Positions 1 to 64,000 of a stretch of DNA of 64,000 nucleotides are shown here, piece after piece. Source of the stretch: Desulfomonile tiedjei DSM 6799 (GTDB lineage Bacteria > Desulfobacterota > Desulfomonilia > Desulfomonilales > Desulfomonilaceae); the NCBI RefSeq assembly GCF_000266945.1, contig NC_018025.1, positions 2,046,001 to 2,110,000 on the forward strand, given 5' to 3'. The notes under the pieces were generated by a model. It was not told the origin of the DNA, searched no databases, and saw only the letters and a program-made list of their open reading frames with translations. The first letter of the stretch is position 1. Each line of letters opens with the position of its first letter. The position numbers and the translations under genes are program-made.

Positions 1-485
1 GTCTCAACAGTTTTGTTGTGAGTAATATCACGGAATGTGATCATGTATCCGGCAGGCATTCCTTCATCGTCTCTGAAGGGCACGGAACTGAGTTGAACAT
101 CCAGTATCGTTCCTTCTCGAGTGATCCGTTTGGTTTCGAAGGTCGGAACCGAGCCTCCTCTCATCAAAATCTCGATCATCTCATCGGTCTGGGAAGTAAA
201 ATCTTCAGGGACATCCTCGATGATCATTCCGATCGCTTCTTCGGGGGACCAACCGAAAGCTGCAGTAAAAGCCGAATTGAGAAACAAAACATGTCCGTGC
301 TTGTCATACAATGCCGATGGATCGGAGAGATCCCTTACGAGAGCTCGCAAAACAGTCTCGCTTTTCCTGCCGGACAATCTTGCTTGCACCCGAGTCTGTT
401 TCGTCTTTTCATTTTTCTCAGGCAGTCGGCGTAAGGCGAGTGGTTCTTTTTGGACTATCCCATGCTCTTTTTTCCGGGTTTTCAT
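1..485 (-). CDS. PAS-domain signalling protein, N-terminal part (runs off the window)
   Basis: An open minus-strand frame starts at ATG 485-483 and leaves the window at base 1, so only about 161 N-terminal residues are visible. After a basic, charged N-terminus of about 45 residues comes a PAS fold. Visible pieces are DPSALYDKHGHVLFLN, a GWSPEEAIG segment and the typical PAS ending GYMITFRDITHNK. PAS domains bind small ligands or sense redox state, usually ahead of a histidine kinase, an AAA+ regulator or a cyclase; the output domain lies outside the window. No membrane segment is seen, so the protein is probably cytoplasmic. A weak GGGAAAG Shine-Dalgarno-like stretch precedes the start. Confidence 0.75.
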   Translation of the reverse strand, partial: MKTRKKEHGIVQKEPLALRRLPEKNEKTKQTRVQARLSGRKSETVLRALVRDLSDPSALYDKHGHVLFLNSAFTAAFGWSPEEAIGMIIEDVPEDFTSQTDEMIEILMRGGSVPTFETKRITREGTILDVQLSSVPFRDDEGMPAGYMITFRDITHNKTVE

Positions 486-841
486 AACTTTCCCAGCCTG
501 ACGTTCTAATTAGGAATGGTAACCTTTTACGACCTGATTCGCTTTAACTGCCGCTACTTGGCCTCTCTTCCCGAGAAATTTCGATGAGGCAAGCATCGGC
601 GGTACCAAAATTTTCTGGTAGACAAGAATTACCCTATTATTAATAGGAACATACCTCATCGCTGGTTGGCAATCAACTGTCAATTTTCCCTTATCCCACC
701 GACAAACGATGCAATCTGCCGCATGTCCCGCTCCGCGGCACCACTGGAGATTCTAAATGTCATTCTGATTCTTCTCTCTCTTAATGAGGAGTGGATGCCC
801 ATCACAATAGTCATCTTGAGTGGAAATGAAAGAGAACAAGA

Positions 842-1085
842 GAGACACCAAATGCGCAATTTATGGCAGATCCAGTATTCATCTTTTGAGACAGTCTCGC
901 AAACCCACGGGAGCGATACGGGAAATCCCTTGTCTTAAAGATCCTGAAGGGGGCGACCGACGATATTTGAGCATTACTGCTTGTTGGTCGACTCTTTCAG
1001 GGTCGCTCAACTATGCTTTGAAGCGTGCCGCCGTCCACGGGTTACACCCGTGGCATCGGGACGCCCTCCCAGGGCGTGCCCGCTC
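842..1085. repeat. Fragment of repeat family B followed by family G repeat
   Basis: A family B right end (TTTTGAGACAGTCTC near 884-898) directly abuts a family G repeat (about 900-1085). Family G carries short palindromes such as CACGGGTTACACCCGTGG and a GGGACGCCCTCCCAGGGCG hairpin. Related G copies lie near 18345-18520 and 22497-22725. No gene was recognised in 486-1160; the rest of that stretch is featureless. Confidence 0.5.
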
Positions 1086-1163
1086 ATGACTGAACGGCTG
1101 CCCGACCCATGTTCTTCCCGTATGGAGACACGTTAATAAACCGTACACTGGAAGGCTTTCCCT

Positions 1164-1191
1164 TTGAATTGACATTCCGATATTGTATACT
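1164..1191 (+). promoter_or_regulatory. Possible sigma-70 promoter of the GDP-fucose synthase gene
   Basis: TTGAAT (1164-1169) and TATACT (1186-1191) are separated by 16 bp. A start around 1198 would give a leader of about 110 nt to the ATG at 1309. It also argues against the in-frame TTG at 1183, which would lie inside the -10 box. Confidence 0.35.
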
Positions 1192-1308
1192 CCTGTGCGT
1201 TTTCGAACCCTGGAGAACGGTGAACAGAGTCCGGTTTTCCTGCGGCAGGATCCAAAAAGTCCGTTGAAATTTGACTTTACACAACTCTTCTCGACAGGCG
1301 AATTCTCA

Positions 1309-2247
1309 ATGCAAGACCCCCTTCAACAGAGAATTTATGTGGCCGGACACACAGGAATGGTTGGCTCGGCAATCTCTCGTAGACTCAAGCGTGACGGTTA
1401 TCTCCTGGTAGGTCCGAAGTCTCGAGTCGATCTGCGCGACCAGCGCAGAACCATGGACATGTTCAGCGAACTCAAACCGGACCTCGTGTTTCTTGCTGCA
1501 GCAAAGGTCGGAGGAATTTATGCCAATTTGACCTATCCTGCTGATTTCATCTATGACAACCTCATGATTCAAACAAACGTGATTCATGCGTCATGCCAAC
1601 ATAGTGTAAAAAAGCTCCTATTCTTGGGCAGTTCCTGCATTTATCCGGCGAAATCTCCCCAACCCATAAAAGAGGAATATTTGCTGAGCGGATACCTGGA
1701 GAAGACCAATGAAGCTTACGCATTGTCCAAAATTGCCGGAATCTTCATGTGCCAATCGTATAACCGACAATACGGGACAAATTTTATTTCCCTGATGCCG
1801 GCAAACCTGTACGGTCCCGGGGACACCTTCGATCCATCGAATTCGCACGTAATTCCGGCGCTCATCCGAAAGATTCATACGGGAAAAGAATCTGGAGCAG
1901 AATCTGTGGAAATCTGGGGCACGGGAAATCCGCGACGCGAATTCCTGTACGTCGACGATCTCGCAGACGCGTGTTTATTCCTCATGGAAAATTATGATTC
2001 CAGTGAAATAATCAATGTGGGAGCAGGAAAAGAGGTGACAATCAGGGATCTCGCACACCTTATAGGAGAGGTGATCGGTTACAGAGGAGAATTCACGTTT
2101 AATGACGACATGCCGGACGGAGTACCTCAGAAATTGCTCAATACGAGCAAGATCGCCAAAATGGGATGGCAACCCTCTACTGCGCTACGAGAAGGACTCG
2201 AGAAGACCTATCAGTGGTTCCTTGACAACGTTGCAGGATCCGGCTGA
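1309..2247 (+). CDS. fcl: GDP-L-fucose synthase
   Basis: The 312-residue product matches GDP-L-fucose synthase (GDP-4-keto-6-deoxymannose 3,5-epimerase/4-reductase), which makes GDP-L-fucose from the keto-deoxy sugar using NADPH for cell-surface glycans. An N-terminal Rossmann motif GHTGMVG, the catalytic Tyr-x-x-x-Lys (YALSK) and the family block LMPANLYGPGD are visible, and the length is typical. The open frame extends upstream to a TTG at 1183, but homology starts at MQDP, so ATG 1309 is preferred. No partner GDP-mannose dehydratase is adjacent; the gene stands alone between repeats. Confidence 0.93.
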   Translation: MQDPLQQRIYVAGHTGMVGSAISRRLKRDGYLLVGPKSRVDLRDQRRTMDMFSELKPDLVFLAAAKVGGIYANLTYPADFIYDNLMIQTNVIHASCQHSVKKLLFLGSSCIYPAKSPQPIKEEYLLSGYLEKTNEAYALSKIAGIFMCQSYNRQYGTNFISLMPANLYGPGDTFDPSNSHVIPALIRKIHTGKESGAESVEIWGTGNPRREFLYVDDLADACLFLMENYDSSEIINVGAGKEVTIRDLAHLIGEVIGYRGEFTFNDDMPDGVPQKLLNTSKIAKMGWQPSTALREGLEKTYQWFLDNVAGSG

Positions 2248-2330
2248 TACCATTTGGCTGTTGTGCACATAAGATAGCGAACGCAGGGGTGTCCTGAGCG
2301 CAGTGATTAGGCGGCTTTGCGTCGTCCGGA
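2246..2330 (+). repeat. Family F repeat, copy 1
   Basis: About 85 bp starting at the stop codon with GATACCATTT and ending GGCTTTGCGTCGTCCGGA. It is closely matched by 16627-16713, which likewise begins at a stop codon (that of msrAB). It abuts a family A repeat. The function is unknown. Confidence 0.6.
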
Positions 2331-2509
2331 GCCAAAAATTCTGTGGCATATCCCGCGTGTGAATTACAGGATATTGGTAGGGACCGGCGTCTCTGCCGGT
2401 CCATCAAAGTGATATCATATTGTTAATATTGAAGATGTGCCGGCATGGAGGCCGACACCCACCAATGTTCTTTTTCTGAATCAGACATTAGTTTTGGCAC
2501 TTACTATAA
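2331..2509 (+). repeat. Family A MITE-like repeat
   Basis: About 180 bp with imperfect terminal inverted repeats (GCCAAAAATT at the left, TTTTGGCA at the right). The interior has two short palindromic blocks, GGACCGGCGTCTCTGCCGGTCC and a GTGCCGGCATGGAGGC block, separated by an AT-rich GATATCATA stretch. Copies recur many times in this window, always between genes. Confidence 0.75.
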
Positions 2510-2675
2510 GGCACCATCTTCGGCATGGTAGGATGCCGCCAAAAAATTCGTCAAGAAATGTACTCAAGCATTATTGAATGAAATTATGCGGTTCTCTGAA
2601 GTGTGTCTTCCGGTGCAGCATATGTCGCAGATTAACGGCTTTCGAGAGCGTTGGAAGCTCTCCGCTAATCGCGAC

Positions 2676-3191
2676 TCAGTCGATGAGCTTTCTCAATTCC
2701 CCTGAATCCAAAGATGAGATGTAAGTAATTTCAAATCCTGCGAAAGCGACTCTTCCTGTCATGGGATGTCTGTCCACCCATCGGCATTTGCCCTCGAAAA
2801 CCATTGTGGAACTGTCGCCAAACGCACCAAAACGGATGATGAAATTCTTAACGTCACCAACGGTTGCATCGATACCTTCGATGCATACTCCTTTTTCCGA
2901 AACGTCTTTCACGGTTCCGGATTTAAAAGGATCGCCACCGTCATAAATCTTCAGGGGAAAGACCATTGGTTTCCGCGGATGTCGCCTGAGCCCCTGAGTA
3001 GAACCGTCATGCAGCGACGTATGTGTGTTCAGTTCATCCTTGCTCATGGCCCTGGCTTCCAGAAGTTTTTGAAAGATTGTTCTGAGATTCTTTGCGTTGA
3101 ATTGATACTTCTCCAGCAATTCGGAAGCTGCCATTCCGGTTCGAATGTCACTGATAATCTCTTTGGCCTTGATCTTACGTTTCGGGTTCAT
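2676..3191 (-). CDS. PilZ-domain protein
   Basis: A 171-residue cytoplasmic protein. Residues 1-60 are helical and charged. Residues 70-170 form a PilZ domain, with the c-di-GMP binding pair RRHPR and DVSEKG (the D/NxSxxG motif) and the strand block GKCRWVDR. PilZ proteins bind cyclic di-GMP and control motility, exopolysaccharide or other surface functions. The partner here is unknown. ATG 3191 is chosen because AAGGAG lies 7 nt upstream; a longer frame reaches 3218 without such a site. The gene is isolated. Confidence 0.85.
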   Translation of the reverse strand: MNPKRKIKAKEIISDIRTGMAASELLEKYQFNAKNLRTIFQKLLEARAMSKDELNTHTSLHDGSTQGLRRHPRKPMVFPLKIYDGGDPFKSGTVKDVSEKGVCIEGIDATVGDVKNFIIRFGAFGDSSTMVFEGKCRWVDRHPMTGRVAFAGFEITYISSLDSGELRKLID

Positions 3192-3585
3192 TCCGGGACT
3201 CCTTGGGTGAAGCAGCAATTTTCGTCACCTCGGTGATACAGGACAACAATTACGGGGATTCTCTCGCTTGATACCAAGCTCATGAGGGTCGGAGAATTCA
3301 CAGCGTAATTCTGAGGCACCGAGCGAGAAAATTCAACTGAAAACATGGTCAAATCGGAACCGCGCCTTTAAAAAGTTCTTTCACACTTTTAAGGACAACA
3401 AGCAGTCCCTACATTCAGTTTGAAAGATTTGAGATAAGCTCTTATCCGAATCGACACCAGATTGGCTATCTGGTTCCGAATTCCGATTTTTTTGCCCCTG
3501 CAACTATATTGAGACGTTCACCCGCTCTGCCGATAAAACGTGCAAAACGGACGATTCGCAGGCATGAGCAGAAAATCTACTCTCA
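3192..3585. other. Intergenic region without recognised features
   Basis: Divided between the upstream side of the PilZ gene and the downstream side of the M50 protease gene. No repeat, RNA gene or convincing terminator was seen. Confidence 0.5.
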
Positions 3586-4761
3586 TCAGCTTGCTTTCTC
3601 CAATATGCTTCGGAGTTCCATAAATCTCATGAGACCGTTCCTGGTAATCATGCCGGTCATGCGGTCACCATCCATGACTACCAGCCTTCCCGACCCGGTT
3701 TGCAGCATTTTCCGAAGTGCGTCAACGAGCGAAGCCGATTCGGACGTTATTCTATCTGCGTCCAGGGGGACCATAATGTCTCTCACTGTCTTAAGATGGA
3801 AATCTTCATTGTTGATCTCGCCGAGTTGCGCCAGATTGATAATTCCCACGGGCCGGCCGTTCTCGACGACCGGAAATCCACCGTACCCGTATTTCAGAAA
3901 GTATTGCTCTGCAATCTGGTTCAACGGCAAATCGACAGGTACAGTTACAACATCTTTGACCATCACCTCCTGCACTGAGACGCCTCTCAGAGCCTGTTGC
4001 ATGAGAACCTCCTGATAGCCGCCGGCAGCTATCCCTCGAAGGAACATACCTATGAGAATTAACCAGAATCCCCCTACGAGCGATCCGGTAAAGATTTGCA
4101 GCCCGCCCAGAATCATGAGAGCCCAGGCAAACCCCACACCAATGTCGGAAGCCCATTTGGTCGCGAGGGTGAGTGAGCCCGTGCGCCACCACACGAGCGC
4201 TCGCAAGATCCGACCGCCATCCAGAGGGAATCCGGGGACCAAATTGAACACTGCCAGGGCAACATTGATCCACCCGAGATAATTGAAAACTGCGAAGAGA
4301 GGCCCGCCGGTCACAATTTTTGTTAGTACCCAAAAAATCAGGGCAATAACGAGACTGCACAGAGGTCCTGCAGCAGCGATCTTCAATTCTGTTTGGGGGT
4401 CTGAGGATTCTCGGGAAATTTTCGCAATTCCCCCGAATATGAACAACGTGATTTCTTTTATTTCAATGCCGGATCGTATTGCGGTCAGTGAATGTGCAAG
4501 CTCGTGGGTAACGATGCTCGAGAAGAAGAGAACGGTCGCAAAAAAACCGATGATCCAGTACCCCAGCGTGGTGTATCCCGGATAATAAAAGGGAAAATAG
4601 CCGCTGGACAGACTCCAGAGTACGAGGAGAAATATGACGATCCAGGAATACTCCAGGGAAATAGTGATCCCAAAGACTTTGAAAAGCTTTATAGCTCCTT
4701 GAGAAGGTCTACTCTCAGTGGGCTCCAATGCAGATTCCTGAGTGCTTGACGTCATCGACAC
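3586..4761 (-). CDS. M50 family (site-2 protease type) zinc metalloprotease with CBS domains
   Basis: A 391-residue polytopic membrane protein. Transmembrane segments occupy roughly residues 25-240. The zinc-protease motif HELAH lies near residue 87, and the second metal motif is LVPGFPLDGGR, the usual N/D-P-x-D-G variant. The C-terminal third (about 265-385) carries two CBS domains (VMVKDVVTVP and IMVPLD blocks), which usually bind adenine nucleotides. Such rhomboid-like intramembrane proteases cleave membrane-anchored substrates; none is encoded next to it. Start chosen at ATG 4761; an ATG two codons in is equally possible. Confidence 0.9.
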   Translation of the reverse strand: MSMTSSTQESALEPTESRPSQGAIKLFKVFGITISLEYSWIVIFLLVLWSLSSGYFPFYYPGYTTLGYWIIGFFATVLFFSSIVTHELAHSLTAIRSGIEIKEITLFIFGGIAKISRESSDPQTELKIAAAGPLCSLVIALIFWVLTKIVTGGPLFAVFNYLGWINVALAVFNLVPGFPLDGGRILRALVWWRTGSLTLATKWASDIGVGFAWALMILGGLQIFTGSLVGGFWLILIGMFLRGIAAGGYQEVLMQQALRGVSVQEVMVKDVVTVPVDLPLNQIAEQYFLKYGYGGFPVVENGRPVGIINLAQLGEINNEDFHLKTVRDIMVPLDADRITSESASLVDALRKMLQTGSGRLVVMDGDRMTGMITRNGLMRFMELRSILEKAS

Positions 4762-5071
4762 AACCCCCGTTCAGCAAATGTGAATCAAGTCCGGGAAGAA
4801 CGACTCATCGTTCAAAAAGTACTTACCTCTATTGTTTGGCCCCGCATCGAATCTGTCAAGATGACCTGCTTGTCACCGGAATTCCAAGGGTGCTCGTTTC
4901 GTGTATCCGTTAAGATTGAAGTAAGGAGCTTTGCCATTTACTTATCGTAGTCGGAGACTATTCCCGCGGATAAGGTGAAGCGTTCTTGGAGGCTACAAAA
5001 AAAGTTTGTTCCGTGCTGAAGGACGAGATTCTCAATCAAAACGCGGCAGCCCGAATTTTCGCCCCGCGACT

Positions 5072-5412
5072 ATAGCAGATGTCAGAATTGTTGTCCGATT
5101 GCGAAAAGCGCTTCTCGAAAATTGGTGGGTGCCGCCTCCGTGCCTCCGGAAAGTATCTCAAAAATCGAAGTACCCCAGATCGTGGCACGAAGTTTCCGTC
5201 ATCTTCCCGACGTAATTGAAGCTCACGTAGCGATGTGGTAAGCGAAGCGAACCGCATCGGTCGAGAAAGACCTCGACTGATGCGATTCCCGCTGGTCATC
5301 GCATTCTACATTAGCTGCGCTGTCTGCCCTGCAGGGATGGCGAATCGTGGCACGATTTGTCTGCATTCGAGGATTCTGAGACCGTCTCTCCGTGCCGGCA
5401 CATTTTTCAAAA
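5072..5412. repeat. Composite repeat: family A copy containing B, containing D
   Basis: A family A-like repeat in reverse orientation is split by family B element 5149-5388. B ends in CTGTCTC-type inverted repeats and is flanked by a direct TCCG repeat (5145-5148 and 5389-5392); deleting B restores the family A sequence. Inside B lies family D (about 5222-5315, GCTCACGTAG through GGTCATCGCATTCTAC), which recurs near 25750-25850. The rest of 4762-5565 holds no gene. Confidence 0.7.
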
Positions 5413-5565
5413 TGGATGAACCAGTTCGACCATGCAGAGACGCCCGCCCCAATTATTCCAATCCGGTACAATCGGTTTTAATTGAGGAATCTCACGTTCC
5501 CGGAGCACACAAGACACCTGGAATTTCCGACTTTCCGCAAGATCTGCTGCGGAATCAGAACAAGA

Positions 5566-6540
5566 CTACTTTACGATTTTTGCCCGTTTTAGGACTTCAC
5601 TCGGAATGGTGAGGTTCAATGCCTTCACCACAGTTTCGTTTATGATAATGTCAGGGTCCGTGTCCAGTTTTACTGGTACCCTGGAAATCGGGATACCTTT
5701 CACAACTACTTCGACCACCGATTCGGCCAGCATTTTTCCCATTTTTTCATCATTCGCGGCCATTTCCGCTGTCGCCCCCTTTTCCGCTCGATCGCCCGCA
5801 TAGGAAAAGATCGGCTTCTTTGCCGGGTTGGCAACGCCCTGAATGCTGGAGAGATTATCTAACACCAGGGCAGTAGTGCTGATGATGAATAAATCCACCC
5901 GATTTACCTGTTGCTTAGCCCCTTCCACCAACTGGGTCACGTTTTCTGCAACGACTTCATTATAGGTTATCTTGAAACGTTCGCATTGAGCCTTTGTTCC
6001 TGCTTGCTCGATAGGTGTCGATGGGTGGCCTTTCTGGACGAGAAGGCAGACACTCTTTACATTGGGAAAAATGGACCGTATTGCTTCAAATCGTTTGGGG
6101 TAGGGGATGAAATAGGTGACTCCCGTTATCATTCCTTCAGGAGCGTTAAGGTTCGTTACGGCTCCAAGCTCTGTGGGATTGTTGCATCCCCCGACAAAAC
6201 AAGGGACTTTCGGGGGGGAAGCCAGTTTACCGAGAAACTCGGCCCCATTGGAACGCAGAAATATGATCCCGTTCGAGCCGGTCTGGGCTTCATTGAAGAT
6301 CTTCTCTGCGCTATTCATACTATCGAGATCTCGATACTGAACCAACTCGACCTGGGGTGCCAATTCCTTCATTCCCCATATAAAACCTGTGGAAACGCGT
6401 TTAGCCATTGCCGCTTTTCCCACCCACATCAATACCACTTTCTTCTCGGCAGACCAGGCCGCGGAGCTTCCTAGTACCAGAACGGCGGCCAACAAAGTGG
6501 TAAGCGCCAAAAAGCCTCTCATCCGTCTCTTCTGACTCAT
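5566..6540 (-). CDS. ABC transporter substrate-binding protein (PF04392/COG2984 type)
   Basis: A 324-residue exported protein. A signal peptide (basic MSQKRRMR, hydrophobic core, cleavage near AAWSA-E) is followed by a two-lobed periplasmic-binding fold of the ABC substrate-binding family PF04392. Segments such as GIIFLRSNGAEF, FIISTTALVLDN and AGDRAEKGATAEMA fit that family. Related proteins bind amino acids or aromatic compounds; the ligand cannot be told here. No permease or ATPase gene is adjacent, so it is an orphan binding protein in this window. AGGAGG lies just upstream of ATG 6540, supporting the start. Confidence 0.8.
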   Translation of the reverse strand: MSQKRRMRGFLALTTLLAAVLVLGSSAAWSAEKKVVLMWVGKAAMAKRVSTGFIWGMKELAPQVELVQYRDLDSMNSAEKIFNEAQTGSNGIIFLRSNGAEFLGKLASPPKVPCFVGGCNNPTELGAVTNLNAPEGMITGVTYFIPYPKRFEAIRSIFPNVKSVCLLVQKGHPSTPIEQAGTKAQCERFKITYNEVVAENVTQLVEGAKQQVNRVDLFIISTTALVLDNLSSIQGVANPAKKPIFSYAGDRAEKGATAEMAANDEKMGKMLAESVVEVVVKGIPISRVPVKLDTDPDIIINETVVKALNLTIPSEVLKRAKIVK

Positions 6541-7142
6541 AATAGCCTCCTAAACGATACGGCAGTGTGCAATTTCAATAGGTTAAGTAAGAATGGATCT
6601 GAGGGATAAAACTAACCCCGGGACTCCGAAAAGGGCACCGAATGTTTACCTCTCAGGACCTAATACCGAATGCCCTTTCACGCAGGAATACTGAGAAAGA
6701 ACATTCTTGGCTGGTCCCGGCAAGTCTCCTCCGCTGCGAACGGCGGGGCCTGATTTCGCTTCGGAGACATGCCAGGACCGGATTCAACCGAAGTTTTGGT
6801 CGCGCATCGGTATAATGCAGCACAACTGTCAACACGATAAGCAGAATACGGTCCTATAACCGTACCATCCCATTCCGTGTCAAGTCAATTTGAAACATTG
6901 CAGTCGAATTGCACCTGAAGAAGGGTAATCCAACAGCATGAACAGAATGTTGGCATTTTGAGCATTATTTGGCGAATCTTCGATCTGCGGGCTGATTTTT
7001 CGCGAAAAATATTTCATTCAGGGAGCAAAGATTCGAAAAACGAACGCGCACTGTTGAAGCATTGCTCCGGAACCAGAAATGTTCTTCTCTTCCCGACTTC
7101 CTATGCTATAATCCTTGCGAACAACTGTTCGGGAGAGCTAAG
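6541..7142. other. Intergenic region between divergent genes
   Basis: About 600 bp separating the ABC binding protein (minus) and the pentapeptide protein (plus). It should hold promoters for both. Apart from a TATAAT at 7107-7112 (listed separately), no repeat or RNA gene was recognised. Confidence 0.4.
7084..7112 (+). promoter_or_regulatory. Possible promoter of the pentapeptide-repeat gene
   Basis: A perfect TATAAT at 7107-7112 is preceded, 17 bp upstream, by a poor -35 (TTCTTC-like). A start near 7119 gives a 24-nt leader to the TTG start at 7143, consistent with the GGGAGAG ribosome site at 7131. Confidence 0.35.
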
Positions 7143-8615
7143 TTGCCGAAATTCGAAATTAAGCACGAAAAAACTGGCGAAGTTCTTTTCTCGGGAAAAG
7201 CGAGTTCCCTGAAAGAGCTCGTTCAGCGGGCGGTGCATTTTGGATCGGATGCATCACTGCTTCAAATGGCCGTAACGAAATTAGGTCTGAAAAAAGTTGG
7301 CAAGATGCGATTATATGGCGCAAATCTCGCAGAAGCCGATCTTTCCGAGATCGATCTCACTGAAGCTGATTTTTCAGGATCGAATCTTTCCAAGAGCAAA
7401 CTGGAAGGTTCGTGTCTGAAAAAGGGTATTTTTTCAAGATGTAATCTTTCCAATACGGATATGACCCGTACCACACTCAGTGACTGTAATTTGACGGAAG
7501 CCAACCTTTTTAGGGCAAATCTGAGCAAAGCAATAATCGATACGGCCAATTTTACCGGTGCAAATCTTAATTGCGCAAACCTGGCCGGCAACAAGCTTTC
7601 GAAAGCGAATTTCACGAAAGCCGATCTCTCGGAGGCAGTATTGACGTCCTCCGATATGTCAAGAATTCAGTTGAGCGGAAACAAGCTCACCAAAGCCGAT
7701 CTCTCCTGGGGTGTTTTATCCAAAGCAAGAATAGAACGGGCAGATCTTACCGGAGCAAATCTCGAACGGGCAGATCTCTCTGATGCCAAGCTAATCGGGG
7801 CAACACTTGTGAACGCGAATCTCAAGGAGGCTAATCTTTCGGGGGCGGATCTTGCCGGAGCGGATCTCACGGGCGCAGATTTGTCTGCAGCGAACCTGTC
7901 GGGCGCAAAATTGACGAACGCCAAACTCCCAAAAACGAACCTGAACGGATCGAAGCTTATCCGAGCTGAGGGATTCAACTGCGACCTGTCTGGAGCGGCT
8001 GTGCGTGATTCGGATCTGACCGGGGCAAACTTCTCATCATCACAATTGGTCGAAACCGATTTTTCAAAATCCATACTCGTAAGCGCAAATTTCTCAAATG
8101 CCCAGATGCAGGGAGCGGTACTCACCAGAACAAATCTCCAGGAAGCAGACTTTCAGAAAGCCGCAGCCCAAAATGCCGATTTCTCCCAGGCATCCGGCGA
8201 GAAGGTTGATTTTTCGGGAGCGGTCTTGCAAGGAGCAAACCTGCAAGAAGCTAACTTCTTCAAGGCAAAGCTCGAACGGGCGGACCTCAGCTCCGCGAAC
8301 GTGAGTAAAGCTTCTTTCCGGGATGGAGATCTTACCCGTGTTATTGCGCTTGCTACGATCTTCGTCTCTGCTGACCTTCAAAACACATCCTTCAAAGATG
8401 CTGATGTGTCTGCGGCAGATTTCACGAACGCCAATTTTTCCGGAGTAACGATGTCCCAAGTGGCAGCCGTGAACGCCAATTTAACCGGAACCGATTTCTC
8501 TTGGGCTTTCATTGACAACACGGATTTCTCGGGAGTCAAGATCTCGGGGACCAAGATGAGAGGAGCAAAATTAACCGCTGTGAAAGGTATCAAACTCAAG
8601 AAAAAAGAAGCATGA
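7143..8615 (+). CDS. Pentapeptide-repeat protein, long
   Basis: A 490-residue protein made almost entirely of A(D/N)Lxx-type pentapeptide repeats from about residue 55 to 475, for example GANLAEADLSEIDLTEADFS. They predict a long right-handed quadrilateral beta-helix. The first 50 residues (KFEIKHEKTGEVLFSGKASS) form a small non-repeat head, followed by a hydrophilic LQMAVTKLGLKK region. There is no signal peptide. Some pentapeptide proteins mimic DNA and inhibit gyrase; most have no known role. The start is set at TTG 7143, 5 nt after GGGAGAG; the frame remains open to 7062 without a ribosome site. Confidence 0.88.
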   Translation: MPKFEIKHEKTGEVLFSGKASSLKELVQRAVHFGSDASLLQMAVTKLGLKKVGKMRLYGANLAEADLSEIDLTEADFSGSNLSKSKLEGSCLKKGIFSRCNLSNTDMTRTTLSDCNLTEANLFRANLSKAIIDTANFTGANLNCANLAGNKLSKANFTKADLSEAVLTSSDMSRIQLSGNKLTKADLSWGVLSKARIERADLTGANLERADLSDAKLIGATLVNANLKEANLSGADLAGADLTGADLSAANLSGAKLTNAKLPKTNLNGSKLIRAEGFNCDLSGAAVRDSDLTGANFSSSQLVETDFSKSILVSANFSNAQMQGAVLTRTNLQEADFQKAAAQNADFSQASGEKVDFSGAVLQGANLQEANFFKAKLERADLSSANVSKASFRDGDLTRVIALATIFVSADLQNTSFKDADVSAADFTNANFSGVTMSQVAAVNANLTGTDFSWAFIDNTDFSGVKISGTKMRGAKLTAVKGIKLKKKEA

Positions 8616-8661
8616 CGATTCGTTTTTCCTGAGGGGCGAATCTGGTTACAGCAATAAGACG

Positions 8662-9621
8662 ATGACAATAATTCATATAATCCAAGTACCTATACCTTAC
8701 CCGGTAAAATGGGTGAACTGCTACTATTTTGAAGACTCTATTCCGACGCTAATCGATACCGGACTCAATCTTCCCGAGTGTTACGAATCATTGGTTGAAG
8801 GCATTCGTAATTCCGGCGGTGCTGCTTCCGGACTTCGAAGGGTAGTAGCCACACACGGCCACATGGATCACGCAGGCCTCGCAGGCAAATTGCGCGATCT
8901 GAGTGGCGCCGAGATATTGGTCCACGCGGACGATCAAACCAAGCTGTTAACCGATAAGGAAACAATCGAATCGAAGATCGCTGCTTTCGATCGGATACTC
9001 CTGGAGACGGGCTGTCCGGAAGAAAAAAGAGCTGAAGCACTCGAGCCCCTGTCCGAACGTTTCAGCACCTTCATGAGCCATGCTGCTGAATGTGTCCCGC
9101 TCAACGGCGGAGAATCGATCCAATTTGACGATTTCAACCTTCGGGTTCTTCACACACCCGGTCACAGTCCGGGGTCTACGTGTTTGTTGAATGAAGCGAA
9201 CGGAGATCTCTTTTCGGGAGACAGTCTCATCGACGAGCTTTATGTCGATCCAAGTTCCTCCATGGAACCTCTTTCCACGCATTTGGCATCACTGGATATG
9301 CTCGTGCATTTGCCTGTTCGCCGCGTGTATCCGGGACATGGTTCATCGTACGCGAATTTCAAGAATCGCATAAAGAGAATCCGACAATATCACGATAGAC
9401 GCACTGCCAAGGTAAAAGAAATACTGCAGAATTCTGAAGCCCCCCAGTCACCGTATGCCATCGCGTCTCGGCTATTCGGTGTCGAGCAGGGTATCGATTT
9501 GCTCTGGGCCGTATCCTCCGTTCGTTTTCATCTGGAGCGTCTTGAATCCATCGGAGAAGCTGTTCGCATCAGTGCGGGGAATTCGGCATACAACTACGTT
9601 CCGGCAGTTGCGAATTCATGA
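8662..9621 (+). CDS. Metallo-beta-lactamase-fold hydrolase
   Basis: A 319-residue cytoplasmic protein with the metallo-beta-lactamase fold. The zinc motif THGHMDHAG lies near residue 65, with later ligands in HTPGHSPGS and the YPGHGSSY block. A C-terminal helical extension (about 240-310) resembles the winged-helix-like tail of LACTB2-type hydrolases. Members hydrolyse thioesters, phosphodiesters or glyoxalase-type substrates; the substrate is not evident. The stop codon overlaps the start of the following MFS gene (ATGA), so the two are translationally coupled and probably act together. Confidence 0.85.
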   Translation: MTIIHIIQVPIPYPVKWVNCYYFEDSIPTLIDTGLNLPECYESLVEGIRNSGGAASGLRRVVATHGHMDHAGLAGKLRDLSGAEILVHADDQTKLLTDKETIESKIAAFDRILLETGCPEEKRAEALEPLSERFSTFMSHAAECVPLNGGESIQFDDFNLRVLHTPGHSPGSTCLLNEANGDLFSGDSLIDELYVDPSSSMEPLSTHLASLDMLVHLPVRRVYPGHGSSYANFKNRIKRIRQYHDRRTAKVKEILQNSEAPQSPYAIASRLFGVEQGIDLLWAVSSVRFHLERLESIGEAVRISAGNSAYNYVPAVANS

Positions 9622-10874
9622 CAAGCCTCACAGATCCTGCCCCACATAGCATGCGACGATGGGCCATCTTTGTGGTCGGCAGCATAAATTTCGTGATATC
9701 CATGTTCTACCGGGTATCCACTGCGGTAATTAGCCCCTCTCTCGTGCACGACCTGGGCTTTACGAGCAGCCAGCTCAGCGATCTTTCCGCAGTATTCTTC
9801 TATGCATTTGCATTCAGTCAGCTTCCCATGGGAGTGGCACTCGATCGATACGGAACCAGAAGAACACTATTGGTTCTATCAACTTTCGGAGTAACCGGGG
9901 CGATTCTCTTTTCTGTCGGCGAGACTCCCAATCATCTGATCGTTGCACGCACGTTGCTGGGCATCGGGGTAAGTGGCAACCTCATGGTGCTGCTGACGCT
10001 CTTCGCTGCGTGGTTTCCCGTGAATCGATTTGGTTTTCTTACGGGTCTGGTGGTATCCATAGGGGTTCTGGGTAATCTTCTCGCAGCGACTCCTCTTGCC
10101 CTGATGAATCATTGGATCGGGTGGAGATCCAGCTTCCTGGTATTCGCACTGCTGAATGCCGCAGTAGTTGTCATATTTCTCCTGATAGCCCGAGAAAGAC
10201 CTCCCGGCAGTGCTCCAAAAACGGTCAGATCCGGCGAAATGGAAAACGGGCTTTACAGCCTGTTTCGTTCTTACGGTTACTGGGCCATCAGTCTGTGCAG
10301 CTTTGTGCGGTACGGGTATTTTGCCGCTCTACAAGGTTTGTGGATTGCCCCTTTTCTCATCTACGGTCTCGGGCTTACTGAAATTGCCGCTGGAAACGCA
10401 CTGTTTGTCATGGGACTGGGTTATATGATCGCTCTTCCGTTAGGAGGGTCTTTGAGCGATCTGGTGCTTCGCTCCCGACGGCAAGTCGTGATACTCTCTA
10501 TGTCTCTCATGTGTCTTCTTACCTTTTCAATAGTCTTGTGGACGAAACCCGTTCCGATGTGGCTGGTCATGACGACCATGTTTGGGCTGGGTTTTTGCTC
10601 TGCTCCGGGAAATATCGCGTATGCTCACATGAAAGAACTGCTTCCGCCCGACATGGTTGCTCGTGCTCTGACAGCAGTCAATCTTTTTACAGTCCTGGGG
10701 GCAGGGGTGATCACTCACATTCTTGGTATCGCGGTGGGACCGGAACCGGCAAAATTGACGTGTCCCGAGGACTTCAGAGCGCTTTGGCTCATTGGCGGAT
10801 TCAGCATAGCCCTAGTCGTCGCAGTGTATTATCCTGTTCAGGACAGCAACGTTTTGAAGCAAAAGAGAAGCTGA
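9618..10874 (+). CDS. MFS transporter
   Basis: A 418-residue major facilitator superfamily permease with about 12 predicted membrane segments. The loop 2-3 signature appears as GVALDRYGTRRTL, and a repeat of it follows segment 8 as GGSLSDLVLRSRRQ. The N-terminus (FRVSTAVISPSLVHDLGF-like) resembles sugar-phosphate/organic-anion MFS members, but the substrate cannot be assigned. It begins within the stop codon of the upstream metallo-hydrolase gene (4-bp overlap), so the hydrolase may process the transported compound. Confidence 0.88.
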   Translation: MTSLTDPAPHSMRRWAIFVVGSINFVISMFYRVSTAVISPSLVHDLGFTSSQLSDLSAVFFYAFAFSQLPMGVALDRYGTRRTLLVLSTFGVTGAILFSVGETPNHLIVARTLLGIGVSGNLMVLLTLFAAWFPVNRFGFLTGLVVSIGVLGNLLAATPLALMNHWIGWRSSFLVFALLNAAVVVIFLLIARERPPGSAPKTVRSGEMENGLYSLFRSYGYWAISLCSFVRYGYFAALQGLWIAPFLIYGLGLTEIAAGNALFVMGLGYMIALPLGGSLSDLVLRSRRQVVILSMSLMCLLTFSIVLWTKPVPMWLVMTTMFGLGFCSAPGNIAYAHMKELLPPDMVARALTAVNLFTVLGAGVITHILGIAVGPEPAKLTCPEDFRALWLIGGFSIALVVAVYYPVQDSNVLKQKRS

Positions 10875-11083
10875 ATCGGGAACACACCTGGTCTATTACC
10901 ACAAGCCACTCCCGCGGTTCGGCCGGAAATTGACATGTGCCTGAAGGCTTGGTAAGCTCCTAGAGAGGCGAATCGTTGAAGAAATTACTCGGTCATAAGT
11001 CAACGAGAGAAGACAGCCAACGGGTCGTCATGGACGAGCCGATTTGCCGAGATTGGCGTCCGAATGTGCTCGATATTTTCATA

Positions 11084-11170
11084 TCAATTTGCTTTCAAAG
11101 TTGGACGAAAATCCCCTCTCACCCCCCTTTATAAAGGGGGGAATGGGGGGATTTTGAATGCAAAGTGTTA
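11084..11170. repeat. Palindromic repeat family P, copy 1
   Basis: A perfect 20-bp palindrome CCCCCCTTTATAAAGGGGGG (11122-11141) sits inside a longer inverted repeat whose ends are AAAATCCCC and GGGGATTTT. The same unit, inverted and with matching outer flanks (CAATTTGCTTTCAAAGTT), lies at 49850-49945. It lies 40 bp before tatA and may form a strong cruciform or RNA hairpin. Confidence 0.7.
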
Positions 11171-11211
11171 TGAACCCTTCACGCACACCTATCTGAAAGC
11201 GAGATCGTGAA

Positions 11212-11442
11212 ATGCTTGGTATGCAAGAACTTGTAATAATATTGCTCATTGTGGTTCTTATCTTTGGAGCAAAAAGAATTCCCGAAATCATGAGTGGACT
11301 CGGAAAAGGAATCCGATCTTTTAAGAAAAACATGGAGGAAGATGACACACAGATCGCTCCCACAACTCCTCCTCCGCAACTGGATTCCACCACTGCAAAG
11401 GGGGAATCCGGTACTGCAAAAGACAAAATCGAACCGAAATAG
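11212..11442 (+). CDS. tatA: Sec-independent protein translocase TatA/TatE family
   Basis: A 76-residue protein with the TatA architecture: a short N-terminus with MQEL, one membrane helix ([19 protein letters not shown]), the amphipathic helix [13 protein letters not shown] and an acidic/polar tail. TatA oligomers form the pore through which folded twin-arginine substrates cross the membrane. The FGA hinge and the LGKGIRxFK block are diagnostic. No tatB or tatC gene is adjacent, so it works with components encoded elsewhere. The start may be ATG 11212 or the ATG three codons later. Confidence 0.9.
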
Positions 11443-11579
11443 TCTGCTGTCTATATTTTCGAGATCATGAGCAAAGAACGTGAATTAATGACAAATGAGT
11501 CGCTCTCGTATTGTTATATGAATTCGTTTGTATCCTTCGGAACCGGGATCGTAAAATTGCGAATAGGCATATATATCAG

Positions 11580-14144
11580 ATGAAATTAGTAATTCTTCTA
11601 TTGCGCAGCATTGCCGGATTGTCACTGAAGTATCCGCGGTCGGTAATTGCGATTTTCTTCCTGATTTCCGTAGCAGGTTTTGCCACCATACCATTCATCG
11701 TACAGAGCACGAATCTCCTCGCGGGAGTGGGAGAATCGAATCCTATCATTAATCTTACCCGGGAGAACACTGAATTTTTCGGAGAGCAGGATTCCCTTAT
11801 TGTAGTTCTTCAGTTCCCCGAACCGCCCGGTGACAAGAGACTGCCGTTCATCCGTAGTCTTGGTGAGTCCATTGGGGAAATTCCCGGTGTGAAGCGAGTC
11901 CGATATAGGCTGCTCGACCCTGACGATCAGGCTCAGGTGGAGATGCTGTTCAAACAGTTCCTTCTCGGGATGAGCCCTCGGGAACGCGAAGGCATCCAGA
12001 ATATTCTCAGTCCGGACGGAATCAGCGATGCGGTGAGACGAACTCGCAACCGCCTGTTTCTAACTGAAAATCCTTATATCCAAAGGAAGCTGCTCGAAGA
12101 TCCGCTCGAGCTGGGACAGTTTGTCTCAAAAGCCATGGAGCGTCGCATCGGCGCTATCAGTCTGGGTGATCTTTTTCTCCTCATTTCAAGTCCTGACAGC
12201 ACTATGTATCTCATTCAGGTAACACCTGAATTCCCAAGCTCGGATGTGGTAAAGGCAAAAGAACTGGTGGAGAGCTTCAACAGGTTTATGCCAAAGAAAC
12301 TTGCCGAGCTCTCGAAGTCGTCCCCAGTTATAGACCGGCCTGAGGATTTGCGCTGGTACTTGACGGGAAAAACCGCTTTTCAGTATGAGTCGGATGTCAT
12401 TTTCGACAAAGAAACATCCACTCTGCTCCTGGTTTCATTCGCATTGGTCGCTAGTATTTTTCTCTCGATTTACCGGAGCATTGTATCTTCCTTTATTCTG
12501 ATGATCCCTCTTCTGGCCGGAATTGGACCGAATTACGGCATGTTGTTTCTTGCCTACTCCGAAGTGAATCCTGTCGTCATGGGAGCCACAGGGGTTTTGT
12601 TGGGACTGGGAGCGGAATACGGGGTACATCTCTGGGGACGTTTCCGAGAGGAATACGAAGTAAGCGGATTATTCGAACAGTCGATTTTTACTGCATACGA
12701 GCAAACCGGACCTCCGGTTATGTTAGGAGCCGTGACAGGCATTATCGCGTTCCTGTGTCTCTGTTTCTCAAAACAACCTGCGTTGGTCCAGTTCGGTTTT
12801 TTCGGTGCAGCCGGTCTGGCTTTGACTATGCTGTCCACTTTTTTCCTTGTACCTGCACTGGCAAAGCTCCTTTCAGGATTCAAGAGAGACTTGTTTCCCA
12901 GGCTGCAGGTTTCGTTTGGAATCCTTGCCCGGATGTTCGATCGCAGGTCGGCCGCCATTATCGTCATATCGTTTGTTGTTGTGGGGTGCAGCGTCTTTTT
13001 TGCGGCTCGGGTCAGCTATGAAAAAGACCTGTTCAAGGTGTTTCTCGCTCGAGACATGGAATCCATGGCAGTGTCCCAGAAGATTTCCGGTAAATTTCAC
13101 TCGAATTTTTCTCAACCTACGCTCTTGAGCTTCGACGTAGACGATTTCCAGGAAGGACTGTTCATCCAACGCAGTATTGATGAAAAGATTCAAGGCCTTA
13201 TGAGCAAACATCATGAGATAGCCTCGTTTGACTCCATATCCTACCTGATGGCACCTGATAAAATTCGAGATGCAAATATAGCTGCGCTTTCTCAGGTCGT
13301 TGACTCTTGGCCAAAACTCAAAAGCGTCTTTAGCCATCGTCTTCAGGTCTCGGATTTCTCGGATTCTGCGGAAAAGCTGGCCGAGAATTCCTTTGATACG
13401 ATCGGCTCGCTGATTGCGGATCTCAAATCCGAGTCATCCCGGGACCGTGCAGATACAATCGCATTGGAACGTTCGTGGTACACGGCAAAGATTAGGGGCA
13501 AAACACGTTTTTTGACGCAGATCAGATACGCTGACACCATAACGGATTCCGCTGCATTGAAAGCTGCCGACGCGAGACTCCTGCAGGCTCTTTCCGATCT
13601 CCCGGTTCATGTACAGCTTTCGGGAACGCGGCAAACGATGGAAGCAGTGCTCTCGAGCCTCGTGAGTGAGTTGTTGCGGCTCGGATCCTACGCTTTTGTT
13701 TCGCTGATCCTCGTGTTCTATCTTGTTTTTCCCAATCCGCTCGGGGTAGGGCTTTGCCTGGTGCCCATGATAGGCTCCTTCTCCATCACTCTTGGGGTCA
13801 TGGGATTATTGGGCCTGGGGCTGCCGTTTTCGATTGTCTGCGTTGCTCCTCTCGTATTCGGATTCAGCATTCACAATGGAATACACGTCGTAATGGGCAG
13901 TCTTCACGAAAAGGGCAGCACAGTGGCCACAACCATGAAGAGAGTAACCCCTCGCGCCGTGCTCACATCTTTGACTATCATGGCCGGTTTCGTGGCGATG
14001 ATTACGTCAGAGCATTACTCCATGGAATTTCTGGGCTGGGCGATGGTGGTGGGCATGCTTTCTGCGGTGCCTCTTACTCTCGTAACATTGCCGGCCCTGT
14101 TGAAAGTAATCTTACAGCGATTCTCACCTCAGAAAGCCGCTTAA
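11580..14144 (+). CDS. RND superfamily (MMPL-type) exporter
   Basis: An 854-residue inner-membrane protein with the duplicated RND layout: one N-terminal helix (residues 10-35), a large periplasmic loop, five helices around 280-430 with GVLLGLGAEYGVHLWGRF, then a second helix, a second loop and a final helix bundle with FGFSIHNGIHVV. This is the MMPL/hopanoid-transporter (HpnN-like) class, which exports lipids or sterol-like molecules using the proton gradient. The cargo is unknown and no hopanoid genes adjoin. ATG 11580 is preferred because membrane homology begins at MKLVILLLRS; the frame is open to 11511. Confidence 0.85.
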   Translation: MKLVILLLRSIAGLSLKYPRSVIAIFFLISVAGFATIPFIVQSTNLLAGVGESNPIINLTRENTEFFGEQDSLIVVLQFPEPPGDKRLPFIRSLGESIGEIPGVKRVRYRLLDPDDQAQVEMLFKQFLLGMSPREREGIQNILSPDGISDAVRRTRNRLFLTENPYIQRKLLEDPLELGQFVSKAMERRIGAISLGDLFLLISSPDSTMYLIQVTPEFPSSDVVKAKELVESFNRFMPKKLAELSKSSPVIDRPEDLRWYLTGKTAFQYESDVIFDKETSTLLLVSFALVASIFLSIYRSIVSSFILMIPLLAGIGPNYGMLFLAYSEVNPVVMGATGVLLGLGAEYGVHLWGRFREEYEVSGLFEQSIFTAYEQTGPPVMLGAVTGIIAFLCLCFSKQPALVQFGFFGAAGLALTMLSTFFLVPALAKLLSGFKRDLFPRLQVSFGILARMFDRRSAAIIVISFVVVGCSVFFAARVSYEKDLFKVFLARDMESMAVSQKISGKFHSNFSQPTLLSFDVDDFQEGLFIQRSIDEKIQGLMSKHHEIASFDSISYLMAPDKIRDANIAALSQVVDSWPKLKSVFSHRLQVSDFSDSAEKLAENSFDTIGSLIADLKSESSRDRADTIALERSWYTAKIRGKTRFLTQIRYADTITDSAALKAADARLLQALSDLPVHVQLSGTRQTMEAVLSSLVSELLRLGSYAFVSLILVFYLVFPNPLGVGLCLVPMIGSFSITLGVMGLLGLGLPFSIVCVAPLVFGFSIHNGIHVVMGSLHEKGSTVATTMKRVTPRAVLTSLTIMAGFVAMITSEHYSMEFLGWAMVVGMLSAVPLTLVTLPALLKVILQRFSPQKAA

Positions 14145-14230
14145 CCGGCATCATATTTCCACAGGTTGCTGTCGCTTCCATTGTCGACTGAGGATTCTCT
14201 CATCACAATGCGTATGCCAGCGAAATGGAG

Positions 14231-14680
14231 CGATTGCCAAAAATCTTGCCGTTGATCCGACACTCCAATACAAGATATTGATGGGGACCGGCGTCCCGCG
14301 TCCCGAAACTGTCTCAAAATTCTCGAATCCACAAGAATCGTGCCACGATCTGGGTTATAGCTGTTATCGAAAGTCTTGACGGAATCCAATGCCTGCAATG
14401 GGAAGAATCAGTAGCGCCGGCGTCCCTGCCGGCGATAACTTATTGCTTTGTTTGGTGAATTGTTCGCCGGCACGGAGGCCGGCGCTACCAATTGCTGGGA
14501 ACTGCTCTTCACAATCCGTGATTACTTTCGAGAATCGGTATAAATTTCGATTTTTGAGACAGTCTGTCCTCGTCGGTCCATTCTGTTGATATCATTCATC
14601 ATATTGAAGAAGTGCCGGCACGGAGGCTGGCATCCACCAATATTGCTAATCTTCAATCGAACAGTCAACGGCCATAGCAT
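14231..14680. repeat. Composite repeat: A containing B containing C
   Basis: Family A sequence (about 14231-14304 and 14566-14680) is interrupted by family B (14305-14565, ends GAAACTGTCTC and GAGACAGTCT). B is itself interrupted by a complete 179-bp family C element at 14360-14538 flanked by TATA direct repeats (14356-14359 and 14539-14542). Confidence 0.75.
14360..14538. mobile_element. Family C MITE, intact 179-bp copy
   Basis: Inverted ends share TCGAAAGT and ACGG (left GCTGTTATCGAAAGTCTTG, right end reverse-complemented CCGATTCTCGAAAGTAATC). It is flanked by TATA on both sides and has no coding capacity. A second copy, interrupted by the IS4 element, spans 25989-27692 and also has TATA flanks, but in a different part of a B repeat. 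Two independent insertions with the same-size duplication show a real transposable unit. Confidence 0.75.
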
Positions 14681-14717
14681 CCCGAAACAAATCCTCGCAA
14701 TCGGCATCCCAGTTGTT

Positions 14718-14786
14718 GGAAGCAATACCAAACTCAAGTACTATCGGCTCATTGAGCGGATAGTACTTGAGTTTGGTATTGCTTCC
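14718..14786. repeat. Long perfect hairpin (28-bp arms)
   Basis: The arms 14718-14745 and 14759-14786 are perfect inverted copies (left arm begins GGAAGCAATACCAAACTC). They are separated by 13 nt that themselves contain GCTC-ATT-GAGC, so the stem is about 32 bp with one mismatch. No U-run follows, so it is not a classical terminator. It lies just upstream of the selenoprotein msrA promoter region. Confidence 0.85.
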
Positions 14787-14818
14787 CGAGTCACCACTGT
14801 CTAACGTATAGGATAAAG

Positions 14819-14844
14819 TATAATCTCAACTAGTTATAAGGAAA
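14819..14844 (+). promoter_or_regulatory. -10 box and ribosome site of msrA(Sec)
   Basis: A perfect TATAAT at 14819-14824 has only a weak -35 (around 14796). AAGGAAA at 14838-14844 sits 4 nt before ATG 14849 and fixes the start of the UGA-containing msrA frame. Confidence 0.45.
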
Positions 14845-14848
14845 TACG

Positions 14849-15544
14849 ATGTCTTTTGCAGATCAAAGCGCATTAACGGATCGGACAGTGCAGCCTGTTG
14901 GAACACCTGTGCAGCAAAGCATAGAAACCGCCACCTTTGCCTTAGGCTGATTCTGGGGTCCTGACTCCCGGTTCGGGAGCATCAAAGGTGTCATTCGTAC
15001 TCGTGTAGGCTATACGGGCGGGACAAAACCCAGTCCCACATATCACAGTCTCGGCGATCACACGGAATCTCTACAAATCGATTACGATCCCAAAGAAATT
15101 TCGTATGAAGACATCCTGAATGTCTTCTGGAGAAGCCACGATCCCACTCAACGGGCGTGGTCGAGACAGTACAAGGCAGCCGTGTTTTATCATAATGCAC
15201 AGCAGAAAGCTTTAGCCGAGAAGACCCGAGATCGCGAAGCATCTCAAAGAAACGGTCAGATAGTGACGGAGATTCTTCCTGCAACGGCTTTTTATAACGC
15301 AGAACCGTATCATCAGAAGTTCAGACTCCAGCAGAATAGGGAATTGATGCTTAGAATTCTTGAGGTGTATCCATCATTCGAAGATTTTGTCGATTCAACT
15401 GCGGCCGCACGGTTAAATGCATACCTCGACGGCTACGGTACGGCGGAATTTCTTCGAGAAGAGCTGGAAAAAGCGGGGCTGTCTTCTGAAACAATAGACG
15501 AATTCATGACATATGTGGAGCCCAGGAAAAAGTTCCAGAAATGA
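14849..15544 (+). CDS. msrA: Peptide methionine sulfoxide reductase MsrA, selenocysteine-containing
   Basis: A single frame of 231 residues from ATG 14849 to TGA 15542-15544 contains one internal UGA at 14948-14950 (codon 34). It sits exactly at the catalytic cysteine of MsrA: the family motif GCFWG reads G-U-FWGPD. Everything after it is MsrA-like: [63 protein letters not shown]-like hairpin follows (listed separately). No cysteine is encoded anywhere in the protein, so it would be a one-selenol enzyme without a resolving Cys, as known in some Sec-MsrA proteins. MsrA reduces methionine-S-sulfoxide. There is no signal peptide, so it is cytosolic. A nonsense mutation is the alternative, but retention of the whole frame argues against it. 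Confidence 0.88.
14965..14979 (+). promoter_or_regulatory. SECIS-like hairpin of msrA
   Basis: CTCCCG-GTT-CGGGAG: a perfect 6-bp stem with loop GUU, starting at nucleotide 18 counted from the U of UGA 14948. The GU in the loop falls at +24/+25, close to the GU at +23/+24 of the E. coli fdhF SECIS bound by SelB. Confidence 0.75.
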
Positions 15545-15557
15545 GGTTTTTTGCCAC

Positions 15558-16628
15558 ATGAAACCAATACTGATGTTTTTGAGCATATTCATATTATTGG
15601 CAGCCGTACAGAGCGTTCAGGCCAAGAATGAAACAGCAATATTCGCGGGGGGATGTTTCTGGTGCATGGAACCGCCTTTTGAGAAGCTCAATGGTGTAGT
15701 GGACGTTACATCAGGGTACACGGGCGGAAAGGGTGCAAATCCGACGTACGAAGATTATGCGAGAAAAGGATACATCGAAGCGGTTCAGGTCACGTACGAT
15801 CCTTCAATTGTGCCTTACGGTCGACTTCTCGATGTTTTTTGGCGGCAAATAGATCCCACCGATGCCGGCGGACAGTTTGTCGATCGCGGAGCCGAATACC
15901 GTTCCGCAATCTTCTATCATGACGAACAGCAGAAGAAACTGGCGGAAGAATCCAAAAAAGCTCTGGCCGAATCCGGCAGGTTCGACAAGCCTATTGTTAC
16001 CGAAATTCTTCCGGAAAAGCCCTTCTTCAAGGCAGAAGCATATCATCAGGATTACTACAAGAAGAATCCTATTCGGTACTCGTACTATCGATTCAGATCC
16101 GGAAGGGATCAATATTTGGCTAAGGTCTGGGACCAGGACAAGGACGGAACAGAAATGAAGCAGACTGCTTTGGAATTCAAAAAACCAAACAAAGACGATC
16201 TGAAGAATAAGCTGACTCCGCTGCAGTACAAAGTCACTCAGGAAGAGGGCACTGAACCGGCTTTCCGGAACGAATACTGGGATAATAAGAAACCGGGAAT
16301 TTACGTGGACATCGTATCCGGCGAGCCTCTCTTCAGTTCTCTGGATAAATACGATTCGGGTACAGGATGGCCGAGTTTCACGAAACCCCTGGAACCCGAC
16401 AATATTGTGGAAAAAGAGGACAGAAGCTTTTTCACGACACGAACGGAAGTCCGGAGCAAACATGGGGATTCTCATCTGGGGCATGTTTTCACTGACGGCC
16501 CGAAACCAACCGGTCTCAGATATTGTATGAACTCTGCTGCGCTCCGTTTCGTGCCCAAAGATGACCTTGAAAAAGAAGGCTATGGTAAATACAAGATCAT
16601 TTTTGAAAATGTGAAAGTTGAGATGTGA
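15558..16628 (+). CDS. msrAB: Exported bifunctional methionine sulfoxide reductase MsrA-MsrB
   Basis: A 356-residue protein with a signal peptide ([22 protein letters not shown]), then MsrA (residues about 25-190; catalytic Cys in GGCFWC, then YTGG and [18 protein letters not shown]). A linker leads to MsrB (about 215-350), with [27 protein letters not shown] and the catalytic Cys in [12 protein letters not shown]. It repairs both S- and R-methionine sulfoxides in the periplasm or at the membrane. The zinc CxxC pairs of some MsrB proteins are absent. It starts 13 nt after the Sec-MsrA gene, so the two form an operon with a cytosolic and an exported arm. ATG 15558 begins the signal peptide. 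Confidence 0.93.
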
Positions 16629-16713
16629 TACCATTTCGCAGTTATGTACGTAAGATAAGGAAGGCTGGAGTGTCCTGAGCGTAGTGATTAGACGGCTTTG
16701 CGTCGTCCGGAAC
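16627..16713 (+). repeat. Family F repeat, copy 2
   Basis: It starts at the msrAB stop codon with GATACCATTT and ends GGCTTTGCGTCGTCCGGA, as does 2246-2330. Most differences are single-base changes. Confidence 0.6.
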
Positions 16714-16914
16714 GAAGGATACCTCCGCCTCCCAGATTATGAAAAGAAAAGCGAATCGGTAGGAATACAACGATATGAGGAATACGGTCCTCTGCCTTGC
16801 GAAATTACACCTTGCTCGCAATCACAAGAGGCCGTTTCCTCTATTCAGTGCGAATTGTGGATCTGTCCGGCTGCATGAAAGCTATCCGCAACCTGTTAAC
16901 GGCAAGATTATCTC

Positions 16915-17098
16915 AACCGACATAATTTCTGACCTTGGAACGCCTTACCCTTTATAAGAAACGGTAGGGTCCGGCGTCCCTGCCGGACCGAACTGATTGA
17001 TTTGTCTTGGAAAATGTGCCGGCATGGAGGCCAGTACCCACCAATTTTCGAGAAGCGCTTTTCGCAATCGGACAAAAATTCTGACATTTGCCATATTT
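16915..17098. repeat. Family A variant repeat (A')
   Basis: Contains GGTCCGGCGTCCCTGCCGGACC and a GTGCCGGCATGGAGGC block, with ends ATAATTTCTGACC and ATTCTGACATTTGCC. The same variant occurs at 23333-23510. No gene was seen in 16714-16914. Confidence 0.65.
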
Positions 17099-17105
17099 CA
17101 ACCGA

Positions 17106-18011
17106 TCATAACAAGAGAGATCTCAATGCTTCTTCAATCGTCGGATAATCAAATTTGAAACCGCTGTCGAGAAGCTTCTTCGGGATGACTCGCTGTCCGG
17201 TCAGGACGAATTCCGCAAACTCTCCGAGGACCAGCCTCATCATAAAACCGGGAGCCGGCATAAATGAAGGTCTGCCCAGCACTTTCCCTATGGTGTCTGC
17301 TAACTCGGCATTTCTGACCGGAAACGGGGACGTGCAGTTCACAGGTCCGGTCAGGTTATCGTTTTCAGCGGCGAAAAGGAGGGCTCGACAAAGATCTTCG
17401 ATATGGATCCACGAAAACCATTGGCGACCGCTTCCCAAGGGACCTCCGGCAAAAAAGCGGAAAGGTCGCACCATTTGATTCAGTGCGCCGCCTTCTCGGC
17501 CAAGAACGACTCCGAAGCGCGTTCGGACTACTCGCACCCCTTTATCTTCTGCTCTCGTAGCTTCCGATTCCCAGTCGCGGGCAAGATTTGCAAAAAAATC
17601 GGTCCCCGCTGGAGAGGATTCGTCTAATTGCTGGTCTTCGGTCATTCCGTAGTATCCGACTCCTGAAGCGCTGATAAGGACGACTCGTCCTCCTGTTTCG
17701 GAAGCTATTGCATCAACGAGGTTCCTGGTGGTCTTTACGCGGCTATCCCGAATAAGGCGCTTGTAGTCTTCATCCCATCTCCTAAATGTCGTTGCACCCG
17801 CCAGATTGACGAGTACGTCGTGGCCTGCCACTTCCCTCTGCCAATCCCCCGGCTTTGAGCCATCTGCAGCAATCATCTCAACGTTCTTTGGAAGATCGGC
17901 CCGGGCTTTGGGGGTACGAGCCAGAACTGTCACGTTATATCCCCTCGCTGTCAGAAACGTGCTCAGGTAAGTGCCAATAAACCCGGTCCCTCCTGTGATG
18001 AAAGCTCTCAT
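17106..18011 (-). CDS. TIGR01777 family epimerase (YfcH-like SDR)
   Basis: A 301-residue extended short-chain dehydrogenase/epimerase. The N-terminal NAD(P) motif GGTGFIGTYL is followed by ADGSKPGDW and the VNLAGATTFRRWDEDYKR signature of the TIGR01777/YfcH family. The active-site region reads SASGVGYYG, and the C-terminal DUF1731 segment FMPAPGFMMRLVLGEFAEFVLTGQRVIPKKLL is intact. The physiological substrate of this family is not established; links to cell division or nucleotide sugars have been proposed. It is a single gene, transcribed convergently with msrAB. Confidence 0.9.
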   Translation of the reverse strand: MRAFITGGTGFIGTYLSTFLTARGYNVTVLARTPKARADLPKNVEMIAADGSKPGDWQREVAGHDVLVNLAGATTFRRWDEDYKRLIRDSRVKTTRNLVDAIASETGGRVVLISASGVGYYGMTEDQQLDESSPAGTDFFANLARDWESEATRAEDKGVRVVRTRFGVVLGREGGALNQMVRPFRFFAGGPLGSGRQWFSWIHIEDLCRALLFAAENDNLTGPVNCTSPFPVRNAELADTIGKVLGRPSFMPAPGFMMRLVLGEFAEFVLTGQRVIPKKLLDSGFKFDYPTIEEALRSLLL

Positions 18012-18255
18012 GGCTCAATCCTCCCTGTAAGCATTGCCAGGCGGACTATGAATGGTTTGACGGGATTGCGTCTGTCCATCCTTGGGACTATTAATCTTTA
18101 GAATAGTTCTTCCATTGCTCACATACCATAAGTCTAAGCCGGATTGCTCCGGCAGCCATCGCACCTTGAAATTTCGTCACCACATGAGGATTCACTTAAG
18201 TGCGGCATTCGATGAATGACCCGAAGGGGCAACCCAGTAGTAGCCGTGGGTGTCA

Positions 18256-18333
18256 GAAACTGTCTCAAAAGTCGAAATTTATCCTAGATCGTGGCACGAT
18301 TTGTTACGTATTCGAGACTTTTGAGACAGTCTC
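18256..18333. mobile_element. Family B MITE, minimal intact copy
   Basis: 78 bp bounded by GAAACTGTCTCAAAAGTC and GACTTTTGAGACAGTCTC, with the internal palindrome-like GATCGTGGCACGATT. The flanking direct repeat GTCA (18252-18255 and 18334-18337) is a 4-bp target duplication. Removing the element rejoins a family G repeat. Confidence 0.8.
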
Positions 18334-18344
18334 GTCAACCCACG

Positions 18345-18625
18345 GAAAATGTTGTGTCGAAATCCCTAATTCTTGGGGACCCTGGTGGGGGTTCCCAATG
18401 ACATTTAGGCCTTGGGCGACCCCGCCAGGGTCGTTTATCAAAGATTATGGACTACGCTCTGTTCCACGGGTTTCACCCATGGCTACTGTTGGTTCGCTCC
18501 TCTGGAGCTCGAAATCCCATTTTTCCCCGAATAGCGGAACTTATCTCACAACGGAGGCACGGCACCTACCAGTTTCCCAAAGCGCTTTTGGCAATCGGAC
18601 AACAATTCTGACATTTTCTATAGAC
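18345..18625. repeat. Family G repeat plus a family A' fragment
   Basis: About 18345-18520 resembles the G copies near 900-1085 and 22497-22725 (GACCCCGCCAGGGTCG hairpin, CACGGGTTTCACCCATGG). About 18540-18625 is one end of an A' repeat (ATCGGACAACAATTCTGACATTTT). No gene was found in 18012-18790. Confidence 0.55.
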
Positions 18626-18790
18626 ATCTCTTTCGAGTTTTTCAGTCGATCTACAAGAAATGTATCCCACACTGGCATATTTTCGGTCACACTGTTCTGA
18701 ATCCAAACGTCAAAAGAAGGGAAGGGCACATTTGTGCTAAACAGTTCAGACACGATAGCCGGAGTATACGGAAGGAAGGACTAAGAGCAT

Positions 18791-19627
18791 ATGAACGTAT
18801 CGACCGAGGAACTCGTACGTGAGGCTTTGAAAGGAAATTCCGATGCTCTGGAATCGGTTGTCCTGAAGATACAGGACCGAATTTACGGATTGGCGATACG
18901 AATGTTGTGGCACCCGGAGGATGCCGAGGATGCGTCTCAGGAGATACTCGTCAAGATCGTCACCCACCTGGGGAGTTTCAGGTTCGAGAGTTCGTTCGAA
19001 ACGTGGTGCTTTCGAATTGCCGTGAATCACCTGCTCACCACGCGAAAACGAAGAGCGGAATTACTGAATTTAACGTTCCCTCTGCTGGAACAGGATATCG
19101 ATAAAGGCCTGGAATACTGCAGCAACCACTCCACTCCGGAACCAGAGCAGGATCTTCTGGTGAAAGAAGTCATGATCGGCTGTGTGCAGGGAGTAATGCT
19201 CTGCCTGGATCGGGCACATCGCATCGTCTATGTCCTGGGAGAGGTCTATCGGGTGGACAGCCAGACAGGATCTCACGTACTGGAAATAACACCCGAAGCA
19301 TTTCGCAAGCGCCTGTCCAGATCTCGAGGCCTGGTGAGAAATTTTCTCGCACGACATTGCGGTCTCGTAGACACGTCCAATGAGTGCACGTGCAAGCGAC
19401 AAATTCCCTATGCCATAAAAACCGGGATAGTAAATCCGCGGCGATTACTCTTCGCTGGATATTCCTGCCAGTCTTACACTTCTGCTGAGTCCGACGTTTC
19501 CTGTGATACCGACGAACGAGTTGCAGCACTGCTTCGTCAACCTCAGTACGAGGCTCCCAACCGATTCGTCGAAAAGGTAAGGGCTCTCGTCCGTGCAGAA
19601 TTTCAAACTGTTCGTCCGCACCATTAG
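18791..19627 (+). CDS. ECF-type RNA polymerase sigma factor with C-terminal extension
   Basis: A 278-residue protein. Sigma region 2 (residues 20-90) includes RIYGLAIRMLWHPEDAEDASQE and the region 2.4-like SSFETWCFRIAVN. Region 4 (about 125-195) includes the helix-turn-helix with ITPEAFRKRLSRSR. After this typical ECF core comes an unusual tail of about 80 residues containing CGLVDTSNECTCKR, a Cys cluster that could bind metal or sense redox state. No anti-sigma gene is adjacent; the next gene, 76 bp on, is a Cys-containing TIGR04076-like protein that may share its transcript. GGAAGGA precedes the ATG. Confidence 0.85.
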   Translation: MNVSTEELVREALKGNSDALESVVLKIQDRIYGLAIRMLWHPEDAEDASQEILVKIVTHLGSFRFESSFETWCFRIAVNHLLTTRKRRAELLNLTFPLLEQDIDKGLEYCSNHSTPEPEQDLLVKEVMIGCVQGVMLCLDRAHRIVYVLGEVYRVDSQTGSHVLEITPEAFRKRLSRSRGLVRNFLARHCGLVDTSNECTCKRQIPYAIKTGIVNPRRLLFAGYSCQSYTSAESDVSCDTDERVAALLRQPQYEAPNRFVEKVRALVRAEFQTVRPHH

Positions 19628-19703
19628 ACATTAGAAACAGGCCGGATTCGATAAATACACCGGACTGCATGTATCACTCACAAGAAAGATGAGGAACACA
19701 AAA

Positions 19704-20141
19704 ATGGAAATTCCTGAGAATGTCTGGACTTCACTTCAAGAGCGGCTCGGTTATTCCGATGAAGAGCTGAGCAAATTCAAAGAAAACGCGAACAATCAGA
19801 GAGTCCTGAAGTGCGCTCCGGAACTTATGGCGAAGACCATTGTTGCGGAAGTTGTGTATTCCCACGGGTGCAATAGTCAGCACAAAGTGGGCGACAAGTT
19901 TTACATGGACGGATCGGGCAATCTGCTTTCCAAACTGTGTCCCAGCAGGATGTGTGTGTACGCTGTGAGTGCGCTCAGACCGCTTGTTTATGCCGCACAT
20001 GAATTGTTCTATAACGGCGTGGATCCCAACAAGATGGTTTTCAATCACTGCGGGTGCGTGGATGTCGGCCTGGAATGCAGTGGCTGGGGCCGTGTCGTAA
20101 TGGAAGTGAGAATGGAAGATCGTGCCACAGAAAAGACGTGA
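19704..20141 (+). CDS. TIGR04076-like small cysteine-containing protein
   Basis: A 145-residue protein. A short helical head (PENVWTSLQERLGYSDEELSKF) is followed by a domain resembling the uncharacterised TIGR04076 family: V-x-x-SHGCNSQHKVGDKFYMDGSG, KLCPSRMCVYAV, LRPLVYAAHELFYNGVDP and the terminal CGCVDVGLECSGWGRVVMEVR. Its conserved cysteines suggest metal or redox chemistry, but no activity is known. The start is ATG 19704, about 10 nt after AGGA. The alternative ATG at 19689 has AAGAAAG too close. It lies downstream of the ECF sigma gene on the same strand. Confidence 0.65.
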   Translation: MEIPENVWTSLQERLGYSDEELSKFKENANNQRVLKCAPELMAKTIVAEVVYSHGCNSQHKVGDKFYMDGSGNLLSKLCPSRMCVYAVSALRPLVYAAHELFYNGVDPNKMVFNHCGCVDVGLECSGWGRVVMEVRMEDRATEKT

Positions 20142-20261
20142 TTGACGTTGTCTTCTGATTGCCACGATTTTCAGATTATGGGAGAATTCGACGACCGAAT
20201 TTTTCTGGCAACTAACTGAATCGGCGATTCGGATGGATTCGAGATCTACGTGCCATATCCC

Positions 20262-20603
20262 GCGTGTGAATTGCAGGATATTGGTAGGGACCGGCGTCTC
20301 GAAGCTGTCTCAAAAGTTGAAATTTGTCCCAGATCGTGGCACGAAGTTTTTATCGTGCTGTTGGGCTGATTGTAGGGGCGGGCCTCGTGTCCGCCCAAAT
20401 AAGGGTAGGCACTAGGCCTACCCCTACGAAGATAGCGAATCGTGGCACGATTTGTATGTTTTGGATAATTTTGAGACAGTCTCTCTCTGCCGGTCCATCA
20501 TGCCGATATCATTTACTAATATTGAAGATGTGCCGGCACGGAGGCCGACACCCACCAATACTCTTTTTCTGAATCAGACATTAGTTTGGCACTCACTATA
20601 TAC
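20262..20603. repeat. Composite repeat: A containing B containing E
   Basis: Family A (20262-20300 and 20484-20603) is split by family B (20301-20483) with TCTC on both sides (20297-20300 and 20484-20487). B holds a 56-bp insert E (20372-20427) bounded by GTAGGGGC and GCCTACCCCTAC. The rest of 20142-20863 has no recognised gene. Confidence 0.75.
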
Positions 20604-20863
20604 CCTAACAAAGAGGAATACGGCTCCTGTTCATTCAGGTCCGTACAGAAACTTTCAATTTAGTAATCAATCAATTATATGCTGCACCTTTCAACTCTGA
20701 TATACTCCGCACTCGAATTTGAGGGCATCTGGTGCGGTCTGCGTCTCGCGAGCCGAATTGCCATGGATGATCCGGCCCGATCGGACAGCAGAAATCTCAA
20801 ATTCCTGAAGGAGTTTTCACGCTGGTGTTTTCTCTGCATGAAGAAAACCTGTTTACTCCCGGT

Positions 20864-22360
20864 ATGAGACATCGCCGAGCACTCTCTTTTTTCCGACTCG
20901 CTCTCCTGTTCCTGTTTCTCTGTTCCTTTGCATGCACAAAGAATGCTGTTCCCACCCCTTTCGCCACCAAATCGATGGAGGAATCGTCCGCCAAGAAGAC
21001 CTCTGAAGAGACTGCATCTGCAAAGAAAACGGACGGAAGTTCGACCCGGGAAGACCAGACGCCGAAAGATCTTCATTCGGACAAAGACTCGAAGACCAAA
21101 GATTCTGATGGAGGCCGGTGGGAAGCTGTTCAACGTTTTCCTTTGAAAACTTCAGCCGATGAAACGGAGAAAGCTGCACTCCTGAAAGCGGCTTCGGACA
21201 TCGCGCGCACATTCAATGCAGTACATGCAATAAAGCTCTGCCGCAACGAGCAAAAGGCAGAATGGTGGATAGTTCTATACCTGGATCACGGTCCTTATTA
21301 TGAGGTGAAGCAATTTGTCTGGACTCCCGTGGAAGAAGATCCCCAACCGTTCACGATTCTGGAGAGAGTCTCACGGGGCGGGCTGAAAGAACACTTGAGC
21401 AAATGCAAACGTGGGGCCATTTATCAGGTGTTGGAAAGGAGTCACCCGTCTGTATCCGAAAAAAATGCCGCTCAGCCATCTTCCCGTGAAGCAAGTCCAG
21501 TAAAAGCAGAACCCAAGGTCCGCAAAGATGCCGAAGAAGAAAATATCGTCAAAAAGCCGACTCCACCAGCCCGATCGCAACCGGCCGAGCATCCGGAGAA
21601 GTTGACGAAACCTCAAGTACTGCCGCCTCAGACAAAGACCCCATCAAGCGGAAGCGCATCCGAAAAAAATCAAGAAAACCTGAGAACACGGGAGCAACCT
21701 CGGCCGGAAAGAAAAACAGCGCCTGTCAGGGATACGTCAACTCATTCCACGGCATCGAAAATCGACGAGCATCTGAGGAAAGTGGAACAATCCGATTTGC
21801 GGGTTGACACTCCAGGAGCCGAGCCCAAGAACATCAAGGAACCTTCGGCTGGAAAGAATGCTCGCACGGAAAGACCGACGTACTACGTATTCCTGTACGG
21901 CTCGGATATGAATCATTCGGAACTGCTGGATTGGCTCGAGAACAACGACTATGACGTGAAGCGAGCCGTTGATGGTAGTCCGGGAGTTCTCAAGGACTAT
22001 GATTTTGTCTGGAACTACTATTCTTCTTCACGAAAAGGTGGAGCCGTCAATATTCAGCCAAAACCGAATTCACAGATATGGGGCGTGCTTCTGGAAGTGG
22101 AAGATACTCTTTTGCAGGCGTTTGATGAAAAGGCCGGACATCCCCGGTATTACTCGAGAGGCGACCAGAGGCTGCCGATAAAACGTCTTGATGACGGAAA
22201 GACAGTATTCGCCTGGGTTTATAAGGCTCACCCATCTCACGGCAAAAAAACTGACATATGGCCGACGAGAGAATATAAGCAGAAAATTATTGAAGCGGCC
22301 AAATTCTGGGGTTTTCCGAACGATTATCTCAATCGAATTGCATCCTGGCCGGTGAGATGA
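20864..22360 (+). CDS. Putative lipoprotein with C-terminal gamma-glutamylcyclotransferase-like domain
   Basis: A 498-residue exported protein. The N-terminus (RHRR, then a hydrophobic run ending CSFAC) looks like a lipoprotein signal with an imperfect lipobox. Residues 25-75 and 175-330 are Lys/Glu/Pro-rich and probably disordered. Between them lies a small folded region (about 80-170) with AEWWIVLYLDHGPYYEV. The last 165 residues resemble the GGCT/AIG2 fold: YVFLYGSDMNHSELLDWL, DYDFVWNYYSSSRKGGAVNI, WGVLLEVED. The usual catalytic Glu of the LDxxEG motif is replaced (FDEKAG), so activity is doubtful. Start ATG 20864 gives the signal; a GTG at 20825 with AAGGAG 11 nt upstream is an alternative. 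Confidence 0.6.
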   Translation: MRHRRALSFFRLALLFLFLCSFACTKNAVPTPFATKSMEESSAKKTSEETASAKKTDGSSTREDQTPKDLHSDKDSKTKDSDGGRWEAVQRFPLKTSADETEKAALLKAASDIARTFNAVHAIKLCRNEQKAEWWIVLYLDHGPYYEVKQFVWTPVEEDPQPFTILERVSRGGLKEHLSKCKRGAIYQVLERSHPSVSEKNAAQPSSREASPVKAEPKVRKDAEEENIVKKPTPPARSQPAEHPEKLTKPQVLPPQTKTPSSGSASEKNQENLRTREQPRPERKTAPVRDTSTHSTASKIDEHLRKVEQSDLRVDTPGAEPKNIKEPSAGKNARTERPTYYVFLYGSDMNHSELLDWLENNDYDVKRAVDGSPGVLKDYDFVWNYYSSSRKGGAVNIQPKPNSQIWGVLLEVEDTLLQAFDEKAGHPRYYSRGDQRLPIKRLDDGKTVFAWVYKAHPSHGKKTDIWPTREYKQKIIEAAKFWGFPNDYLNRIASWPVR

Positions 22361-22383
22361 ACTGAAATCGAAGAGGTAAAACC

Positions 22384-22426
22384 GGGGAAACTCTTCCTGT
22401 AGGAAGCGTTTCCCCAAGCCTTTTTT
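22384..22426 (+). terminator. Rho-independent terminator after the GGCT-like lipoprotein gene
   Basis: GGGGAAAC pairs with GTTTCCCC (22384-22391 with 22408-22415), extended inside by CTTCCT/AGGAAG. A run of six T follows at 22421-22426. Confidence 0.8.
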
Positions 22427-22496
22427 GCATATGTATTATGTCCTTAGATCAGCCTGATTTTCTAACTCTGCTTTTGGCGCCAGTCGGCTCAAGGCT

Positions 22497-22725
22497 CTAG
22501 AGTCCCGGAGGGACGAAACATAAATAGCCACGGGTGCGAACCCGTGGGCACCCGCGCCACATTACAAAGATTGGACCCTGAAAGGGTCTGCCATTGGTTC
22601 CATCTGAGTTCAAGTTGAACTATGGTGGGACCCCCGCCAGGGTCCTCACTTATTGGTCTTGCTATAATTCTTTCCATGGGTTGCACCCATGGCTAGTATT
22701 TGGATCGCCCCGCTGGGGCTCCGGC
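22497..22725. repeat. Family G repeat
   Basis: Short palindromes CCACGGGTGCGAACCCGTGG, GACCCTGAAAGGGTC, CATGGGTTGCACCCATGG and a GCCCCGCTGGGGC hairpin lie in the same order as the other G copies. The remainder of 22427-22852 is featureless. Confidence 0.6.
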
Positions 22726-22852
22726 CAGCACGTCTTAGCTGCATCGGCGCTAATGGCTGAGCTAGGGGAACAATCTATTTGCAGAAAAAAGGTTTCCCCA
22801 GATCTTACTGCTTTGAAGGCGCATCGGCACGAACCTTTTAAGTCTTGCCTAA

Positions 22853-23233
22853 TTACCGGCCGGTATGGAGACTGCCCTGAGCCGGAGGCGCAGGCGGAAT
22901 TTCCCGCCAATTTACGGAATCGAATGGATTGTCGGGGCCGGCAGGTGCTGCAGCGGGGACTGCCCGTCCCTGTGCTTTTCTTTTACTCTTCCAGTGTTCT
23001 ACATAGGATTCAACTTTGTCGAAAGGATAACTCAAGACTTTTCCAAGAACCCAGAACACGTACAACTGGTCCCTTGGAGAAGGCAACTGCTCAGCCTCAC
23101 TGGGGGGCGGGGGCGTGTACGTGGGCTGTTGTTGAGATGGAAAAACCGGTATGAGTCTGTTATCCGCAGCTTGAGCGAAACCCGCGGAAATGGCACACAA
23201 ACCAACCAATAACACCGCAATCATTTTGCGCAT
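22853..23233 (-). CDS. Small exported proline-rich protein, unknown function
   Basis: A 126-residue protein with a clear signal peptide (MRKMIAVLLVGLCAISAGFAQA) cleaved before ADNRL. The mature part is Pro/Gln-rich at both ends (PTYTPPPPSEAEQ and PPAPPAQ). A central helix, YVFWVLGKVLSYPFDKVESY, is amphipathic and may contact membrane or a partner. It has no recognised domain. Its layout (signal, Pro-rich spacer, one central helix, polar tail) resembles the exported protein at 40338-40811. AGGAG stands before ATG 23233. The gene is isolated between repeats. Confidence 0.65.
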   Translation of the reverse strand: MRKMIAVLLVGLCAISAGFAQAADNRLIPVFPSQQQPTYTPPPPSEAEQLPSPRDQLYVFWVLGKVLSYPFDKVESYVEHWKSKRKAQGRAVPAAAPAGPDNPFDSVNWREIPPAPPAQGSLHTGR

Positions 23234-23332
23234 TTATCACGCTCCTGCTTTTATTGGGGAATCCTCTATCAACAACCGGTCACAAAATCCAGCATTTTTT
23301 GTCAAAATATCGATTTCGGTTACATGTCAGAT

Positions 23333-23510
23333 GACATAATTTCTGACCTTTTGAACACATTGAGCTCAAAAGAACGGTAGGGGCCGGCGTCCCTGCTGGC
23401 CCGAACCGGTTGATTTGTATTTGAAAAATGTGCCGGCACGGAGGCACGGCATCTACCAATTGCCGAGAAGTGCTTTTCTCAATTGGACGCTGTTTTTATA
23501 CACTTACTAT
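23333..23510. repeat. Family A variant repeat (A')
   Basis: A copy of the 16915-17098 variant: starts CATAATTTCTGACC, contains GGCCGGCGTCCCTGCTGGCC and a GTGCCGGCACGGAGGCA block, and ends near CAATTGGACGC. Confidence 0.65.
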
Positions 23511-23631
23511 GAAGTCAGGGCCTTTCGCCGACAGATTTCTTCTCCTGTGTCGACTTACCATTCCGGAGCGCTCGGCGAACAGATTTCCCCGTCTTCTTAA
23601 TGCGTTTCCATGGGTCGAATAGAAACTCCTG

Positions 23632-23661
23632 TTGACAAAAGGGGCGCCCCGGAGTTACAGT
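23632..23661 (+). promoter_or_regulatory. Sigma-70 promoter of the attenuated GNAT gene
   Basis: A perfect -35 TTGACA (23632-23637) and TACAGT (23656-23661) are spaced 18 bp apart. The spacer contains the palindrome GGGGCGCCCC (23641-23650). Transcription would start near 23668, just before the leader-peptide ribosome site AAGGAAG (23675-23681). Confidence 0.6.
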
Positions 23662-23687
23662 GTCGATAATAGAAAAGGAAGAAAATC

Positions 23688-23756
23688 GTGACATTCATGA
23701 GCACAGCCTATTATTACTTTTATTTTAGCAGGAGGATACCCGCGCTGCTGCGCTGA
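23688..23756 (+). CDS. Aromatic-rich leader peptide (attenuation peptide)
   Basis: A 22-codon frame from GTG 23688, placed 6 nt after the strong ribosome site AAGGAAG, to TGA 23754-23756. Codons 8-13 read Tyr-Tyr-Tyr-Phe-Tyr-Phe (AYYYFYFS), with one more Phe at codon 3: seven aromatic codons, six of them consecutive. The C-terminal codons SRRIPALLR overlap the antiterminator strand. An internal ATG at 23697 is in frame but badly spaced from the ribosome site. This is the layout of amino-acid attenuation leaders such as pheL or trpL: scarcity of charged Phe- or Tyr-tRNA would stall the ribosome on the aromatic run. Confidence 0.8.
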   Translation: MTFMSTAYYYFYFSRRIPALLR

Positions 23757-23807
23757 GTGTAGCGAGTCATCATCGAATACAAAGCGGAGCAGCTGCTCCG
23801 CTTTTTT
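23742..23807 (+). promoter_or_regulatory. Transcription attenuator (antiterminator/terminator pair)
   Basis: The terminator hairpin GCGGAGC-AGCT-GCTCCGC (23784-23801) is followed by six T (23802-23807). Its left strand GCGGAGCAGC can instead pair at 9 of 10 positions with GCTGCTGCGC (23744-23753), the last codons of the leader. A ribosome at the stop codon would mask that strand and allow termination. A ribosome stalled on the aromatic codons would leave it free for the antiterminator. The next gene starts 24 bp after the T run. Confidence 0.8.
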
Positions 23808-23830
23808 ATTTTGGGCACTAGAGGGTACTC

Positions 23831-25411
23831 ATGATCAATACCCCCGGGCATCGGACTTCCGAAACGGAATCGCAACGACTGAGCTTGAACGGGAAACTTG
23901 CCTTGATCGGCCTTATTGAAGAGGGTGTGCGGCTGGGTTCCACCGATGCGCCTATGGTGGCCGATCTTTTCAAGGATCTCGGTGATCTGGTAAACGCGAC
24001 CGTTTCCGGATCGAAGGTAGACCGTCTGAAATCGGATAGCCGGAATAACGGATTCAAGATTCTCGAAATTAATGCTGAAACCGGCGAGAATCTGGGGCGG
24101 CTCAATATGCTTTACTTGAAGAAGCCGATTCCCTGTTATTACCTGGTTTATGTCGAAGTTGCAGTACCGTTTCGCAAACGAGGTCTTGGAAACCGTATTC
24201 TAAAAGCGTTCCGGGATTTTCTCATAGAAAAATCCGCTGTCGGCATCCTGGACAATATTATCCCTCAGGACGATCCCACATTCGATATCTATACAAAACT
24301 TGAATGGCGTTCCATTGAAGAGGTCACAGGATCGCCCGCAATAAACGGTGACGGCCTGTACATGGTGTACATTCCGCCCACTCTTGCCGACAAAGATCTT
24401 CGCGATTCCATTCTCAGGCTCGTCCATCACATAAAGCGAAGACGGCCTCATATAGACATGCGCGACAACGAGCTCATGGTGAAACGGACGATAGAGGAAT
24501 TCAAGGATCTCTATTCCGCGCTGATGAGCTATTTCGAGAAGGATTTGGAATCCGGCGAAAATCATGCGCTCGCACGGTTCATGTTCACGCGATTCATGAC
24601 AAAACTGCTGGGTTTTCAGAGAAGAATTTCCGAACTGCTGGGGTACACGGGCGGTGAATCGCTGCAACAGATCGATCTTGACCCGAGAGTCCGACGACTC
24701 AAAATCAAGTCGTACGCACCGAAAGAACTCGCGACCAATCCTTTGTTCCATTCGGGGGATAAAGAACTGTGGATGCATCTTGATGAGGCTCTCAAGCAGA
24801 ATCCCGCCCGTTCCATTGAGGGACTGCCGAATTACCGAAGACCTGCGCTCAAAGCATGGCTCGAAAAAACAGGAGCTACTCCGACCGATCCCATAAATAT
24901 TGGCGACCTTCTGGACCTGGGGTTCGATCCCACCCGACTGAAGGAACTCACCATTGACGGGACCGAACATATTTTCGAACGCATGCAGCCACGCATGCTC
25001 TTGCAGTTGGATGAGCGGAAGACCGTGCTGCTGCGACTTGCAGAGGGATCTCCGGGCAAGAGAATTCGCAATGCCATGATAGCGATGAACCCGCCGCTCC
25101 TGGTCATCCGTGACAGGGGCAACGGTTATGTTTTACGCAAGAAGGTGCAAGGAATTCACTGGGAAGAGGCTGTAGAGCAACTCCAGACAGTTCCGGAGCT
25201 AAAAAGCATCAATGCTTCGGTTAAGCTGGATAAAATCATCCAGACGACCGTAAGGAAAGCCCAGGACTGGGTAAGATCCAAAACTACTCCCGAAGAACAT
25301 GCGCTCCTGGATCAATTCACGTTTTTCGTCTCGTGGGATTTTGAAGCCAACCGGCCGCGCATTGTAATCGACCCTAGCGGCTCCTTTTTGGAATCACTCT
25401 GGATCGCTTAA
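23831..25411 (+). CDS. GNAT-domain protein of unknown function, under aromatic attenuation control
   Basis: A 526-residue cytoplasmic protein. Residues about 70-175 look like a GNAT acyltransferase: strand YYLVYVEVAVPF, then the acyl-CoA loop RKRGLGNRIL (115-124) and IYTKLEWRSI. The remaining 350 residues are mixed alpha/beta without a family I recognise; FKDLYSALMSYFEKDLE, ELLGYTGGESLQQ and VIDPSGSFLESLW are seen. GNAT enzymes transfer acyl groups from acyl-CoA to amines; the substrate is unknown. The leader peptide and attenuator directly upstream imply expression rises when Phe/Tyr-tRNA charging falls, so a role in aromatic amino-acid metabolism or stress is plausible (inference). GAGGG precedes ATG 23831. 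Confidence 0.7.
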   Translation: MINTPGHRTSETESQRLSLNGKLALIGLIEEGVRLGSTDAPMVADLFKDLGDLVNATVSGSKVDRLKSDSRNNGFKILEINAETGENLGRLNMLYLKKPIPCYYLVYVEVAVPFRKRGLGNRILKAFRDFLIEKSAVGILDNIIPQDDPTFDIYTKLEWRSIEEVTGSPAINGDGLYMVYIPPTLADKDLRDSILRLVHHIKRRRPHIDMRDNELMVKRTIEEFKDLYSALMSYFEKDLESGENHALARFMFTRFMTKLLGFQRRISELLGYTGGESLQQIDLDPRVRRLKIKSYAPKELATNPLFHSGDKELWMHLDEALKQNPARSIEGLPNYRRPALKAWLEKTGATPTDPINIGDLLDLGFDPTRLKELTIDGTEHIFERMQPRMLLQLDERKTVLLRLAEGSPGKRIRNAMIAMNPPLLVIRDRGNGYVLRKKVQGIHWEEAVEQLQTVPELKSINASVKLDKIIQTTVRKAQDWVRSKTTPEEHALLDQFTFFVSWDFEANRPRIVIDPSGSFLESLWIA

Positions 25412-26054
25412 GCAACTCCTGCCGACCGAAAGCCCACGTTGCACACGGTCCAGAGTGGATTCCTGCTTTCCGTGTTTATGGAGGAGCCCATAGCGGTTCC
25501 TGAGTTGATGCTCGATTGACGATAGGAGTATTGGTGGGGTGCCGGCCTCCGTGCCTCCGGAGACTGTCTCAAAAGTCCCGATTTATCTTGGATCGTGGCA
25601 CGAAATTCTCATTACCTTCTCTGCCTGAGTGTAGGAGCGGACCTGCGAGTCCGCCCAGATGAGGGCAGACACACAGTAGGCTGTCTCAAAATTATCCGAA
25701 ACATACAGATCGTGCCATGAATTTCTTATCGACCTGCTGGTCTGATTTTAGCTCACGTAGGATGTGATGAGCGAAGCGAATCGCATCGGTCGAGAAAGAC
25801 CTCGACTGATGCGGTTCCCGCTGGTCACCGCATCCTACGCTGGCCACCAGGAATCTTCAGTGCCGACCAAGGACAGCATACCATATGGTAGCAATCGTGG
25901 CACGATTTTGTTGCTCCAAATAGTTTTGCGACAGCCTCCACAGGTCTGCCCCTACCCGGATGGCGAATCGTGGCACGATGTTTCTATACCGATTCTCGAA
26001 AGTAATCACGGATTGTGAAGAGCAGTTCCCAGCAATTGGTAGCGCCGGCCTCCC

Positions 26055-27567
26055 AATGCTGTTGAATTAAGGAAAGGGTTCTTGATTTTTCACGTTTAAC
26101 CTCCGAGAATTCAGAAGGAATTGTGTTGACATGCGGGTAGTTACGCGCGATAAATTCTTTCAAAACAAGCTGCTGAAAGGATTTTATTATGGCACGCATT
26201 ATGCTTTGAAGAACCATGCCAACTTAGCGCGTACGCTGAAAAATTTCTTCACATTATTCCCGGACAAATCGACCCTTCCAAGAAACGCTCGCCTCAGGAC
26301 TTTACTCGAAACAGAAAACTCGCCTTTGGAAAGCTTATCACCTTCATCTTGTCCATTGCCGCCAGTGGAAAGGGTAAAGGAGTGGACATGAAATCCGGTG
26401 AATTCTTTCGACATGCCAGAATTCTTGGCCTTTGGCCTGACGCCGAGGCGATCCATCGAAGCGCGCTCACCAAGGCGCGCAAAAAGGTGGATTGGAGGAT
26501 CTTTCGGCAAATACTCGATGATGCGGTTGGTCTGGCTTATGAGTGTTGGCCTAAGAGCCCGAAGGACGAGTGGCATGGTATGTCCACTCATGCGATAGAT
26601 GGCTCCGACTATACGCTTCCAGCCGCCGATGAGCTCAGGGCCGAGTTTGATCCTGAGAGCGGACTTGGGCAAGCGGGCAAAGGACATTATCCTCAGTGTC
26701 TTGTATGCACGCTCTATGACGTCTTCAGACGTCTGCCCATCGCAAGAACTGTGGTCCCGGTGAATTCTTCGGAGCGGGACCAAGCCAAACATCTCCTGCC
26801 CCTCGTGCCTGAGGGAAGTGTCTTGCTCCTGGATCGAGGTTACCCAGGATATGAATTTCTCAGCTACCTTTTGGACAAGTTCAAAGGCTATTTCGTGATA
26901 CGTTGCCCCGCAACGTCCACCTTCGCCACAGTAAAGGAATTCATTCGGAGCGGGAAGAGCGAAGCCGAAATCGTGATTCCTCCGACATCGAACTATCTCA
27001 GCCAGGTGACGGCTGAACAACGAAAGGCCGCCAAGCCCATCAGAGTGAGAGTCATCAGACTGTCCAATCCTGACGGAACCCTCTCGGTTCTCCTGACGAA
27101 TCTTTACGACAAGGTGGAGTTTCCGAGACAGGAGATCACTGACCTCTATTTCAGGCGATGGGAAATCGAGAGCTATTTCCGGGATGAAAAGATTGGGCTC
27201 GAAATCGAAAAATTTCATGGCAAAACCTGCAACAGCGTCCTGCAAGAACTCTTTGCAGCTGCGATCATGGCTGTGATCTCAAGAACTCTCATGGCCATTT
27301 CCACCCAGTTACTCGGTGGAGAGCTCGGAGAACCTCAGTTCAAGAATGCGGTCATGACGCTCGCGTCTGAAGCCGCCGTGCTCGCCGCAGACGATCCTGA
27401 AAGAGCCATCGAAATCTTTCAGGATATTCTCAAAGAAATCTATCGTGTCAAATACTATCGACCAAACAGTCAGCGACCACCCCAACCAAGGGTGAACAAG
27501 CAAAGCAAAAACAAATGGCTTTACCGCAGGTACAAAAATGTCCCCGCAGCTTAAGTCAACAGCATTG
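26055..27567 (+). mobile_element. IS4-family insertion sequence, 1513 bp
   Basis: The terminal inverted repeats CAATGCTGTTGAATTAAG (left) and CAATGCTGTTGACTTAAG (right, reverse-complemented) differ at one of 18 positions. An 11-bp direct repeat CGCCGGCCTCC flanks both sides (26044-26054 and 27568-27578). The intact target is seen in the family C copy at 14360-14538, which proves the boundaries. One transposase gene fills the element. Confidence 0.95.
26349..27554 (+). CDS. IS4-family DDE transposase (5' end possibly frameshifted)
   Basis: The 401-residue frame from TTG 26349 carries the IS4 catalytic core: first Asp in HAIDGSDYTLPA, second Asp in LLLDRGYPGYEF, and the Y-(2)-R-(3)-E-(6)-K signature in YFRRWEIESYFRDEK. 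It cuts and joins the element ends. Family-like sequence (RSPQDFTRNRKLAFGKLITFI-type) continues upstream in the same frame to about 26265, but there is no ATG/GTG/TTG before the stop at 26151. A separate frame from ATG 26131 (MRVVTRDKFFQNKLLKGF) overlaps. A one-base frameshift around 26240-26280, mutational or programmed, would join them, so the copy may be inactive. The stop is 13 bp from the IS right end. Confidence 0.85.
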   Translation: MSIAASGKGKGVDMKSGEFFRHARILGLWPDAEAIHRSALTKARKKVDWRIFRQILDDAVGLAYECWPKSPKDEWHGMSTHAIDGSDYTLPAADELRAEFDPESGLGQAGKGHYPQCLVCTLYDVFRRLPIARTVVPVNSSERDQAKHLLPLVPEGSVLLLDRGYPGYEFLSYLLDKFKGYFVIRCPATSTFATVKEFIRSGKSEAEIVIPPTSNYLSQVTAEQRKAAKPIRVRVIRLSNPDGTLSVLLTNLYDKVEFPRQEITDLYFRRWEIESYFRDEKIGLEIEKFHGKTCNSVLQELFAAAIMAVISRTLMAISTQLLGGELGEPQFKNAVMTLASEAAVLAADDPERAIEIFQDILKEIYRVKYYRPNSQRPPQPRVNKQSKNKWLYRRYKNVPAA

Positions 27568-28121
27568 CGCCGGCCTCCGTGCCGGCGAACAATTCACCAA
27601 ACAAAGCAATAAGTTATCGCCGGCAGGGACGCCGGCGCTACTGATTCTTCCCATTGCAGGCATTGGATTCCGTCAAGACTTTCGATAACAGCTATAGATT
27701 CTTGAGTTTTGAGACAGTTTCTCCCCGCTGGTCTATTTTAGCGATATCATTGATCATATTGAAGACGTGCCGGCACGGAGGCACGGCACCTACCAATGAT
27801 CCTACCCTCAATCGGACATTAGTCTTGGTAATTCCCCTATGTAATATTGCATCGGCTTTTCGTCTGAAAAGAAAATCGGGGAGCAACTTCTGCCAAACAA
27901 GTCGCTCCCCGAATTCCCACTTCACGGATTGCTCAAACTCGCTTCACGCCACAAGTTTTCTTCATGAAAGCGGGATAAACCCCATATGTGAACGATTACC
28001 ACCCATCAGGAGGGAAGGTGGTCATCCAAAAAAACTGTCGTTGTCATCCGATCATTGCTCATGGCCTCGATGACAATCTTCCGTCTTATTCACGAGAGAT
28101 CGTTTGGAGCGAATGTCAAGG

Positions 28122-28290
28122 ATTCTGACGTCTATCCCACGCTCCGATATAAGACATTGGTAGGGGCCGGCGTCCCTGCCGGTCCATTCTATCGATATCA
28201 TTGATCATATTGAAGATGTGCCGGCACGGAGGCCGACACCACCAATACTCCGGTCTTCAATCGGATGTTAATTTCGGCAATTCTAAGAGC
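28122..28290 (+). repeat. Family A MITE-like repeat
   Basis: Near-consensus copy: ATTCTGACG start, GGCCGGCGTCCCTGCCGGTCC, TCGATATCATTGATCATATT, GTGCCGGCACGGAGGCC, and TTAATTTCGGCAATT end. 27841-28121 holds nothing recognised. Confidence 0.75.
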
Positions 28291-28304
28291 CGGACAGACG
28301 GATC

Positions 28305-28880
28305 TCACAACACCTGTGTCACTTTGCCGACGGCTTTGTCAGTGCTTTCCAATGCTTCCGCATAACGTTTTCTCAGCAGGTCCGACGCTTCGCCCACCTT
28401 TCCGAAATGCAGGCACTGGGTCAGACAACCTGTTGCGCACGCAGGCTTGAGCCCCTTATCGATGCGATCCATGCAGTAGTCGCATTTGACGATCTTGCCG
28501 GTTTCGGGATTCCACTGGGGGACACCCCAGGGACAAGCCGCTATGCAACATTTGCATCCGATGCAAAGCTTTGAGTCCACAAACACGATTCCGTCTTTAA
28601 CGCGCTTCTGAATAGCGCCGGTCGGGCATACATTCGCGCAAAAAGGGTTTTCGCAGTGGAAGCACGGAAGGAAATGGAAATCCATCTTTAATGTATGTTG
28701 ACGTGTTCTCGGGCCTATTTCGATAATCCTGCACAGACGCGGCCCCACGGGAAGATTGTTCTTCATCTTGCAGTGAAGCTCACAACTGTAGCAGCCGATA
28801 CATCGTTCCGAATCATGGAACAGGTGGACTCTGTCCAAAGTTTCTCCGGGCTGTGATTCAGGTTTTTCAGGATTCGACAT
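28305..28880 (-). CDS. 4Fe-4S ferredoxin-type electron transfer subunit (PsrB/DmsB-like)
   Basis: A 191-residue protein with four clusters' worth of cysteines: CIGCYSCELHC, CFHCENPFCANVC, CIGCKCCIAAC, and CDYC...CATGC. This matches the beta subunits of polysulfide/thiosulfate/DMSO reductase complexes, which relay electrons between a membrane quinol site and the molybdopterin subunit. It lies 60 bp downstream of the molybdopterin subunit gene on the same strand, with GGAGG before ATG 28880. No NrfD/PsrC-type quinol-binding membrane subunit is encoded nearby, so the electron partner may be soluble or be the unusual membrane protein of this operon. Confidence 0.92.
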   Translation of the reverse strand: MSNPEKPESQPGETLDRVHLFHDSERCIGCYSCELHCKMKNNLPVGPRLCRIIEIGPRTRQHTLKMDFHFLPCFHCENPFCANVCPTGAIQKRVKDGIVFVDSKLCIGCKCCIAACPWGVPQWNPETGKIVKCDYCMDRIDKGLKPACATGCLTQCLHFGKVGEASDLLRKRYAEALESTDKAVGKVTQVL

Positions 28881-28940
28881 TTGATGCCTCCGATATATTA
28901 AGAGCTTTGTGTTTCATATGGTGTGCGACCTGTCGGACGA

Positions 28941-31022
28941 TCACATCTTCTCGATTTCTACGAAGCATTCCTGCATGGCAGCGCTTCCACCAACAAAATC
29001 GGATACTACTCCCTGTAATTCGGAATCCGCGAGACCCACTCCGTACGCGTATTTCTGAGCCTTGGCCTTCTTTCCGAATCCGTGAGGCATGAATACGGCT
29101 TCCGGATGTATTCCGTCCGTGGTGAAAACCGTAGCGGTTCCCGATCCGATCTCGTTTCGCACCAGAACGCTGTCACCGTCTTTCACGCCCAGGCGGGCTG
29201 CAACATCCTTGTGCATCCAAAGAGGATGATTCCAGAGCACTTCCTTGATGAACTTGTTGTTGCTCATGGAACCCTGGGTGTACAGGGGATTTCTTCCGAT
29301 GATGAGGCGTAGCTTTCCTTCCGGAACCTGAAGATTCTCATACGGAGGAAGCGACTCAAGACCGTTTTCCTCCATTTTTGAGGAGATAACCTCAATCTTC
29401 TTGGAAGGAGTCTTGAACTTGAGGCCTGTCTGGCGGTCGTAATAGATCTTATCCTTCGCCAGATTGACCACACCCGTCTTTTCGAATTCGGCAAGCTCTA
29501 TACCGGTTTCCGACAGTTTCCACGCGTTGTAGTCGTCGATATCCGTGTAGAAGAATTTGTCACCGAACCCGAGCCGTTCAGCCAATTCTTTGAAGATCTG
29601 CCATGCGGGTCGCGTATCGAGAAGGGGGTCCACCACTTTCTTACGGAGTGCAAGTATCGGTTTGAGCCCTTTTCGCTCCTGAATGGGATCTCCCCGCTCG
29701 AGGAAATGAGTTTCAGGAAGCACTACGTCTGCATACCAGGCAGTGTTGCTCCAGTTCACATCGACTGCCACGATGAGATCGAGTTTGTCGAGCGCATGAA
29801 TAAGCCTTTTCGTATCAGGGACCGAATATAAGGGGTCGAAGCGGTAGATCATGAGCCCTTTCACGGGATAGGGCTGCTCGGTTTCAATCGCTTCGGCCAG
29901 CATGTGAGCTATTCCCTGAGATTTCTCGACAATGGGAAACTTCTTTCCGGGCCCGATGCAGTCGAATCGATCGCCTTTCGGTGCTTCTATGGTGCCGGGC
30001 AGCTCTTTCATGCCCTTTCTGCCGGTATCTCCAAGCCCCTTCTTGAAGAACAAACCTCCCGGGGTCTCGTAACTGCCCATGAGCGCGTTCAGGAAGAGAA
30101 TGGATCGTCTCATGTGGAATTCGGTTACATAACGAGCGGCAAACCATCCGATATGGAAGATCACCTTGGGTTTTGCTTCACCGAATTCTCTCGCGAGTTT
30201 GCGGATTGCCGCAGGCTCCACATCAGTTTCTTTTTCCGCCCATTCAGGGGTGTACGGCTCTACATAGCGCCGCAATGCATCGAAATCCTTCACCCAGGTG
30301 TTGACGAAACCCTCATCATACAGACGATTCTTTATGATTTCGTTCATGAGCGCCAGGTTGAAGGCCCAGTCGCCTCCCGGTCGAATCTTCACCCAGTAAT
30401 AGGACCTAACTGCAGTCTTGGACGCGCGGGGATCGACGGTTACGATCTTTACCCCATTGTCCATTGCGGCCATCAGTTGGTTCACTTCCGCAACCGTAAG
30501 AGATTCGAATATGTTACGGCCGTAGAGCACAACGTATTCTGCGTTTTCGATATCGAAGCCCAATGCCTTGCGGCCTACTCCCAGGGTGGCCTGACAGGCC
30601 GTGTGCAGCGACAACGGGCAAACGCTGTTATGAGTAAAGTCGTTCGGAGTACCGTAGCCGCGGGCAAAGGATTTTACGAACTCATTGTTCAGGCTGCCTC
30701 TGTAGCCGACGAGAACACTCTCGGGACCGAATTTTTCCTTGATGCGGCTCATTCGTTCGGCAACGTATGTATATGCTTCGTCCCATGAAACATCGCGCCA
30801 CTCTCCACCGCCTCTCGGCCCCACTCTGATTTTTGGACCGCCCGGCTTTTCCGTGTCATAGAGGAACCATTTTCCCGCTGCTCCTTTTGCGCAGAGTCGA
30901 GTGCCAATCGATCCCACATTAGGGTTGCCGAAAATGGTGGACACCACTCCGTCATTGAGCGTCACTTCAATGGGACATCGTGCCGAACACATTTCGCATT
31001 GACTGTATTTTACTGTTTCCAT
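28941..31022 (-). CDS. Molybdopterin oxidoreductase catalytic subunit (polysulfide/thiosulfate reductase-like)
   Basis: A 693-residue member of the DMSO reductase superfamily. The N-terminal [4Fe-4S] binding set is CEMCSARCP and CAKGAAGKW. The molybdenum-ligand region is THNSVCPLSLHTACQ, with Cys as probable ligand. The central domains carry NLALMNEIIKN and RFDPLYSVPD. The C-terminal molybdopterin-binding domain has GRNPLYTQG, DGDSVLVRNEIGSG and MPHGFGKKA. PsrA/PhsA relatives reduce sulfur compounds. Unlike those, it starts directly at METVKYSQCEMC with no twin-arginine signal, so it appears cytoplasmic. AAGGAG lies 8 nt before ATG 31022; an upstream open stretch overlaps the next gene and is rejected as coding. 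Confidence 0.9.
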   Translation of the reverse strand: METVKYSQCEMCSARCPIEVTLNDGVVSTIFGNPNVGSIGTRLCAKGAAGKWFLYDTEKPGGPKIRVGPRGGGEWRDVSWDEAYTYVAERMSRIKEKFGPESVLVGYRGSLNNEFVKSFARGYGTPNDFTHNSVCPLSLHTACQATLGVGRKALGFDIENAEYVVLYGRNIFESLTVAEVNQLMAAMDNGVKIVTVDPRASKTAVRSYYWVKIRPGGDWAFNLALMNEIIKNRLYDEGFVNTWVKDFDALRRYVEPYTPEWAEKETDVEPAAIRKLAREFGEAKPKVIFHIGWFAARYVTEFHMRRSILFLNALMGSYETPGGLFFKKGLGDTGRKGMKELPGTIEAPKGDRFDCIGPGKKFPIVEKSQGIAHMLAEAIETEQPYPVKGLMIYRFDPLYSVPDTKRLIHALDKLDLIVAVDVNWSNTAWYADVVLPETHFLERGDPIQERKGLKPILALRKKVVDPLLDTRPAWQIFKELAERLGFGDKFFYTDIDDYNAWKLSETGIELAEFEKTGVVNLAKDKIYYDRQTGLKFKTPSKKIEVISSKMEENGLESLPPYENLQVPEGKLRLIIGRNPLYTQGSMSNNKFIKEVLWNHPLWMHKDVAARLGVKDGDSVLVRNEIGSGTATVFTTDGIHPEAVFMPHGFGKKAKAQKYAYGVGLADSELQGVVSDFVGGSAAMQECFVEIEKM

Positions 31023-31093
31023 GCAAGAAACTCCTTGAGCTACATCTAGTTTTCCGGTGATGTATCGGTCACCATAGCGTGCACGGCCGAAGG

Positions 31094-31678
31094 TCACGTG
31101 CTCTTGCTGTTTTGCGGAGCAAGATCCGCGAGGGTTTTCATTTTTCGAGTGCGCTGGCCGTATGAATCCAGAATTGCGTTGATACGCCTGAAATACGGGA
31201 TCATAGGCTTTATCCGCTTGAATATGAGGTAGGCTGCGGCGTAGAGCGGAACGAAAACTGCAAAACATCCTACCGTATAGTCGGTAAACAGGATCGCAAA
31301 ATCGACTTCAGCAAACCTGTACTGCAGCCATGTCATGACGAAGAAAACAGGCCAGAGAAAAGCCGCTGACATGGCGATCTGCGCGAAAAAAGATTTACCG
31401 AAAGCCTCGTTCGCCATTTTATTCGCCGCGTGATAGGCCTCTTTGTCATTGGCGGCCAGAGCATCAATGGACAGATTCTGATATTTGACGATCTCACCTG
31501 TCTGTTCGTCGATGTGTTTTCTGTTGATCAGGAAGACGAGAGAAATCGTAAATTCTCCCACAACGACCGCGAGAAATGCCAAAACAAAATTTCCGATGAG
31601 AAAATCGATAAAGCTGTATCCGGTCATGCGGAACAGCATGATGAGGTACGGATCGAAATAGTGACAAATCTCAATCAT
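31094..31678 (-). CDS. Integral membrane protein of the molybdoenzyme operon, unknown function
   Basis: A 194-residue protein with three to four predicted membrane segments: FLIGNFVLAFLAVVVGEF, AAFLWPVFFVMTWLQYRFAEV, and FAVFVPLYAAAYLIF. A cytoplasmic helical loop (about residues 55-105, NLSIDALAANDKEAYHAANKMANEAFGKSFF) lies between them. The overall plan resembles DUF106/EMC3-like membrane proteins, but this is only a likeness. It has no heme or quinol-site motif. It lies between the TauE-type exporter and the molybdopterin subunit in the same operon, so it may anchor the enzyme or help the exporter. Confidence 0.6.
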   Translation of the reverse strand: MIEICHYFDPYLIMLFRMTGYSFIDFLIGNFVLAFLAVVVGEFTISLVFLINRKHIDEQTGEIVKYQNLSIDALAANDKEAYHAANKMANEAFGKSFFAQIAMSAAFLWPVFFVMTWLQYRFAEVDFAILFTDYTVGCFAVFVPLYAAAYLIFKRIKPMIPYFRRINAILDSYGQRTRKMKTLADLAPQNSKST

Positions 31679-31741
31679 CAGATCTCTCGAGTGAAGGAGG
31701 CCAGGTGTCGACCTCCCTCATCACAACGTATCAGCGCGTCC

Positions 31742-32908
31742 TTACATTCCGGGGAATATGGATTTACCCAGAAAACCTTTTGTGGCGTAACCGATGCCTA
31801 CGTAGAGTGCCAGGACAACAAAGAGTCTCTTTAACCAGATATCGGGGATTTTCTTGGAAGTCATGGGTCCGAGGATCGACCCGATTATTATACCAATTAA
31901 TTCGACTCCGATAAAGGACAGGTCAACAGGAATACCCTTCACGAACATATACGTGAAAATCGAGGTTATCATACTGATGAGAACCGCCAGCGCCGAGGTC
32001 CCTGCAACGATGTACATGGGCAGTCCGGCAATGGAAGTTAGAAACGGAACGTACAGGAAGCCGCCGCCGACTCCGATAAAGGCAGAGATTGCAGCGATCA
32101 CGAAACCACCGATGATTGGGATGATGGGGTTGAAAGAGAATTCCACGCCATAAAACGTAAAACTTATCCGGCTGGCGCCCCAGCTCTTGACCTGAACGCC
32201 TGCTGCAGCATGGTTGGTGGCCGAGCCGCCGCCTTTGCCCATGTGCTCGCGCTCGAATGCGTCCGCTGCTGCCTTGGCCGCCTTCTTACTCTTTTGGCCG
32301 GCAGGAGTGGTCTCATAGAAGAGGAATCCGCCGATCACGAGAACTGTTATGCCGAAGTATCCAATGTACTCCCTGAGGCTTATCTTTCCGGCCGTGAGAA
32401 CGGGAATCAGATATGCGCCCAAAATCCCTCCAGCCGCAAGACAGACACCGAGGGGAAGCACAAGACGCCCCATTCTATAGTACGTCGTTGAAGAAATGAG
32501 GGCGGATAAGCCCACCAAATATTGGTTGCTGGTTCGTATCGAGTCAGTGAGCAGTTTGTTGAGAACGGGGTTTGTGTCTTTAAAGGACCGTGCGTAATCG
32601 CCCAGCCCAAACACCGTGATATGACCGACTCCTGCCATGATCCCGCCGAACGCGCCGACTGACGAGAAAATCCATCCGACCCAGATTCCCCAGAGGATAG
32701 GCCAAAGGAGAAAGAAACTGGGTGCTCCCGGGATACCGAAGAAACCTTTCGGAGCATTCTGATCTATCTGTCCGACACCCGTTCCCTGGGGAGTCTTTGC
32801 CAGCGCGTCTTCGAGCTTACCTGCGTCCGCTCCCGAAGCAGCCAGCAGTACGGCAGCCAAAGCCACTGCAATCACTAATCCTGCAATGACCCAACCTTTG
32901 TGCTTCAT
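31742..32908 (-). CDS. TauE/SafE family sulfite/sulfonate-type anion exporter
   Basis: A 388-residue protein with a hydrophobic N-terminal signal/anchor segment (KGWVIAGLVIAVALAAVLLAA) and about eight further membrane helices in two repeats. These include SSVGAFGGIMAGVGHI and the duplicated FIGVGGGFLYVPFL, the hallmark of TauE/SafE transporters. A cytoplasmic Ala/Lys-rich loop (about 215-245) separates the halves. Family members export sulfite, sulfoacetate or other sulfur anions, which fits the sulfur-type molybdoenzyme encoded downstream. ATG 32908 with AGGAGG just upstream is preferred over the longer open frame. Confidence 0.85.
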   Translation of the reverse strand: MKHKGWVIAGLVIAVALAAVLLAASGADAGKLEDALAKTPQGTGVGQIDQNAPKGFFGIPGAPSFFLLWPILWGIWVGWIFSSVGAFGGIMAGVGHITVFGLGDYARSFKDTNPVLNKLLTDSIRTSNQYLVGLSALISSTTYYRMGRLVLPLGVCLAAGGILGAYLIPVLTAGKISLREYIGYFGITVLVIGGFLFYETTPAGQKSKKAAKAAADAFEREHMGKGGGSATNHAAAGVQVKSWGASRISFTFYGVEFSFNPIIPIIGGFVIAAISAFIGVGGGFLYVPFLTSIAGLPMYIVAGTSALAVLISMITSIFTYMFVKGIPVDLSFIGVELIGIIIGSILGPMTSKKIPDIWLKRLFVVLALYVGIGYATKGFLGKSIFPGM

Positions 32909-32933
32909 GTAAACCTCCTGATTTTGACGAACT

Positions 32934-33329
32934 CTAGTGTTCGTTAAGTGTCCTGGACCCATTCTGTTTTCGATAACCGGTTCGCTTGGAAAGCAACTCT
33001 CGCACTTTGGATTCGATAGTTTGTATCTCAACGGGCTTTATGAGCAGATTGTCCCGGGAGAGGGATCTTTCGCTTTCGGAGAAATAATCGGAAATTGTGA
33101 TGATCGAAATACCTGCTTCCATCCGTTCTATTCGCTTCACCATATCGATCTCTTCGGGGCTTCCGTGACGGATATGAGCAATCACAATGTCCGGAGGATT
33201 CGATGCAATCTGTCTGAGTGCTGCGGTACTCTCATTGCAGGTATCCACCTGATAGCCTTCAGGTTCGAGTACCCGTCGCAGGAGATTGCAGGAATCCGCT
33301 TCTTCGTCGAAAATCAGTATCGAGGCCAA
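32934..33329 (-). CDS. Degenerate response-regulator receiver domain (pseudo-receiver)
   Basis: A 131-residue stand-alone CheY-like fold: ILIFDEEAD start, conserved Lys in LLIKPVE, and a basic C-terminal tail. The phosphorylation-site strand reads DIVIAHIRHG where the family has a D at the H position, so it cannot be phosphorylated normally and probably works by protein-protein contact. It starts at an unusual TTG (33329) without a strong ribosome site. It is the first gene of the sulfur molybdoenzyme operon, 25 bp before the TauE gene and 58 nt after a sigma-54 promoter. Confidence 0.75.
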   Translation of the reverse strand: MASILIFDEEADSCNLLRRVLEPEGYQVDTCNESTAALRQIASNPPDIVIAHIRHGSPEEIDMVKRIERMEAGISIITISDYFSESERSLSRDNLLIKPVEIQTIESKVRELLSKRTGYRKQNGSRTLNEH

Positions 33330-33386
33330 ATTGTGTGCACCGTATCTGAAGGTTCTTGAGCCGGTCCAGACTGTTCCTCACGATTT

Positions 33387-33402
33387 AGCAACATAGATGC
33401 CA
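33387..33402 (-). promoter_or_regulatory. Sigma-54 promoter of the molybdoenzyme operon
   Basis: The minus strand reads TGGCATCTATGTTGCT, with the invariant GG and GC spaced by 10 nt (consensus TGGCAC-N5-TTGC). Transcription would begin near 33376, about 47 nt before the TTG start at 33329. An NtrC-type activator gene lies immediately upstream (33649-35067). Confidence 0.75.
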
Positions 33403-33648
33403 TCAAATGCTCATAATTCGACAGAAGAGATTATTCGGAAATTATGTTGCCAATTGACCGGAATTGCAGGTGAAAGACAAATATATGGCTCTCAGCCACT
33501 CTGTTTGATAATTCGAGAGACCAATCCGGATGTTGCCAAGTGCAACGAAATTCATGCACTCCAGATGGGACTAAAATGAAATATGGTTAATGTTTTCAGT
33601 GAGATAGGAAGAATCGGAATTTTTTGCAGGTGCAATAAATGTACTGCA

Positions 33649-35067
33649 TTACTCAGCATCTTCGTTCGAAAGGAGTTCTTTGTTTCTGATGGCATATCTC
33701 CGCATCACCTGTTGCAGGGCCTGCCGTTCGAGACCGCATTCCTTGGCCGCCTTTGTAACATTATTGTTGTTCCGCATCAGCACGCGGGAAACGTACTCTC
33801 GGTTGAATTTCTCCAGTACCTGTGCTTTGGCTTCCTTGTAAGGAAGAAAACTTACTTCTGCAGGTACCAGGCATTCTTCCGTTTCCCTGATAGGCCAATC
33901 AAGATCTTCCTCACGGATAACCTCTCCCGGTGACATGAGAACAGCCCGGCTGACGAGATTTTCCAGTTCTCGTACATTGCCCCGCCACGGATGGGACAAA
34001 AATATCTGGATCACTTCGTCGGACGCCCGTTTCAGCGGCTTTCCGAATTCCTTCGAGTACTTCTCCAGAAAATGTTGGATCAACAAGGGGATGTCTTCGG
34101 GACGCTCTCGAAGTGACGGCATTTGCAGCGAGAGTACATTGAGCCGATAAAAGAGGTCCTCTCTGAAAGTCTGATCTTGGATCTTAGCGGCCAGGTCCCG
34201 ATTCGTAGACGCAATGATACGCACGTCGACTTTGACCGATTTCGTCTGTCCGAGGGGCCTGATCTCCTTGTCCTGGAGAACTCGAAGCAATTTTGTCTGC
34301 AGTGTCGGAGAAATATCGCCTATTTCGTCCAGATATATTGTCCCGCCTTCAGCTTCCCGGAAGAGCCCTCTTCTGTCCTGGGCAGCATGTGTGAAAGCAC
34401 CTTTCTTGTACCCGAACAGCTCACTCTCAAGGATATTTTCAGGAAGATTCGGACAATTTACCGCAACAAAAGGACCCTGATCTCTTTGACTGAGTCGATG
34501 AATCGCTCGAGCTGCGAGATCTTTACCTGTTCCCGATTCACCTGTAATCAACACGGTAACATCTGTATTGCTAATAATTTTAATGGTCTCGAAAATCTTG
34601 CGGATCTTGGGGCTGGTTCCTACCATTTCCTGGAAGCTTTCCTGCTCGCGAACCCTTTTCTGGAGGAGGAGATTTTCATGAATCAACCTGGTTCGTTCAA
34701 AAGCCTTCCCGAGAAGATGCACCAATTTGTCGTGTTCAAAGGGCTTTGTGATAAAGTCGTACGCACCCTGTTTAATCGCTTGCACAGCAAGGTCGATACT
34801 CCCGTATGCAGTCATCATGACGACGGTAAGCTCAGGATGAGCTGTCTTGGTGCGCTCCAGAAATTCCATCCCATCCATTCCGGGCATTCGCACATCGGCA
34901 AGGGCAACATCGAACCGTGAGGATTCCAGGAGCGTTAAGGCACTGACTGCATCGGGCACGGCTTCGATCTCGCAATTCAGATCTGCCGTCAGACTTCTCT
35001 TCAGGAGCCGAAGCATGTCTTCTTCATCATCGACTATGAGGAGTCGCGCTGAGGGCAGCATGCTCAT
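33649..35067 (-). CDS. NtrC-family sigma-54-dependent response regulator
   Basis: A 472-residue activator in three domains. The receiver domain (residues 8-120; phosphoacceptor Asp in [13 protein letters not shown], Lys in FITKPFEHD) is followed by an AAA+ domain (about 150-385) with Walker A GESGTGKD, the sigma-54 contact loop GAFTHA and Walker B GGTIYLDEIGD. The C-terminal Fis-type helix-turn-helix reads NVTKAAKECGLERQALQQ. When phosphorylated by the partner kinase (overlapping 4 bp upstream), it should open sigma-54 promoters. The sigma-54 site 250 bp downstream, in front of the molybdoenzyme operon, is the obvious target. Confidence 0.95.
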   Translation of the reverse strand: MSMLPSARLLIVDDEEDMLRLLKRSLTADLNCEIEAVPDAVSALTLLESSRFDVALADVRMPGMDGMEFLERTKTAHPELTVVMMTAYGSIDLAVQAIKQGAYDFITKPFEHDKLVHLLGKAFERTRLIHENLLLQKRVREQESFQEMVGTSPKIRKIFETIKIISNTDVTVLITGESGTGKDLAARAIHRLSQRDQGPFVAVNCPNLPENILESELFGYKKGAFTHAAQDRRGLFREAEGGTIYLDEIGDISPTLQTKLLRVLQDKEIRPLGQTKSVKVDVRIIASTNRDLAAKIQDQTFREDLFYRLNVLSLQMPSLRERPEDIPLLIQHFLEKYSKEFGKPLKRASDEVIQIFLSHPWRGNVRELENLVSRAVLMSPGEVIREEDLDWPIRETEECLVPAEVSFLPYKEAKAQVLEKFNREYVSRVLMRNNNNVTKAAKECGLERQALQQVMRRYAIRNKELLSNEDAE

Positions 35068-36581
35068 AGTGCCTCCTCTGCCGCCGACTGCTCGTTCAGC
35101 GGTAAGATCACAGTAAAAGTGCTCCCTTTTCCCGGCCGGCTTTCTACTTCAATGCGGCCGCTGTGGTCCTGGATAATGCCGTAACTTACCGACAATCCCA
35201 GTCCGGTACCTTCCCCGACAGGTTTGGTGGTGAAGAACGGGTCGAAAATCTTGTTCATCACTTGAGGAGCTATTCCCGATCCGGAATCCGAGATGGAGAT
35301 GTCGATTGAGTTTCCATTCCTACGCGTCGTGACGGAGATTTCTCCTTTTCCGGAAATCGCCTGCTTGGCATTCATCAGCAAGTTCATGAAGACCTGTTTG
35401 AGTTTTTCCGCATCGCCCGTTATTTTCGGGATGGTACCATCCAGGTCGGTCTTGATATCGATCTTGTCCAACTCGAACTGATGGCCGAGGAGAGATATTA
35501 CCTCGGCAAGAGAACTATTCACGTCGACCGGAATCTTTCGGATAGGAGTGCTTCTCGAGAACTTCAGAAGGTCTTCCACTATGCCTTTGCAATTGCGAGT
35601 ATGCTTTTCGATCGTCTTCAAATCGTCATGCATCTGGCTTCGAGGTGCTTGCTCCCTTAACAGCAACTGCGTGTACCCAAGTATTATCCCCAGCGGATTA
35701 TTGATCTCATGTGCAATTCCTGTGGAAATCTGCCCCAGCGACGCAAGCTTGTCTGCCTGTTGGAGCTGACGTTCCATCTGCACTCTTGAAGTAATGTCCT
35801 TGGCTATACCTTCATAGTTGAGCGTTTCTCCGGATTCGCCTCTTCTGATGGTGGCACTTAACAAGAGATGCAGCTCGGAGCCGTTGCTTGCCAGGAAAAG
35901 GCATTCTCTATCTTTTACGAATCCCGTAGTATGGAGTTCCTGGAAAAGACTCGCGTAGGATTCTCCCGATGTACAGAGATCGTAGAGCCCCATTTGTCCC
36001 ACAAGACGATCGCGATCGTATCCCAGGGTGGTTATACCGGCAGGGTTTATATCCAAAAAACGGCCTTTATCATCCAGGATGAATATCACATCCATAGAGC
36101 TTTCAAAGATTCTCCTGAATTTCTGTTCGGATCGGCTCAGTTCTTCTGTGCGCTCCTGCACGACCGATTCCAGATTTCTGTTCAGGTGCATAACTTCTCT
36201 GCTGGCCGTTTCCAGGGCTTTCTTGTCCTGCAGTATTTCCCGGTTGATCTTCTGAACTCTCTGAAAGAAAAGCGTTATTGAGGCCACCAATACGAACGCA
36301 ATGGTATTAATGCCTCCGGAATAGGGGCGAAGACTTACCCATATATCACGCATGTCCATCATGAGAAGGTAGCGTTTTGCAATATGGCCCACGCCGCGCG
36401 ACAGGCCGAACAGAGCCAGTGCAGCACACAACCAGAGCATGTATGTCCAGATAAGACGGGACTTCTGAATACGCGCCAGTCTCGCTGCGTACGTGACGGC
36501 GAGGAACGCAAATACGATGACAAGAGACGATCCCACTACGTCGACAAACCAAACCGGGGCCAGGGGATATGAATCACTCAT
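35064..36581 (-). CDS. Membrane-bound PAS sensor histidine kinase
   Basis: A 505-residue kinase. Three or four N-terminal membrane helices (residues 5-110) are followed by a coiled coil (120-165) and a PAS domain (about 165-280: FRRIFESSMDVIFILDDKGRFLDINPAG split over the fold). Then come the HisKA H-box GIAHEINNPLGIIL and the HATPase_c domain with NLLMNAKQA, DSGSGI and GEGTGLGLS. It is of the NtrB-like class that partners NtrC regulators. Its stop overlaps the regulator start by 4 bp, so the two are coupled. Start ATG 36581 is preferred since it follows the end of the upstream membrane-protein gene; the frame reaches 36632. Confidence 0.93.
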   Translation of the reverse strand: MSDSYPLAPVWFVDVVGSSLVIVFAFLAVTYAARLARIQKSRLIWTYMLWLCAALALFGLSRGVGHIAKRYLLMMDMRDIWVSLRPYSGGINTIAFVLVASITLFFQRVQKINREILQDKKALETASREVMHLNRNLESVVQERTEELSRSEQKFRRIFESSMDVIFILDDKGRFLDINPAGITTLGYDRDRLVGQMGLYDLCTSGESYASLFQELHTTGFVKDRECLFLASNGSELHLLLSATIRRGESGETLNYEGIAKDITSRVQMERQLQQADKLASLGQISTGIAHEINNPLGIILGYTQLLLREQAPRSQMHDDLKTIEKHTRNCKGIVEDLLKFSRSTPIRKIPVDVNSSLAEVISLLGHQFELDKIDIKTDLDGTIPKITGDAEKLKQVFMNLLMNAKQAISGKGEISVTTRRNGNSIDISISDSGSGIAPQVMNKIFDPFFTTKPVGEGTGLGLSVSYGIIQDHSGRIEVESRPGKGSTFTVILPLNEQSAAEEAL

Positions 36582-37047
36582 CGAAATGATGTTCCTCCGC
36601 AAGCGCCTGTTTGTACAGAGATCTGATTCCAAGGAAAAGCGCTATCATCGCAGGCACAGATACAAGGTGATCGAGTTTGAGCATATAGTACAAAGGAATG
36701 AGAGGGTGTAAATCGACACGAATCCGTTGTGACCAATCCGGCTCCCCTACGACCGAGGCATCGGGAATGCGGGTTTCAACCCAGTGACCGATGAACGCGA
36801 CCACATTCCATAGTATGAGCAGCAAGCATGCGAGCTGAATCAGGCGCCATCCCCGTTCGCGTATCAGCAAATTATACTGAAGCCAATACGCCAAGAACCC
36901 CATGGCAATGATAAAAACAATATGGGCGATCTGGTGCACATAGAGGCCTTCAGGCGCTGGATGAGACTGAAAGGCCTCTGCACAATCGGGTTTTATACAT
37001 AGTACCAGCGCAGCAAACAATATTGCTGGAACTCTTAAACGAATCAT
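36574..37047 (-). CDS. Four-helix membrane protein upstream of the sensor kinase
   Basis: A 157-residue protein with a signal-like N-terminus (MIRLRVPAILFAALVLCIKP). It has three further hydrophobic segments (VHQIAHIVFIIAMGFLAYWL, LACLLLILWNVVAFIGHWV, LVSVPAMIALFLGIRSLY). Conserved-looking His residues occur near membrane ends (YVHQIAH, GHW, KLDHL), which might bind heme or metal, but no family is recognised. It overlaps the kinase start by 8 bp, so it is probably an accessory sensor for that two-component pair. Confidence 0.65.
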   Translation of the reverse strand: MIRLRVPAILFAALVLCIKPDCAEAFQSHPAPEGLYVHQIAHIVFIIAMGFLAYWLQYNLLIRERGWRLIQLACLLLILWNVVAFIGHWVETRIPDASVVGEPDWSQRIRVDLHPLIPLYYMLKLDHLVSVPAMIALFLGIRSLYKQALAEEHHFDE

Positions 37048-37059
37048 CTGTTCTTTTCT

Positions 37060-38730
37060 TTATGCTCTCGTTTCAACGGGACCATCCACGCAGGATCTGA
37101 ATCCCTGTTCCGTTGCACAGGTTCCACACAATCCTATCCCGCACTTCATAATGTCTTCTCGTGCTATGCAGATTCGCTCGGGAGGAACGATTCCGTCGAG
37201 GACTGCATAAACGGCATTCATCATCGCTGCGGGCCCGCACACGTACACACGGCTTCGAGAGTAATCCTCTCTGTGGGAACATGCATCTTCCGCGAGTGAA
37301 CGCACCACTTTTCCAATCTCGTTCGGTCGATCGTAGATAATATTCGCCGACGGAACGAACTGGAGCATCTCCTTGTGGAAGCTATCGTTCACCTGTTCGG
37401 AGAACCCGAAAAAAGCTCTGAATACCGAATTGGGCCAGCGGCGGGCTGCCATAAGGATCGGTGCGGTTCCCGTGCCGCCACCTACAAGCACGACCGATTC
37501 ATGCGGCCAGGGCTGTTCAAATCCGTTTCCGTAAGGACCTCGCATATATATGCTATCACCGGATTGCAACTTTTCAAGTGCTTCGGTGAAGATCCCAACT
37601 TTTCTTACGAGATAGACGGGCTCGGTATCCCATGCAGGAGAGAAAGGTTTCTCGCCTACTTCCGGAAGTCTCAGGAAAAAATACATTCCGGGATTGCATG
37701 CAGGCCCCTGTTCCAGGACCAATTTGAATATCCCCGCCCCTAATCTGGAGTTTTCTATGACTTGAGTTTTCATGTAATTCATCCGTCTTTCCGAACGGAC
37801 AGGTCCCTGAGGCGAATTCTGCTGTCCACCGTTCAGGGAATCCATCAAGCGTTCAAAAAAATTGGCCAATTGTGGCGTGCTCAATCCGGCCAATGACGAT
37901 CCGATCGCGAACAGAGAAGCACCGACAGACGCGTAGGATCGAACATCATCCGCAGAACCGATGCCACCTGAAGCAATTATGGGAAGATCGACGGCGCGTG
38001 AAGCTTCTCGAACGGATTTTATCCCGATTGGAAGGATTCCCGAGCCGGAAAGCCCTCCCAGTACATTCGACAAAATAGGATTACCTTCCTGGTCCAAGGC
38101 TATGCCAGGTCCTACAGTATTGATAAGGCTCAAAGCATCTGCTCCCGAATCCCGGCAAAGTCTGGCCATTCCTGCAATATCTCCCAGGTTGGGAGACAGC
38201 TTCGGTATCACGGGTTTTCGAGTTCGGACCTTTATGGACCGAATGACTTCGCTCACAGCTTCAGGATCGGAACCGATACTCTGGCCTGCACCCTTCACAT
38301 GGGGGCATGAAAGATTCAGTTCAAATGCATCCGCAATGGGATCCAATACGAGGGCGCAATCGAGGAATTCTTGCGGATTTTCTCCCATTATCGAAACCAC
38401 CAGGGGTTTATTCTCGTGCAAAGGCAAAAGCGCTTGCATTGTCCTCAGGAATACTTCTGCACCCGGATTAGCCAATCCGACAGCATTGACAAAACAGCCG
38501 GGATAATATTCATGAATGACCGGTTCCCGGTATCCCGCCCTGGGGCGAAGACTCAGCGTTTTCGTAGTCAGGAATCCGATTTCAGGTAATTTCGCAATCG
38601 CAGAGATTACGCTTGGAGCGGTAGTGACGATTCCCGAAGGAATGGTAAACGGAGCGCGTATTCCCAAACCGGCCAAACCAGTGCCGACCAGCTTATCCTG
38701 AGTTAATTGCCAAAACTTGTTATCTGTCAT
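37060..38730 (-). CDS. Fused dihydroorotate dehydrogenase-like protein and PyrK-type flavin/FeS reductase
   Basis: A 556-residue fusion. Residues 15-310 form a class 1 DHODH barrel (FTIPSGIVTTAP, NAVGLANPGAEVF, ELNLSCPHVKGAGQ, INTVGPGIALD, ASGGIGSADD). Residues about 325-556 form a PyrK-like ferredoxin reductase: a FAD part with YMRGPYGNGF, an NAD part with VLVGGGTGTAPIL, and a terminal 2Fe-2S site CGIGLCGTC...C. In class 1B enzymes these are separate PyrD and PyrK chains passing electrons from dihydroorotate to NAD. The fusion probably does the same in one polypeptide, though a different substrate is possible. Start 38730 follows the upstream stop by 4 bp. Confidence 0.88.
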   Translation of the reverse strand: MTDNKFWQLTQDKLVGTGLAGLGIRAPFTIPSGIVTTAPSVISAIAKLPEIGFLTTKTLSLRPRAGYREPVIHEYYPGCFVNAVGLANPGAEVFLRTMQALLPLHENKPLVVSIMGENPQEFLDCALVLDPIADAFELNLSCPHVKGAGQSIGSDPEAVSEVIRSIKVRTRKPVIPKLSPNLGDIAGMARLCRDSGADALSLINTVGPGIALDQEGNPILSNVLGGLSGSGILPIGIKSVREASRAVDLPIIASGGIGSADDVRSYASVGASLFAIGSSLAGLSTPQLANFFERLMDSLNGGQQNSPQGPVRSERRMNYMKTQVIENSRLGAGIFKLVLEQGPACNPGMYFFLRLPEVGEKPFSPAWDTEPVYLVRKVGIFTEALEKLQSGDSIYMRGPYGNGFEQPWPHESVVLVGGGTGTAPILMAARRWPNSVFRAFFGFSEQVNDSFHKEMLQFVPSANIIYDRPNEIGKVVRSLAEDACSHREDYSRSRVYVCGPAAMMNAVYAVLDGIVPPERICIAREDIMKCGIGLCGTCATEQGFRSCVDGPVETRA

Positions 38731-38734
38731 TTCT

Positions 38735-39595
38735 TCAACCGGTCTCTTTAACTTCCGCTTTTCTGTCCATGAAGAAGAGTGGATTTCTCGGCTTCTTCCT
38801 GGAGCGCACTTCATAATAGAGCGTCGGTCCTTCCGATCTTCCGGAACTCCCGACAGTACCTATAATCTGCCCATTCTTTACCGTGTCACCAGCGGTTACT
38901 TTGATCTCTTTGAGGTGAGCGTACACTGTTACCAGATTATTCGGATGCTCGATCAGCACCACGTTCCCGAATAGCGTTATTGTTCCGACATGACCGACTC
39001 GACCGTTCCCGGAAGCTCGGACGGGACTTCCTTCCGGCGCCTGTATGGTAATTCCGTTGTACTGTGTACCGCCTCGGACTCCGAATTCCGAGATGATTTT
39101 CCCTTCGACCGGCCATGAAAGGAGCCCGGTGAAATCCCTCACCTCAGTCTTTTCCTTTTCCTGAGGTTCCGTTTTCGCTGATTCCACCGGCATCACCTGA
39201 GATGCGCCGGGGATGAACAAACTGGAATCCGCCTTTATCATGTACGGCGGTCGCAAGTTGTTTACCTCTGCCAGTGCCTGAAGATCGATATTGTACGCTT
39301 TGGCAATTGACAGCAAATTCTGATCGGGCAGCACTTTATGGAGAATTCCTCGTGCAGGCTGGTCAGGTTCCAGATGGTCGAGTCTCAGGGAAGGGGGCAA
39401 GCCTGAACTGTAATGAGGACAACCGCTGAGAAACGCGGTAAGCAAGAACAGCGCGATTCCCATCGCAAGTTGCTGTCCAATACGGTTCCTGCGAATCAGA
39501 TTACGCGCGTCCAACCGGTTCGGAACCCCCCGATCGGGAGACCCGGGAGCATCGGGACCTGAGTGGAACCTGCTTTTCAAATTCAGTGCTGCCAT
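38735..39595 (-). CDS. nlpD: NlpD-like lipoprotein: LysM plus degenerate LytM domain
   Basis: A 286-residue lipoprotein. A hydrophobic stretch ending in lipobox FLSGC follows a basic region. LysM (HKVLPDQNLLSIAKAYNID) binds peptidoglycan, and a C-terminal M23/LytM domain (about 150-275) completes the protein. The LytM metal ligands are lost: the HxxxD block reads YNGITIQAPEG and the final HxH reads TLYYEV. So it is a degenerate LytM activator of amidases, as in E. coli NlpD/EnvC, and not a peptidase. Its gene overlaps pcm, the same neighbour as in many proteobacteria. The exact start is uncertain; ATG 39595 is used and the frame extends to 39652. Confidence 0.82.
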   Translation of the reverse strand: MAALNLKSRFHSGPDAPGSPDRGVPNRLDARNLIRRNRIGQQLAMGIALFLLTAFLSGCPHYSSGLPPSLRLDHLEPDQPARGILHKVLPDQNLLSIAKAYNIDLQALAEVNNLRPPYMIKADSSLFIPGASQVMPVESAKTEPQEKEKTEVRDFTGLLSWPVEGKIISEFGVRGGTQYNGITIQAPEGSPVRASGNGRVGHVGTITLFGNVVLIEHPNNLVTVYAHLKEIKVTAGDTVKNGQIIGTVGSSGRSEGPTLYYEVRSRKKPRNPLFFMDRKAEVKETG

Positions 39596-40251
39596 TCGGA
39601 AAAGAACGATGGAGACCAACCGTGTTCGCCAACAAGGTCTACGAATCGGCATCCGGTAAAGCTTTCAATGGTATCTCCATCGTCACGCCGGGTAAATCTC
39701 TTTAAAGTCTGGGAAAACCTGTTCCCCACAGGAATAATAAGCCTTCCTCCCGGGGCGAGCTGTGCCACCAGGGTCTTGGGAATCCTCGGAGCACCTGCGG
39801 TAACGATGATACCGTCGAAAGGCGCTTCCTCCGGCCAGCCTTGAGTCCCATCAGCGACCCGAAAACTGATATTCCGATAATTGCAGACAGACGTTATCCG
39901 CCGCGCTCTCTCCGAGAGAAACGGGAACCGCTCGATCGTATAAACCCACTGACAAATACAGGAGAGTACTGCTGCCTGATACCCCGACCCTGTCCCGATT
40001 TCAAGAACGCGGTCCGAATCTCGAAGACCCAGGAGCTCCGTCATGATGGCAACCATGTACGGTTGACTTATAGTCTGACCTTCTCCTATGGGCAAAGGAT
40101 TATCGTCGTACGCTTCATCCCGCAAGGATTCGTCAACGAACAAGTGCCGAGGGACCTCTCCAAGAGCGGAAAGCACTTTGGGATCCCTTATTCCTCTCGC
40201 CACAAGCTGCTTCTGCACCATATCGTTTCGGGCCTGTGCGAAATTTATCAT
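39583..40251 (-). CDS. pcm: Protein-L-isoaspartate O-methyltransferase
   Basis: A 222-residue SAM-dependent methyltransferase that starts repair of isoaspartyl residues in aged proteins. Visible blocks are VLSALGEVPRHLFV, the substrate loop PIGEGQTISQPYMVA, SAM motif I VLEIGTGSGYQAAVL, FDGIIVTAGAPRIP and LAPGGRLIIPVG, all standard for PCMT. ATG 40251 has AGAGG 9 nt upstream and gives the normal family start; a GTG at 40281 lacks a ribosome site. It overlaps the nlpD gene by 13 bp. Confidence 0.95.
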   Translation of the reverse strand: MINFAQARNDMVQKQLVARGIRDPKVLSALGEVPRHLFVDESLRDEAYDDNPLPIGEGQTISQPYMVAIMTELLGLRDSDRVLEIGTGSGYQAAVLSCICQWVYTIERFPFLSERARRITSVCNYRNISFRVADGTQGWPEEAPFDGIIVTAGAPRIPKTLVAQLAPGGRLIIPVGNRFSQTLKRFTRRDDGDTIESFTGCRFVDLVGEHGWSPSFFSEWQH

Positions 40252-40337
40252 GCTCTTTACCTCTGCGGCAGCGCTCTTCACAAGACATATTAATCACAAA
40301 GCACCTGTTTTTCTACAGTTTGCGAGCGTAAAGAAGA

Positions 40338-40811
40338 TTATTTGGTAACGTCCGAATCCTTTCGGCCATTTTCATTCGCAGAACCCTGGACATCTTTCTC
40401 CTGCACCCCTCCGCCTCCGTGAGTGGCGGGAATTCTCGGATACACCTGTTTATCGAGAAATTGAGCAAAAGAGTCCACGAATACCGAAGGGACGCGCATC
40501 ATCCAATCCAGGGCCTGTGCCGCCAGGTTTTTATCCGGCGGCCCGTCGTAAAAAGGATTGTGATAGGGTGGATACGGATACTTCGGCCAAATCTCCTCTG
40601 AAGCCTGCGATCTTCCGGGCTGAAATTCGGATTGGCCGGGCACGGAAGGCTGCGGCCCTTGTTGCTCCAGTTTTCCGCCCTGTTCCTGTCTCATCATCGA
40701 CAGCCTTGAAGGGCCCCCTGACTGTGCTACGGGGTCCACTTGCCAAGCGTGTGCAACTGATAGAAATACCACGGGGAGTAAGATTATCAGAAATTTGGCG
40801 CTTCGATTCAT
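40338..40811 (-). CDS. Small exported protein, unknown function
   Basis: A 157-residue protein with a signal peptide (MNRSAKFLIILLPVVFLSVAHA-W). It has a Gln/Gly/Pro-rich spacer (GGKLEQQGPQPSVPGQSEFQP), a PYPPYHNPFYDGPP segment and one central helix, AAQALDWMMRVPSVFVDSFA, followed by a Gly/Asn polar tail. No domain is recognised. Its arrangement resembles the exported protein at 22853-23233. GGAG precedes ATG 40811. It is the first gene of the pcm-nlpD-pyrDK minus-strand run. Confidence 0.65.
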   Translation of the reverse strand: MNRSAKFLIILLPVVFLSVAHAWQVDPVAQSGGPSRLSMMRQEQGGKLEQQGPQPSVPGQSEFQPGRSQASEEIWPKYPYPPYHNPFYDGPPDKNLAAQALDWMMRVPSVFVDSFAQFLDKQVYPRIPATHGGGGVQEKDVQGSANENGRKDSDVTK

Positions 40812-41024
40812 AGTTTGCTCCTATCCGCAGATAGGTCACCTTTAGACCGGACACGACTTTATTTCAACTGTTTTTTGAATAATTCAATGTAACATATTAA
40901 GATTATATGTTAACACTCAATTTGTCCAGTTCGGTTCAGTATTCCTGCCTCAACGTTTCTTCATAAAGCGGCTGGGAAAAAAGTGCTTCACTTCATTTTT
41001 TTGTGAAACTTCCGTAATAAATGG

Positions 41025-41053
41025 TTGACAAATGTCCTGATAAGGGATATACG
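41025..41053 (+). promoter_or_regulatory. Sigma-70 promoter of the zinc-finger regulator gene
   Basis: TTGACA (41025-41030), a 17-bp spacer and TATACG (41048-41053). It predicts a leader of about 200 nt before ATG 41258. The remaining 40812-41257 sequence shows nothing else clear. Confidence 0.6.
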
Positions 41054-41257
41054 TTCCCGTCCGCGACATAGCCCCTTTGGAAAACTCGTGCGCGGTGTCG
41101 AAGCGCGTGACGCTTCAAATTGAAAATGCAGTTTGGTTGTCGAGAATTCCTGGCATGAGACCTGTGAGAAGGGGGAATGCAGTCCGGAAGATCTTGCTCA
41201 CAGGGATAAGGATGATTAAAAAGAGCCAAATGGAATGGTAGTCAAGGAGCAACAAGC

Positions 41258-41986
41258 ATGTGGATGACCCGTGAAGAAATTGCGGCCGCTTTGGGAATAG
41301 TCCCCAACAGTGTGCGGGGGAAAGTCCAAAAAGGCCAAATTGAACGCAAAGTGGAAGATGGGAAGAATTTGTACAGGATAATAACCGCTGTTCCGAAGAA
41401 GGGGGTAGCGCCTCAAGATTCGGAGACTGAGATCCAAACCGCACCGCAGCCTGCTCCCGTACCTCCGGAACCGCCCAAGAGAGAGGAACCGAGGCCGGTG
41501 CCTCGTATCGTGCATCCAGTGCATGAACCTGTTCGTAAACCGGTAACAACTCCGGAACCTGAAGTAAAAAGGAAACCATCCGATAAAGAACCCTTTAATC
41601 CCAAACAGGTTCTGCTGGAAATGATAGCCTCTTTGAAAATAGGTAGAAATATTGACGCTATTGAAAAAGGTGACGAAATAGATCTTGCCACTGGAGAGAT
41701 TTCCCGAGAATTGGATGCCCGTATTTCCATGCGACAGCATCGGCAACTCAAAGAAATCGAAGATGCCTTGGAAAGAATCAAGCTCGGAGAATACGGCATA
41801 TGTGAAGATTGTGGCGAACCCATTCCTGAACAGAGATTGCGTCTGTTTCCTGCTGCACGGCTCTGCGTTCGCTGCCAGGAGGAGATGGATCAATTGGAAA
41901 AACTCAGGGAATCTCAGGGCATCAGGGGCGGCACTTGGAGAGAAGAGCCGTCTGAAGGAACATACGTGCGATCCTTCGAAGATTAA
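41258..41986 (+). CDS. DksA/TraR-type zinc-finger protein with N-terminal helix-turn-helix
   Basis: A 242-residue protein in three parts. Residues 1-45 look like a small helix-turn-helix (MTREEIAAALGIVPNSVRGK). Residues 50-110 are a Pro/Glu-rich linker (PQPAPVPPEPPKREEPRP). The C-terminal half has a coiled-coil (SMRQHRQLKEIEDALERIKLGEYG) and a DksA C4 zinc finger CEDCGEPI...CVRC. DksA proteins bind RNA polymerase through its secondary channel and tune rRNA and stress transcription. The added DNA-binding-like head and long linker are unusual and suggest a promoter-directed variant. AAGGAG precedes ATG 41258. Confidence 0.82.
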   Translation: MWMTREEIAAALGIVPNSVRGKVQKGQIERKVEDGKNLYRIITAVPKKGVAPQDSETEIQTAPQPAPVPPEPPKREEPRPVPRIVHPVHEPVRKPVTTPEPEVKRKPSDKEPFNPKQVLLEMIASLKIGRNIDAIEKGDEIDLATGEISRELDARISMRQHRQLKEIEDALERIKLGEYGICEDCGEPIPEQRLRLFPAARLCVRCQEEMDQLEKLRESQGIRGGTWREEPSEGTYVRSFED

Positions 41987-42051
41987 TGAAGATTAATACC
42001 AGAGGACCCTCTCTGGAGGGCCCTCAAAAGATCCTATTGGCATTCAAGCAT

Positions 42052-42510
42052 TTATTCCCACAGTTTCCCGTACTTGTCCCGCCATGAGTGGCCGATATGC
42101 TCATCAAGCCACAGTTCGAGACGTTTCATCGTATGAGATCGAGCAGAACCACCGCTTGCCATAATTGCAAACAGCTCCTCCAGAAGTCGATCCAGTTGAG
42201 TAATATCTTCTTTGGGAAGATATGATGTGGCGCCTAATTCCATGCACTTGAGAATGTAGTCCGGAGTCAAGGCAGGAGCCGTAAGCATAACAGAAGGGAT
42301 TTGCTTGCCAACCGCCACCTGTAAAAGTTCCACGCCTTTTACGCCCATAATGTCAAGCACCGCCATATCATAGGAACGGGTTTCCAAAAGCGTTTGCGCA
42401 CTGGCAAAACTTCCGGCGGTCTCCACCTGGCATTGTTCGAGAATTTCCTTGACGGTCTCAAGGATATCCGGCTCATCATCGACTACGAGAATGACTTTTC
42501 CGCTTAGCAA
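42052..42510 (-). CDS. Stand-alone response regulator
   Basis: A 152-residue single receiver domain. The acidic pocket VVDDEPD, phosphoacceptor Asp in MAVLDIMGVKG, Thr in VMLTAPA and Lys in SYLPKED are all present, so phosphorylation is possible. A C-terminal helix of about 30 residues (SHTMKRLELWLDEHIGHSW) is added in place of an output domain. It probably acts by protein interaction. The orphan kinase at 43375, on the opposite strand across a repeat, is a candidate partner. Confidence 0.88.
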   Translation of the reverse strand: MLSGKVILVVDDEPDILETVKEILEQCQVETAGSFASAQTLLETRSYDMAVLDIMGVKGVELLQVAVGKQIPSVMLTAPALTPDYILKCMELGATSYLPKEDITQLDRLLEELFAIMASGGSARSHTMKRLELWLDEHIGHSWRDKYGKLWE

Positions 42511-42614
42511 GCAACTCTCTCCGATACTATGGATTTTGGAATCCGAAAATGTCTCTCCTCATGATGGCAACTTGATTTCATTGTTCAGAGCATGTGAGGA
42601 ATCGCCGGTTATAG

Positions 42615-42797
42615 TCAGTGCCAAAAATTCTGTCGTTTATCCCTCGTGTGAATTACAGGATATTGGTAGGGACCGGCGTCCCTGCCGGTCCATTCTATCG
42701 ATATCATTGATCATATTGAAGATGTGCCGGCACGGAGGCACGGCACCCACCAATATTCCTAATCTTCAATCGGTCACTAATTTTGGCAACTGCTATA
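42615..42797 (+). repeat. Family A MITE-like repeat
   Basis: A complete copy. The left end reads TATAGTCAGTGCCAAAAATT and the right end (reverse-complemented) TATAGCAGTTGCCAAAATT, consistent with a TATA target duplication and inverted ends. It has the usual GGACCGGCGTCCCTGCCGGTCC core. A short open frame follows (42783-42956, from a TTG in the repeat end; VLNENRSRVDRTARLGKKV) that could be the remnant of a gene cut by the repeat. Confidence 0.75.
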
Positions 42798-42927
42798 AAT
42801 CAAGCTGCAGCGGTTCTGAACGAGAACCGGTCAAGAGTAGATCGTACTGCACGCCTGGGAAAAAAGGTCATCGACGCCCGAGATAACTCTTTTTTCGCCG
42901 ATGGGTTAATCTCCCAAGATCGTTCGC

Positions 42928-42957
42928 TTGACACGATTCTTGCACGTATACTATAAA
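42928..42957 (+). promoter_or_regulatory. Candidate promoter upstream of the orphan histidine kinase
   Basis: TTGACA (42928-42933), an 18-bp spacer and TATAAA. About 20 nt further on, GGAG and ATG 42977 begin a 9-codon mini-frame. The kinase gene starts about 400 bp downstream. The stretch 42980-43374 is otherwise without a convincing gene. Confidence 0.4.
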
Positions 42958-43374
42958 GAACTGTGGAGATCAATATATGACTTCCGGGACTTCTCTGCAG
43001 CGATAAGAATTTCGGCTTTATTGCGGTTACCGTAAGAAAAATGACTATGGTCCGTGCAATGAAGAGCGAGAAGATGAAATATCTTTCTTCTTTTTCGATA
43101 TTATGATAGTCGGTAATGCTGGTCTGAAGGACGGTTATTCGATGCTCGATGTGAGCAGTCATAAGCCAAACAGATCTCTACAGCTTGGATTCCCCGAAAC
43201 ATACGTCGATTCCCATTTTGGACCGAAAATATTCGGTGAAATCTCGCGCAATGAATGTGAGCCGGGCGGAATTGGGACCGGGAAATCCGCAAAACGCAAG
43301 CTGAATAGTTCGGTTAGGAATCTACCATCGCACAATCCTGAGCCGTATTTCTTTGATTATGCCGGGGGTAATTC

Positions 43375-44124
43375 GTGCCGATAAAAAACATACAGACGTC
43401 CCATTTAGTGCATGACCTGAAGAATCCTGTGAATATCATTGAGACAGGCGCTCGCTCACTTTTGGACAAGCAAGACCGTTATGGATCTTTGACCGCGAGC
43501 CAGGAAAAAGTACTGCGACGCATGTTGAGAAACGCTTTGAAAATCAGACAACTGGCGGACAACATGCTCGAAATGGATATGGCTGCCCGCGGAGTGGTAC
43601 GAATAACCGAGTGCACGTTATCGGGTATTCTCAAAACCGCTTTAGTGGAGGTTTTCGATATCGTCGATCCCGACGTTTCCGATGCGCTTGTGAGTGCACC
43701 TACTTTGGATGCGCTCCGCAAGGTTCTCGTCGCAAATGACATCGATTTGGATGCCGAGGATTCCCAACTTACTCGTACCATCGAGACGGACGAGACCAAG
43801 ATGTGCCTGATTGTGACGAATCTCCTGTCAAACGCATTCAAGTACAAACAGAAAAAAGTCTTTCTGAGATGCAGTTCCGAGGGGGAGTTCATCCGTATCT
43901 CTGTGAGAGATGACGGACCCGGAATCCCCGACGTCTATCATCAGCAAATTTTCGATCAGTATTTTCAATGCGTCAAAGTTGACGGATTCCCCGTCCGCGG
44001 TCACGGGCTCGGCCTGGCTGGAGCACAGGCGCTTACCGAGGCAATCGGAGGGGATCTCTCCTTGTGCAAGAGTGTACATGGGGCCGAATTCGTGGTCCAG
44101 TTCAAAGCAGGCGTGAAAATCTAG
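43375..44124 (+). CDS. Orphan cytoplasmic histidine kinase without sensor domain
   Basis: A 249-residue protein consisting only of a HisKA-like dimerisation domain and HATPase. The phospho-His box is HLVHDLKNPVNII near residue 10, the N-box NLLSNAFKYK, the G1 box DDGPGIP and the G2 box GHGLGLAGAQAL. No sensor or membrane segment precedes the H-box, so input must come from a partner. It starts at GTG 43375 after GGGGG. The stand-alone response regulator at 42052-42510, divergently oriented, may be its partner. Confidence 0.85.
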   Translation: MPIKNIQTSHLVHDLKNPVNIIETGARSLLDKQDRYGSLTASQEKVLRRMLRNALKIRQLADNMLEMDMAARGVVRITECTLSGILKTALVEVFDIVDPDVSDALVSAPTLDALRKVLVANDIDLDAEDSQLTRTIETDETKMCLIVTNLLSNAFKYKQKKVFLRCSSEGEFIRISVRDDGPGIPDVYHQQIFDQYFQCVKVDGFPVRGHGLGLAGAQALTEAIGGDLSLCKSVHGAEFVVQFKAGVKI

Positions 44125-44351
44125 CTTATTTTTCGCACCACCTCAGCCTTCCATTTCGTAATATCTACTCTTGAACAGGTCGAAAAGCGTTCGATCATTC
44201 CAAACCCGATTCACATCAAAAAACCATTTAGCCGTAGTACTGGAAATGGATGTCTCGTGGTATTCCCGAATAGGTAGAGGCGTTTGTTAGAAGTAATCTA
44301 TTGGATAAGTTATTGAAATAATAAGTTAAGCAGAAAAGTTTACGAAGATGC

Positions 44352-44399
44352 TTGACAAAGCTGAGGCCGATAGGTAAACATTAGTTCGACGAAACTAAT
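44352..44399 (+). promoter_or_regulatory. feo promoter with DtxR-type operator
   Basis: TTGACA (44352-44357) with a weak -10 (TAAACA, 17-bp spacing) is followed by the inverted repeat ATTAGTT-CGACGA-AACTAAT (44380-44399). The TTAG...CTAA outline matches DtxR/IdeR-family operators, and a DtxR-type regulator is encoded just beyond feo. Binding there would block initiation when iron is plentiful. 44125-44351 holds nothing else recognised. Confidence 0.55.
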
Positions 44400-44456
44400 T
44401 CTGGTAGTGGACTGACCCTTTGGTTCGGTCTTAGAATAAAATGGTGAGGTGCAATC

Positions 44457-44765
44457 ATGGCTCATGCAGAACGACAATGTGACGACTGCCCGGCTCTGAT
44501 TGACGAGGAATGTAAGGTAAACGGTATGGTAACACTGTCCAGCTACAGACCCGGAGAAACAGGCACGATCGCGCAGGTATGCGGCAATCCCGAATTCCGC
44601 CTGCGCATGATGGAAATGGGCTTCATTAGAGGCACGCAGGTCAAGGTCGTAAAATTTGCCCCGTTGAGCGATCCTATCGAATTCCTCATTAAAGGATATC
44701 ATGTGACCCTCCGCAGAGACCAAGCGAACAACATCATCATGAACCAGCCGGAAAAAGCCGCTTAG
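44457..44765 (+). CDS. feoA: Ferrous iron transport protein FeoA
   Basis: A 102-residue protein with the SH3-like FeoA fold from about residue 25: LSSYRPGETGTIAQV, LRMMEMGFIRGTQVKV, DPIEFLIKGYHVTLRR. FeoA is a small cytosolic partner of the FeoB permease. The N-terminal 22 residues add a Cys-rich segment (CDDCPALIDEEC) that could bind metal and is not universal in FeoA. It lies 11 bp before feoB and is probably co-transcribed from the promoter with the DtxR-like operator. GAGG precedes ATG 44457. Confidence 0.93.
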   Translation: MAHAERQCDDCPALIDEECKVNGMVTLSSYRPGETGTIAQVCGNPEFRLRMMEMGFIRGTQVKVVKFAPLSDPIEFLIKGYHVTLRRDQANNIIMNQPEKAA

Positions 44766-44776
44766 AAGGGATCGCG

Positions 44777-47146
44777 ATGCCAAATAGAATGGTGGTGGCC
44801 CTTGCTGGCAATCCGAATGCCGGCAAGACAACGCTGTTTAACGCCCTGACAGGGGCGCGGCAGCATGTTGGTAATTGGCCGGGGGTAACTGTCGAAAAAA
44901 AGGAAGGTTCTCTCTGGCACGCGGACCACGAGATTCATGTCGTAGACCTGCCCGGTACCTATTCTCTTACAGCTTACTCGCTCGAAGAAATCATTGCCCG
45001 TAATTTTGTCGTTCAAGGGGCACCTGACGTTGTGCTCGACGTTGTGGACGCCTCCAACCTGGAACGCAATTTGTACTTGTCGGTTCAGCTTCTCGAGATG
45101 GGCGCAAAGGTAATAATGGCTCTCAACATGATAGATGTTGCAGAAGGCCGCAAAATCCATATCGATCACAAGAAGCTGTCAGAACTTCTTGGAATCCCGA
45201 TTATTCCTACGAATGGGAAAAAGGGCGTTGGCATCCATGTGCTGCTCGACACGGCATTGGACAAGTCCCAGGATGAGAAACCCGTTGCAGGATCGGTCAT
45301 TCAGTACGGGACCGAAATTGAAGAAGAACTGGTCAAGATTGAAAGCAAATTGAATGAAGCTCGGTTTCATCTGGGGAAGCTCTCCAACAGATGGATTGCC
45401 GTGAAACTCCTCGAAGGCGACCCGGAAATCATCTCGCTGGTCAATGGTTCCGAGACAACCAACGAGATCGTTTCCCAGGTCGAGAAGAGTCGAAAGCATC
45501 TTATCGACATTTTTGCAGACACTCCCGAGATTCTGTTTACCGACGCGCGATACGGCTTCATTTCCGGTGCGATTAAACAGTCCGTTCATGTGGAGACCAC
45601 CGATCGTGTGCATTTGAGCGAAAATATAGATAAATACCTGACTAATCGTGTTCTCGGTCCTGTCATTCTCCTCCTCGTCTTGTACTCGGTTTATCTGGTT
45701 ACCTTTCAGGGTAGTGAACCTCTCGTAAACTGGTTCGAGGCGTTCTTTAAATGGCTCGGCGCCACGGTGACCGATCTCCTGCCGGAAGGTTTGCTCAGAT
45801 CGCTCCTCGTAAGTGGCATAATTGACGGTGTCGGCGGAGTCCTGGGGTTTACGCCCCTTATTGCATTCATGTTTTTTGCCATAGCGATTCTTGAAGATAC
45901 GGGCTACATGGCTCGAATAGCATTCATGCTGGATCGTGTACTACGAGGATTCGGGCTTCACGGAGCCTCCATGCTTGCTCTCATGGTCTCCGGAGGAATT
46001 GCGGGAGGCTGCGCTGTCCCCGGGATTATGGCAACGCGCACCATGAAGGAACCCAAAGAGCGGCTGGTAACGATCCTTGTCGCGCCATTGATGAATTGCG
46101 GTGCAAAGCTTCCCGTCTATGCGCTCATGATTGGAGCATTCTTTCCGCATGGAAAAGCTCAGATAATGTTCCTGCTTACAATCGTATCATGGGCCCTGGC
46201 ATTGACCGCTGCCAAGATAATACGCTCCACGGTCCTCGCGGGACCTTCGGCTCCCTTTGTGCTCGAACTGCCTCCTTACAGGATGCCCACATTACGAGGC
46301 CTCCTGATTCACACGTGGGAGCGAACGTGGATGTACGTGAAGAAGGCCGGGACCGTGATTCTTGCGATTTCGGTTATCATCTGGGCAATGATGACCTTCC
46401 CTGGCCTGGCGCCGGAAAAGGCCGAACCATTCGACAAGAAAATTGAAACCCTGACTTCCGAATTTCTCGCTTTACCCTCAGCGCAGCAGGTGTTCGCCAC
46501 GGAAGCCGACCTGGAGACGTTTGCGAACTTCAGAACCAAACTGGGGGAGGGCAGGGGGGCAGAATTCGAGAACGAAAAACGCGGCTACTGGGTTTTGGCT
46601 GCGGCATTGGGTGACAAAGCCGCCGAGAAACGAGTCGCCAAGAGTGCAATAACTGAAATGACCGCTTTGGCTGAGGATTACAAGAAATACGCCGACGAAA
46701 AAGCCGAAGTGGAGAATGAAAAGCAAAGCACCAAACTGAGGAATACGATAGCAGGCCGTTTGGGTGTGGCCCTTGAATACGTGTTCAAACCCATAGGTTT
46801 CGACTGGCGAACCAATGTGGCCCTGGTGGGCGGTTTTGCAGCCAAAGAAGTGGTCGTATCCACTCTGGGAACCGCATACAGCCTGGGGGAGGTGAATCCC
46901 AGCGAAGAGTCCTCAAGTCTTCCTGAAAGGCTGCAAAAGGAATCTGGTTGGAATCCTCTCATGGCAGTATGTCTGATCATGTTTGTGATGCTCTACAATC
47001 CGTGCTTCACCACACTTGTAGTGATTCGAAAAGAAACGGGTACGTGGAGATGGACCCTGTTTGCAATGGGGTACACGACCCTTCTCGCTTACTGCGTAGC
47101 CCTTGTGGTGAAAGTTGTCGGTTCCTTGCTCAATGTGGGAATCTAA
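44777..47146 (+). CDS. feoB: Ferrous iron transporter FeoB
   Basis: A 789-residue inner-membrane Fe(II) transporter. The N-terminal G domain has G1 GNPNAGKTTL, G3 DLPGTYS and G4 NMID, followed by the helical GDI-like domain. The membrane part (about residues 285-780) has the two Gate regions with GGIAGGCAVPGIMATRTM and the later GFAAKEVVVSTLGTAY. A long soluble helical insert (about 550-660, Glu/Lys/Ala-rich) separates the last membrane segments and is larger than in E. coli FeoB. It imports Fe2+ under anoxic conditions. Confidence 0.96.
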   Translation: MPNRMVVALAGNPNAGKTTLFNALTGARQHVGNWPGVTVEKKEGSLWHADHEIHVVDLPGTYSLTAYSLEEIIARNFVVQGAPDVVLDVVDASNLERNLYLSVQLLEMGAKVIMALNMIDVAEGRKIHIDHKKLSELLGIPIIPTNGKKGVGIHVLLDTALDKSQDEKPVAGSVIQYGTEIEEELVKIESKLNEARFHLGKLSNRWIAVKLLEGDPEIISLVNGSETTNEIVSQVEKSRKHLIDIFADTPEILFTDARYGFISGAIKQSVHVETTDRVHLSENIDKYLTNRVLGPVILLLVLYSVYLVTFQGSEPLVNWFEAFFKWLGATVTDLLPEGLLRSLLVSGIIDGVGGVLGFTPLIAFMFFAIAILEDTGYMARIAFMLDRVLRGFGLHGASMLALMVSGGIAGGCAVPGIMATRTMKEPKERLVTILVAPLMNCGAKLPVYALMIGAFFPHGKAQIMFLLTIVSWALALTAAKIIRSTVLAGPSAPFVLELPPYRMPTLRGLLIHTWERTWMYVKKAGTVILAISVIIWAMMTFPGLAPEKAEPFDKKIETLTSEFLALPSAQQVFATEADLETFANFRTKLGEGRGAEFENEKRGYWVLAAALGDKAAEKRVAKSAITEMTALAEDYKKYADEKAEVENEKQSTKLRNTIAGRLGVALEYVFKPIGFDWRTNVALVGGFAAKEVVVSTLGTAYSLGEVNPSEESSSLPERLQKESGWNPLMAVCLIMFVMLYNPCFTTLVVIRKETGTWRWTLFAMGYTTLLAYCVALVVKVVGSLLNVGI

Positions 47147-47157
47147 TGCCATTTTGA

Positions 47158-47340
47158 AGATCATTATGTGGCAATTGCCAAGACAAGTGTCCGATTGAAG
47201 ATCGGAGTAGTAGTAGGTGCCGGCCTCCGTGCCGGCACATCTCAAATATGATCAATGATATCGATAGAATAGACCGGCAGGGACGCCGGTCTCCACTAAT
47301 ATCTTGTATTCGAGCGTGAGGCAAACGTCAGAATTTCTGA
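47158..47340 (-). repeat. Family A MITE-like repeat between feoB and its small partner gene
   Basis: A reverse-orientation copy: AATTGCCAAGACAAGTGTCC start, GTGCCGGCCTCCGTGCCGGCAC, and TCGATAGAATAGACCGGCAGGGACGCCGGTC. Its position inside the feo operon could alter expression of the downstream gene. Confidence 0.75.
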
Positions 47341-47447
47341 TACTTGCTCCAAATGACAACCGAGAAGTCCGGCAGGGGTGTCGGTCGCGGGATGAACGGT
47401 GGCGGCCAAAATATGTCGCTTTGTTAGCTTGAGAAAAGAGAAGAACG

Positions 47448-47627
47448 ATGTGGCAAGAGTTGATTGTAGGCGTGATATTACTTGTCTGCGCGGGCTATAT
47501 TGGCAAGCTCCTCTGGAAAAAATTCGCACTCATGAAATCAGATGCGGAACCATCCTGCCAGGACTGTTCGTCATGCGGCGAGGGATCGCGCGTAAGCTGT
47601 AAAAATCATCCGGAGAATGTCAGATAG
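47448..47627 (+). CDS. FeoB-associated Cys-rich membrane protein
   Basis: A 59-residue protein with one N-terminal membrane helix (LIVGVILLVCAGYIGKLLW), a short basic stretch (KKFALMK) and a cysteine cluster SCQDCSSCGEG...SCK near the C-terminus. This is the plan of the small FeoB-associated proteins found after feoB in many anaerobes, thought to help iron handling by FeoB. AGAGAAG precedes ATG 47448. Its end overlaps the convergent DtxR-type gene by 8 bp. A family A repeat separates it from feoB. Confidence 0.82.
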   Translation: MWQELIVGVILLVCAGYIGKLLWKKFALMKSDAEPSCQDCSSCGEGSRVSCKNHPENVR

Positions 47628-48363
47628 GCTTTATGCAGATCTTGGGAGCATCGTCTCCCGAGATGGATACATGATAACCTTTGGTGTTAATGCGCAAGCC
47701 GCCGGAATCGTTCTTTTCTTCCACTTCCACGATCACTCCGGTGTCTAGCCCCTGCAAAGCTATATTCTTGCGAAACTTTGCCGTTCCCTTGACACTCTCG
47801 ATCATAACCTGGGAACCGGGGACAGCCTCGGCGAGCGTCATACCACCTTGAATAGCTGCCTGCTGAGCACGCTGCCTGTCCGTGAGCCTGCGTTGAGCTT
47901 TTTCCAGGCACGGTGTACAGTCGTCACATGTGTCCGCGCGGTTTTCATGCCATCTGGTCTGGTCAACAGGGCACATTTCAATGAATTCTACGAACCTGGT
48001 CAGCTTCTCGATGACTTCGGGATCGAGATGATGCTCGATCCGACAGGCGTTGTCTTCGGCTACATTCTCCCCGACTTGAAGGACACGTACCAGAAAACGT
48101 TTGAGTACCTCATGTTTTCTGACAATTTCTTCGGCCTTCGTTATACCGATATCAGTCAAAGTGATGAACTGATGCGGGTCATAGCGAATGAGTCCTCTCG
48201 AAGCGAGAATCTTGAGCGCTGCGCTCACGGAGGACATCTTTACGTTAAGCCGTTTGGCGATATCCCGAACGCGCGCAATCCTACGCTCCTGCTCGAGGTG
48301 GTAGATAGCCTCGAGATAGTCCTCCATAGCCGACGTAAGATCTAGTGGTGGAGCAGATTCCAT
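47620..48363 (-). CDS. DtxR/MntR-family metal-dependent repressor with FeoA-like domain
   Basis: A 247-residue regulator. The N-terminal winged helix-turn-helix (AMEDYLEAIYHLEQE, RVRDIAKRLNVKMSSVSAALKILASRGLI) is followed by the metal-binding dimerisation domain with ligands in EIVRKHEVL, AEDNACRIEHHLD and FVEFIEMCP. A CDDCTPC linker comes next, and then a C-terminal SH3-like FeoA domain (about 170-247). It binds operators when loaded with Fe2+ or Mn2+. It is convergent with the feo operon and is the likely repressor acting on the operator at 44380-44399. ATG 48363 is chosen since homology begins near there; the frame opens at 48441. Confidence 0.9.
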   Translation of the reverse strand: MESAPPLDLTSAMEDYLEAIYHLEQERRIARVRDIAKRLNVKMSSVSAALKILASRGLIRYDPHQFITLTDIGITKAEEIVRKHEVLKRFLVRVLQVGENVAEDNACRIEHHLDPEVIEKLTRFVEFIEMCPVDQTRWHENRADTCDDCTPCLEKAQRRLTDRQRAQQAAIQGGMTLAEAVPGSQVMIESVKGTAKFRKNIALQGLDTGVIVEVEEKNDSGGLRINTKGYHVSISGDDAPKICIKPI

Positions 48364-48451
48364 GAAGTCGGGACCCCTCTTGTATGTGTTAAAATTATGA
48401 ATGACCTCGGAGTTGTTGTCAAGAACGGTGTCTGAATTCACATCGTAAGAT

Positions 48452-49825
48452 TCAACGTATGCCGTAATCCTTTATTCTTTGTAGAAGTGAAGGATAGCTG
48501 ATTTCAAGAAGTAATGCAGCTTGTGAACGATTTCCTCCCGTTCGGTCCAACGCTCTAAGTATTAGATCTTTTTCAAGAACTTTTGCGGCTTTTTTCAAAG
48601 ACAACGTCTCCTCGACCTGATTGCCTTCGCCATAGGTAGAAAACGAATCCCGGATATCATGAGGGAGGCTTTCGAGCGTTATAGAATCGGTTTCCGTAAG
48701 GATCATGGCCCGTTCGATCACGTTCTGGAGTTCCCGTACATTACCTTTCCATGTATGGCGCGTAAGTGCTTCTTTGGCTTCGCGTGTTATCCGCTTTACC
48801 GAAAGCCCAAGCTTGACATTGAAAATCGTTATGAAGTGCTCCACGAGCGGAATCACATCTTCCCGTCTCTCCCGCAGAGGAGGTATGTGGATCTGGACCA
48901 CGTTCAACCGATAGTAAAGGTCGCTACGAAACGTTCCCTGTTCAATGGCTGCCGTGAGGTCTTCGTTTGTTGCTGCAAGGATTCTGACCTTTACCTGTCG
49001 AGCGGAATTCTGTCCGACTCTGCGAATTTCTCCATTGTCCACCGCCCTGAGAATCTTGACCTGAAGAGACATGTCCATGGAACCGATTTCGTCCAGAAAC
49101 AGCGTTCCTCCGTGGGCTTCCTCGAACAGCCCGGGTTTCGCTGCAGAGGCACCGGTAAACGCTCCCTTGGCATGCCCGAACAGCTCGGTCTCAAGAAGAC
49201 TCCGAGGTATTGCCCCACAATTTATCGCAACAAACGGCCCCTGAGCGATACGGGAACGAGCATGAATTTCCCTTGCCATCAGCTCCTTGCCTGTGCCGGA
49301 TTCGCCCGTGATCAGCACAGGGGAATCGAATCCAGCGACTTGACGGGCTGACTCCAGGATGGCATGCATTCCCTTGCTCTTCGCGATGATTGTGGGATTC
49401 CCCTCGGTTCTGAGCAGCCGTCTTTTCAGCATTACTACCTCTCGGCGCAATCGTTCTCGTTCCGAGGCTTTTCTCAGGGTGAGCACCACTTCATCAGTCT
49501 TGAACGGTTTGGAAATGTAGTCGTACGCCCCTTTGCGTATCGCCTCGAGAGCAAGATCGATACTCCCGTAAGCGCTCATGAGTATCACGATTGCTTCCAC
49601 CCGACGAGCACGAAGGTTTTCTACAAGCTGAATGCCATCCATACCGGGCATGCGGACGTCTGACAGGATGAAATCGAATTCCTCTTTTTCCACAAGCTCC
49701 AAAGCTTGCGGCCCGGATTCCGCACAAGTGGGCTCAAACCCGTCCTGTGTGAGCACGGCATGCAACATATGGAGCATATTCGGCTCATCGTCGACCACCA
49801 GAATTTTCCGCAATTGCTCGACCAT
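48452..49825 (-). CDS. NtrC-family sigma-54-dependent response regulator (second)
   Basis: A 457-residue activator. The receiver (Asp in [13 protein letters not shown], Lys in YISKPFKTD) is followed by an AAA+ domain with GESGTGKE, the sigma-54 loop GAFTGA and [11 protein letters not shown]. The C-terminal Fis-like helix-turn-helix reads [21 protein letters not shown]. All motifs for sigma-54 activation are intact. No kinase gene adjoins, so the signal comes from elsewhere. ATG 49825 ([15 protein letters not shown]) is favoured over 49867, which lies inside repeat P. Confidence 0.93.
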
Positions 49826-49849
49826 ACAAAAACCGGAGGGAAAGAGTTC

Positions 49850-49945
49850 ATACGAATTTGCATTCAAAATCCCCTCTTATCCCCCTTTATAAGGGGGATA
49901 AGAGGGGATTTTCGTCAAACTTTGAAAGCAAATTGGTATCAGTCC
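49850..49945. repeat. Palindromic repeat family P, copy 2
   Basis: 47 bp at 49866-49912 form a perfect palindrome with 22-bp arms around a TAT centre (arm begins AAAATCCCCTCTTATCCCCC). The flanks match copy 1 at 11084-11170 in inverted orientation. It covers the upstream region of the NtrC-type gene. 49946-50230 shows nothing further. Confidence 0.8.
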
Positions 49946-50236
49946 ATTCGCTTGGATAAGGTAAGTGTATCCTGTGAAGAATTCCATTCCAAGCGAAAAG
50001 GAAAGTCTATGGAGTAAACTGAACTTTTTTCTATCATTTGTGACTTGCGCCGAAAACGGAATCTCCGGCCACGAGAGTAAGTTCGCGTTGAACAAAGATC
50101 GTCCTTCCGTATTTTCGGTCTTGATAATAGCGCTGCGGGAGCCGAGAATTCATTTGCCTTCTCTCAATTGCCTGGACGTCCTCACGTTGAGGCTGGCAAC
50201 ATATGTATTTTCAGGGCGATAGGTTCGAGATAGTTC

Positions 50237-50265
50237 TTGACATACTTAAATAATTACTTTAATAT
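50237..50265 (+). promoter_or_regulatory. Sigma-70 promoter of the VWA-OmpA gene
   Basis: A perfect TTGACA (50237-50242), a 17-bp AT-rich spacer and TAATAT (50260-50265), about 57 nt before the ribosome site GGAGG. Confidence 0.7.
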
Positions 50266-50328
50266 GAGGCTGTATATATTGGACTTCGATCATTATTTAA
50301 GATGATTGTGTCCGGTGGAGGATGGTTA

Positions 50329-51555
50329 ATGAAAACAAGTCTTCCGGCCGTATTGTTGGCAGCCCTCATGATCATGCTGCCGTCTGTGGCGATCTCGGGC
50401 ATTAAAGTACTTGAAAAGAATCATGATTACATTCCGAAATTTCATAATGTGATCTTCATTTTCGATGTTTCGGATTCAATGACCGCCGGTTTTCCGCAGA
50501 ACTTCGATCACTCCAGATTGTTCGTTGCGACACGTGCGTTTCAGATGTTCAATGCATTGATGCCTCATATTCCTCGATGGCAATACGACGTCAACTCGGC
50601 ATTGATCACGTACGGCGATTGCAAGACGCCTCAGTTGTTGAGTCCTCTGAGCCCCTGGACCCGCAACAAGTATGCATCGCTGTTTCCGTGTTTGCGAAAA
50701 GAAACCTTCCTGCCGTGTACAACTGCAGGGTTGCCCGAAGCGCTCCAACTTGCCGGTTCCATGATATGCCAGAGTACGGGGCGTACGGCTATCATTGTCT
50801 TTACCGATGGCGGCCGCATGGGCGAGTGCCCTCAGAAGACTGCAACAGCGCTGAAGGACACGTACGGCGACAGAGTGGAAATTTACGGAGTGTACGTTGG
50901 AAGCACGGAAGTTGGCTGGCGTAACCTCTATGAAGTATGCAAGCTTACCGGCGGATATTCCAGACATTGGGAAGAAGTACGAGACAAGCCTCTCATGAAG
51001 GCCTTCGCCTGGGATATCACGATCAGAGAAGTGATGTTTCCTTATCCGGAAATATTCTTCAAACCCAAGAGTGCAGAGCTCATATCTTCGGAAGCGCTGA
51101 AACTAGAGGCCGTAGCGAATTTCCTCAATGCTATCCCCCAATATGTTTTGCAGATCGACGGGCATTCCAATTTCATCGGGAACACGGATTCAAATTACGG
51201 CTTGGCTCTAAAGCGTGCTCAAAACGTGAAAGACGCCCTTGTCAGGATATATCACATTCATCCGTCGAGAGTTCTTGTGCGTAGCTGGGGTGAAGAACTG
51301 CCTCGTTATGACAACCAAAACCCGGATCTCAACATGAGAAACGAGCAGGCAAACCTGTCTCTCATGCTGCCGCTGAGAAACTTCCCCTACGACGAAAAGC
51401 ATCTCCACACGTTTGGTAACGTTGCAGTAGGCGATATCACGAACACGCAGGAAAGAGATTCGGAAGAAGAATGGGCATCGCCCGTGAAGCCTCCGCCTCA
51501 CTCCAAACGTCCGCCGGTGGCGATAACTCCTCCGCCAAGATCCGTCGGCAAATAG
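50329..51555 (+). CDS. Exported VWA domain / OmpA-like domain protein
   Basis: A 408-residue protein. A signal peptide (KTSLPAVLLAALMIMLPSVAISG) is followed by a von Willebrand A domain (about 35-225) with MIDAS DVSDS, plus CTTAGLPEAL and VFTDGG. The C-terminal OmpA-like peptidoglycan-binding domain (about 245-370) has IDGHSNFIGNTDSNYGLALKRAQNV and a VRSWGEELP ending, then a Pro-rich tail (PPPHSKRPPVAITPPP). The combination suggests a periplasmic, wall-tethered adhesion or scaffold protein. GGAGG lies 7 nt before ATG 50329, and it has its own promoter and terminator. Confidence 0.87.
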   Translation: MKTSLPAVLLAALMIMLPSVAISGIKVLEKNHDYIPKFHNVIFIFDVSDSMTAGFPQNFDHSRLFVATRAFQMFNALMPHIPRWQYDVNSALITYGDCKTPQLLSPLSPWTRNKYASLFPCLRKETFLPCTTAGLPEALQLAGSMICQSTGRTAIIVFTDGGRMGECPQKTATALKDTYGDRVEIYGVYVGSTEVGWRNLYEVCKLTGGYSRHWEEVRDKPLMKAFAWDITIREVMFPYPEIFFKPKSAELISSEALKLEAVANFLNAIPQYVLQIDGHSNFIGNTDSNYGLALKRAQNVKDALVRIYHIHPSRVLVRSWGEELPRYDNQNPDLNMRNEQANLSLMLPLRNFPYDEKHLHTFGNVAVGDITNTQERDSEEEWASPVKPPPHSKRPPVAITPPPRSVGK

Positions 51556-51579
51556 TTTCCATCCATATCATGAAAAAGT

Positions 51580-51621
51580 AATCGGTGACGCTTCTCTCAA
51601 AGAAGTGCCACCGATTGCTTT
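51580..51621 (+). terminator. Terminator after the VWA-OmpA gene
   Basis: AATCGGTG pairs with CACCGATT (51580-51587 with 51609-51616), with inner CTTCT/AGAAG, followed by GCTTTTG. Confidence 0.7.
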
Positions 51622-51696
51622 TGTCAGCACATTGTCAATTATATGGCGATTGTCAAAAATAACGACCCAATTCGGTACGGCTAATCCCTTGAAAAT

Positions 51697-51790
51697 CCCC
51701 CCCCCCCCCCAGCTCGAGCGCTTGGTAGGGGTCGGCGTCCCTGCCGACCCATGTTGATAGTAAAGGTGCACGAACAGCATAGATAGACCG
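51697..51790. repeat. Poly-C tract and family A fragment
   Basis: A run of 14 C at 51697-51710 is followed by a partial family A repeat (GGTAGGGGTCGGCGTCCCTG at 51724 onward). Nothing else is recognised in 51622-51919. Confidence 0.6.
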
Positions 51791-51919
51791 TTCAACGGCA
51801 CATCAACGAAATCCATAAAGTATAGACTTGGTCAAGATAGTTCGCATTGAGGCGGTAACACGGACCTACACGGCGGGTCCGTGGCAGTCAGCATCTTGAA
51901 TGCAAAATGGTGGTACCAA

Positions 51920-53569
51920 TTACAATTGCTCGCGAATAGTCTTCTCGCGGGTTTCCATCCATTTCACAAAAGAATCGTACAAACGACGGAAGAGCGGGGA
52001 TCGGGAGGAAATTGCATGCAATTGCATCATTGCGCGTGGCCCGAAACGTTTGAGTCTGCGGTTTTCTGAAAAATCGAACAGGTTCCGGCAGCGAATCAGT
52101 TCAAGGTGCGGTCCAAGAATTTCACGGTGTCGAGCGTTTCTCTCCATGATAGAGTCATGGTCGGTTCCCCCCAATTCATCATACTCGTACTGTTCGCGTT
52201 CGAAGACCGGCCCGGACACTTTTCGAATATTTGTGAGCCCATAATGGTCCGATTTTTCAAACAGTAACGATTGCGGTTCCAGGAGAAAACGCTGCGGCAG
52301 TAACACAACCAGGGGCAAGTCCACGTAGCGGTCGATAAAGCCGGTCAAGTTCGAGAGAGTTTTCTGAGACTCATGGGGAGTATTGTACATCAGGTGCACA
52401 TAATTCTTTATTCCTATCGCAATGGCGTGCTCCAACAAATCGTGCATTTCCCGGACATCGAATCGTTTTCCCAAAAGATCCACTGTTCGAGGATCCGCGG
52501 ATTCGACTCCCCAGAACAAGCTGAAGCATCCGGCTTTCTTGCTTTTTTCCAGTACATCTTTGGAGCATCCTTTTACTCTGGCATACGCGTACCAGCGAAG
52601 ATCCGGCAATTCTTCGGCAATCCGATCGCATATATTCGATAGTTGCACAGGATTTCCGTTTATGGAAGCGTCAGCGAACTGCACGTTGTTCGTGCCGTAC
52701 GTACTGGTAAGATGCTTTAGCTCACGGATGACTTTGTCCTCGGATTTGTAATCGTATCGATCCACGAGCCTGCCTGTACAAAAACTGCACCGGGAAGGAC
52801 ATCCTTTGGAAATCCTGTATGGCAAGAAAAAAGTATTCTTGCCCGTCATTGGGTGTTCGTACCGATACTGGCTCAGATCGAGTCCTTCAAATTCCGGCGG
52901 AAATTCCTGTTCAGCAGGCAGATCTGATTTGGAATTGGTAATGATTCTGCCTTCATCGATATGCACCAGCCCAGGAATGCTCGCGAGGTCTAGCTCTCGC
53001 CTGCCTTTGAACAAGGCATGAAGCATCAGGAGCGGCAGTTCACCATTTCCCTTGACCCAGTAATCTGCAATGCCATGAGGAACAAACGATTCGGACGGTC
53101 GTATGGTTATGAAAGGCCCGCCAAAGACAATGAGTGCTTGCGGATTTGTCTCCCGTATGAACCTGCCCAGCAAGAGCGCTGCCCAGTACTGGTGATACGC
53201 GACAATGGAAAATCCGTAAATGCCTGCTCCAGAGGGAATCTTCGGCCCGTATTTTTCCACAAATTGTCGCAATCCCGGGTGATCGGCCGCACCTTTCAAA
53301 CTGTTGAAAAAGCTTTCCTGGGAAAATGTCCTGTCAGGGTTGTGATAATCGATATCATCCGGAGAATCGAAAAGATACTCCATCAGAAAATCCGTTTGGA
53401 TCACCGGCACTGAATGGTGCTTCAGAAACGCGTAGATAACGGACATACCGTAAGGCATGAATTTCGTGCGAAGATAACGTTTGCTGATCGCAGGAGGATG
53501 TACCAGCACCACTCCCGGATCGGAAGGAGAGCCCGAAAAGAGTGCCGTGTCCGGAAATTGTTCTTTCAT
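51920..53569 (-). CDS. B12-binding radical SAM protein
   Basis: A 549-residue enzyme. A B12-binding-like N-terminal domain (residues 15-205; VVLVHPPAISKRYL, GIYGFSIVAYHQYWAALLLG, ALIVFGGPFIT) is followed by a radical SAM core (about 250-450) with the cluster motif KGCPSRCSFCTGR and the strand block GVESADPRTVDLLGKRF. A C-terminal helical part completes it. It belongs to the large group that uses cobalamin and SAM radicals for methylation or rearrangement of lipids, peptides or cofactors. The substrate is unknown. It is downstream of the selenocysteine permease gene on the same strand; ATG 53569 follows that stop by 40 bp. Confidence 0.87.
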   Translation of the reverse strand: MKEQFPDTALFSGSPSDPGVVLVHPPAISKRYLRTKFMPYGMSVIYAFLKHHSVPVIQTDFLMEYLFDSPDDIDYHNPDRTFSQESFFNSLKGAADHPGLRQFVEKYGPKIPSGAGIYGFSIVAYHQYWAALLLGRFIRETNPQALIVFGGPFITIRPSESFVPHGIADYWVKGNGELPLLMLHALFKGRRELDLASIPGLVHIDEGRIITNSKSDLPAEQEFPPEFEGLDLSQYRYEHPMTGKNTFFLPYRISKGCPSRCSFCTGRLVDRYDYKSEDKVIRELKHLTSTYGTNNVQFADASINGNPVQLSNICDRIAEELPDLRWYAYARVKGCSKDVLEKSKKAGCFSLFWGVESADPRTVDLLGKRFDVREMHDLLEHAIAIGIKNYVHLMYNTPHESQKTLSNLTGFIDRYVDLPLVVLLPQRFLLEPQSLLFEKSDHYGLTNIRKVSGPVFEREQYEYDELGGTDHDSIMERNARHREILGPHLELIRCRNLFDFSENRRLKRFGPRAMMQLHAISSRSPLFRRLYDSFVKWMETREKTIREQL

Positions 53570-53609
53570 AAATGTGTTCAGCGATCCCTCACGGGGATTA
53601 CTTTGCGCC

Positions 53610-54764
53610 TCACCCCGCTCCTTTGGAATCAGTGTGTCCGCAAGAGCAGTCCGCGTGCGTCTTCTCGGGAGAATGTCTCCGCAGTCTTCCCGGCCAATTC
53701 GCTGCCGAGAGTTTCTGCAGCGCAACCCTCAACATCAGAACAGCAAGGAGCACAGCGGCGCCAGTCTCCAACCATTCAGGTACAAACTCTTTTGAGGCTT
53801 GACCGATCTCAGCGACCGCGTGGATTCCCAGAGCTCCGTAGATGAAATCTGTAAGAAAAGCCAGTCCCAGTGTGCACAGTACAATTGATACAAGATAAAC
53901 GGTCAGGGTGCGTCTTCCGAGAATCCCGGCTACCATGGTTACCGTGGCGATGTTGGTCGCAGGTCCGGCCAGAAGGAACACAAGAGCAGTACCCGGGCTC
54001 ATTCCTTTCAGGATCAATGCGGCAGCGATAGGCGTCGACATAGAGGCACACACGTACATCGGAAGACTCATCGCGAGCACTGCCAGGTATCCCAGAATGC
54101 CCGATCCGAAAACTCCTGAAATCAACGATTCAGGGACGCATGCCGTAATGATGCCGGCAAGCAGTATGCCAAGGAGAAACCATTTCAAAAGATCGCCCAT
54201 GAGTTCGTCGAACGCATAGCGCATTCCGGCGACAAGTTTTTCCGCAAACGAATGGTGCGCTGCGTGCACTGCGGGATCGCAATCCACGCCGTCGCAGCAG
54301 CCATCAACGAGACAGGTCCTATCCGGGACGGCCTCACGCGCTTCTCTGTACGATTTGCCGGTAAAATTCTCCAGGACGCCTGCAAACAGTGCCGTTGCAA
54401 ATGCCGCGAACGGCCGCAAGACAGTCATAATGGGATCCAAAAGAGAATACGTAATGGCAATGGAATCCACACCGCTCTCAGGAGTAGAGATCAGAAAAGA
54501 AAGACAGGCTCCGTTGTTTGCCCCCTGTTTTTTGAATCCCGCAACTGCGGGAACAACCCCGCACGATCAGAGCGGGATAGGGATTCCCAAAAGGGAAGCG
54601 TACAGCACTGACCTGAATCGACCTCGGTGGAAATAATGGGCAACCGAGTCGGGACGTATGTACACCCGAAGAAGCCCTGCGACGAAGAACCCGAGGAGTA
54701 TGTAAAGCGCTGCATCTGCAAACAATTTCACGGATGACATAAATATGACGAGAAGTGTTTCCAT
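53610..54764 (-). CDS. Selenocysteine-containing permease of the UPF0718/SO_0444 (ArsP-like) family
   Basis: A single 384-residue frame from ATG 54764 with one internal UGA at 54569-54567 (codon 66). In this permease family the segment is PLCSCGVVP. Here it reads PIPL-U-SCGVVPAVAGFKKQG, so UGA replaces the first cysteine of the conserved transport-site pair. Family features run on without a break on both sides: LLGFFVAGLLRVYI before, then FLISTPESGVDSIAITYSLL, GMSPGTALVFLLAGPATN and a second membrane bundle. The central loop has CLVDGCCDGVDCDP and the tail CSCGHTD, both metal-binding-like. A SECIS-like hairpin follows the UGA. The protein probably exports metals, metalloids or thiol-reactive species. 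A nonsense mutation is the alternative. No good ribosome site is seen; ATG 54740 is another possible start. Confidence 0.82.
54537..54552 (-). promoter_or_regulatory. SECIS-like hairpin of the permease gene
   Basis: The minus strand reads UCCCGC-AGUU-GCGGGA: a perfect 6-bp stem beginning at nucleotide 18 from the U of UGA, with GU in the loop at +25/+26. Its geometry is almost identical to the msrA element at 14965-14979. Confidence 0.72.
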
Positions 54765-54783
54765 GGAAGGATAATAGCAACTA

Positions 54784-54836
54784 AAAAGGCCCTCGTCACC
54801 TTCTGCTAAAAAGAATCGTGTAACGCGGGCCTTTTA
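54784..54836. terminator. Bidirectional terminator-like hairpin
   Basis: AAAAGGCCC and GGGCCTTTT (with inner CGT/ACG) enclose about 30 nt. T runs on both sides would stop the minus-strand transcript from the 54857 gene before the permease gene. Confidence 0.65.
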
Positions 54837-54856
54837 TTCAAATGCGTATAGCGTTT

Positions 54857-55348
54857 CTAAGGGGATTTCCGATCCAATTTGTCGACTTTGTCGGACAATG
54901 CCGAAAGCTTGGCCTCCAACGCGTTCATTTTTGCCTGAAGTGCAGCGGCTGCACGCGCCTGTTCTCGAGCATCCTGTGTTGTATCCGGGCGCTTTAAGGA
55001 TTGCCTTACTTCACTGAGTTCTTCTTTGATACCCTGAAGCCCTTTAATTACAGCACGATCGTTGTCGAGAAAGGCTTGTGAATAATTCTGGATAGCTTTT
55101 TCGGCGGTTCCGCCTTTTTTCTGGAGATCTGCCAACATGCCATCGGATTTACGTTGCATGCGTTCGGCAGTATCCGCCATTCGGCTGGTATTGTAGACCA
55201 TGGCGGGCATGGTTGTGGACATGACCCCCATATAATGAACCATTTTATCCATATTGCCCTGGATACGGTTTACGTCGGGAAGACTCGCGCATCCGGATGC
55301 GAGCAACACCAATGACACAACAACGACTCTTTTCACGATTCCCAACAC
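54857..55348 (-). CDS. Coiled-coil lipoprotein, unknown function
   Basis: A 163-residue protein. The hydrophobic start VKRVVVVSLVLLASGC has a good lipobox (LASGC). The rest is almost wholly helical with heptad-like spacing: MVHYMGVMSTTMPAMVYNTS, MADTAERMQRKSDGML and a terminal coiled coil AKMNALEAKLSALSDKVDKL. Such small coiled-coil lipoproteins are often envelope spacers or transporter accessories, but no family is recognised. GTG 55348, 8 nt after AGGTGG, is preferred; the frame extends to 55432 inside the upstream gene. It follows the LolA-like gene on the same strand. Confidence 0.7.
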   Translation of the reverse strand: MLGIVKRVVVVSLVLLASGCASLPDVNRIQGNMDKMVHYMGVMSTTMPAMVYNTSRMADTAERMQRKSDGMLADLQKKGGTAEKAIQNYSQAFLDNDRAVIKGLQGIKEELSEVRQSLKRPDTTQDAREQARAAAALQAKMNALEAKLSALSDKVDKLDRKSP

Positions 55349-55419
55349 AATACGCCACCTATCTTTGCGGCTCCAAACAGCAGGTACTGTGTGAGCCGCG
55401 GGATAGAAGCAAAAATCAA

Positions 55420-56205
55420 TCAGCTTTTCCAACGAAATGTTCCGAACTTGGCCGGATCCGATATCTCTTCCGGAATCTCAATCCCGAAGACGGCGTTCTC
55501 CTGACGTATCAGCACACGGGTATCCTTTTCCGGAATGGTTATCTCCTCTGCTCTGGGAAACTCCCGTCCCTGCTCGGTCTTGAACATTTCGGTAACTCGA
55601 AACGTCCTCTTAACTTTTCCCGACCGATCGACAGCTTGGGTTTTCAGCAGGATAAAATCCTTCTTCGTAATCCACAACTGTCGCTCGGATGAATCGGACG
55701 GCTGTTCAATGCGAATCACATAACAATCCTTGCCGTCCACCTGTTCTTCTTTCAAGATCGAGGGTTTCTCGTCCGCCTTGGGAATGAAACCCTGGATGTC
55801 CTCAACAGATAGTCCTGTGCCGCCAAGATCCGCGGCAGGATCGTCCATGGCGAGAGGCAGGGTTTTTCCCGTTGCCGGTAAATACATGAATGCCTGCGCG
55901 CTCTTATTCGCGTCTACGAGAATCAAAAACCGAAGACCTTGGGATTCCTTAGGCTGCTCGAAATCCAGAAAAAAGGCATTCTTGTCACCGAGCCGCACGC
56001 CCATGAGCCATATGACGTTTTCCGACACGGTTTTTTTCCCTTTGAGGGTCTTTGAGGAAAGAACTATTCGAAAATTGTCGTTAAAATTCTGCTTCTCAAC
56101 CTGCTGGAGAATCTCATCCGCGGTCATCGCGTGGGCAGGGACGAATGAAAAACACATAAAGAACGTGAAGATAACAACGCTAAGAAGTTTTGAATGAAGA
56201 CGCAT
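55420..56205 (-). CDS. LolA-like outer-membrane lipoprotein-sorting protein
   Basis: A 261-residue exported protein. A signal peptide (MRLHSKLLSVVIFTFFMCFSFVPAHA) is followed by the LolA/LolB-like half-barrel family seen beside RND exporters: MTADEILQQVEKQN, LRFLILVDANKSAQAFMYLP, DIQGFIP, VIRIEQPSDSSERQLWITKKDFILLKTQ and EMFKTEQGREFP. Such proteins carry lipids or lipoproteins across the periplasm. The RND exporter at 11580-14144 is of the right class but far away. It probably shares a transcript with the following coiled-coil lipoprotein. Confidence 0.82.
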   Translation of the reverse strand: MRLHSKLLSVVIFTFFMCFSFVPAHAMTADEILQQVEKQNFNDNFRIVLSSKTLKGKKTVSENVIWLMGVRLGDKNAFFLDFEQPKESQGLRFLILVDANKSAQAFMYLPATGKTLPLAMDDPAADLGGTGLSVEDIQGFIPKADEKPSILKEEQVDGKDCYVIRIEQPSDSSERQLWITKKDFILLKTQAVDRSGKVKRTFRVTEMFKTEQGREFPRAEEITIPEKDTRVLIRQENAVFGIEIPEEISDPAKFGTFRWKS

Positions 56206-56725
56206 CTACAAATCCAGTTAGTTTAATACCGTTCACAAAGGAATACGGCGATTTAGGACACGAAGAACAAGCAATCTTGTATAAACCTTCAAATTATTTT
56301 TGTGTATGACGCTTAATACCATAAAAAAACAGGACTTGTCAATTCATTTGCCTCTTGTCGGGCAGCCGTTCTGTATGGATAGACAAGGCACTATCATTAC
56401 GAATCAGTGTGCCGCGCTCCTGTAATTAGGGGTGGGATCGGTCAGTTTCCCGATATTCCGACCGACTCGATAAACCTCTCCACCCGGCTGCACCTTCAAC
56501 TCAGACCATCCTAAAAGGAAGGCTATGGCATTCAATAAATGAGAATGCCTAACCTAGCACACGGTGAATTATTTTTGAACCCGCTGTTCATTGTTTTTTT
56601 CCTAAGTGACCGCAACCGTCGTACGTGGAAAATTGACGGCTTTCACCGAGACTGGTATAGTGAGCGGTCGCGGGAAGACTTGATGCGTGTTCCTGATATC
56701 GAAACGAACGGCTCCAGGACTAGAT
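56206..56725. other. Intergenic region between divergent genes
   Basis: About 520 bp, AT-rich near 56280-56345, with no repeat family or RNA gene recognised. It should hold promoters for the LolA-like gene and for the small exported-protein gene. Confidence 0.4.
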
Positions 56726-57097
56726 ATGAAAACATTCCCCGTGTCTCTGGCGAAATTAGTTTTTTTCTTGTTCGTGCTGTTTGCTCTGAAAACAGGTCCG
56801 GCTTATGCACAATGGCCTCTTGGGAAAGAACTCTCGTCTCCCGAACCAAAGACCGAATCAGCTTCTCAAGTAACAGGCAGCGGCAGGTTCCAAATTTTCG
56901 TTTCTCCGCAGGCGAAGGGCTTTACGTTCATGATCGACACCGAAACCGGAAAGATTTGGGTCATGAAACGTGACCACACGGCAGGAGAGTTTTCTCTCCA
57001 CAGGGTTCATGTGGAAGAGATCGACCCTCAGGCCGCCGGAAAGACTGAAAAATCCGACAAATCAAGTACTCCTGAAGCTCAGGGAAAAAGCAAATAA
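56726..57097 (+). CDS. Small exported protein upstream of asd
   Basis: A 123-residue protein. A signal peptide (KTFPVSLAKLVFFLFVLFALKTGPAYA) is followed by a mature domain of about 60 residues with GRFQIFVSPQAKGFTFMIDT and ETGKIWVMKRD, i.e. a small beta-rich module, and a Lys/Ser-rich tail. No family is recognised. AGGA lies 6 nt before ATG 56726. It lies about 70 bp upstream of asd on the same strand, probably by chance rather than shared function. Confidence 0.65.
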   Translation: MKTFPVSLAKLVFFLFVLFALKTGPAYAQWPLGKELSSPEPKTESASQVTGSGRFQIFVSPQAKGFTFMIDTETGKIWVMKRDHTAGEFSLHRVHVEEIDPQAAGKTEKSDKSSTPEAQGKSK

Positions 57098-57167
57098 AAC
57101 CGAATGAGTAGTGCGGCGAAACCGGTTCGCCGAATTCGCGGAAACCGAAGGAGGTAGATTGCTCAAA

Positions 57168-58244
57168 ATGGCGAAGAGCGCATACAAAGTGGCGGTAGTT
57201 GGAGCGACCGGCGCGGTCGGCAATATGATGATCCAGGTACTCGAAAAACGGAATTTTCCCGTTGGTGAACTGGTATTGTTGGCTTCAGAACGATCTGCGG
57301 GAAAGACTCTCAAGTACAAAGGTAAAGATTTACCGGTACAGGAACTCACCGAATCCTCGTTCAAGGGAATTGAGATCGGCCTGTTTTCCGCGGGCGGTTC
57401 CATCAGCGCGAAGTTTGCGCCGATAGCGGCTCATGAAGGCTGCATTGTTATTGATAATACGGCTCATTTCAGAATGGATCCGGACGTTCCGTTGGTCGTG
57501 CCTGAAGTGAATCCCGATGCCTTGGCCGGTTACACCAAGAGAAATATCATCGCGAATCCCAATTGCTCCACAATTCAAATGGTCGTAGCACTCAAGCCTC
57601 TTCACGACGCGGCAAGAATCAAGCGCATTGTGGTGTCTACCTATCAGTCCGTTTCAGGAACCGGCAAAGATGCATTGGAAGAAATGTTGGTCCAGTCTCG
57701 CGACATGGCCACACATATCCAGTGGACCAAAGAAGATGGCCTGGACAAACTCTGGAACTCGCTGTCTCCCTTCAGGACTGTCAAGACAACGGTATATCCG
57801 CACCGGATCGCTTTCGAATGTCTCCCGCAGATAGACGTTTTCATGGACAACGGGTACACGAAAGAAGAGATGAAAATGGTCTGGGAAACAAAGAAGATCA
57901 TGGATCCAGCCATACAGGTCACGGCAACCACGGTGCGGGTGCCGACGTTCTTCGGTCATTCCGAATCGGTGAATATCGAGACTGAACGGAAATTGACCGC
58001 TCGCCAGGCTACGGATCTCCTCTCCAAGGCACCGGGAATCAAAGTCATGGACGATCCCGCGAATAAAAAGTATCCCCTTACCGCCCTTGCCGCTGGTGAG
58101 GATTACACGCTGGTGGGCCGTATCAGGGAAGACGAATCTATTTCCAATGGCCTGAATCTGTGGGTGGTTTCCGACAATATTCTCAAAGGCGCAGCTTTGA
58201 ATGCCGTCCAAATCGCCGAAATCATGATCGATCGCTATCTCTGA
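57168..58244 (+). CDS. asd: Aspartate-semialdehyde dehydrogenase
   Basis: A 358-residue NADP-dependent enzyme converting aspartyl phosphate to aspartate semialdehyde for Lys, Met, Thr and diaminopimelate synthesis. The N-terminal Rossmann motif VAVVGATGAVGNMM, the substrate region FSAGGSISAKFAP, the catalytic Cys in NPNCSTIQMV, STYQSVSGTGKDA and the later PTFFGHSESVNIE are all present. The start is ATG 57168 or the in-frame TTG at 57159, which is better spaced (5 nt) from GGAGG; both give the same core. Confidence 0.95.
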   Translation: MAKSAYKVAVVGATGAVGNMMIQVLEKRNFPVGELVLLASERSAGKTLKYKGKDLPVQELTESSFKGIEIGLFSAGGSISAKFAPIAAHEGCIVIDNTAHFRMDPDVPLVVPEVNPDALAGYTKRNIIANPNCSTIQMVVALKPLHDAARIKRIVVSTYQSVSGTGKDALEEMLVQSRDMATHIQWTKEDGLDKLWNSLSPFRTVKTTVYPHRIAFECLPQIDVFMDNGYTKEEMKMVWETKKIMDPAIQVTATTVRVPTFFGHSESVNIETERKLTARQATDLLSKAPGIKVMDDPANKKYPLTALAAGEDYTLVGRIREDESISNGLNLWVVSDNILKGAALNAVQIAEIMIDRYL

Positions 58245-58366
58245 TTCATCTCAAATAGACCAATTGGGGGACGTTCGCAGAATGTCCCCTCCATAAAAAT
58301 CGATAAACCTGTCTAAATTCCGCAGCGGCGGCCCGCGCGGATCGATCGCCAACGAAAGGAGAGGGG

Positions 58367-59551
58367 ATGAGCGCCAAGCGTGAAGCAGTCATCGTAAGCG
58401 CCACCCGTACTCCGCTGGGTTCCTTCAACGGAAGCCTGAGCGGGATCGGGGCAACCAAGCTGGGAAGCATCGTCATAGAGGAGGCGGTAAAGCGAGCCGG
58501 TGTCGAAAAATCCGACGTAGACGAAGTGATCATGGGCCAGGTATTACCGTGTGGGTATGGTCAAAATCCGGCCCGACAAGCGGCGATTCAGGCAGGTATT
58601 CCTTTTGAGGCCCAATGTTTCACCATAAACAAAGTCTGCGGCTCCGGGCTCAAAGCAGTGATGCTGGCTGCACAAGCCATTCAACTGGGTGACGCGGATA
58701 TCGTGATCGCCGGTGGAATGGAGAGCATGACCAATGCTCCCTATTATCTCGCAAAAGCGCGGTTCGGTTATCGTATGGGAGATGGGGCTCTCGTCGACAG
58801 CATGCTGCATGACGGCCTTTGGGATATCGTGAACGATTTCCACATGGGAATCAGCAACGATTTGATCAGTGAAAAATGGCACATTTCCCGCGAAGACCAG
58901 GATCGCTACGCAGCTTTGAGTTACGAACGCGCATTGACTTCCATACAGGAAGGCCGTTTCAAAGAGGAAATCGTCCCTGTCCTCATTCCGCAGAAAAAGG
59001 GCGATCCGAAAGTATTCGATACGGACGAATGTCCGCGTGAAACGACATACGAAGCACTCAGCCGGATGAAACCTGCATTCCAGAAGGACGGGTATGCCAC
59101 TGCCGGGAACGCATCCATTATATCCGATGGAGCCGGCGCTCTTTGCGTGATGAGCGAAGAAACCGCCCGGAAGAGAGGTCTTGGCATACTTGCCCGCGTA
59201 GGCTCTCAGGCGAGTGCCGGAATGGATATGAAGTACGTGTTGATGGCTCCGATTCTCTCCATCCCCAAAGCGGCAAAAAAAGAAGGTGTGGATTTCCACA
59301 CTGTGGACCTGATGGAAGTCAATGAGGCTTTTGCCGGGTCCACTGTGGGAGTAATCCGAGAACTCGGATTGGATGAGGATCGCTGCAACGTGAATGGAGG
59401 TTCCGTTGCTCTGGGGCATCCCATCGGCGCCAGCGGCGCACGGGTTTTGACAACCCTGTTGTACGCCATGAAAAATCGCGGAGTTAAGACAGGTATGGCT
59501 TCCTTGTGTCTCGGCGGAGGTGAGGCCGTGTCTCTGTATGTGGATCGATAG
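58367..59551 (+). CDS. Acetyl-CoA C-acetyltransferase (thiolase)
   Basis: A 394-residue biosynthetic-type thiolase. The nucleophilic Cys lies in INKVCGSGLKAV near residue 90, with GGMESMTNAPYYL, the HPIGASGAR active-site His and the C-terminal CLGGGEAVSLYVDR with the second catalytic Cys. It condenses or cleaves acetoacetyl-CoA in polyester, butyrate or fatty-acid metabolism. The length is typical. AAAGGAGAGG precedes ATG 58367. It lies about 120 bp after asd. Confidence 0.95.
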   Translation: MSAKREAVIVSATRTPLGSFNGSLSGIGATKLGSIVIEEAVKRAGVEKSDVDEVIMGQVLPCGYGQNPARQAAIQAGIPFEAQCFTINKVCGSGLKAVMLAAQAIQLGDADIVIAGGMESMTNAPYYLAKARFGYRMGDGALVDSMLHDGLWDIVNDFHMGISNDLISEKWHISREDQDRYAALSYERALTSIQEGRFKEEIVPVLIPQKKGDPKVFDTDECPRETTYEALSRMKPAFQKDGYATAGNASIISDGAGALCVMSEETARKRGLGILARVGSQASAGMDMKYVLMAPILSIPKAAKKEGVDFHTVDLMEVNEAFAGSTVGVIRELGLDEDRCNVNGGSVALGHPIGASGARVLTTLLYAMKNRGVKTGMASLCLGGGEAVSLYVDR

Positions 59552-59571
59552 GCCAGCCAGTTTTTTTTGTA

Positions 59572-59758
59572 GCGATTGCCAGAAGAATTGTCTGATTGCG
59601 CAAATAGTAATTGGTAGCTGCCGGCCTCCGTGCCGGCAGACCATATTATGACTACTCAACAATTTCAATAAGGTGTGCCGACAGGGACGCCGGCCCCTAC
59701 TAATCCTTTGGCATTCCCGATCAGCGGCTAAACGTCAAGACTTTCCGCAACTGTTATA
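59572..59758 (-). repeat. Family A MITE-like repeat
   Basis: GCGATTGCCAGAAGAATTGTC start, GTGCCGGCAGACC middle, GACAGGGACGCCGGCCCC, and an end with AACTGTTATAC. It is more diverged than most copies. Confidence 0.65.
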
Positions 59759-60062
59759 CAATGAAAACGCTCGGGAGGAATTTCTTCGAAGAAAGACCCC
59801 CGACTCCATGGGCGCGTTTGTCAGGCGATTGTCCCGAGAGAAGCGGGATCGCCACGCTCCTCGCAATGACAAACATCGATCCTATTGCTGAACCTCATTC
59901 CCGTACAGCTCGTTTACGCGGTTCCGCAAACTTAGCGGGAAAGAGTTGGTGAACTAACTGCGCGTTCCTCAATTCATTTAGCTGAATTCCGACCCGATAT
60001 GCCCTTAACAAGGCACAAAGCATGCTATGAATTGTTTCCGAGACTCCATCATCTCGTTATAA

Positions 60063-60240
60063 CGATTGCCAAAATTCTGACGTTTATCCCACGCTCCATT
60101 ACAGGATATTAGTAGGGACCGGCGTCCCTGACGGTCCATTATATCGATATCATTGATCATATTGAAGATGTGCCGACACGGATGCCGGCACCCACCAATA
60201 CTCCGATCCTCAATCAGACATTAATTTTGGCAACTGCGAT
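60063..60240 (+). repeat. Family A MITE-like repeat
   Basis: Left end TATAACGATTGCCAAAATT and right end TTAATTTTGGCAACTG form clear inverted repeats. The interior has the GGACCGGCGTCCCTGACGGTCC and TCGATATCATTGATCATATT blocks. 59760-60062 and 60241-60385 hold nothing recognised. Confidence 0.8.
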
Positions 60241-60385
60241 GGTTGAAAACATCTTGCTTTTCATATAGACCGTTGTTTGGCCTTTACTCAAAAAATGAGC
60301 ATCGTGGACGGAATTCATTGAGTCCACTGAATTTCAATACTTTATATGTGAGTGAGACCGAATTCTTGTGTTTCTTGGAGGAGTC

Positions 60386-61333
60386 ATGTTCCCAAAACAC
60401 TATTCCAAATCATTTCTAACAGGCGACGACCCATTTTTTACGTTCAAAACTCAAGAGGAAACGTCCAATACAATACACCAGGAGATAGTTTTTGAACCCA
60501 AGCACGAAGGGTTCATCGGTATACCCCACGGTGGGCTTCCCATGGGGCTGTGCATTGACGCGTGGAGACGCGTAGGGGCCCCGGATTATCCTGTTCATGT
60601 GCGTTTCAAATTTGGTGGATCCGGGATTCTCATAGGAGACACCGCTATCTTCTCTGTTGAGACCAGCGCAAACGGTAAAGCTCCGCAGGTGAATGCCAAG
60701 GTCACCAAAGTTGGGGACAAAACTCCCTATCTTCGAGCGGAGATAGTCTCGGCCGCGGAAACAAACGGCATAATTGCCGCAAAGCCTTCCGACGATTTCC
60801 GGAAGTTACCCTATTATCGGAACTGCTTCGTCTGCGGTCATCACAGGAAGATAACGGGCCTGCAGAGAAGATTTCGTGTGCACCGTACTGATGATTCCTG
60901 GATCGTGACGGCCCCCTGGGGAGACGATGCGGACGACTTTGATCGCGCAGCATTTTTTCTGCTTGACGAGCAGGAATTGCATCCGGCTGCATTGATCTCC
61001 ATCTTTGATGAAAACACTGCATGGGCAGGCTTCATGGTAACGCGGTCCGCCGGACTGTCCGTGAAGGTGGAATTCACATTGCTGAGACCGGTCCATGCGC
61101 AGGAAAAGCTTCTGTTCGTGAGCGAGCCCGCTGGAATTCGGGGCAACCCTCGATCTCCGCGGTTCTTTCTGGCTTCCGGGAAAATACTGTCTTTACGAGA
61201 CCCGCAGAATCCGGAAGTGGTGGCTTACGGCAAGGGAGAGTGGATAATCCTGGAACAGTACACCGATCAAATCAAGACAAGCCTCCTCCCTCATGACGAT
61301 TGGGCTTGGATCTTTTCAAAAGATGACGAATGA
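60386..61333 (+). CDS. Double-hotdog (thioesterase-like) protein, unknown substrate
   Basis: A 315-residue cytoplasmic protein that appears to hold two hotdog folds. Repeat 1 (about 25-130) has GFIGIPHGGLPMGLCIDAW, the place where hotdog thioesterases carry their HGG active-site helix. The middle has NCFVCGHH, a motif common between hotdog halves of acyl-CoA thioesterase-like proteins. Repeat 2 (about 175-300) has ELHPAALISIFDENTAWAGF and VEFTLLRPVHAQEKLL. It may hydrolyse an acyl-CoA. The nearby metallo-hydrolase and thiolase fit acyl-CoA chemistry, but this is inference. ATG 60386 has GGAGG 5 nt upstream. Confidence 0.65.
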   Translation: MFPKHYSKSFLTGDDPFFTFKTQEETSNTIHQEIVFEPKHEGFIGIPHGGLPMGLCIDAWRRVGAPDYPVHVRFKFGGSGILIGDTAIFSVETSANGKAPQVNAKVTKVGDKTPYLRAEIVSAAETNGIIAAKPSDDFRKLPYYRNCFVCGHHRKITGLQRRFRVHRTDDSWIVTAPWGDDADDFDRAAFFLLDEQELHPAALISIFDENTAWAGFMVTRSAGLSVKVEFTLLRPVHAQEKLLFVSEPAGIRGNPRSPRFFLASGKILSLRDPQNPEVVAYGKGEWIILEQYTDQIKTSLLPHDDWAWIFSKDDE

Positions 61334-61378
61334 AGTGTTATTCTATTTTAATGAGAAGCGATTCTATAGGAGAAGAGA

Positions 61379-62107
61379 GTGATTGAGCAGGTAGTTGACG
61401 GCGTCCGGTGGATTCCGGGCAGAGACAGATTCATGCCTGATTCACACATGTACGTGATCGGAAAATCCGATGCACAAGAATATACCCTCATAGATTGCGG
61501 CCTCATGGAAATGGGAGCCTACAAGATAGAAGAATTGGAACAGGGCAATATTCCCCTGAGTCAGGTTAAGCGCATTATTATGACCCACACGCATGTGGAC
61601 CATATCGGATGCCTATCGGAAATACTAACGGCAATACCCCATTGTGAAGTCTGGATGCACGAATCAGAAGCAGAATACCTGGAACGCGGTGACGATAGAA
61701 TAGTCTTCGGAAACAAGATGTTCGATTCCATGATTCGTTCACAGTATTCAATCCCAAAGGATTTCTTTAAGACCAAGGTTCATAGGAAACTCCAGGGAAA
61801 CGAGACTCTCGATCTGGGAGGATTGCAGTTTCAGGTGATTAGTATTCCGGGGCACTCCATCGGGAGCATAGGACTCTTCAACAGCGAGCACAGAATGTTC
61901 ATGTCCGGTGACACCATTTACGCGGATGGAGCAATCGGCCGCTACGATCTTTATTCCGCAGATGCTGGAAAGCTCAAGCAATCTTTGGACCTCATCGCCG
62001 GTTTGAGCGCTGATATCCTTTTGCCCTGTCACAACCGTATCGTGAAGAGTGGCGCTAATAAAATGATCAGGAATACTGTGGCACAGTGGGCTCCACTGCT
62101 CGAATAA
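61379..62107 (+). CDS. Metallo-beta-lactamase-fold hydrolase (second)
   Basis: A 242-residue cytoplasmic protein with zinc motif THTHVDHIG near residue 72, further ligands in SIPGHSIGSIGLF and MSGDTIYADGAIGRYD, and the final His in LLPCHNRI. This is a glyoxalase II/flavoprotein-like subgroup. There is no flavodoxin domain and the substrate is unknown. It starts at GTG 61379 after AGAAGAGA. It lies 45 bp after the double-hotdog gene and 50 bp before the aconitase gene, so the three may form one operon. Confidence 0.85.
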   Translation: MIEQVVDGVRWIPGRDRFMPDSHMYVIGKSDAQEYTLIDCGLMEMGAYKIEELEQGNIPLSQVKRIIMTHTHVDHIGCLSEILTAIPHCEVWMHESEAEYLERGDDRIVFGNKMFDSMIRSQYSIPKDFFKTKVHRKLQGNETLDLGGLQFQVISIPGHSIGSIGLFNSEHRMFMSGDTIYADGAIGRYDLYSADAGKLKQSLDLIAGLSADILLPCHNRIVKSGANKMIRNTVAQWAPLLE

Positions 62108-62157
62108 GGTAAAATTGTTCTCAACGCATACGGGAAGGTGGTTCGAGAGGAGCATTT

Positions 62158-64000
62158 ATGGGAAAGACAGTTGCGGAAAAGATAATTGAAGCTCATCTGG
62201 TTGAAGGCGATCTGAAGCCTGGAAGCGAAATAGCCATAAAAATAGATCATACGCTGACACAGGACGCTACCGGTACCATGGTTTTTCTGGAGTTCATGGC
62301 TATGGGAATTCCCAGAGTCAAAACCGAGGTCTCTGTCAGCTATGTTGACCACAATCTGTTGCAGACCGATTTCAAGAACGCTGACGATCACCGGTTTCTC
62401 AGGTCTGTTGCTGCGAAATTCGGCGTAATTTACAGCCGCCCGGGAAACGGCATATCTCATCAGGTTCATCTGGAGCGTTTCAGCGTGCCGGGAAAGACTC
62501 TCCTCGGCTCGGATAGCCATACGCCCACGAACGCCGGCAGCTCCATGCTGGCGATTGGCGCCGGCGGTCTCGATGTAGCAATGGCCATGGCAGGCCAGCC
62601 TTTTTATTTCATCATGCCAAGGATTGTGGGCGTGAAGCTTACTGGAGCCCTTCAACCATGGGTATCCGGAAAAGACGTTATCCTGGAAATGCTCCGAAGA
62701 TTGACGGTCAAAGGTGGAGTAGGGAAAATCTTCGAGTACTTTGGACCCGGAGTGGAAACACTTTCTGCCACCGATCGAGCCACGATTGGAAATATGGGGG
62801 CGGAACTCGGAGCAACGAGCAGCATGTTTCCTTCCGATCGGCGCACTCGGGAATTCCTTGAGAGCCAGGGAAGAGGACATGTCTGGAGTGAGATTATAGC
62901 GGACCCGGATGCCGAATACAGCGAGGTGATTGAAATCGATCTCAATACCCTCGAACCGTTGATCGCGTGCCCGAGTTCTCCCGACAATATCAAAAAAGTA
63001 AGTGAAGTCGAAGGAATACAGGTCGGTCAGGTCATTGTTGGGTCGTCCGTGAACTCCTCTTTTCGCGATTTGATGATCACCGCGAAAAGTCTCGAAGAGA
63101 GACATTGCCATCCGGATGTAAGTCTTGAAATAAACCCCGGAAGCAGTCAGGTTCTCCTGAATGTGTCCAAAGCGGGCGGTGTGTCCAATCTGATATTGGC
63201 AGGAGCCCGTATTCACCAGTCGGGGTGCCTCGGGTGCATCGGAATGGGGCAGGCTCCGGGAACCGGTACGGTTTCATTGAGAACGTTTCCCCGAAACTTC
63301 CCGGGAAGAAGCGGGACTTTTCCGGACCAGGTGTATCTCTGTTCACCGGAGACTGCTGTTGCGGCAGCAATATTCGGGAGCATCACAGACCCTCGGAAAT
63401 TGGGCGAATACCCGGTTGTGAAAGATCCCGAGCAGTACGCGGTGAATGACGACAATTTCATTTTCCCTCCGGAGGACTCTTCCGAAGTGGAAGTGCTGAT
63501 GGGCCCGAACATCAAACAATTCCCGATCTTCGGACCTCTGGATGACACGCTGGAAGGTCCAGTGATTCTGAAGGTGCCGGACAACATCACCACTGACGCG
63601 ATCATGCCAGCGGGAAGTAAAGTGCTTCCCTTTAGAAGCAATATCCCTGCTATCAGCGCATTCGTTTTCGAGATCATCGATCCCGGTTTCCATGTCCGCG
63701 CCGCGTCTGTTCCTGCCGGCTTGATTGTCGCGGGCGAGAATTACGGTCAGGGGTCTTCCCGGGAGCACGCGGCAATCGCTCCCCGGTATTTGAATATTCG
63801 AGCCAAGCTCGCGAAGAGCTTTGCGCGAATTCATAAAGCCAACTTGATCAATTTCGGTATACTGCCGCTGGTCTTCGCCAATCCCGAAGATTATGATGCG
63901 TTACAACAAGGCGAAACGATACGATTGGAGAACGTCCGGGCCGCAATTCAGGCCGGGAGCGAAACCATTATTGCCAAAATAAAAGAGACAGGCCGTGAGG
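62158..64000 (+). CDS. acn: Aconitate hydratase (short Aquifex-type), 3' end missing
   Basis: 614 codons are visible and the frame is open at the window end. The protein is a [4Fe-4S] hydro-lyase interconverting citrate and isocitrate. Blocks seen include KIDHTLTQDATGTM, LLGSDSHTPTNAGSSM, the cluster cysteines in IACPSSPDN and SGCLGCIGMGQAPGTG, and the swivel domain with YGQGSSREHAAIAPRYL and FARIHKANLINFGILPL. The length and single-chain order match the short putative-aconitase class of about 640-660 residues, so only some 30-40 residues should be missing. GAGGAG lies just before ATG 62158. Confidence 0.93.
   Translation, partial: MGKTVAEKIIEAHLVEGDLKPGSEIAIKIDHTLTQDATGTMVFLEFMAMGIPRVKTEVSVSYVDHNLLQTDFKNADDHRFLRSVAAKFGVIYSRPGNGISHQVHLERFSVPGKTLLGSDSHTPTNAGSSMLAIGAGGLDVAMAMAGQPFYFIMPRIVGVKLTGALQPWVSGKDVILEMLRRLTVKGGVGKIFEYFGPGVETLSATDRATIGNMGAELGATSSMFPSDRRTREFLESQGRGHVWSEIIADPDAEYSEVIEIDLNTLEPLIACPSSPDNIKKVSEVEGIQVGQVIVGSSVNSSFRDLMITAKSLEERHCHPDVSLEINPGSSQVLLNVSKAGGVSNLILAGARIHQSGCLGCIGMGQAPGTGTVSLRTFPRNFPGRSGTFPDQVYLCSPETAVAAAIFGSITDPRKLGEYPVVKDPEQYAVNDDNFIFPPEDSSEVEVLMGPNIKQFPIFGPLDDTLEGPVILKVPDNITTDAIMPAGSKVLPFRSNIPAISAFVFEIIDPGFHVRAASVPAGLIVAGENYGQGSSREHAAIAPRYLNIRAKLAKSFARIHKANLINFGILPLVFANPEDYDALQQGETIRLENVRAAIQAGSETIIAKIKETGRE

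Follow-up and report, generated by a model that had tools for sequence, protein, structure and literature searches.

A predicted selenocysteine in the putative transport segment of an SO_0444-family permease from Desulfomonile tiedjei and a second candidate selenocysteine site among its relatives

Introduction

The closest described counterpart of the gene analyzed here is an entry in Table 1 of a 2026 review, which lists, in the accessible part of the article, the SO_0444 family with the motif UxC, one selenocysteine (Sec) residue, the accession WP_014809615.1, and the remark "GenBank annotated" (PMC13188914). The accessible text of the review counts the SO_0444 family among the predicted Sec-containing transporters, and the bacterial SECIS (bSECIS) model that it gives has a stem of 4 to 16 bp, a loop of 3 to 9 nt with a G at loop position 1 or 2, and a spacing of 16 to 37 nt (PMC13188914). 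As for function, the available part of a study of Nitratiruptor describes an SO_0444-family gene whose expression rises in the presence of Cd(II) and Cu(II) and that adjoins a winged-helix regulator (PMC10092412).

Here, we analyzed a window of 64,000 nt from the genome of Desulfomonile tiedjei DSM 6799; coordinates given without a locus or contig are positions in this window, in which a permease gene carries an in-frame UGA codon. The number WP_014809615.1 fits the block of numbers of D. tiedjei, and we presume that the accession belongs to this species. The Table 1 entry is probably the window protein itself or a near relative. An earlier reading of the window, made from the letters alone (the sequence-only reading), did not take this permease family for a standard listed selenoprotein; the accessible table shows that it is one. 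Because the Sec form at residue 66 (site 1) is in that table, it is already known as a kind (PMC13188914).

Results

The permease gene ran on the minus strand from an ATG at 54764 to 53610, and translation confirmed that it was a single frame with one internal TGA, at 54569-54567, as the sequence-only reading had claimed. The gene's own terminator was also TGA (53612-53610). With the internal TGA read as U, the product had 384 residues (METLLV...GIPIPLUSCGVVPAVAG...DSKGAG). The protein matched the NCBIfam model NF033936 (SO_0444 Cu/Zn efflux) with 395.7 bits over residues 12-347, which passed the cut-off of 300, and the Pfam model ArsP_1 (PF03773) with 148.7 bits, which passed the gathering cut-off of 32.3. 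Thus, the ArsP-like assignment held and could be refined: as judged from these profile matches, SO_0444 is a more exact family than the UPF0718/ArsP label and is nested in ArsP_1. The family sequence was intact on either side of the UGA, and the frame was otherwise open.

Four Cys-containing features accompanied the predicted Sec66 (54567-54569, minus strand) of the PLUSCG segment. The first was Cys68 (54561-54563), the C of UxC, which was invariant beside residue 66 in an alignment of nine sequences. The second was a central Cys-rich loop (residues 151-162, CLVDGCCDGVDC; 54279-54314), which is the region in which relatives from another order have a second UGA in the motif GCGU. The third was Cys239 (54048-54050) in the sequence PMYVCASMSTP of the second half of the protein, also invariant in the nine sequences, and the fourth was a C-terminal CSCG (residues 373-376; 53637-53648), which was disordered in a structural model and may supply extra metal ligands. 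All four were on the minus strand.

A mechanical list of open reading frames (ORFs) split the permease gene into a 65-amino-acid ORF (54567-54764) and a 286-amino-acid ORF (53610-54470), as expected by the sequence-only reading. The same expectation for automated annotation probably does not hold for RefSeq, which seems to read the gene through, because the accessible part of the review lists the family as GenBank annotated (PMC13188914). Downstream of the UGA, the window gene and its nearest UGA-containing relative (L003) differed at 65 first, 34 second, and 171 third codon positions in 280 codons, and this pattern indicates that purifying selection acts on the frame after the UGA. These data bear on the idea of a regulated truncation, in which the UGA would mostly terminate translation and a minor, selenium-dependent read-through would tune the level of the exporter. 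Termination products are to be expected, because in vivo recoding at a bacterial Sec UGA was 30-40% according to the accessible part of PMC4513850, and the 65-amino-acid piece would be a single-membrane fragment. The downstream frame, however, was conserved as strongly as that of a normal gene, and we regard regulated truncation as very improbable.

To place the UGA among relatives, we used a homologue search that found matches at an E value of 0.001 or better in 32 of 42 genomes of the class (many of them distant paralogues) and matches at 1e-60 or better in 79 of 395 genomes of the phylum. A related-loci search gave 8 loci, partly on contigs already found. The non-redundant set consisted of 95 relatives and the window (n = 96); the duplicates L002, L016, L032, L033, L034, L035, and L038, the distant paralogues L020, L031, and L117 (with Cys codons at the column), and the fragment L019, which lacks the residue-66 column, were excluded. 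Apart from those listed, L021 to L030 had no tblastn match to count.

The residue-66 column contained a Cys codon (TGC or TGT) in 78 of the 96 sequences and UGA in the other 18, with no other codon. The UGA was therefore located where the family has the first Cys of PLCSCG, as the sequence-only reading had placed it, and the tblastn comparison that it had proposed as a check yielded UGA/Cys pairs at this column. Such Cys/Sec pairs are the sequence criterion for a bacterial selenoprotein, and residue 66 shows them. Besides the window, 17 non-redundant relatives had TGA at exactly this codon, the nearest being L003 with 72% identity; within the window's family, 10 sequences had UGA and 5 had Cys. 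A tree built with a quick method, from which the direction of change is not readable, gave at least 7 Sec/Cys switches, of which well-supported branches forced 3, and none of 500 shuffles had as few switches.

The predicted RNA hairpin after the window UGA was UCCCGC(AGUU)GCGGGA (54537-54552, minus strand), with a 6-bp stem that starts at base 18 (the U of UGA being base 1) and with the loop at 54546-54543, 20 nt from the UGA. The SECIS-like hairpin that the sequence-only reading had seen 18 nt from the UGA was thus recovered, and it lies within the stem, loop, G, and spacing limits of the bSECIS model as given in the accessible text, the free-energy criterion apart (PMC13188914).

Thermodynamic measures did not single out the UGA forms. 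A 60-nt fold starting at the window UGA was no better than shuffled sequences (z 0.14; 104 of 200 as good), and the two Rfam matches near this UGA were both far under their gathering scores. When each sequence was represented by its lowest stem-loop energy at a spacing inside the published limits, the UGA forms were not more stable than the Cys forms (means of -14.0 and -15.8 kcal/mol, respectively; p 0.95 for UGA lower). This test failed to separate the two forms because it chose long structures in GC-rich genes. In the same comparison, a G at loop position 1 or 2 occurred in 15/18 UGA forms versus 36/78 Cys forms.

We then scored ungapped local stems within a search range of 14-30 nt, a test chosen after the free-energy result had been seen. 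Stems of 5 bp or longer whose loop has a G at position 1 or 2 were found in 17 of the 18 UGA forms versus 23 of the 78 Cys forms (Fisher 3.7e-7), and the hairpin scores of the two groups also differed (Mann-Whitney 1.2e-6); these p values are too small, because the related sequences are not independent and kinship was not corrected for. Against a null of synonymous recoding, the median was 0.06 for UGA forms versus 0.535 for Cys forms, and values of 0.05 or less occurred in 7/18 and 8/78, respectively; the window's own hairpin was marginal (0.054). A similar hairpin was kept in some close Cys forms (L007, L008, and L009). In the 10 family sequences, the 6-bp stem was 95.0% paired. Its covariation was 0.296 versus 0.106 in shuffled alignments (3/500 as high), and slid partners reached no more than 0.115. 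Two pairs had changed on both sides, a number that 52/500 shuffles reached. The hairpins of other UGA forms differed in sequence and register, as in GCUGCC(GGC)GGCAGC.

The four genes that the sequence-only reading had named as a check, selA, selB, selC, and selD, were all found in the window's genome, with 512.9 bits for selA, 404.5 bits for selB, 69.5 bits for tRNA-Sec, and 367.6 bits for selD. Because the selD gene (L121, G000:C1:3873142-3874065) has an in-frame TGA of its own, its product appears to be a selenoprotein as well. We surveyed the machinery in 80 of 89 genomes, the nine left out (G070, G106, G205, G208, G217, G230, G245, G273, and G407) all being Cys forms. Matches over the curated cut-off were obtained for tRNA-Sec in 74/80 genomes and for SelB in 73/80, and both were present in all 22 genomes with a UGA form (18 with site 1 and 4 with the loop site only). 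The machinery is consistent with Sec yet does not discriminate, because most genomes with Cys forms have it too.

The window's genome also contained a second tRNA-Sec-like gene (L124:1235-1326, plus strand; RF01852, 51.9 bits, gathering score 47) with the anticodon GCA, which reads Cys codons. It directly precedes a second SelB gene (291.3 bits, G000:C1:3562952-3564838). The same pair was found in a relative from the genus (G011; L126:574-665, plus strand), and G198, G222, and G345 had a second tRNA-Sec match near a second SelB. Insertion of Sec at Cys codons is a known kind of recoding, and the gene pair suggests that it may take place here. Among the paper titles listed for tRNA-Sec and sense-codon Sec, none concerned D. 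tiedjei.

The column, frame, hairpin, and machinery data also bear on the possibility of a pseudogene or a sequencing error, in which the UGA would be a true stop and the permease would be broken. Such a defect would fit the way in which mechanical ORF calling splits the gene. It is already contradicted by the UGA at the same codon in 17 other non-redundant relatives, by the conserved downstream frame, by the enrichment of the hairpin, and by the full Sec machinery, and we consider its probability negligible.

In four relatives (L075, L082, L084, and L089), site 1 was Cys and an in-frame UGA was found in the central loop, in the motif GCGU. Another relative, L071 (G110:C25:114922-115869), had a UGA at site 1 (PLUSCG) as well as at the loop site (DASTU). 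To examine the loop site, we used the order of G259, in which 67 of the 136 genomes searched had a match at 1e-60. Twenty loci were obtained from this order, 12 of which had GCGU, including the proteins of L075, L082, L084, and L089, and the four remaining matches listed with a TGA had GCGU in 4/4 cases. This single other order of the phylum thus yielded 16 GCGU proteins (L130, L132, L133, L137, L139, L140, L143, and L146-L150, plus L127-L129 and L145).

In 16/16 GCGU proteins, a hairpin of 5-8 bp followed the UGA at a distance of 18 or 19 nt, with loops that were mostly AGUU(C/G) or GUU/GUG/GUC. For an alignment of the 7-bp stem, we used 12 sequences and left out L071, which has another register, and L147-L150. 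The stem was 94.0% paired, 11 cells had changed on both sides (0/500 shuffles), and covariation was 0.515 versus 0.258 when shuffled (0/500), with slid partners reaching at most 0.236. Less striking were the 4 pairs with a double change (39/500) and the 9 further pair types (92/500). In L144, the loop site read GCGC-P, which forms a Cys/Sec pair with GCGU. Three full-length or nearly full-length loop-Sec proteins and L071 matched NF033936 with 403.8-416.2 bits (cut-off 300), and those loop-Sec proteins that belonged to the first set grouped together on the tree (support 88).

Two further observations were made on these loci. The search output showed an in-frame TGA for L135 and L144 that was absent from column 66 onward and that possibly lies upstream of the true start. 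In L071, the site-1 hairpin was UGCCGCA(GGUC)UGCGGCG and contained GCAGGUCUGC, which we take to resemble the tip of the E. coli fdhF SECIS.

We found no published description of a second Sec site in the SO_0444 family in a search that covered mainly openly accessible papers. The accessible part of PMC13188914 does not mention two Sec residues or a second Sec, and the accessible parts of PMC5029168 and PMC9312934 do not mention SO_0444, permease, ArsP, or Desulfomonile. As far as this search reached, the GCGU loop site is undescribed in the literature.

A structural model of the window protein, built with nine sequences, was of middling confidence (pLDDT 68.8, pTM 0.68). In the model, Sec66 and Cys239 were located just before the helices 67-79 and 240-252, which were preceded by breaks at 61-66 and 234-239. 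The two residues look like two pseudo-symmetric half-sites in the model, and the Cys239 segment is likely the counterpart of the PLUSCG segment, if the inferred symmetry is right. The model resembled ArsB (10tp_A) with Z 14.4 over 280 aligned residues and an rmsd of 4.4, a score to be read with the pLDDT of 68.8 and with the fact that helical bundles can reach a Z of about 14. It also resembled NaCT (8uvb_A) with Z 14.3, and DASS, TRAP, and CNT transporters with Z from 14.4 downward. ArsB and the DASS, TRAP, and CNT transporters are elevator-type or related; the criterion for the IT/elevator-type fold is a pair of inverted repeats that carry helical hairpins. A Foldseek search with the model gave no match at an E value of 0.001 or below. 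A sequence search for solved structures gave one match, which was not credible (E 0.4).

A neighbor cluster was located beside the gene in 42 of the 96 loci, and the one representative that was scanned belonged to the ArsR family (PF01022, 46.2 bits, cut-off 22). The support for a soft-metal substrate comes from relatives, namely from their expression data and regulators, and Cu/Zn as the exported metals are suggested by the family name and the expression data of one relative. Beside the window permease itself, we saw neither a metal regulator nor another metal gene. Two genes were found upstream of the permease gene: one (54857-55432) encodes a small protein that matched no family, and the other (55420-56205) encodes a LolA-like protein. 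A radical-SAM gene (51920-53569, minus strand) was found 40 nt downstream, and it was on the same side in the window, L003, L004, L005, and L011; its protein was under every listed NCBIfam cut-off, the best being a PhpK-like model with 96.3 of the 600 bits needed. In L041 and L042, the ORF upstream of the SO_0444 gene looked ArsP-like (CSCTVLP motif), so two ArsP-like permeases may lie side by side in these loci.

The model and the neighbors are also relevant to a redox role of Sec66, in which a U66-S-C68 selenenylsulfide switch would gate or protect the transporter, or in which Sec66 would reduce an oxyanion or an organometal as it is exported. According to the accessible part of PMC13188914, the majority of selenoproteins are redox proteins, and UxC is a motif of the redox type. 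In addition, Cys68 is conserved together with residue 66, and the related SaoE comes from a system whose name refers to the selenium-assisted handling of organometals. In the model, however, the PLUSCG segment is in the membrane part of the transporter. The Sec of the loop site is in a Cys-rich motif that resembles a metal-binding loop and lacks the UxC spacing, and we saw no gene for a redox partner next to the window's permease gene. Weighing both sides, we judge a redox role to be unlikely.

Discussion

The results are probably best explained by an SO_0444 exporter in which Sec66 is inserted at the UGA under the direction of the hairpin and in which Cys and Sec bind metal in elevator-type transport. 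The family, the UGA/Cys column, the SECIS-like hairpin, and the Sec machinery are established at the level of sequence; we infer the ligand set, the elevator mechanism, the advantage of Sec, and the role of a selenol at the transport site. In this mechanism, SelB and tRNA-Sec would insert Sec at the UGA (54569-54567), directed by the hairpin (54552-54537), so that Sec would stand at the first Cys position in the invariant PL(C/U)SCG segment of the window exporter. The central Cys-rich loop and the C-terminal CSCG would gather a soft metal ion such as Cu(I), Zn(II), Cd(II), or a similar ion. Two broken helices would carry a binding site at their tips, formed by the selenolate of Sec66 together with Cys68 and probably Cys239, and an elevator-type movement would then export the metal ion. 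Compared to Cys, Sec may give tighter or faster metal binding or resistance to over-oxidation.

We also propose, more tentatively, that the SO_0444 family gained Sec at two places, PL(U)SCG and GCG(U), both of which carry UGA in L071, and that the selenolates might serve as cargo ligands in capture and translocation and not as redox catalysts. The repeated Cys/Sec swaps at a residue of the transport segment, plus those at a loop residue in another order, are natural test pairs for the effect of a selenolate on metal binding and export. If the second site is indeed unreported, annotation that is keyed to UxC alone could truncate GCGU proteins.

The predicted presence of Sec in probable metal exporters contrasts with known selenoproteins, which are mostly redox enzymes. 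The nearest described system is the SO_0444 entry in Table 1 of PMC13188914, which has the same family, the UxC motif, and one Sec in common with the window protein; in the accessible part of the review, it is a table row in which no SECIS, distribution, or second Sec site is described. ArsB and the DASS, TRAP, and CNT elevator transporters showed a weak-to-middling structural likeness to the model with a pLDDT of 68.8, and their identity to the window protein was 7-11%. SaoE (NF040736) of the SAO system is a distant relative with 164 bits over residues 3-309; the window protein, however, is far under the cut-off of 325, and no Sao genes were recognized beside its gene. The ArsP organoarsenical permeases share the ArsP_1 domain (PF03773) with the window protein, but the SO_0444 model describes this protein better.
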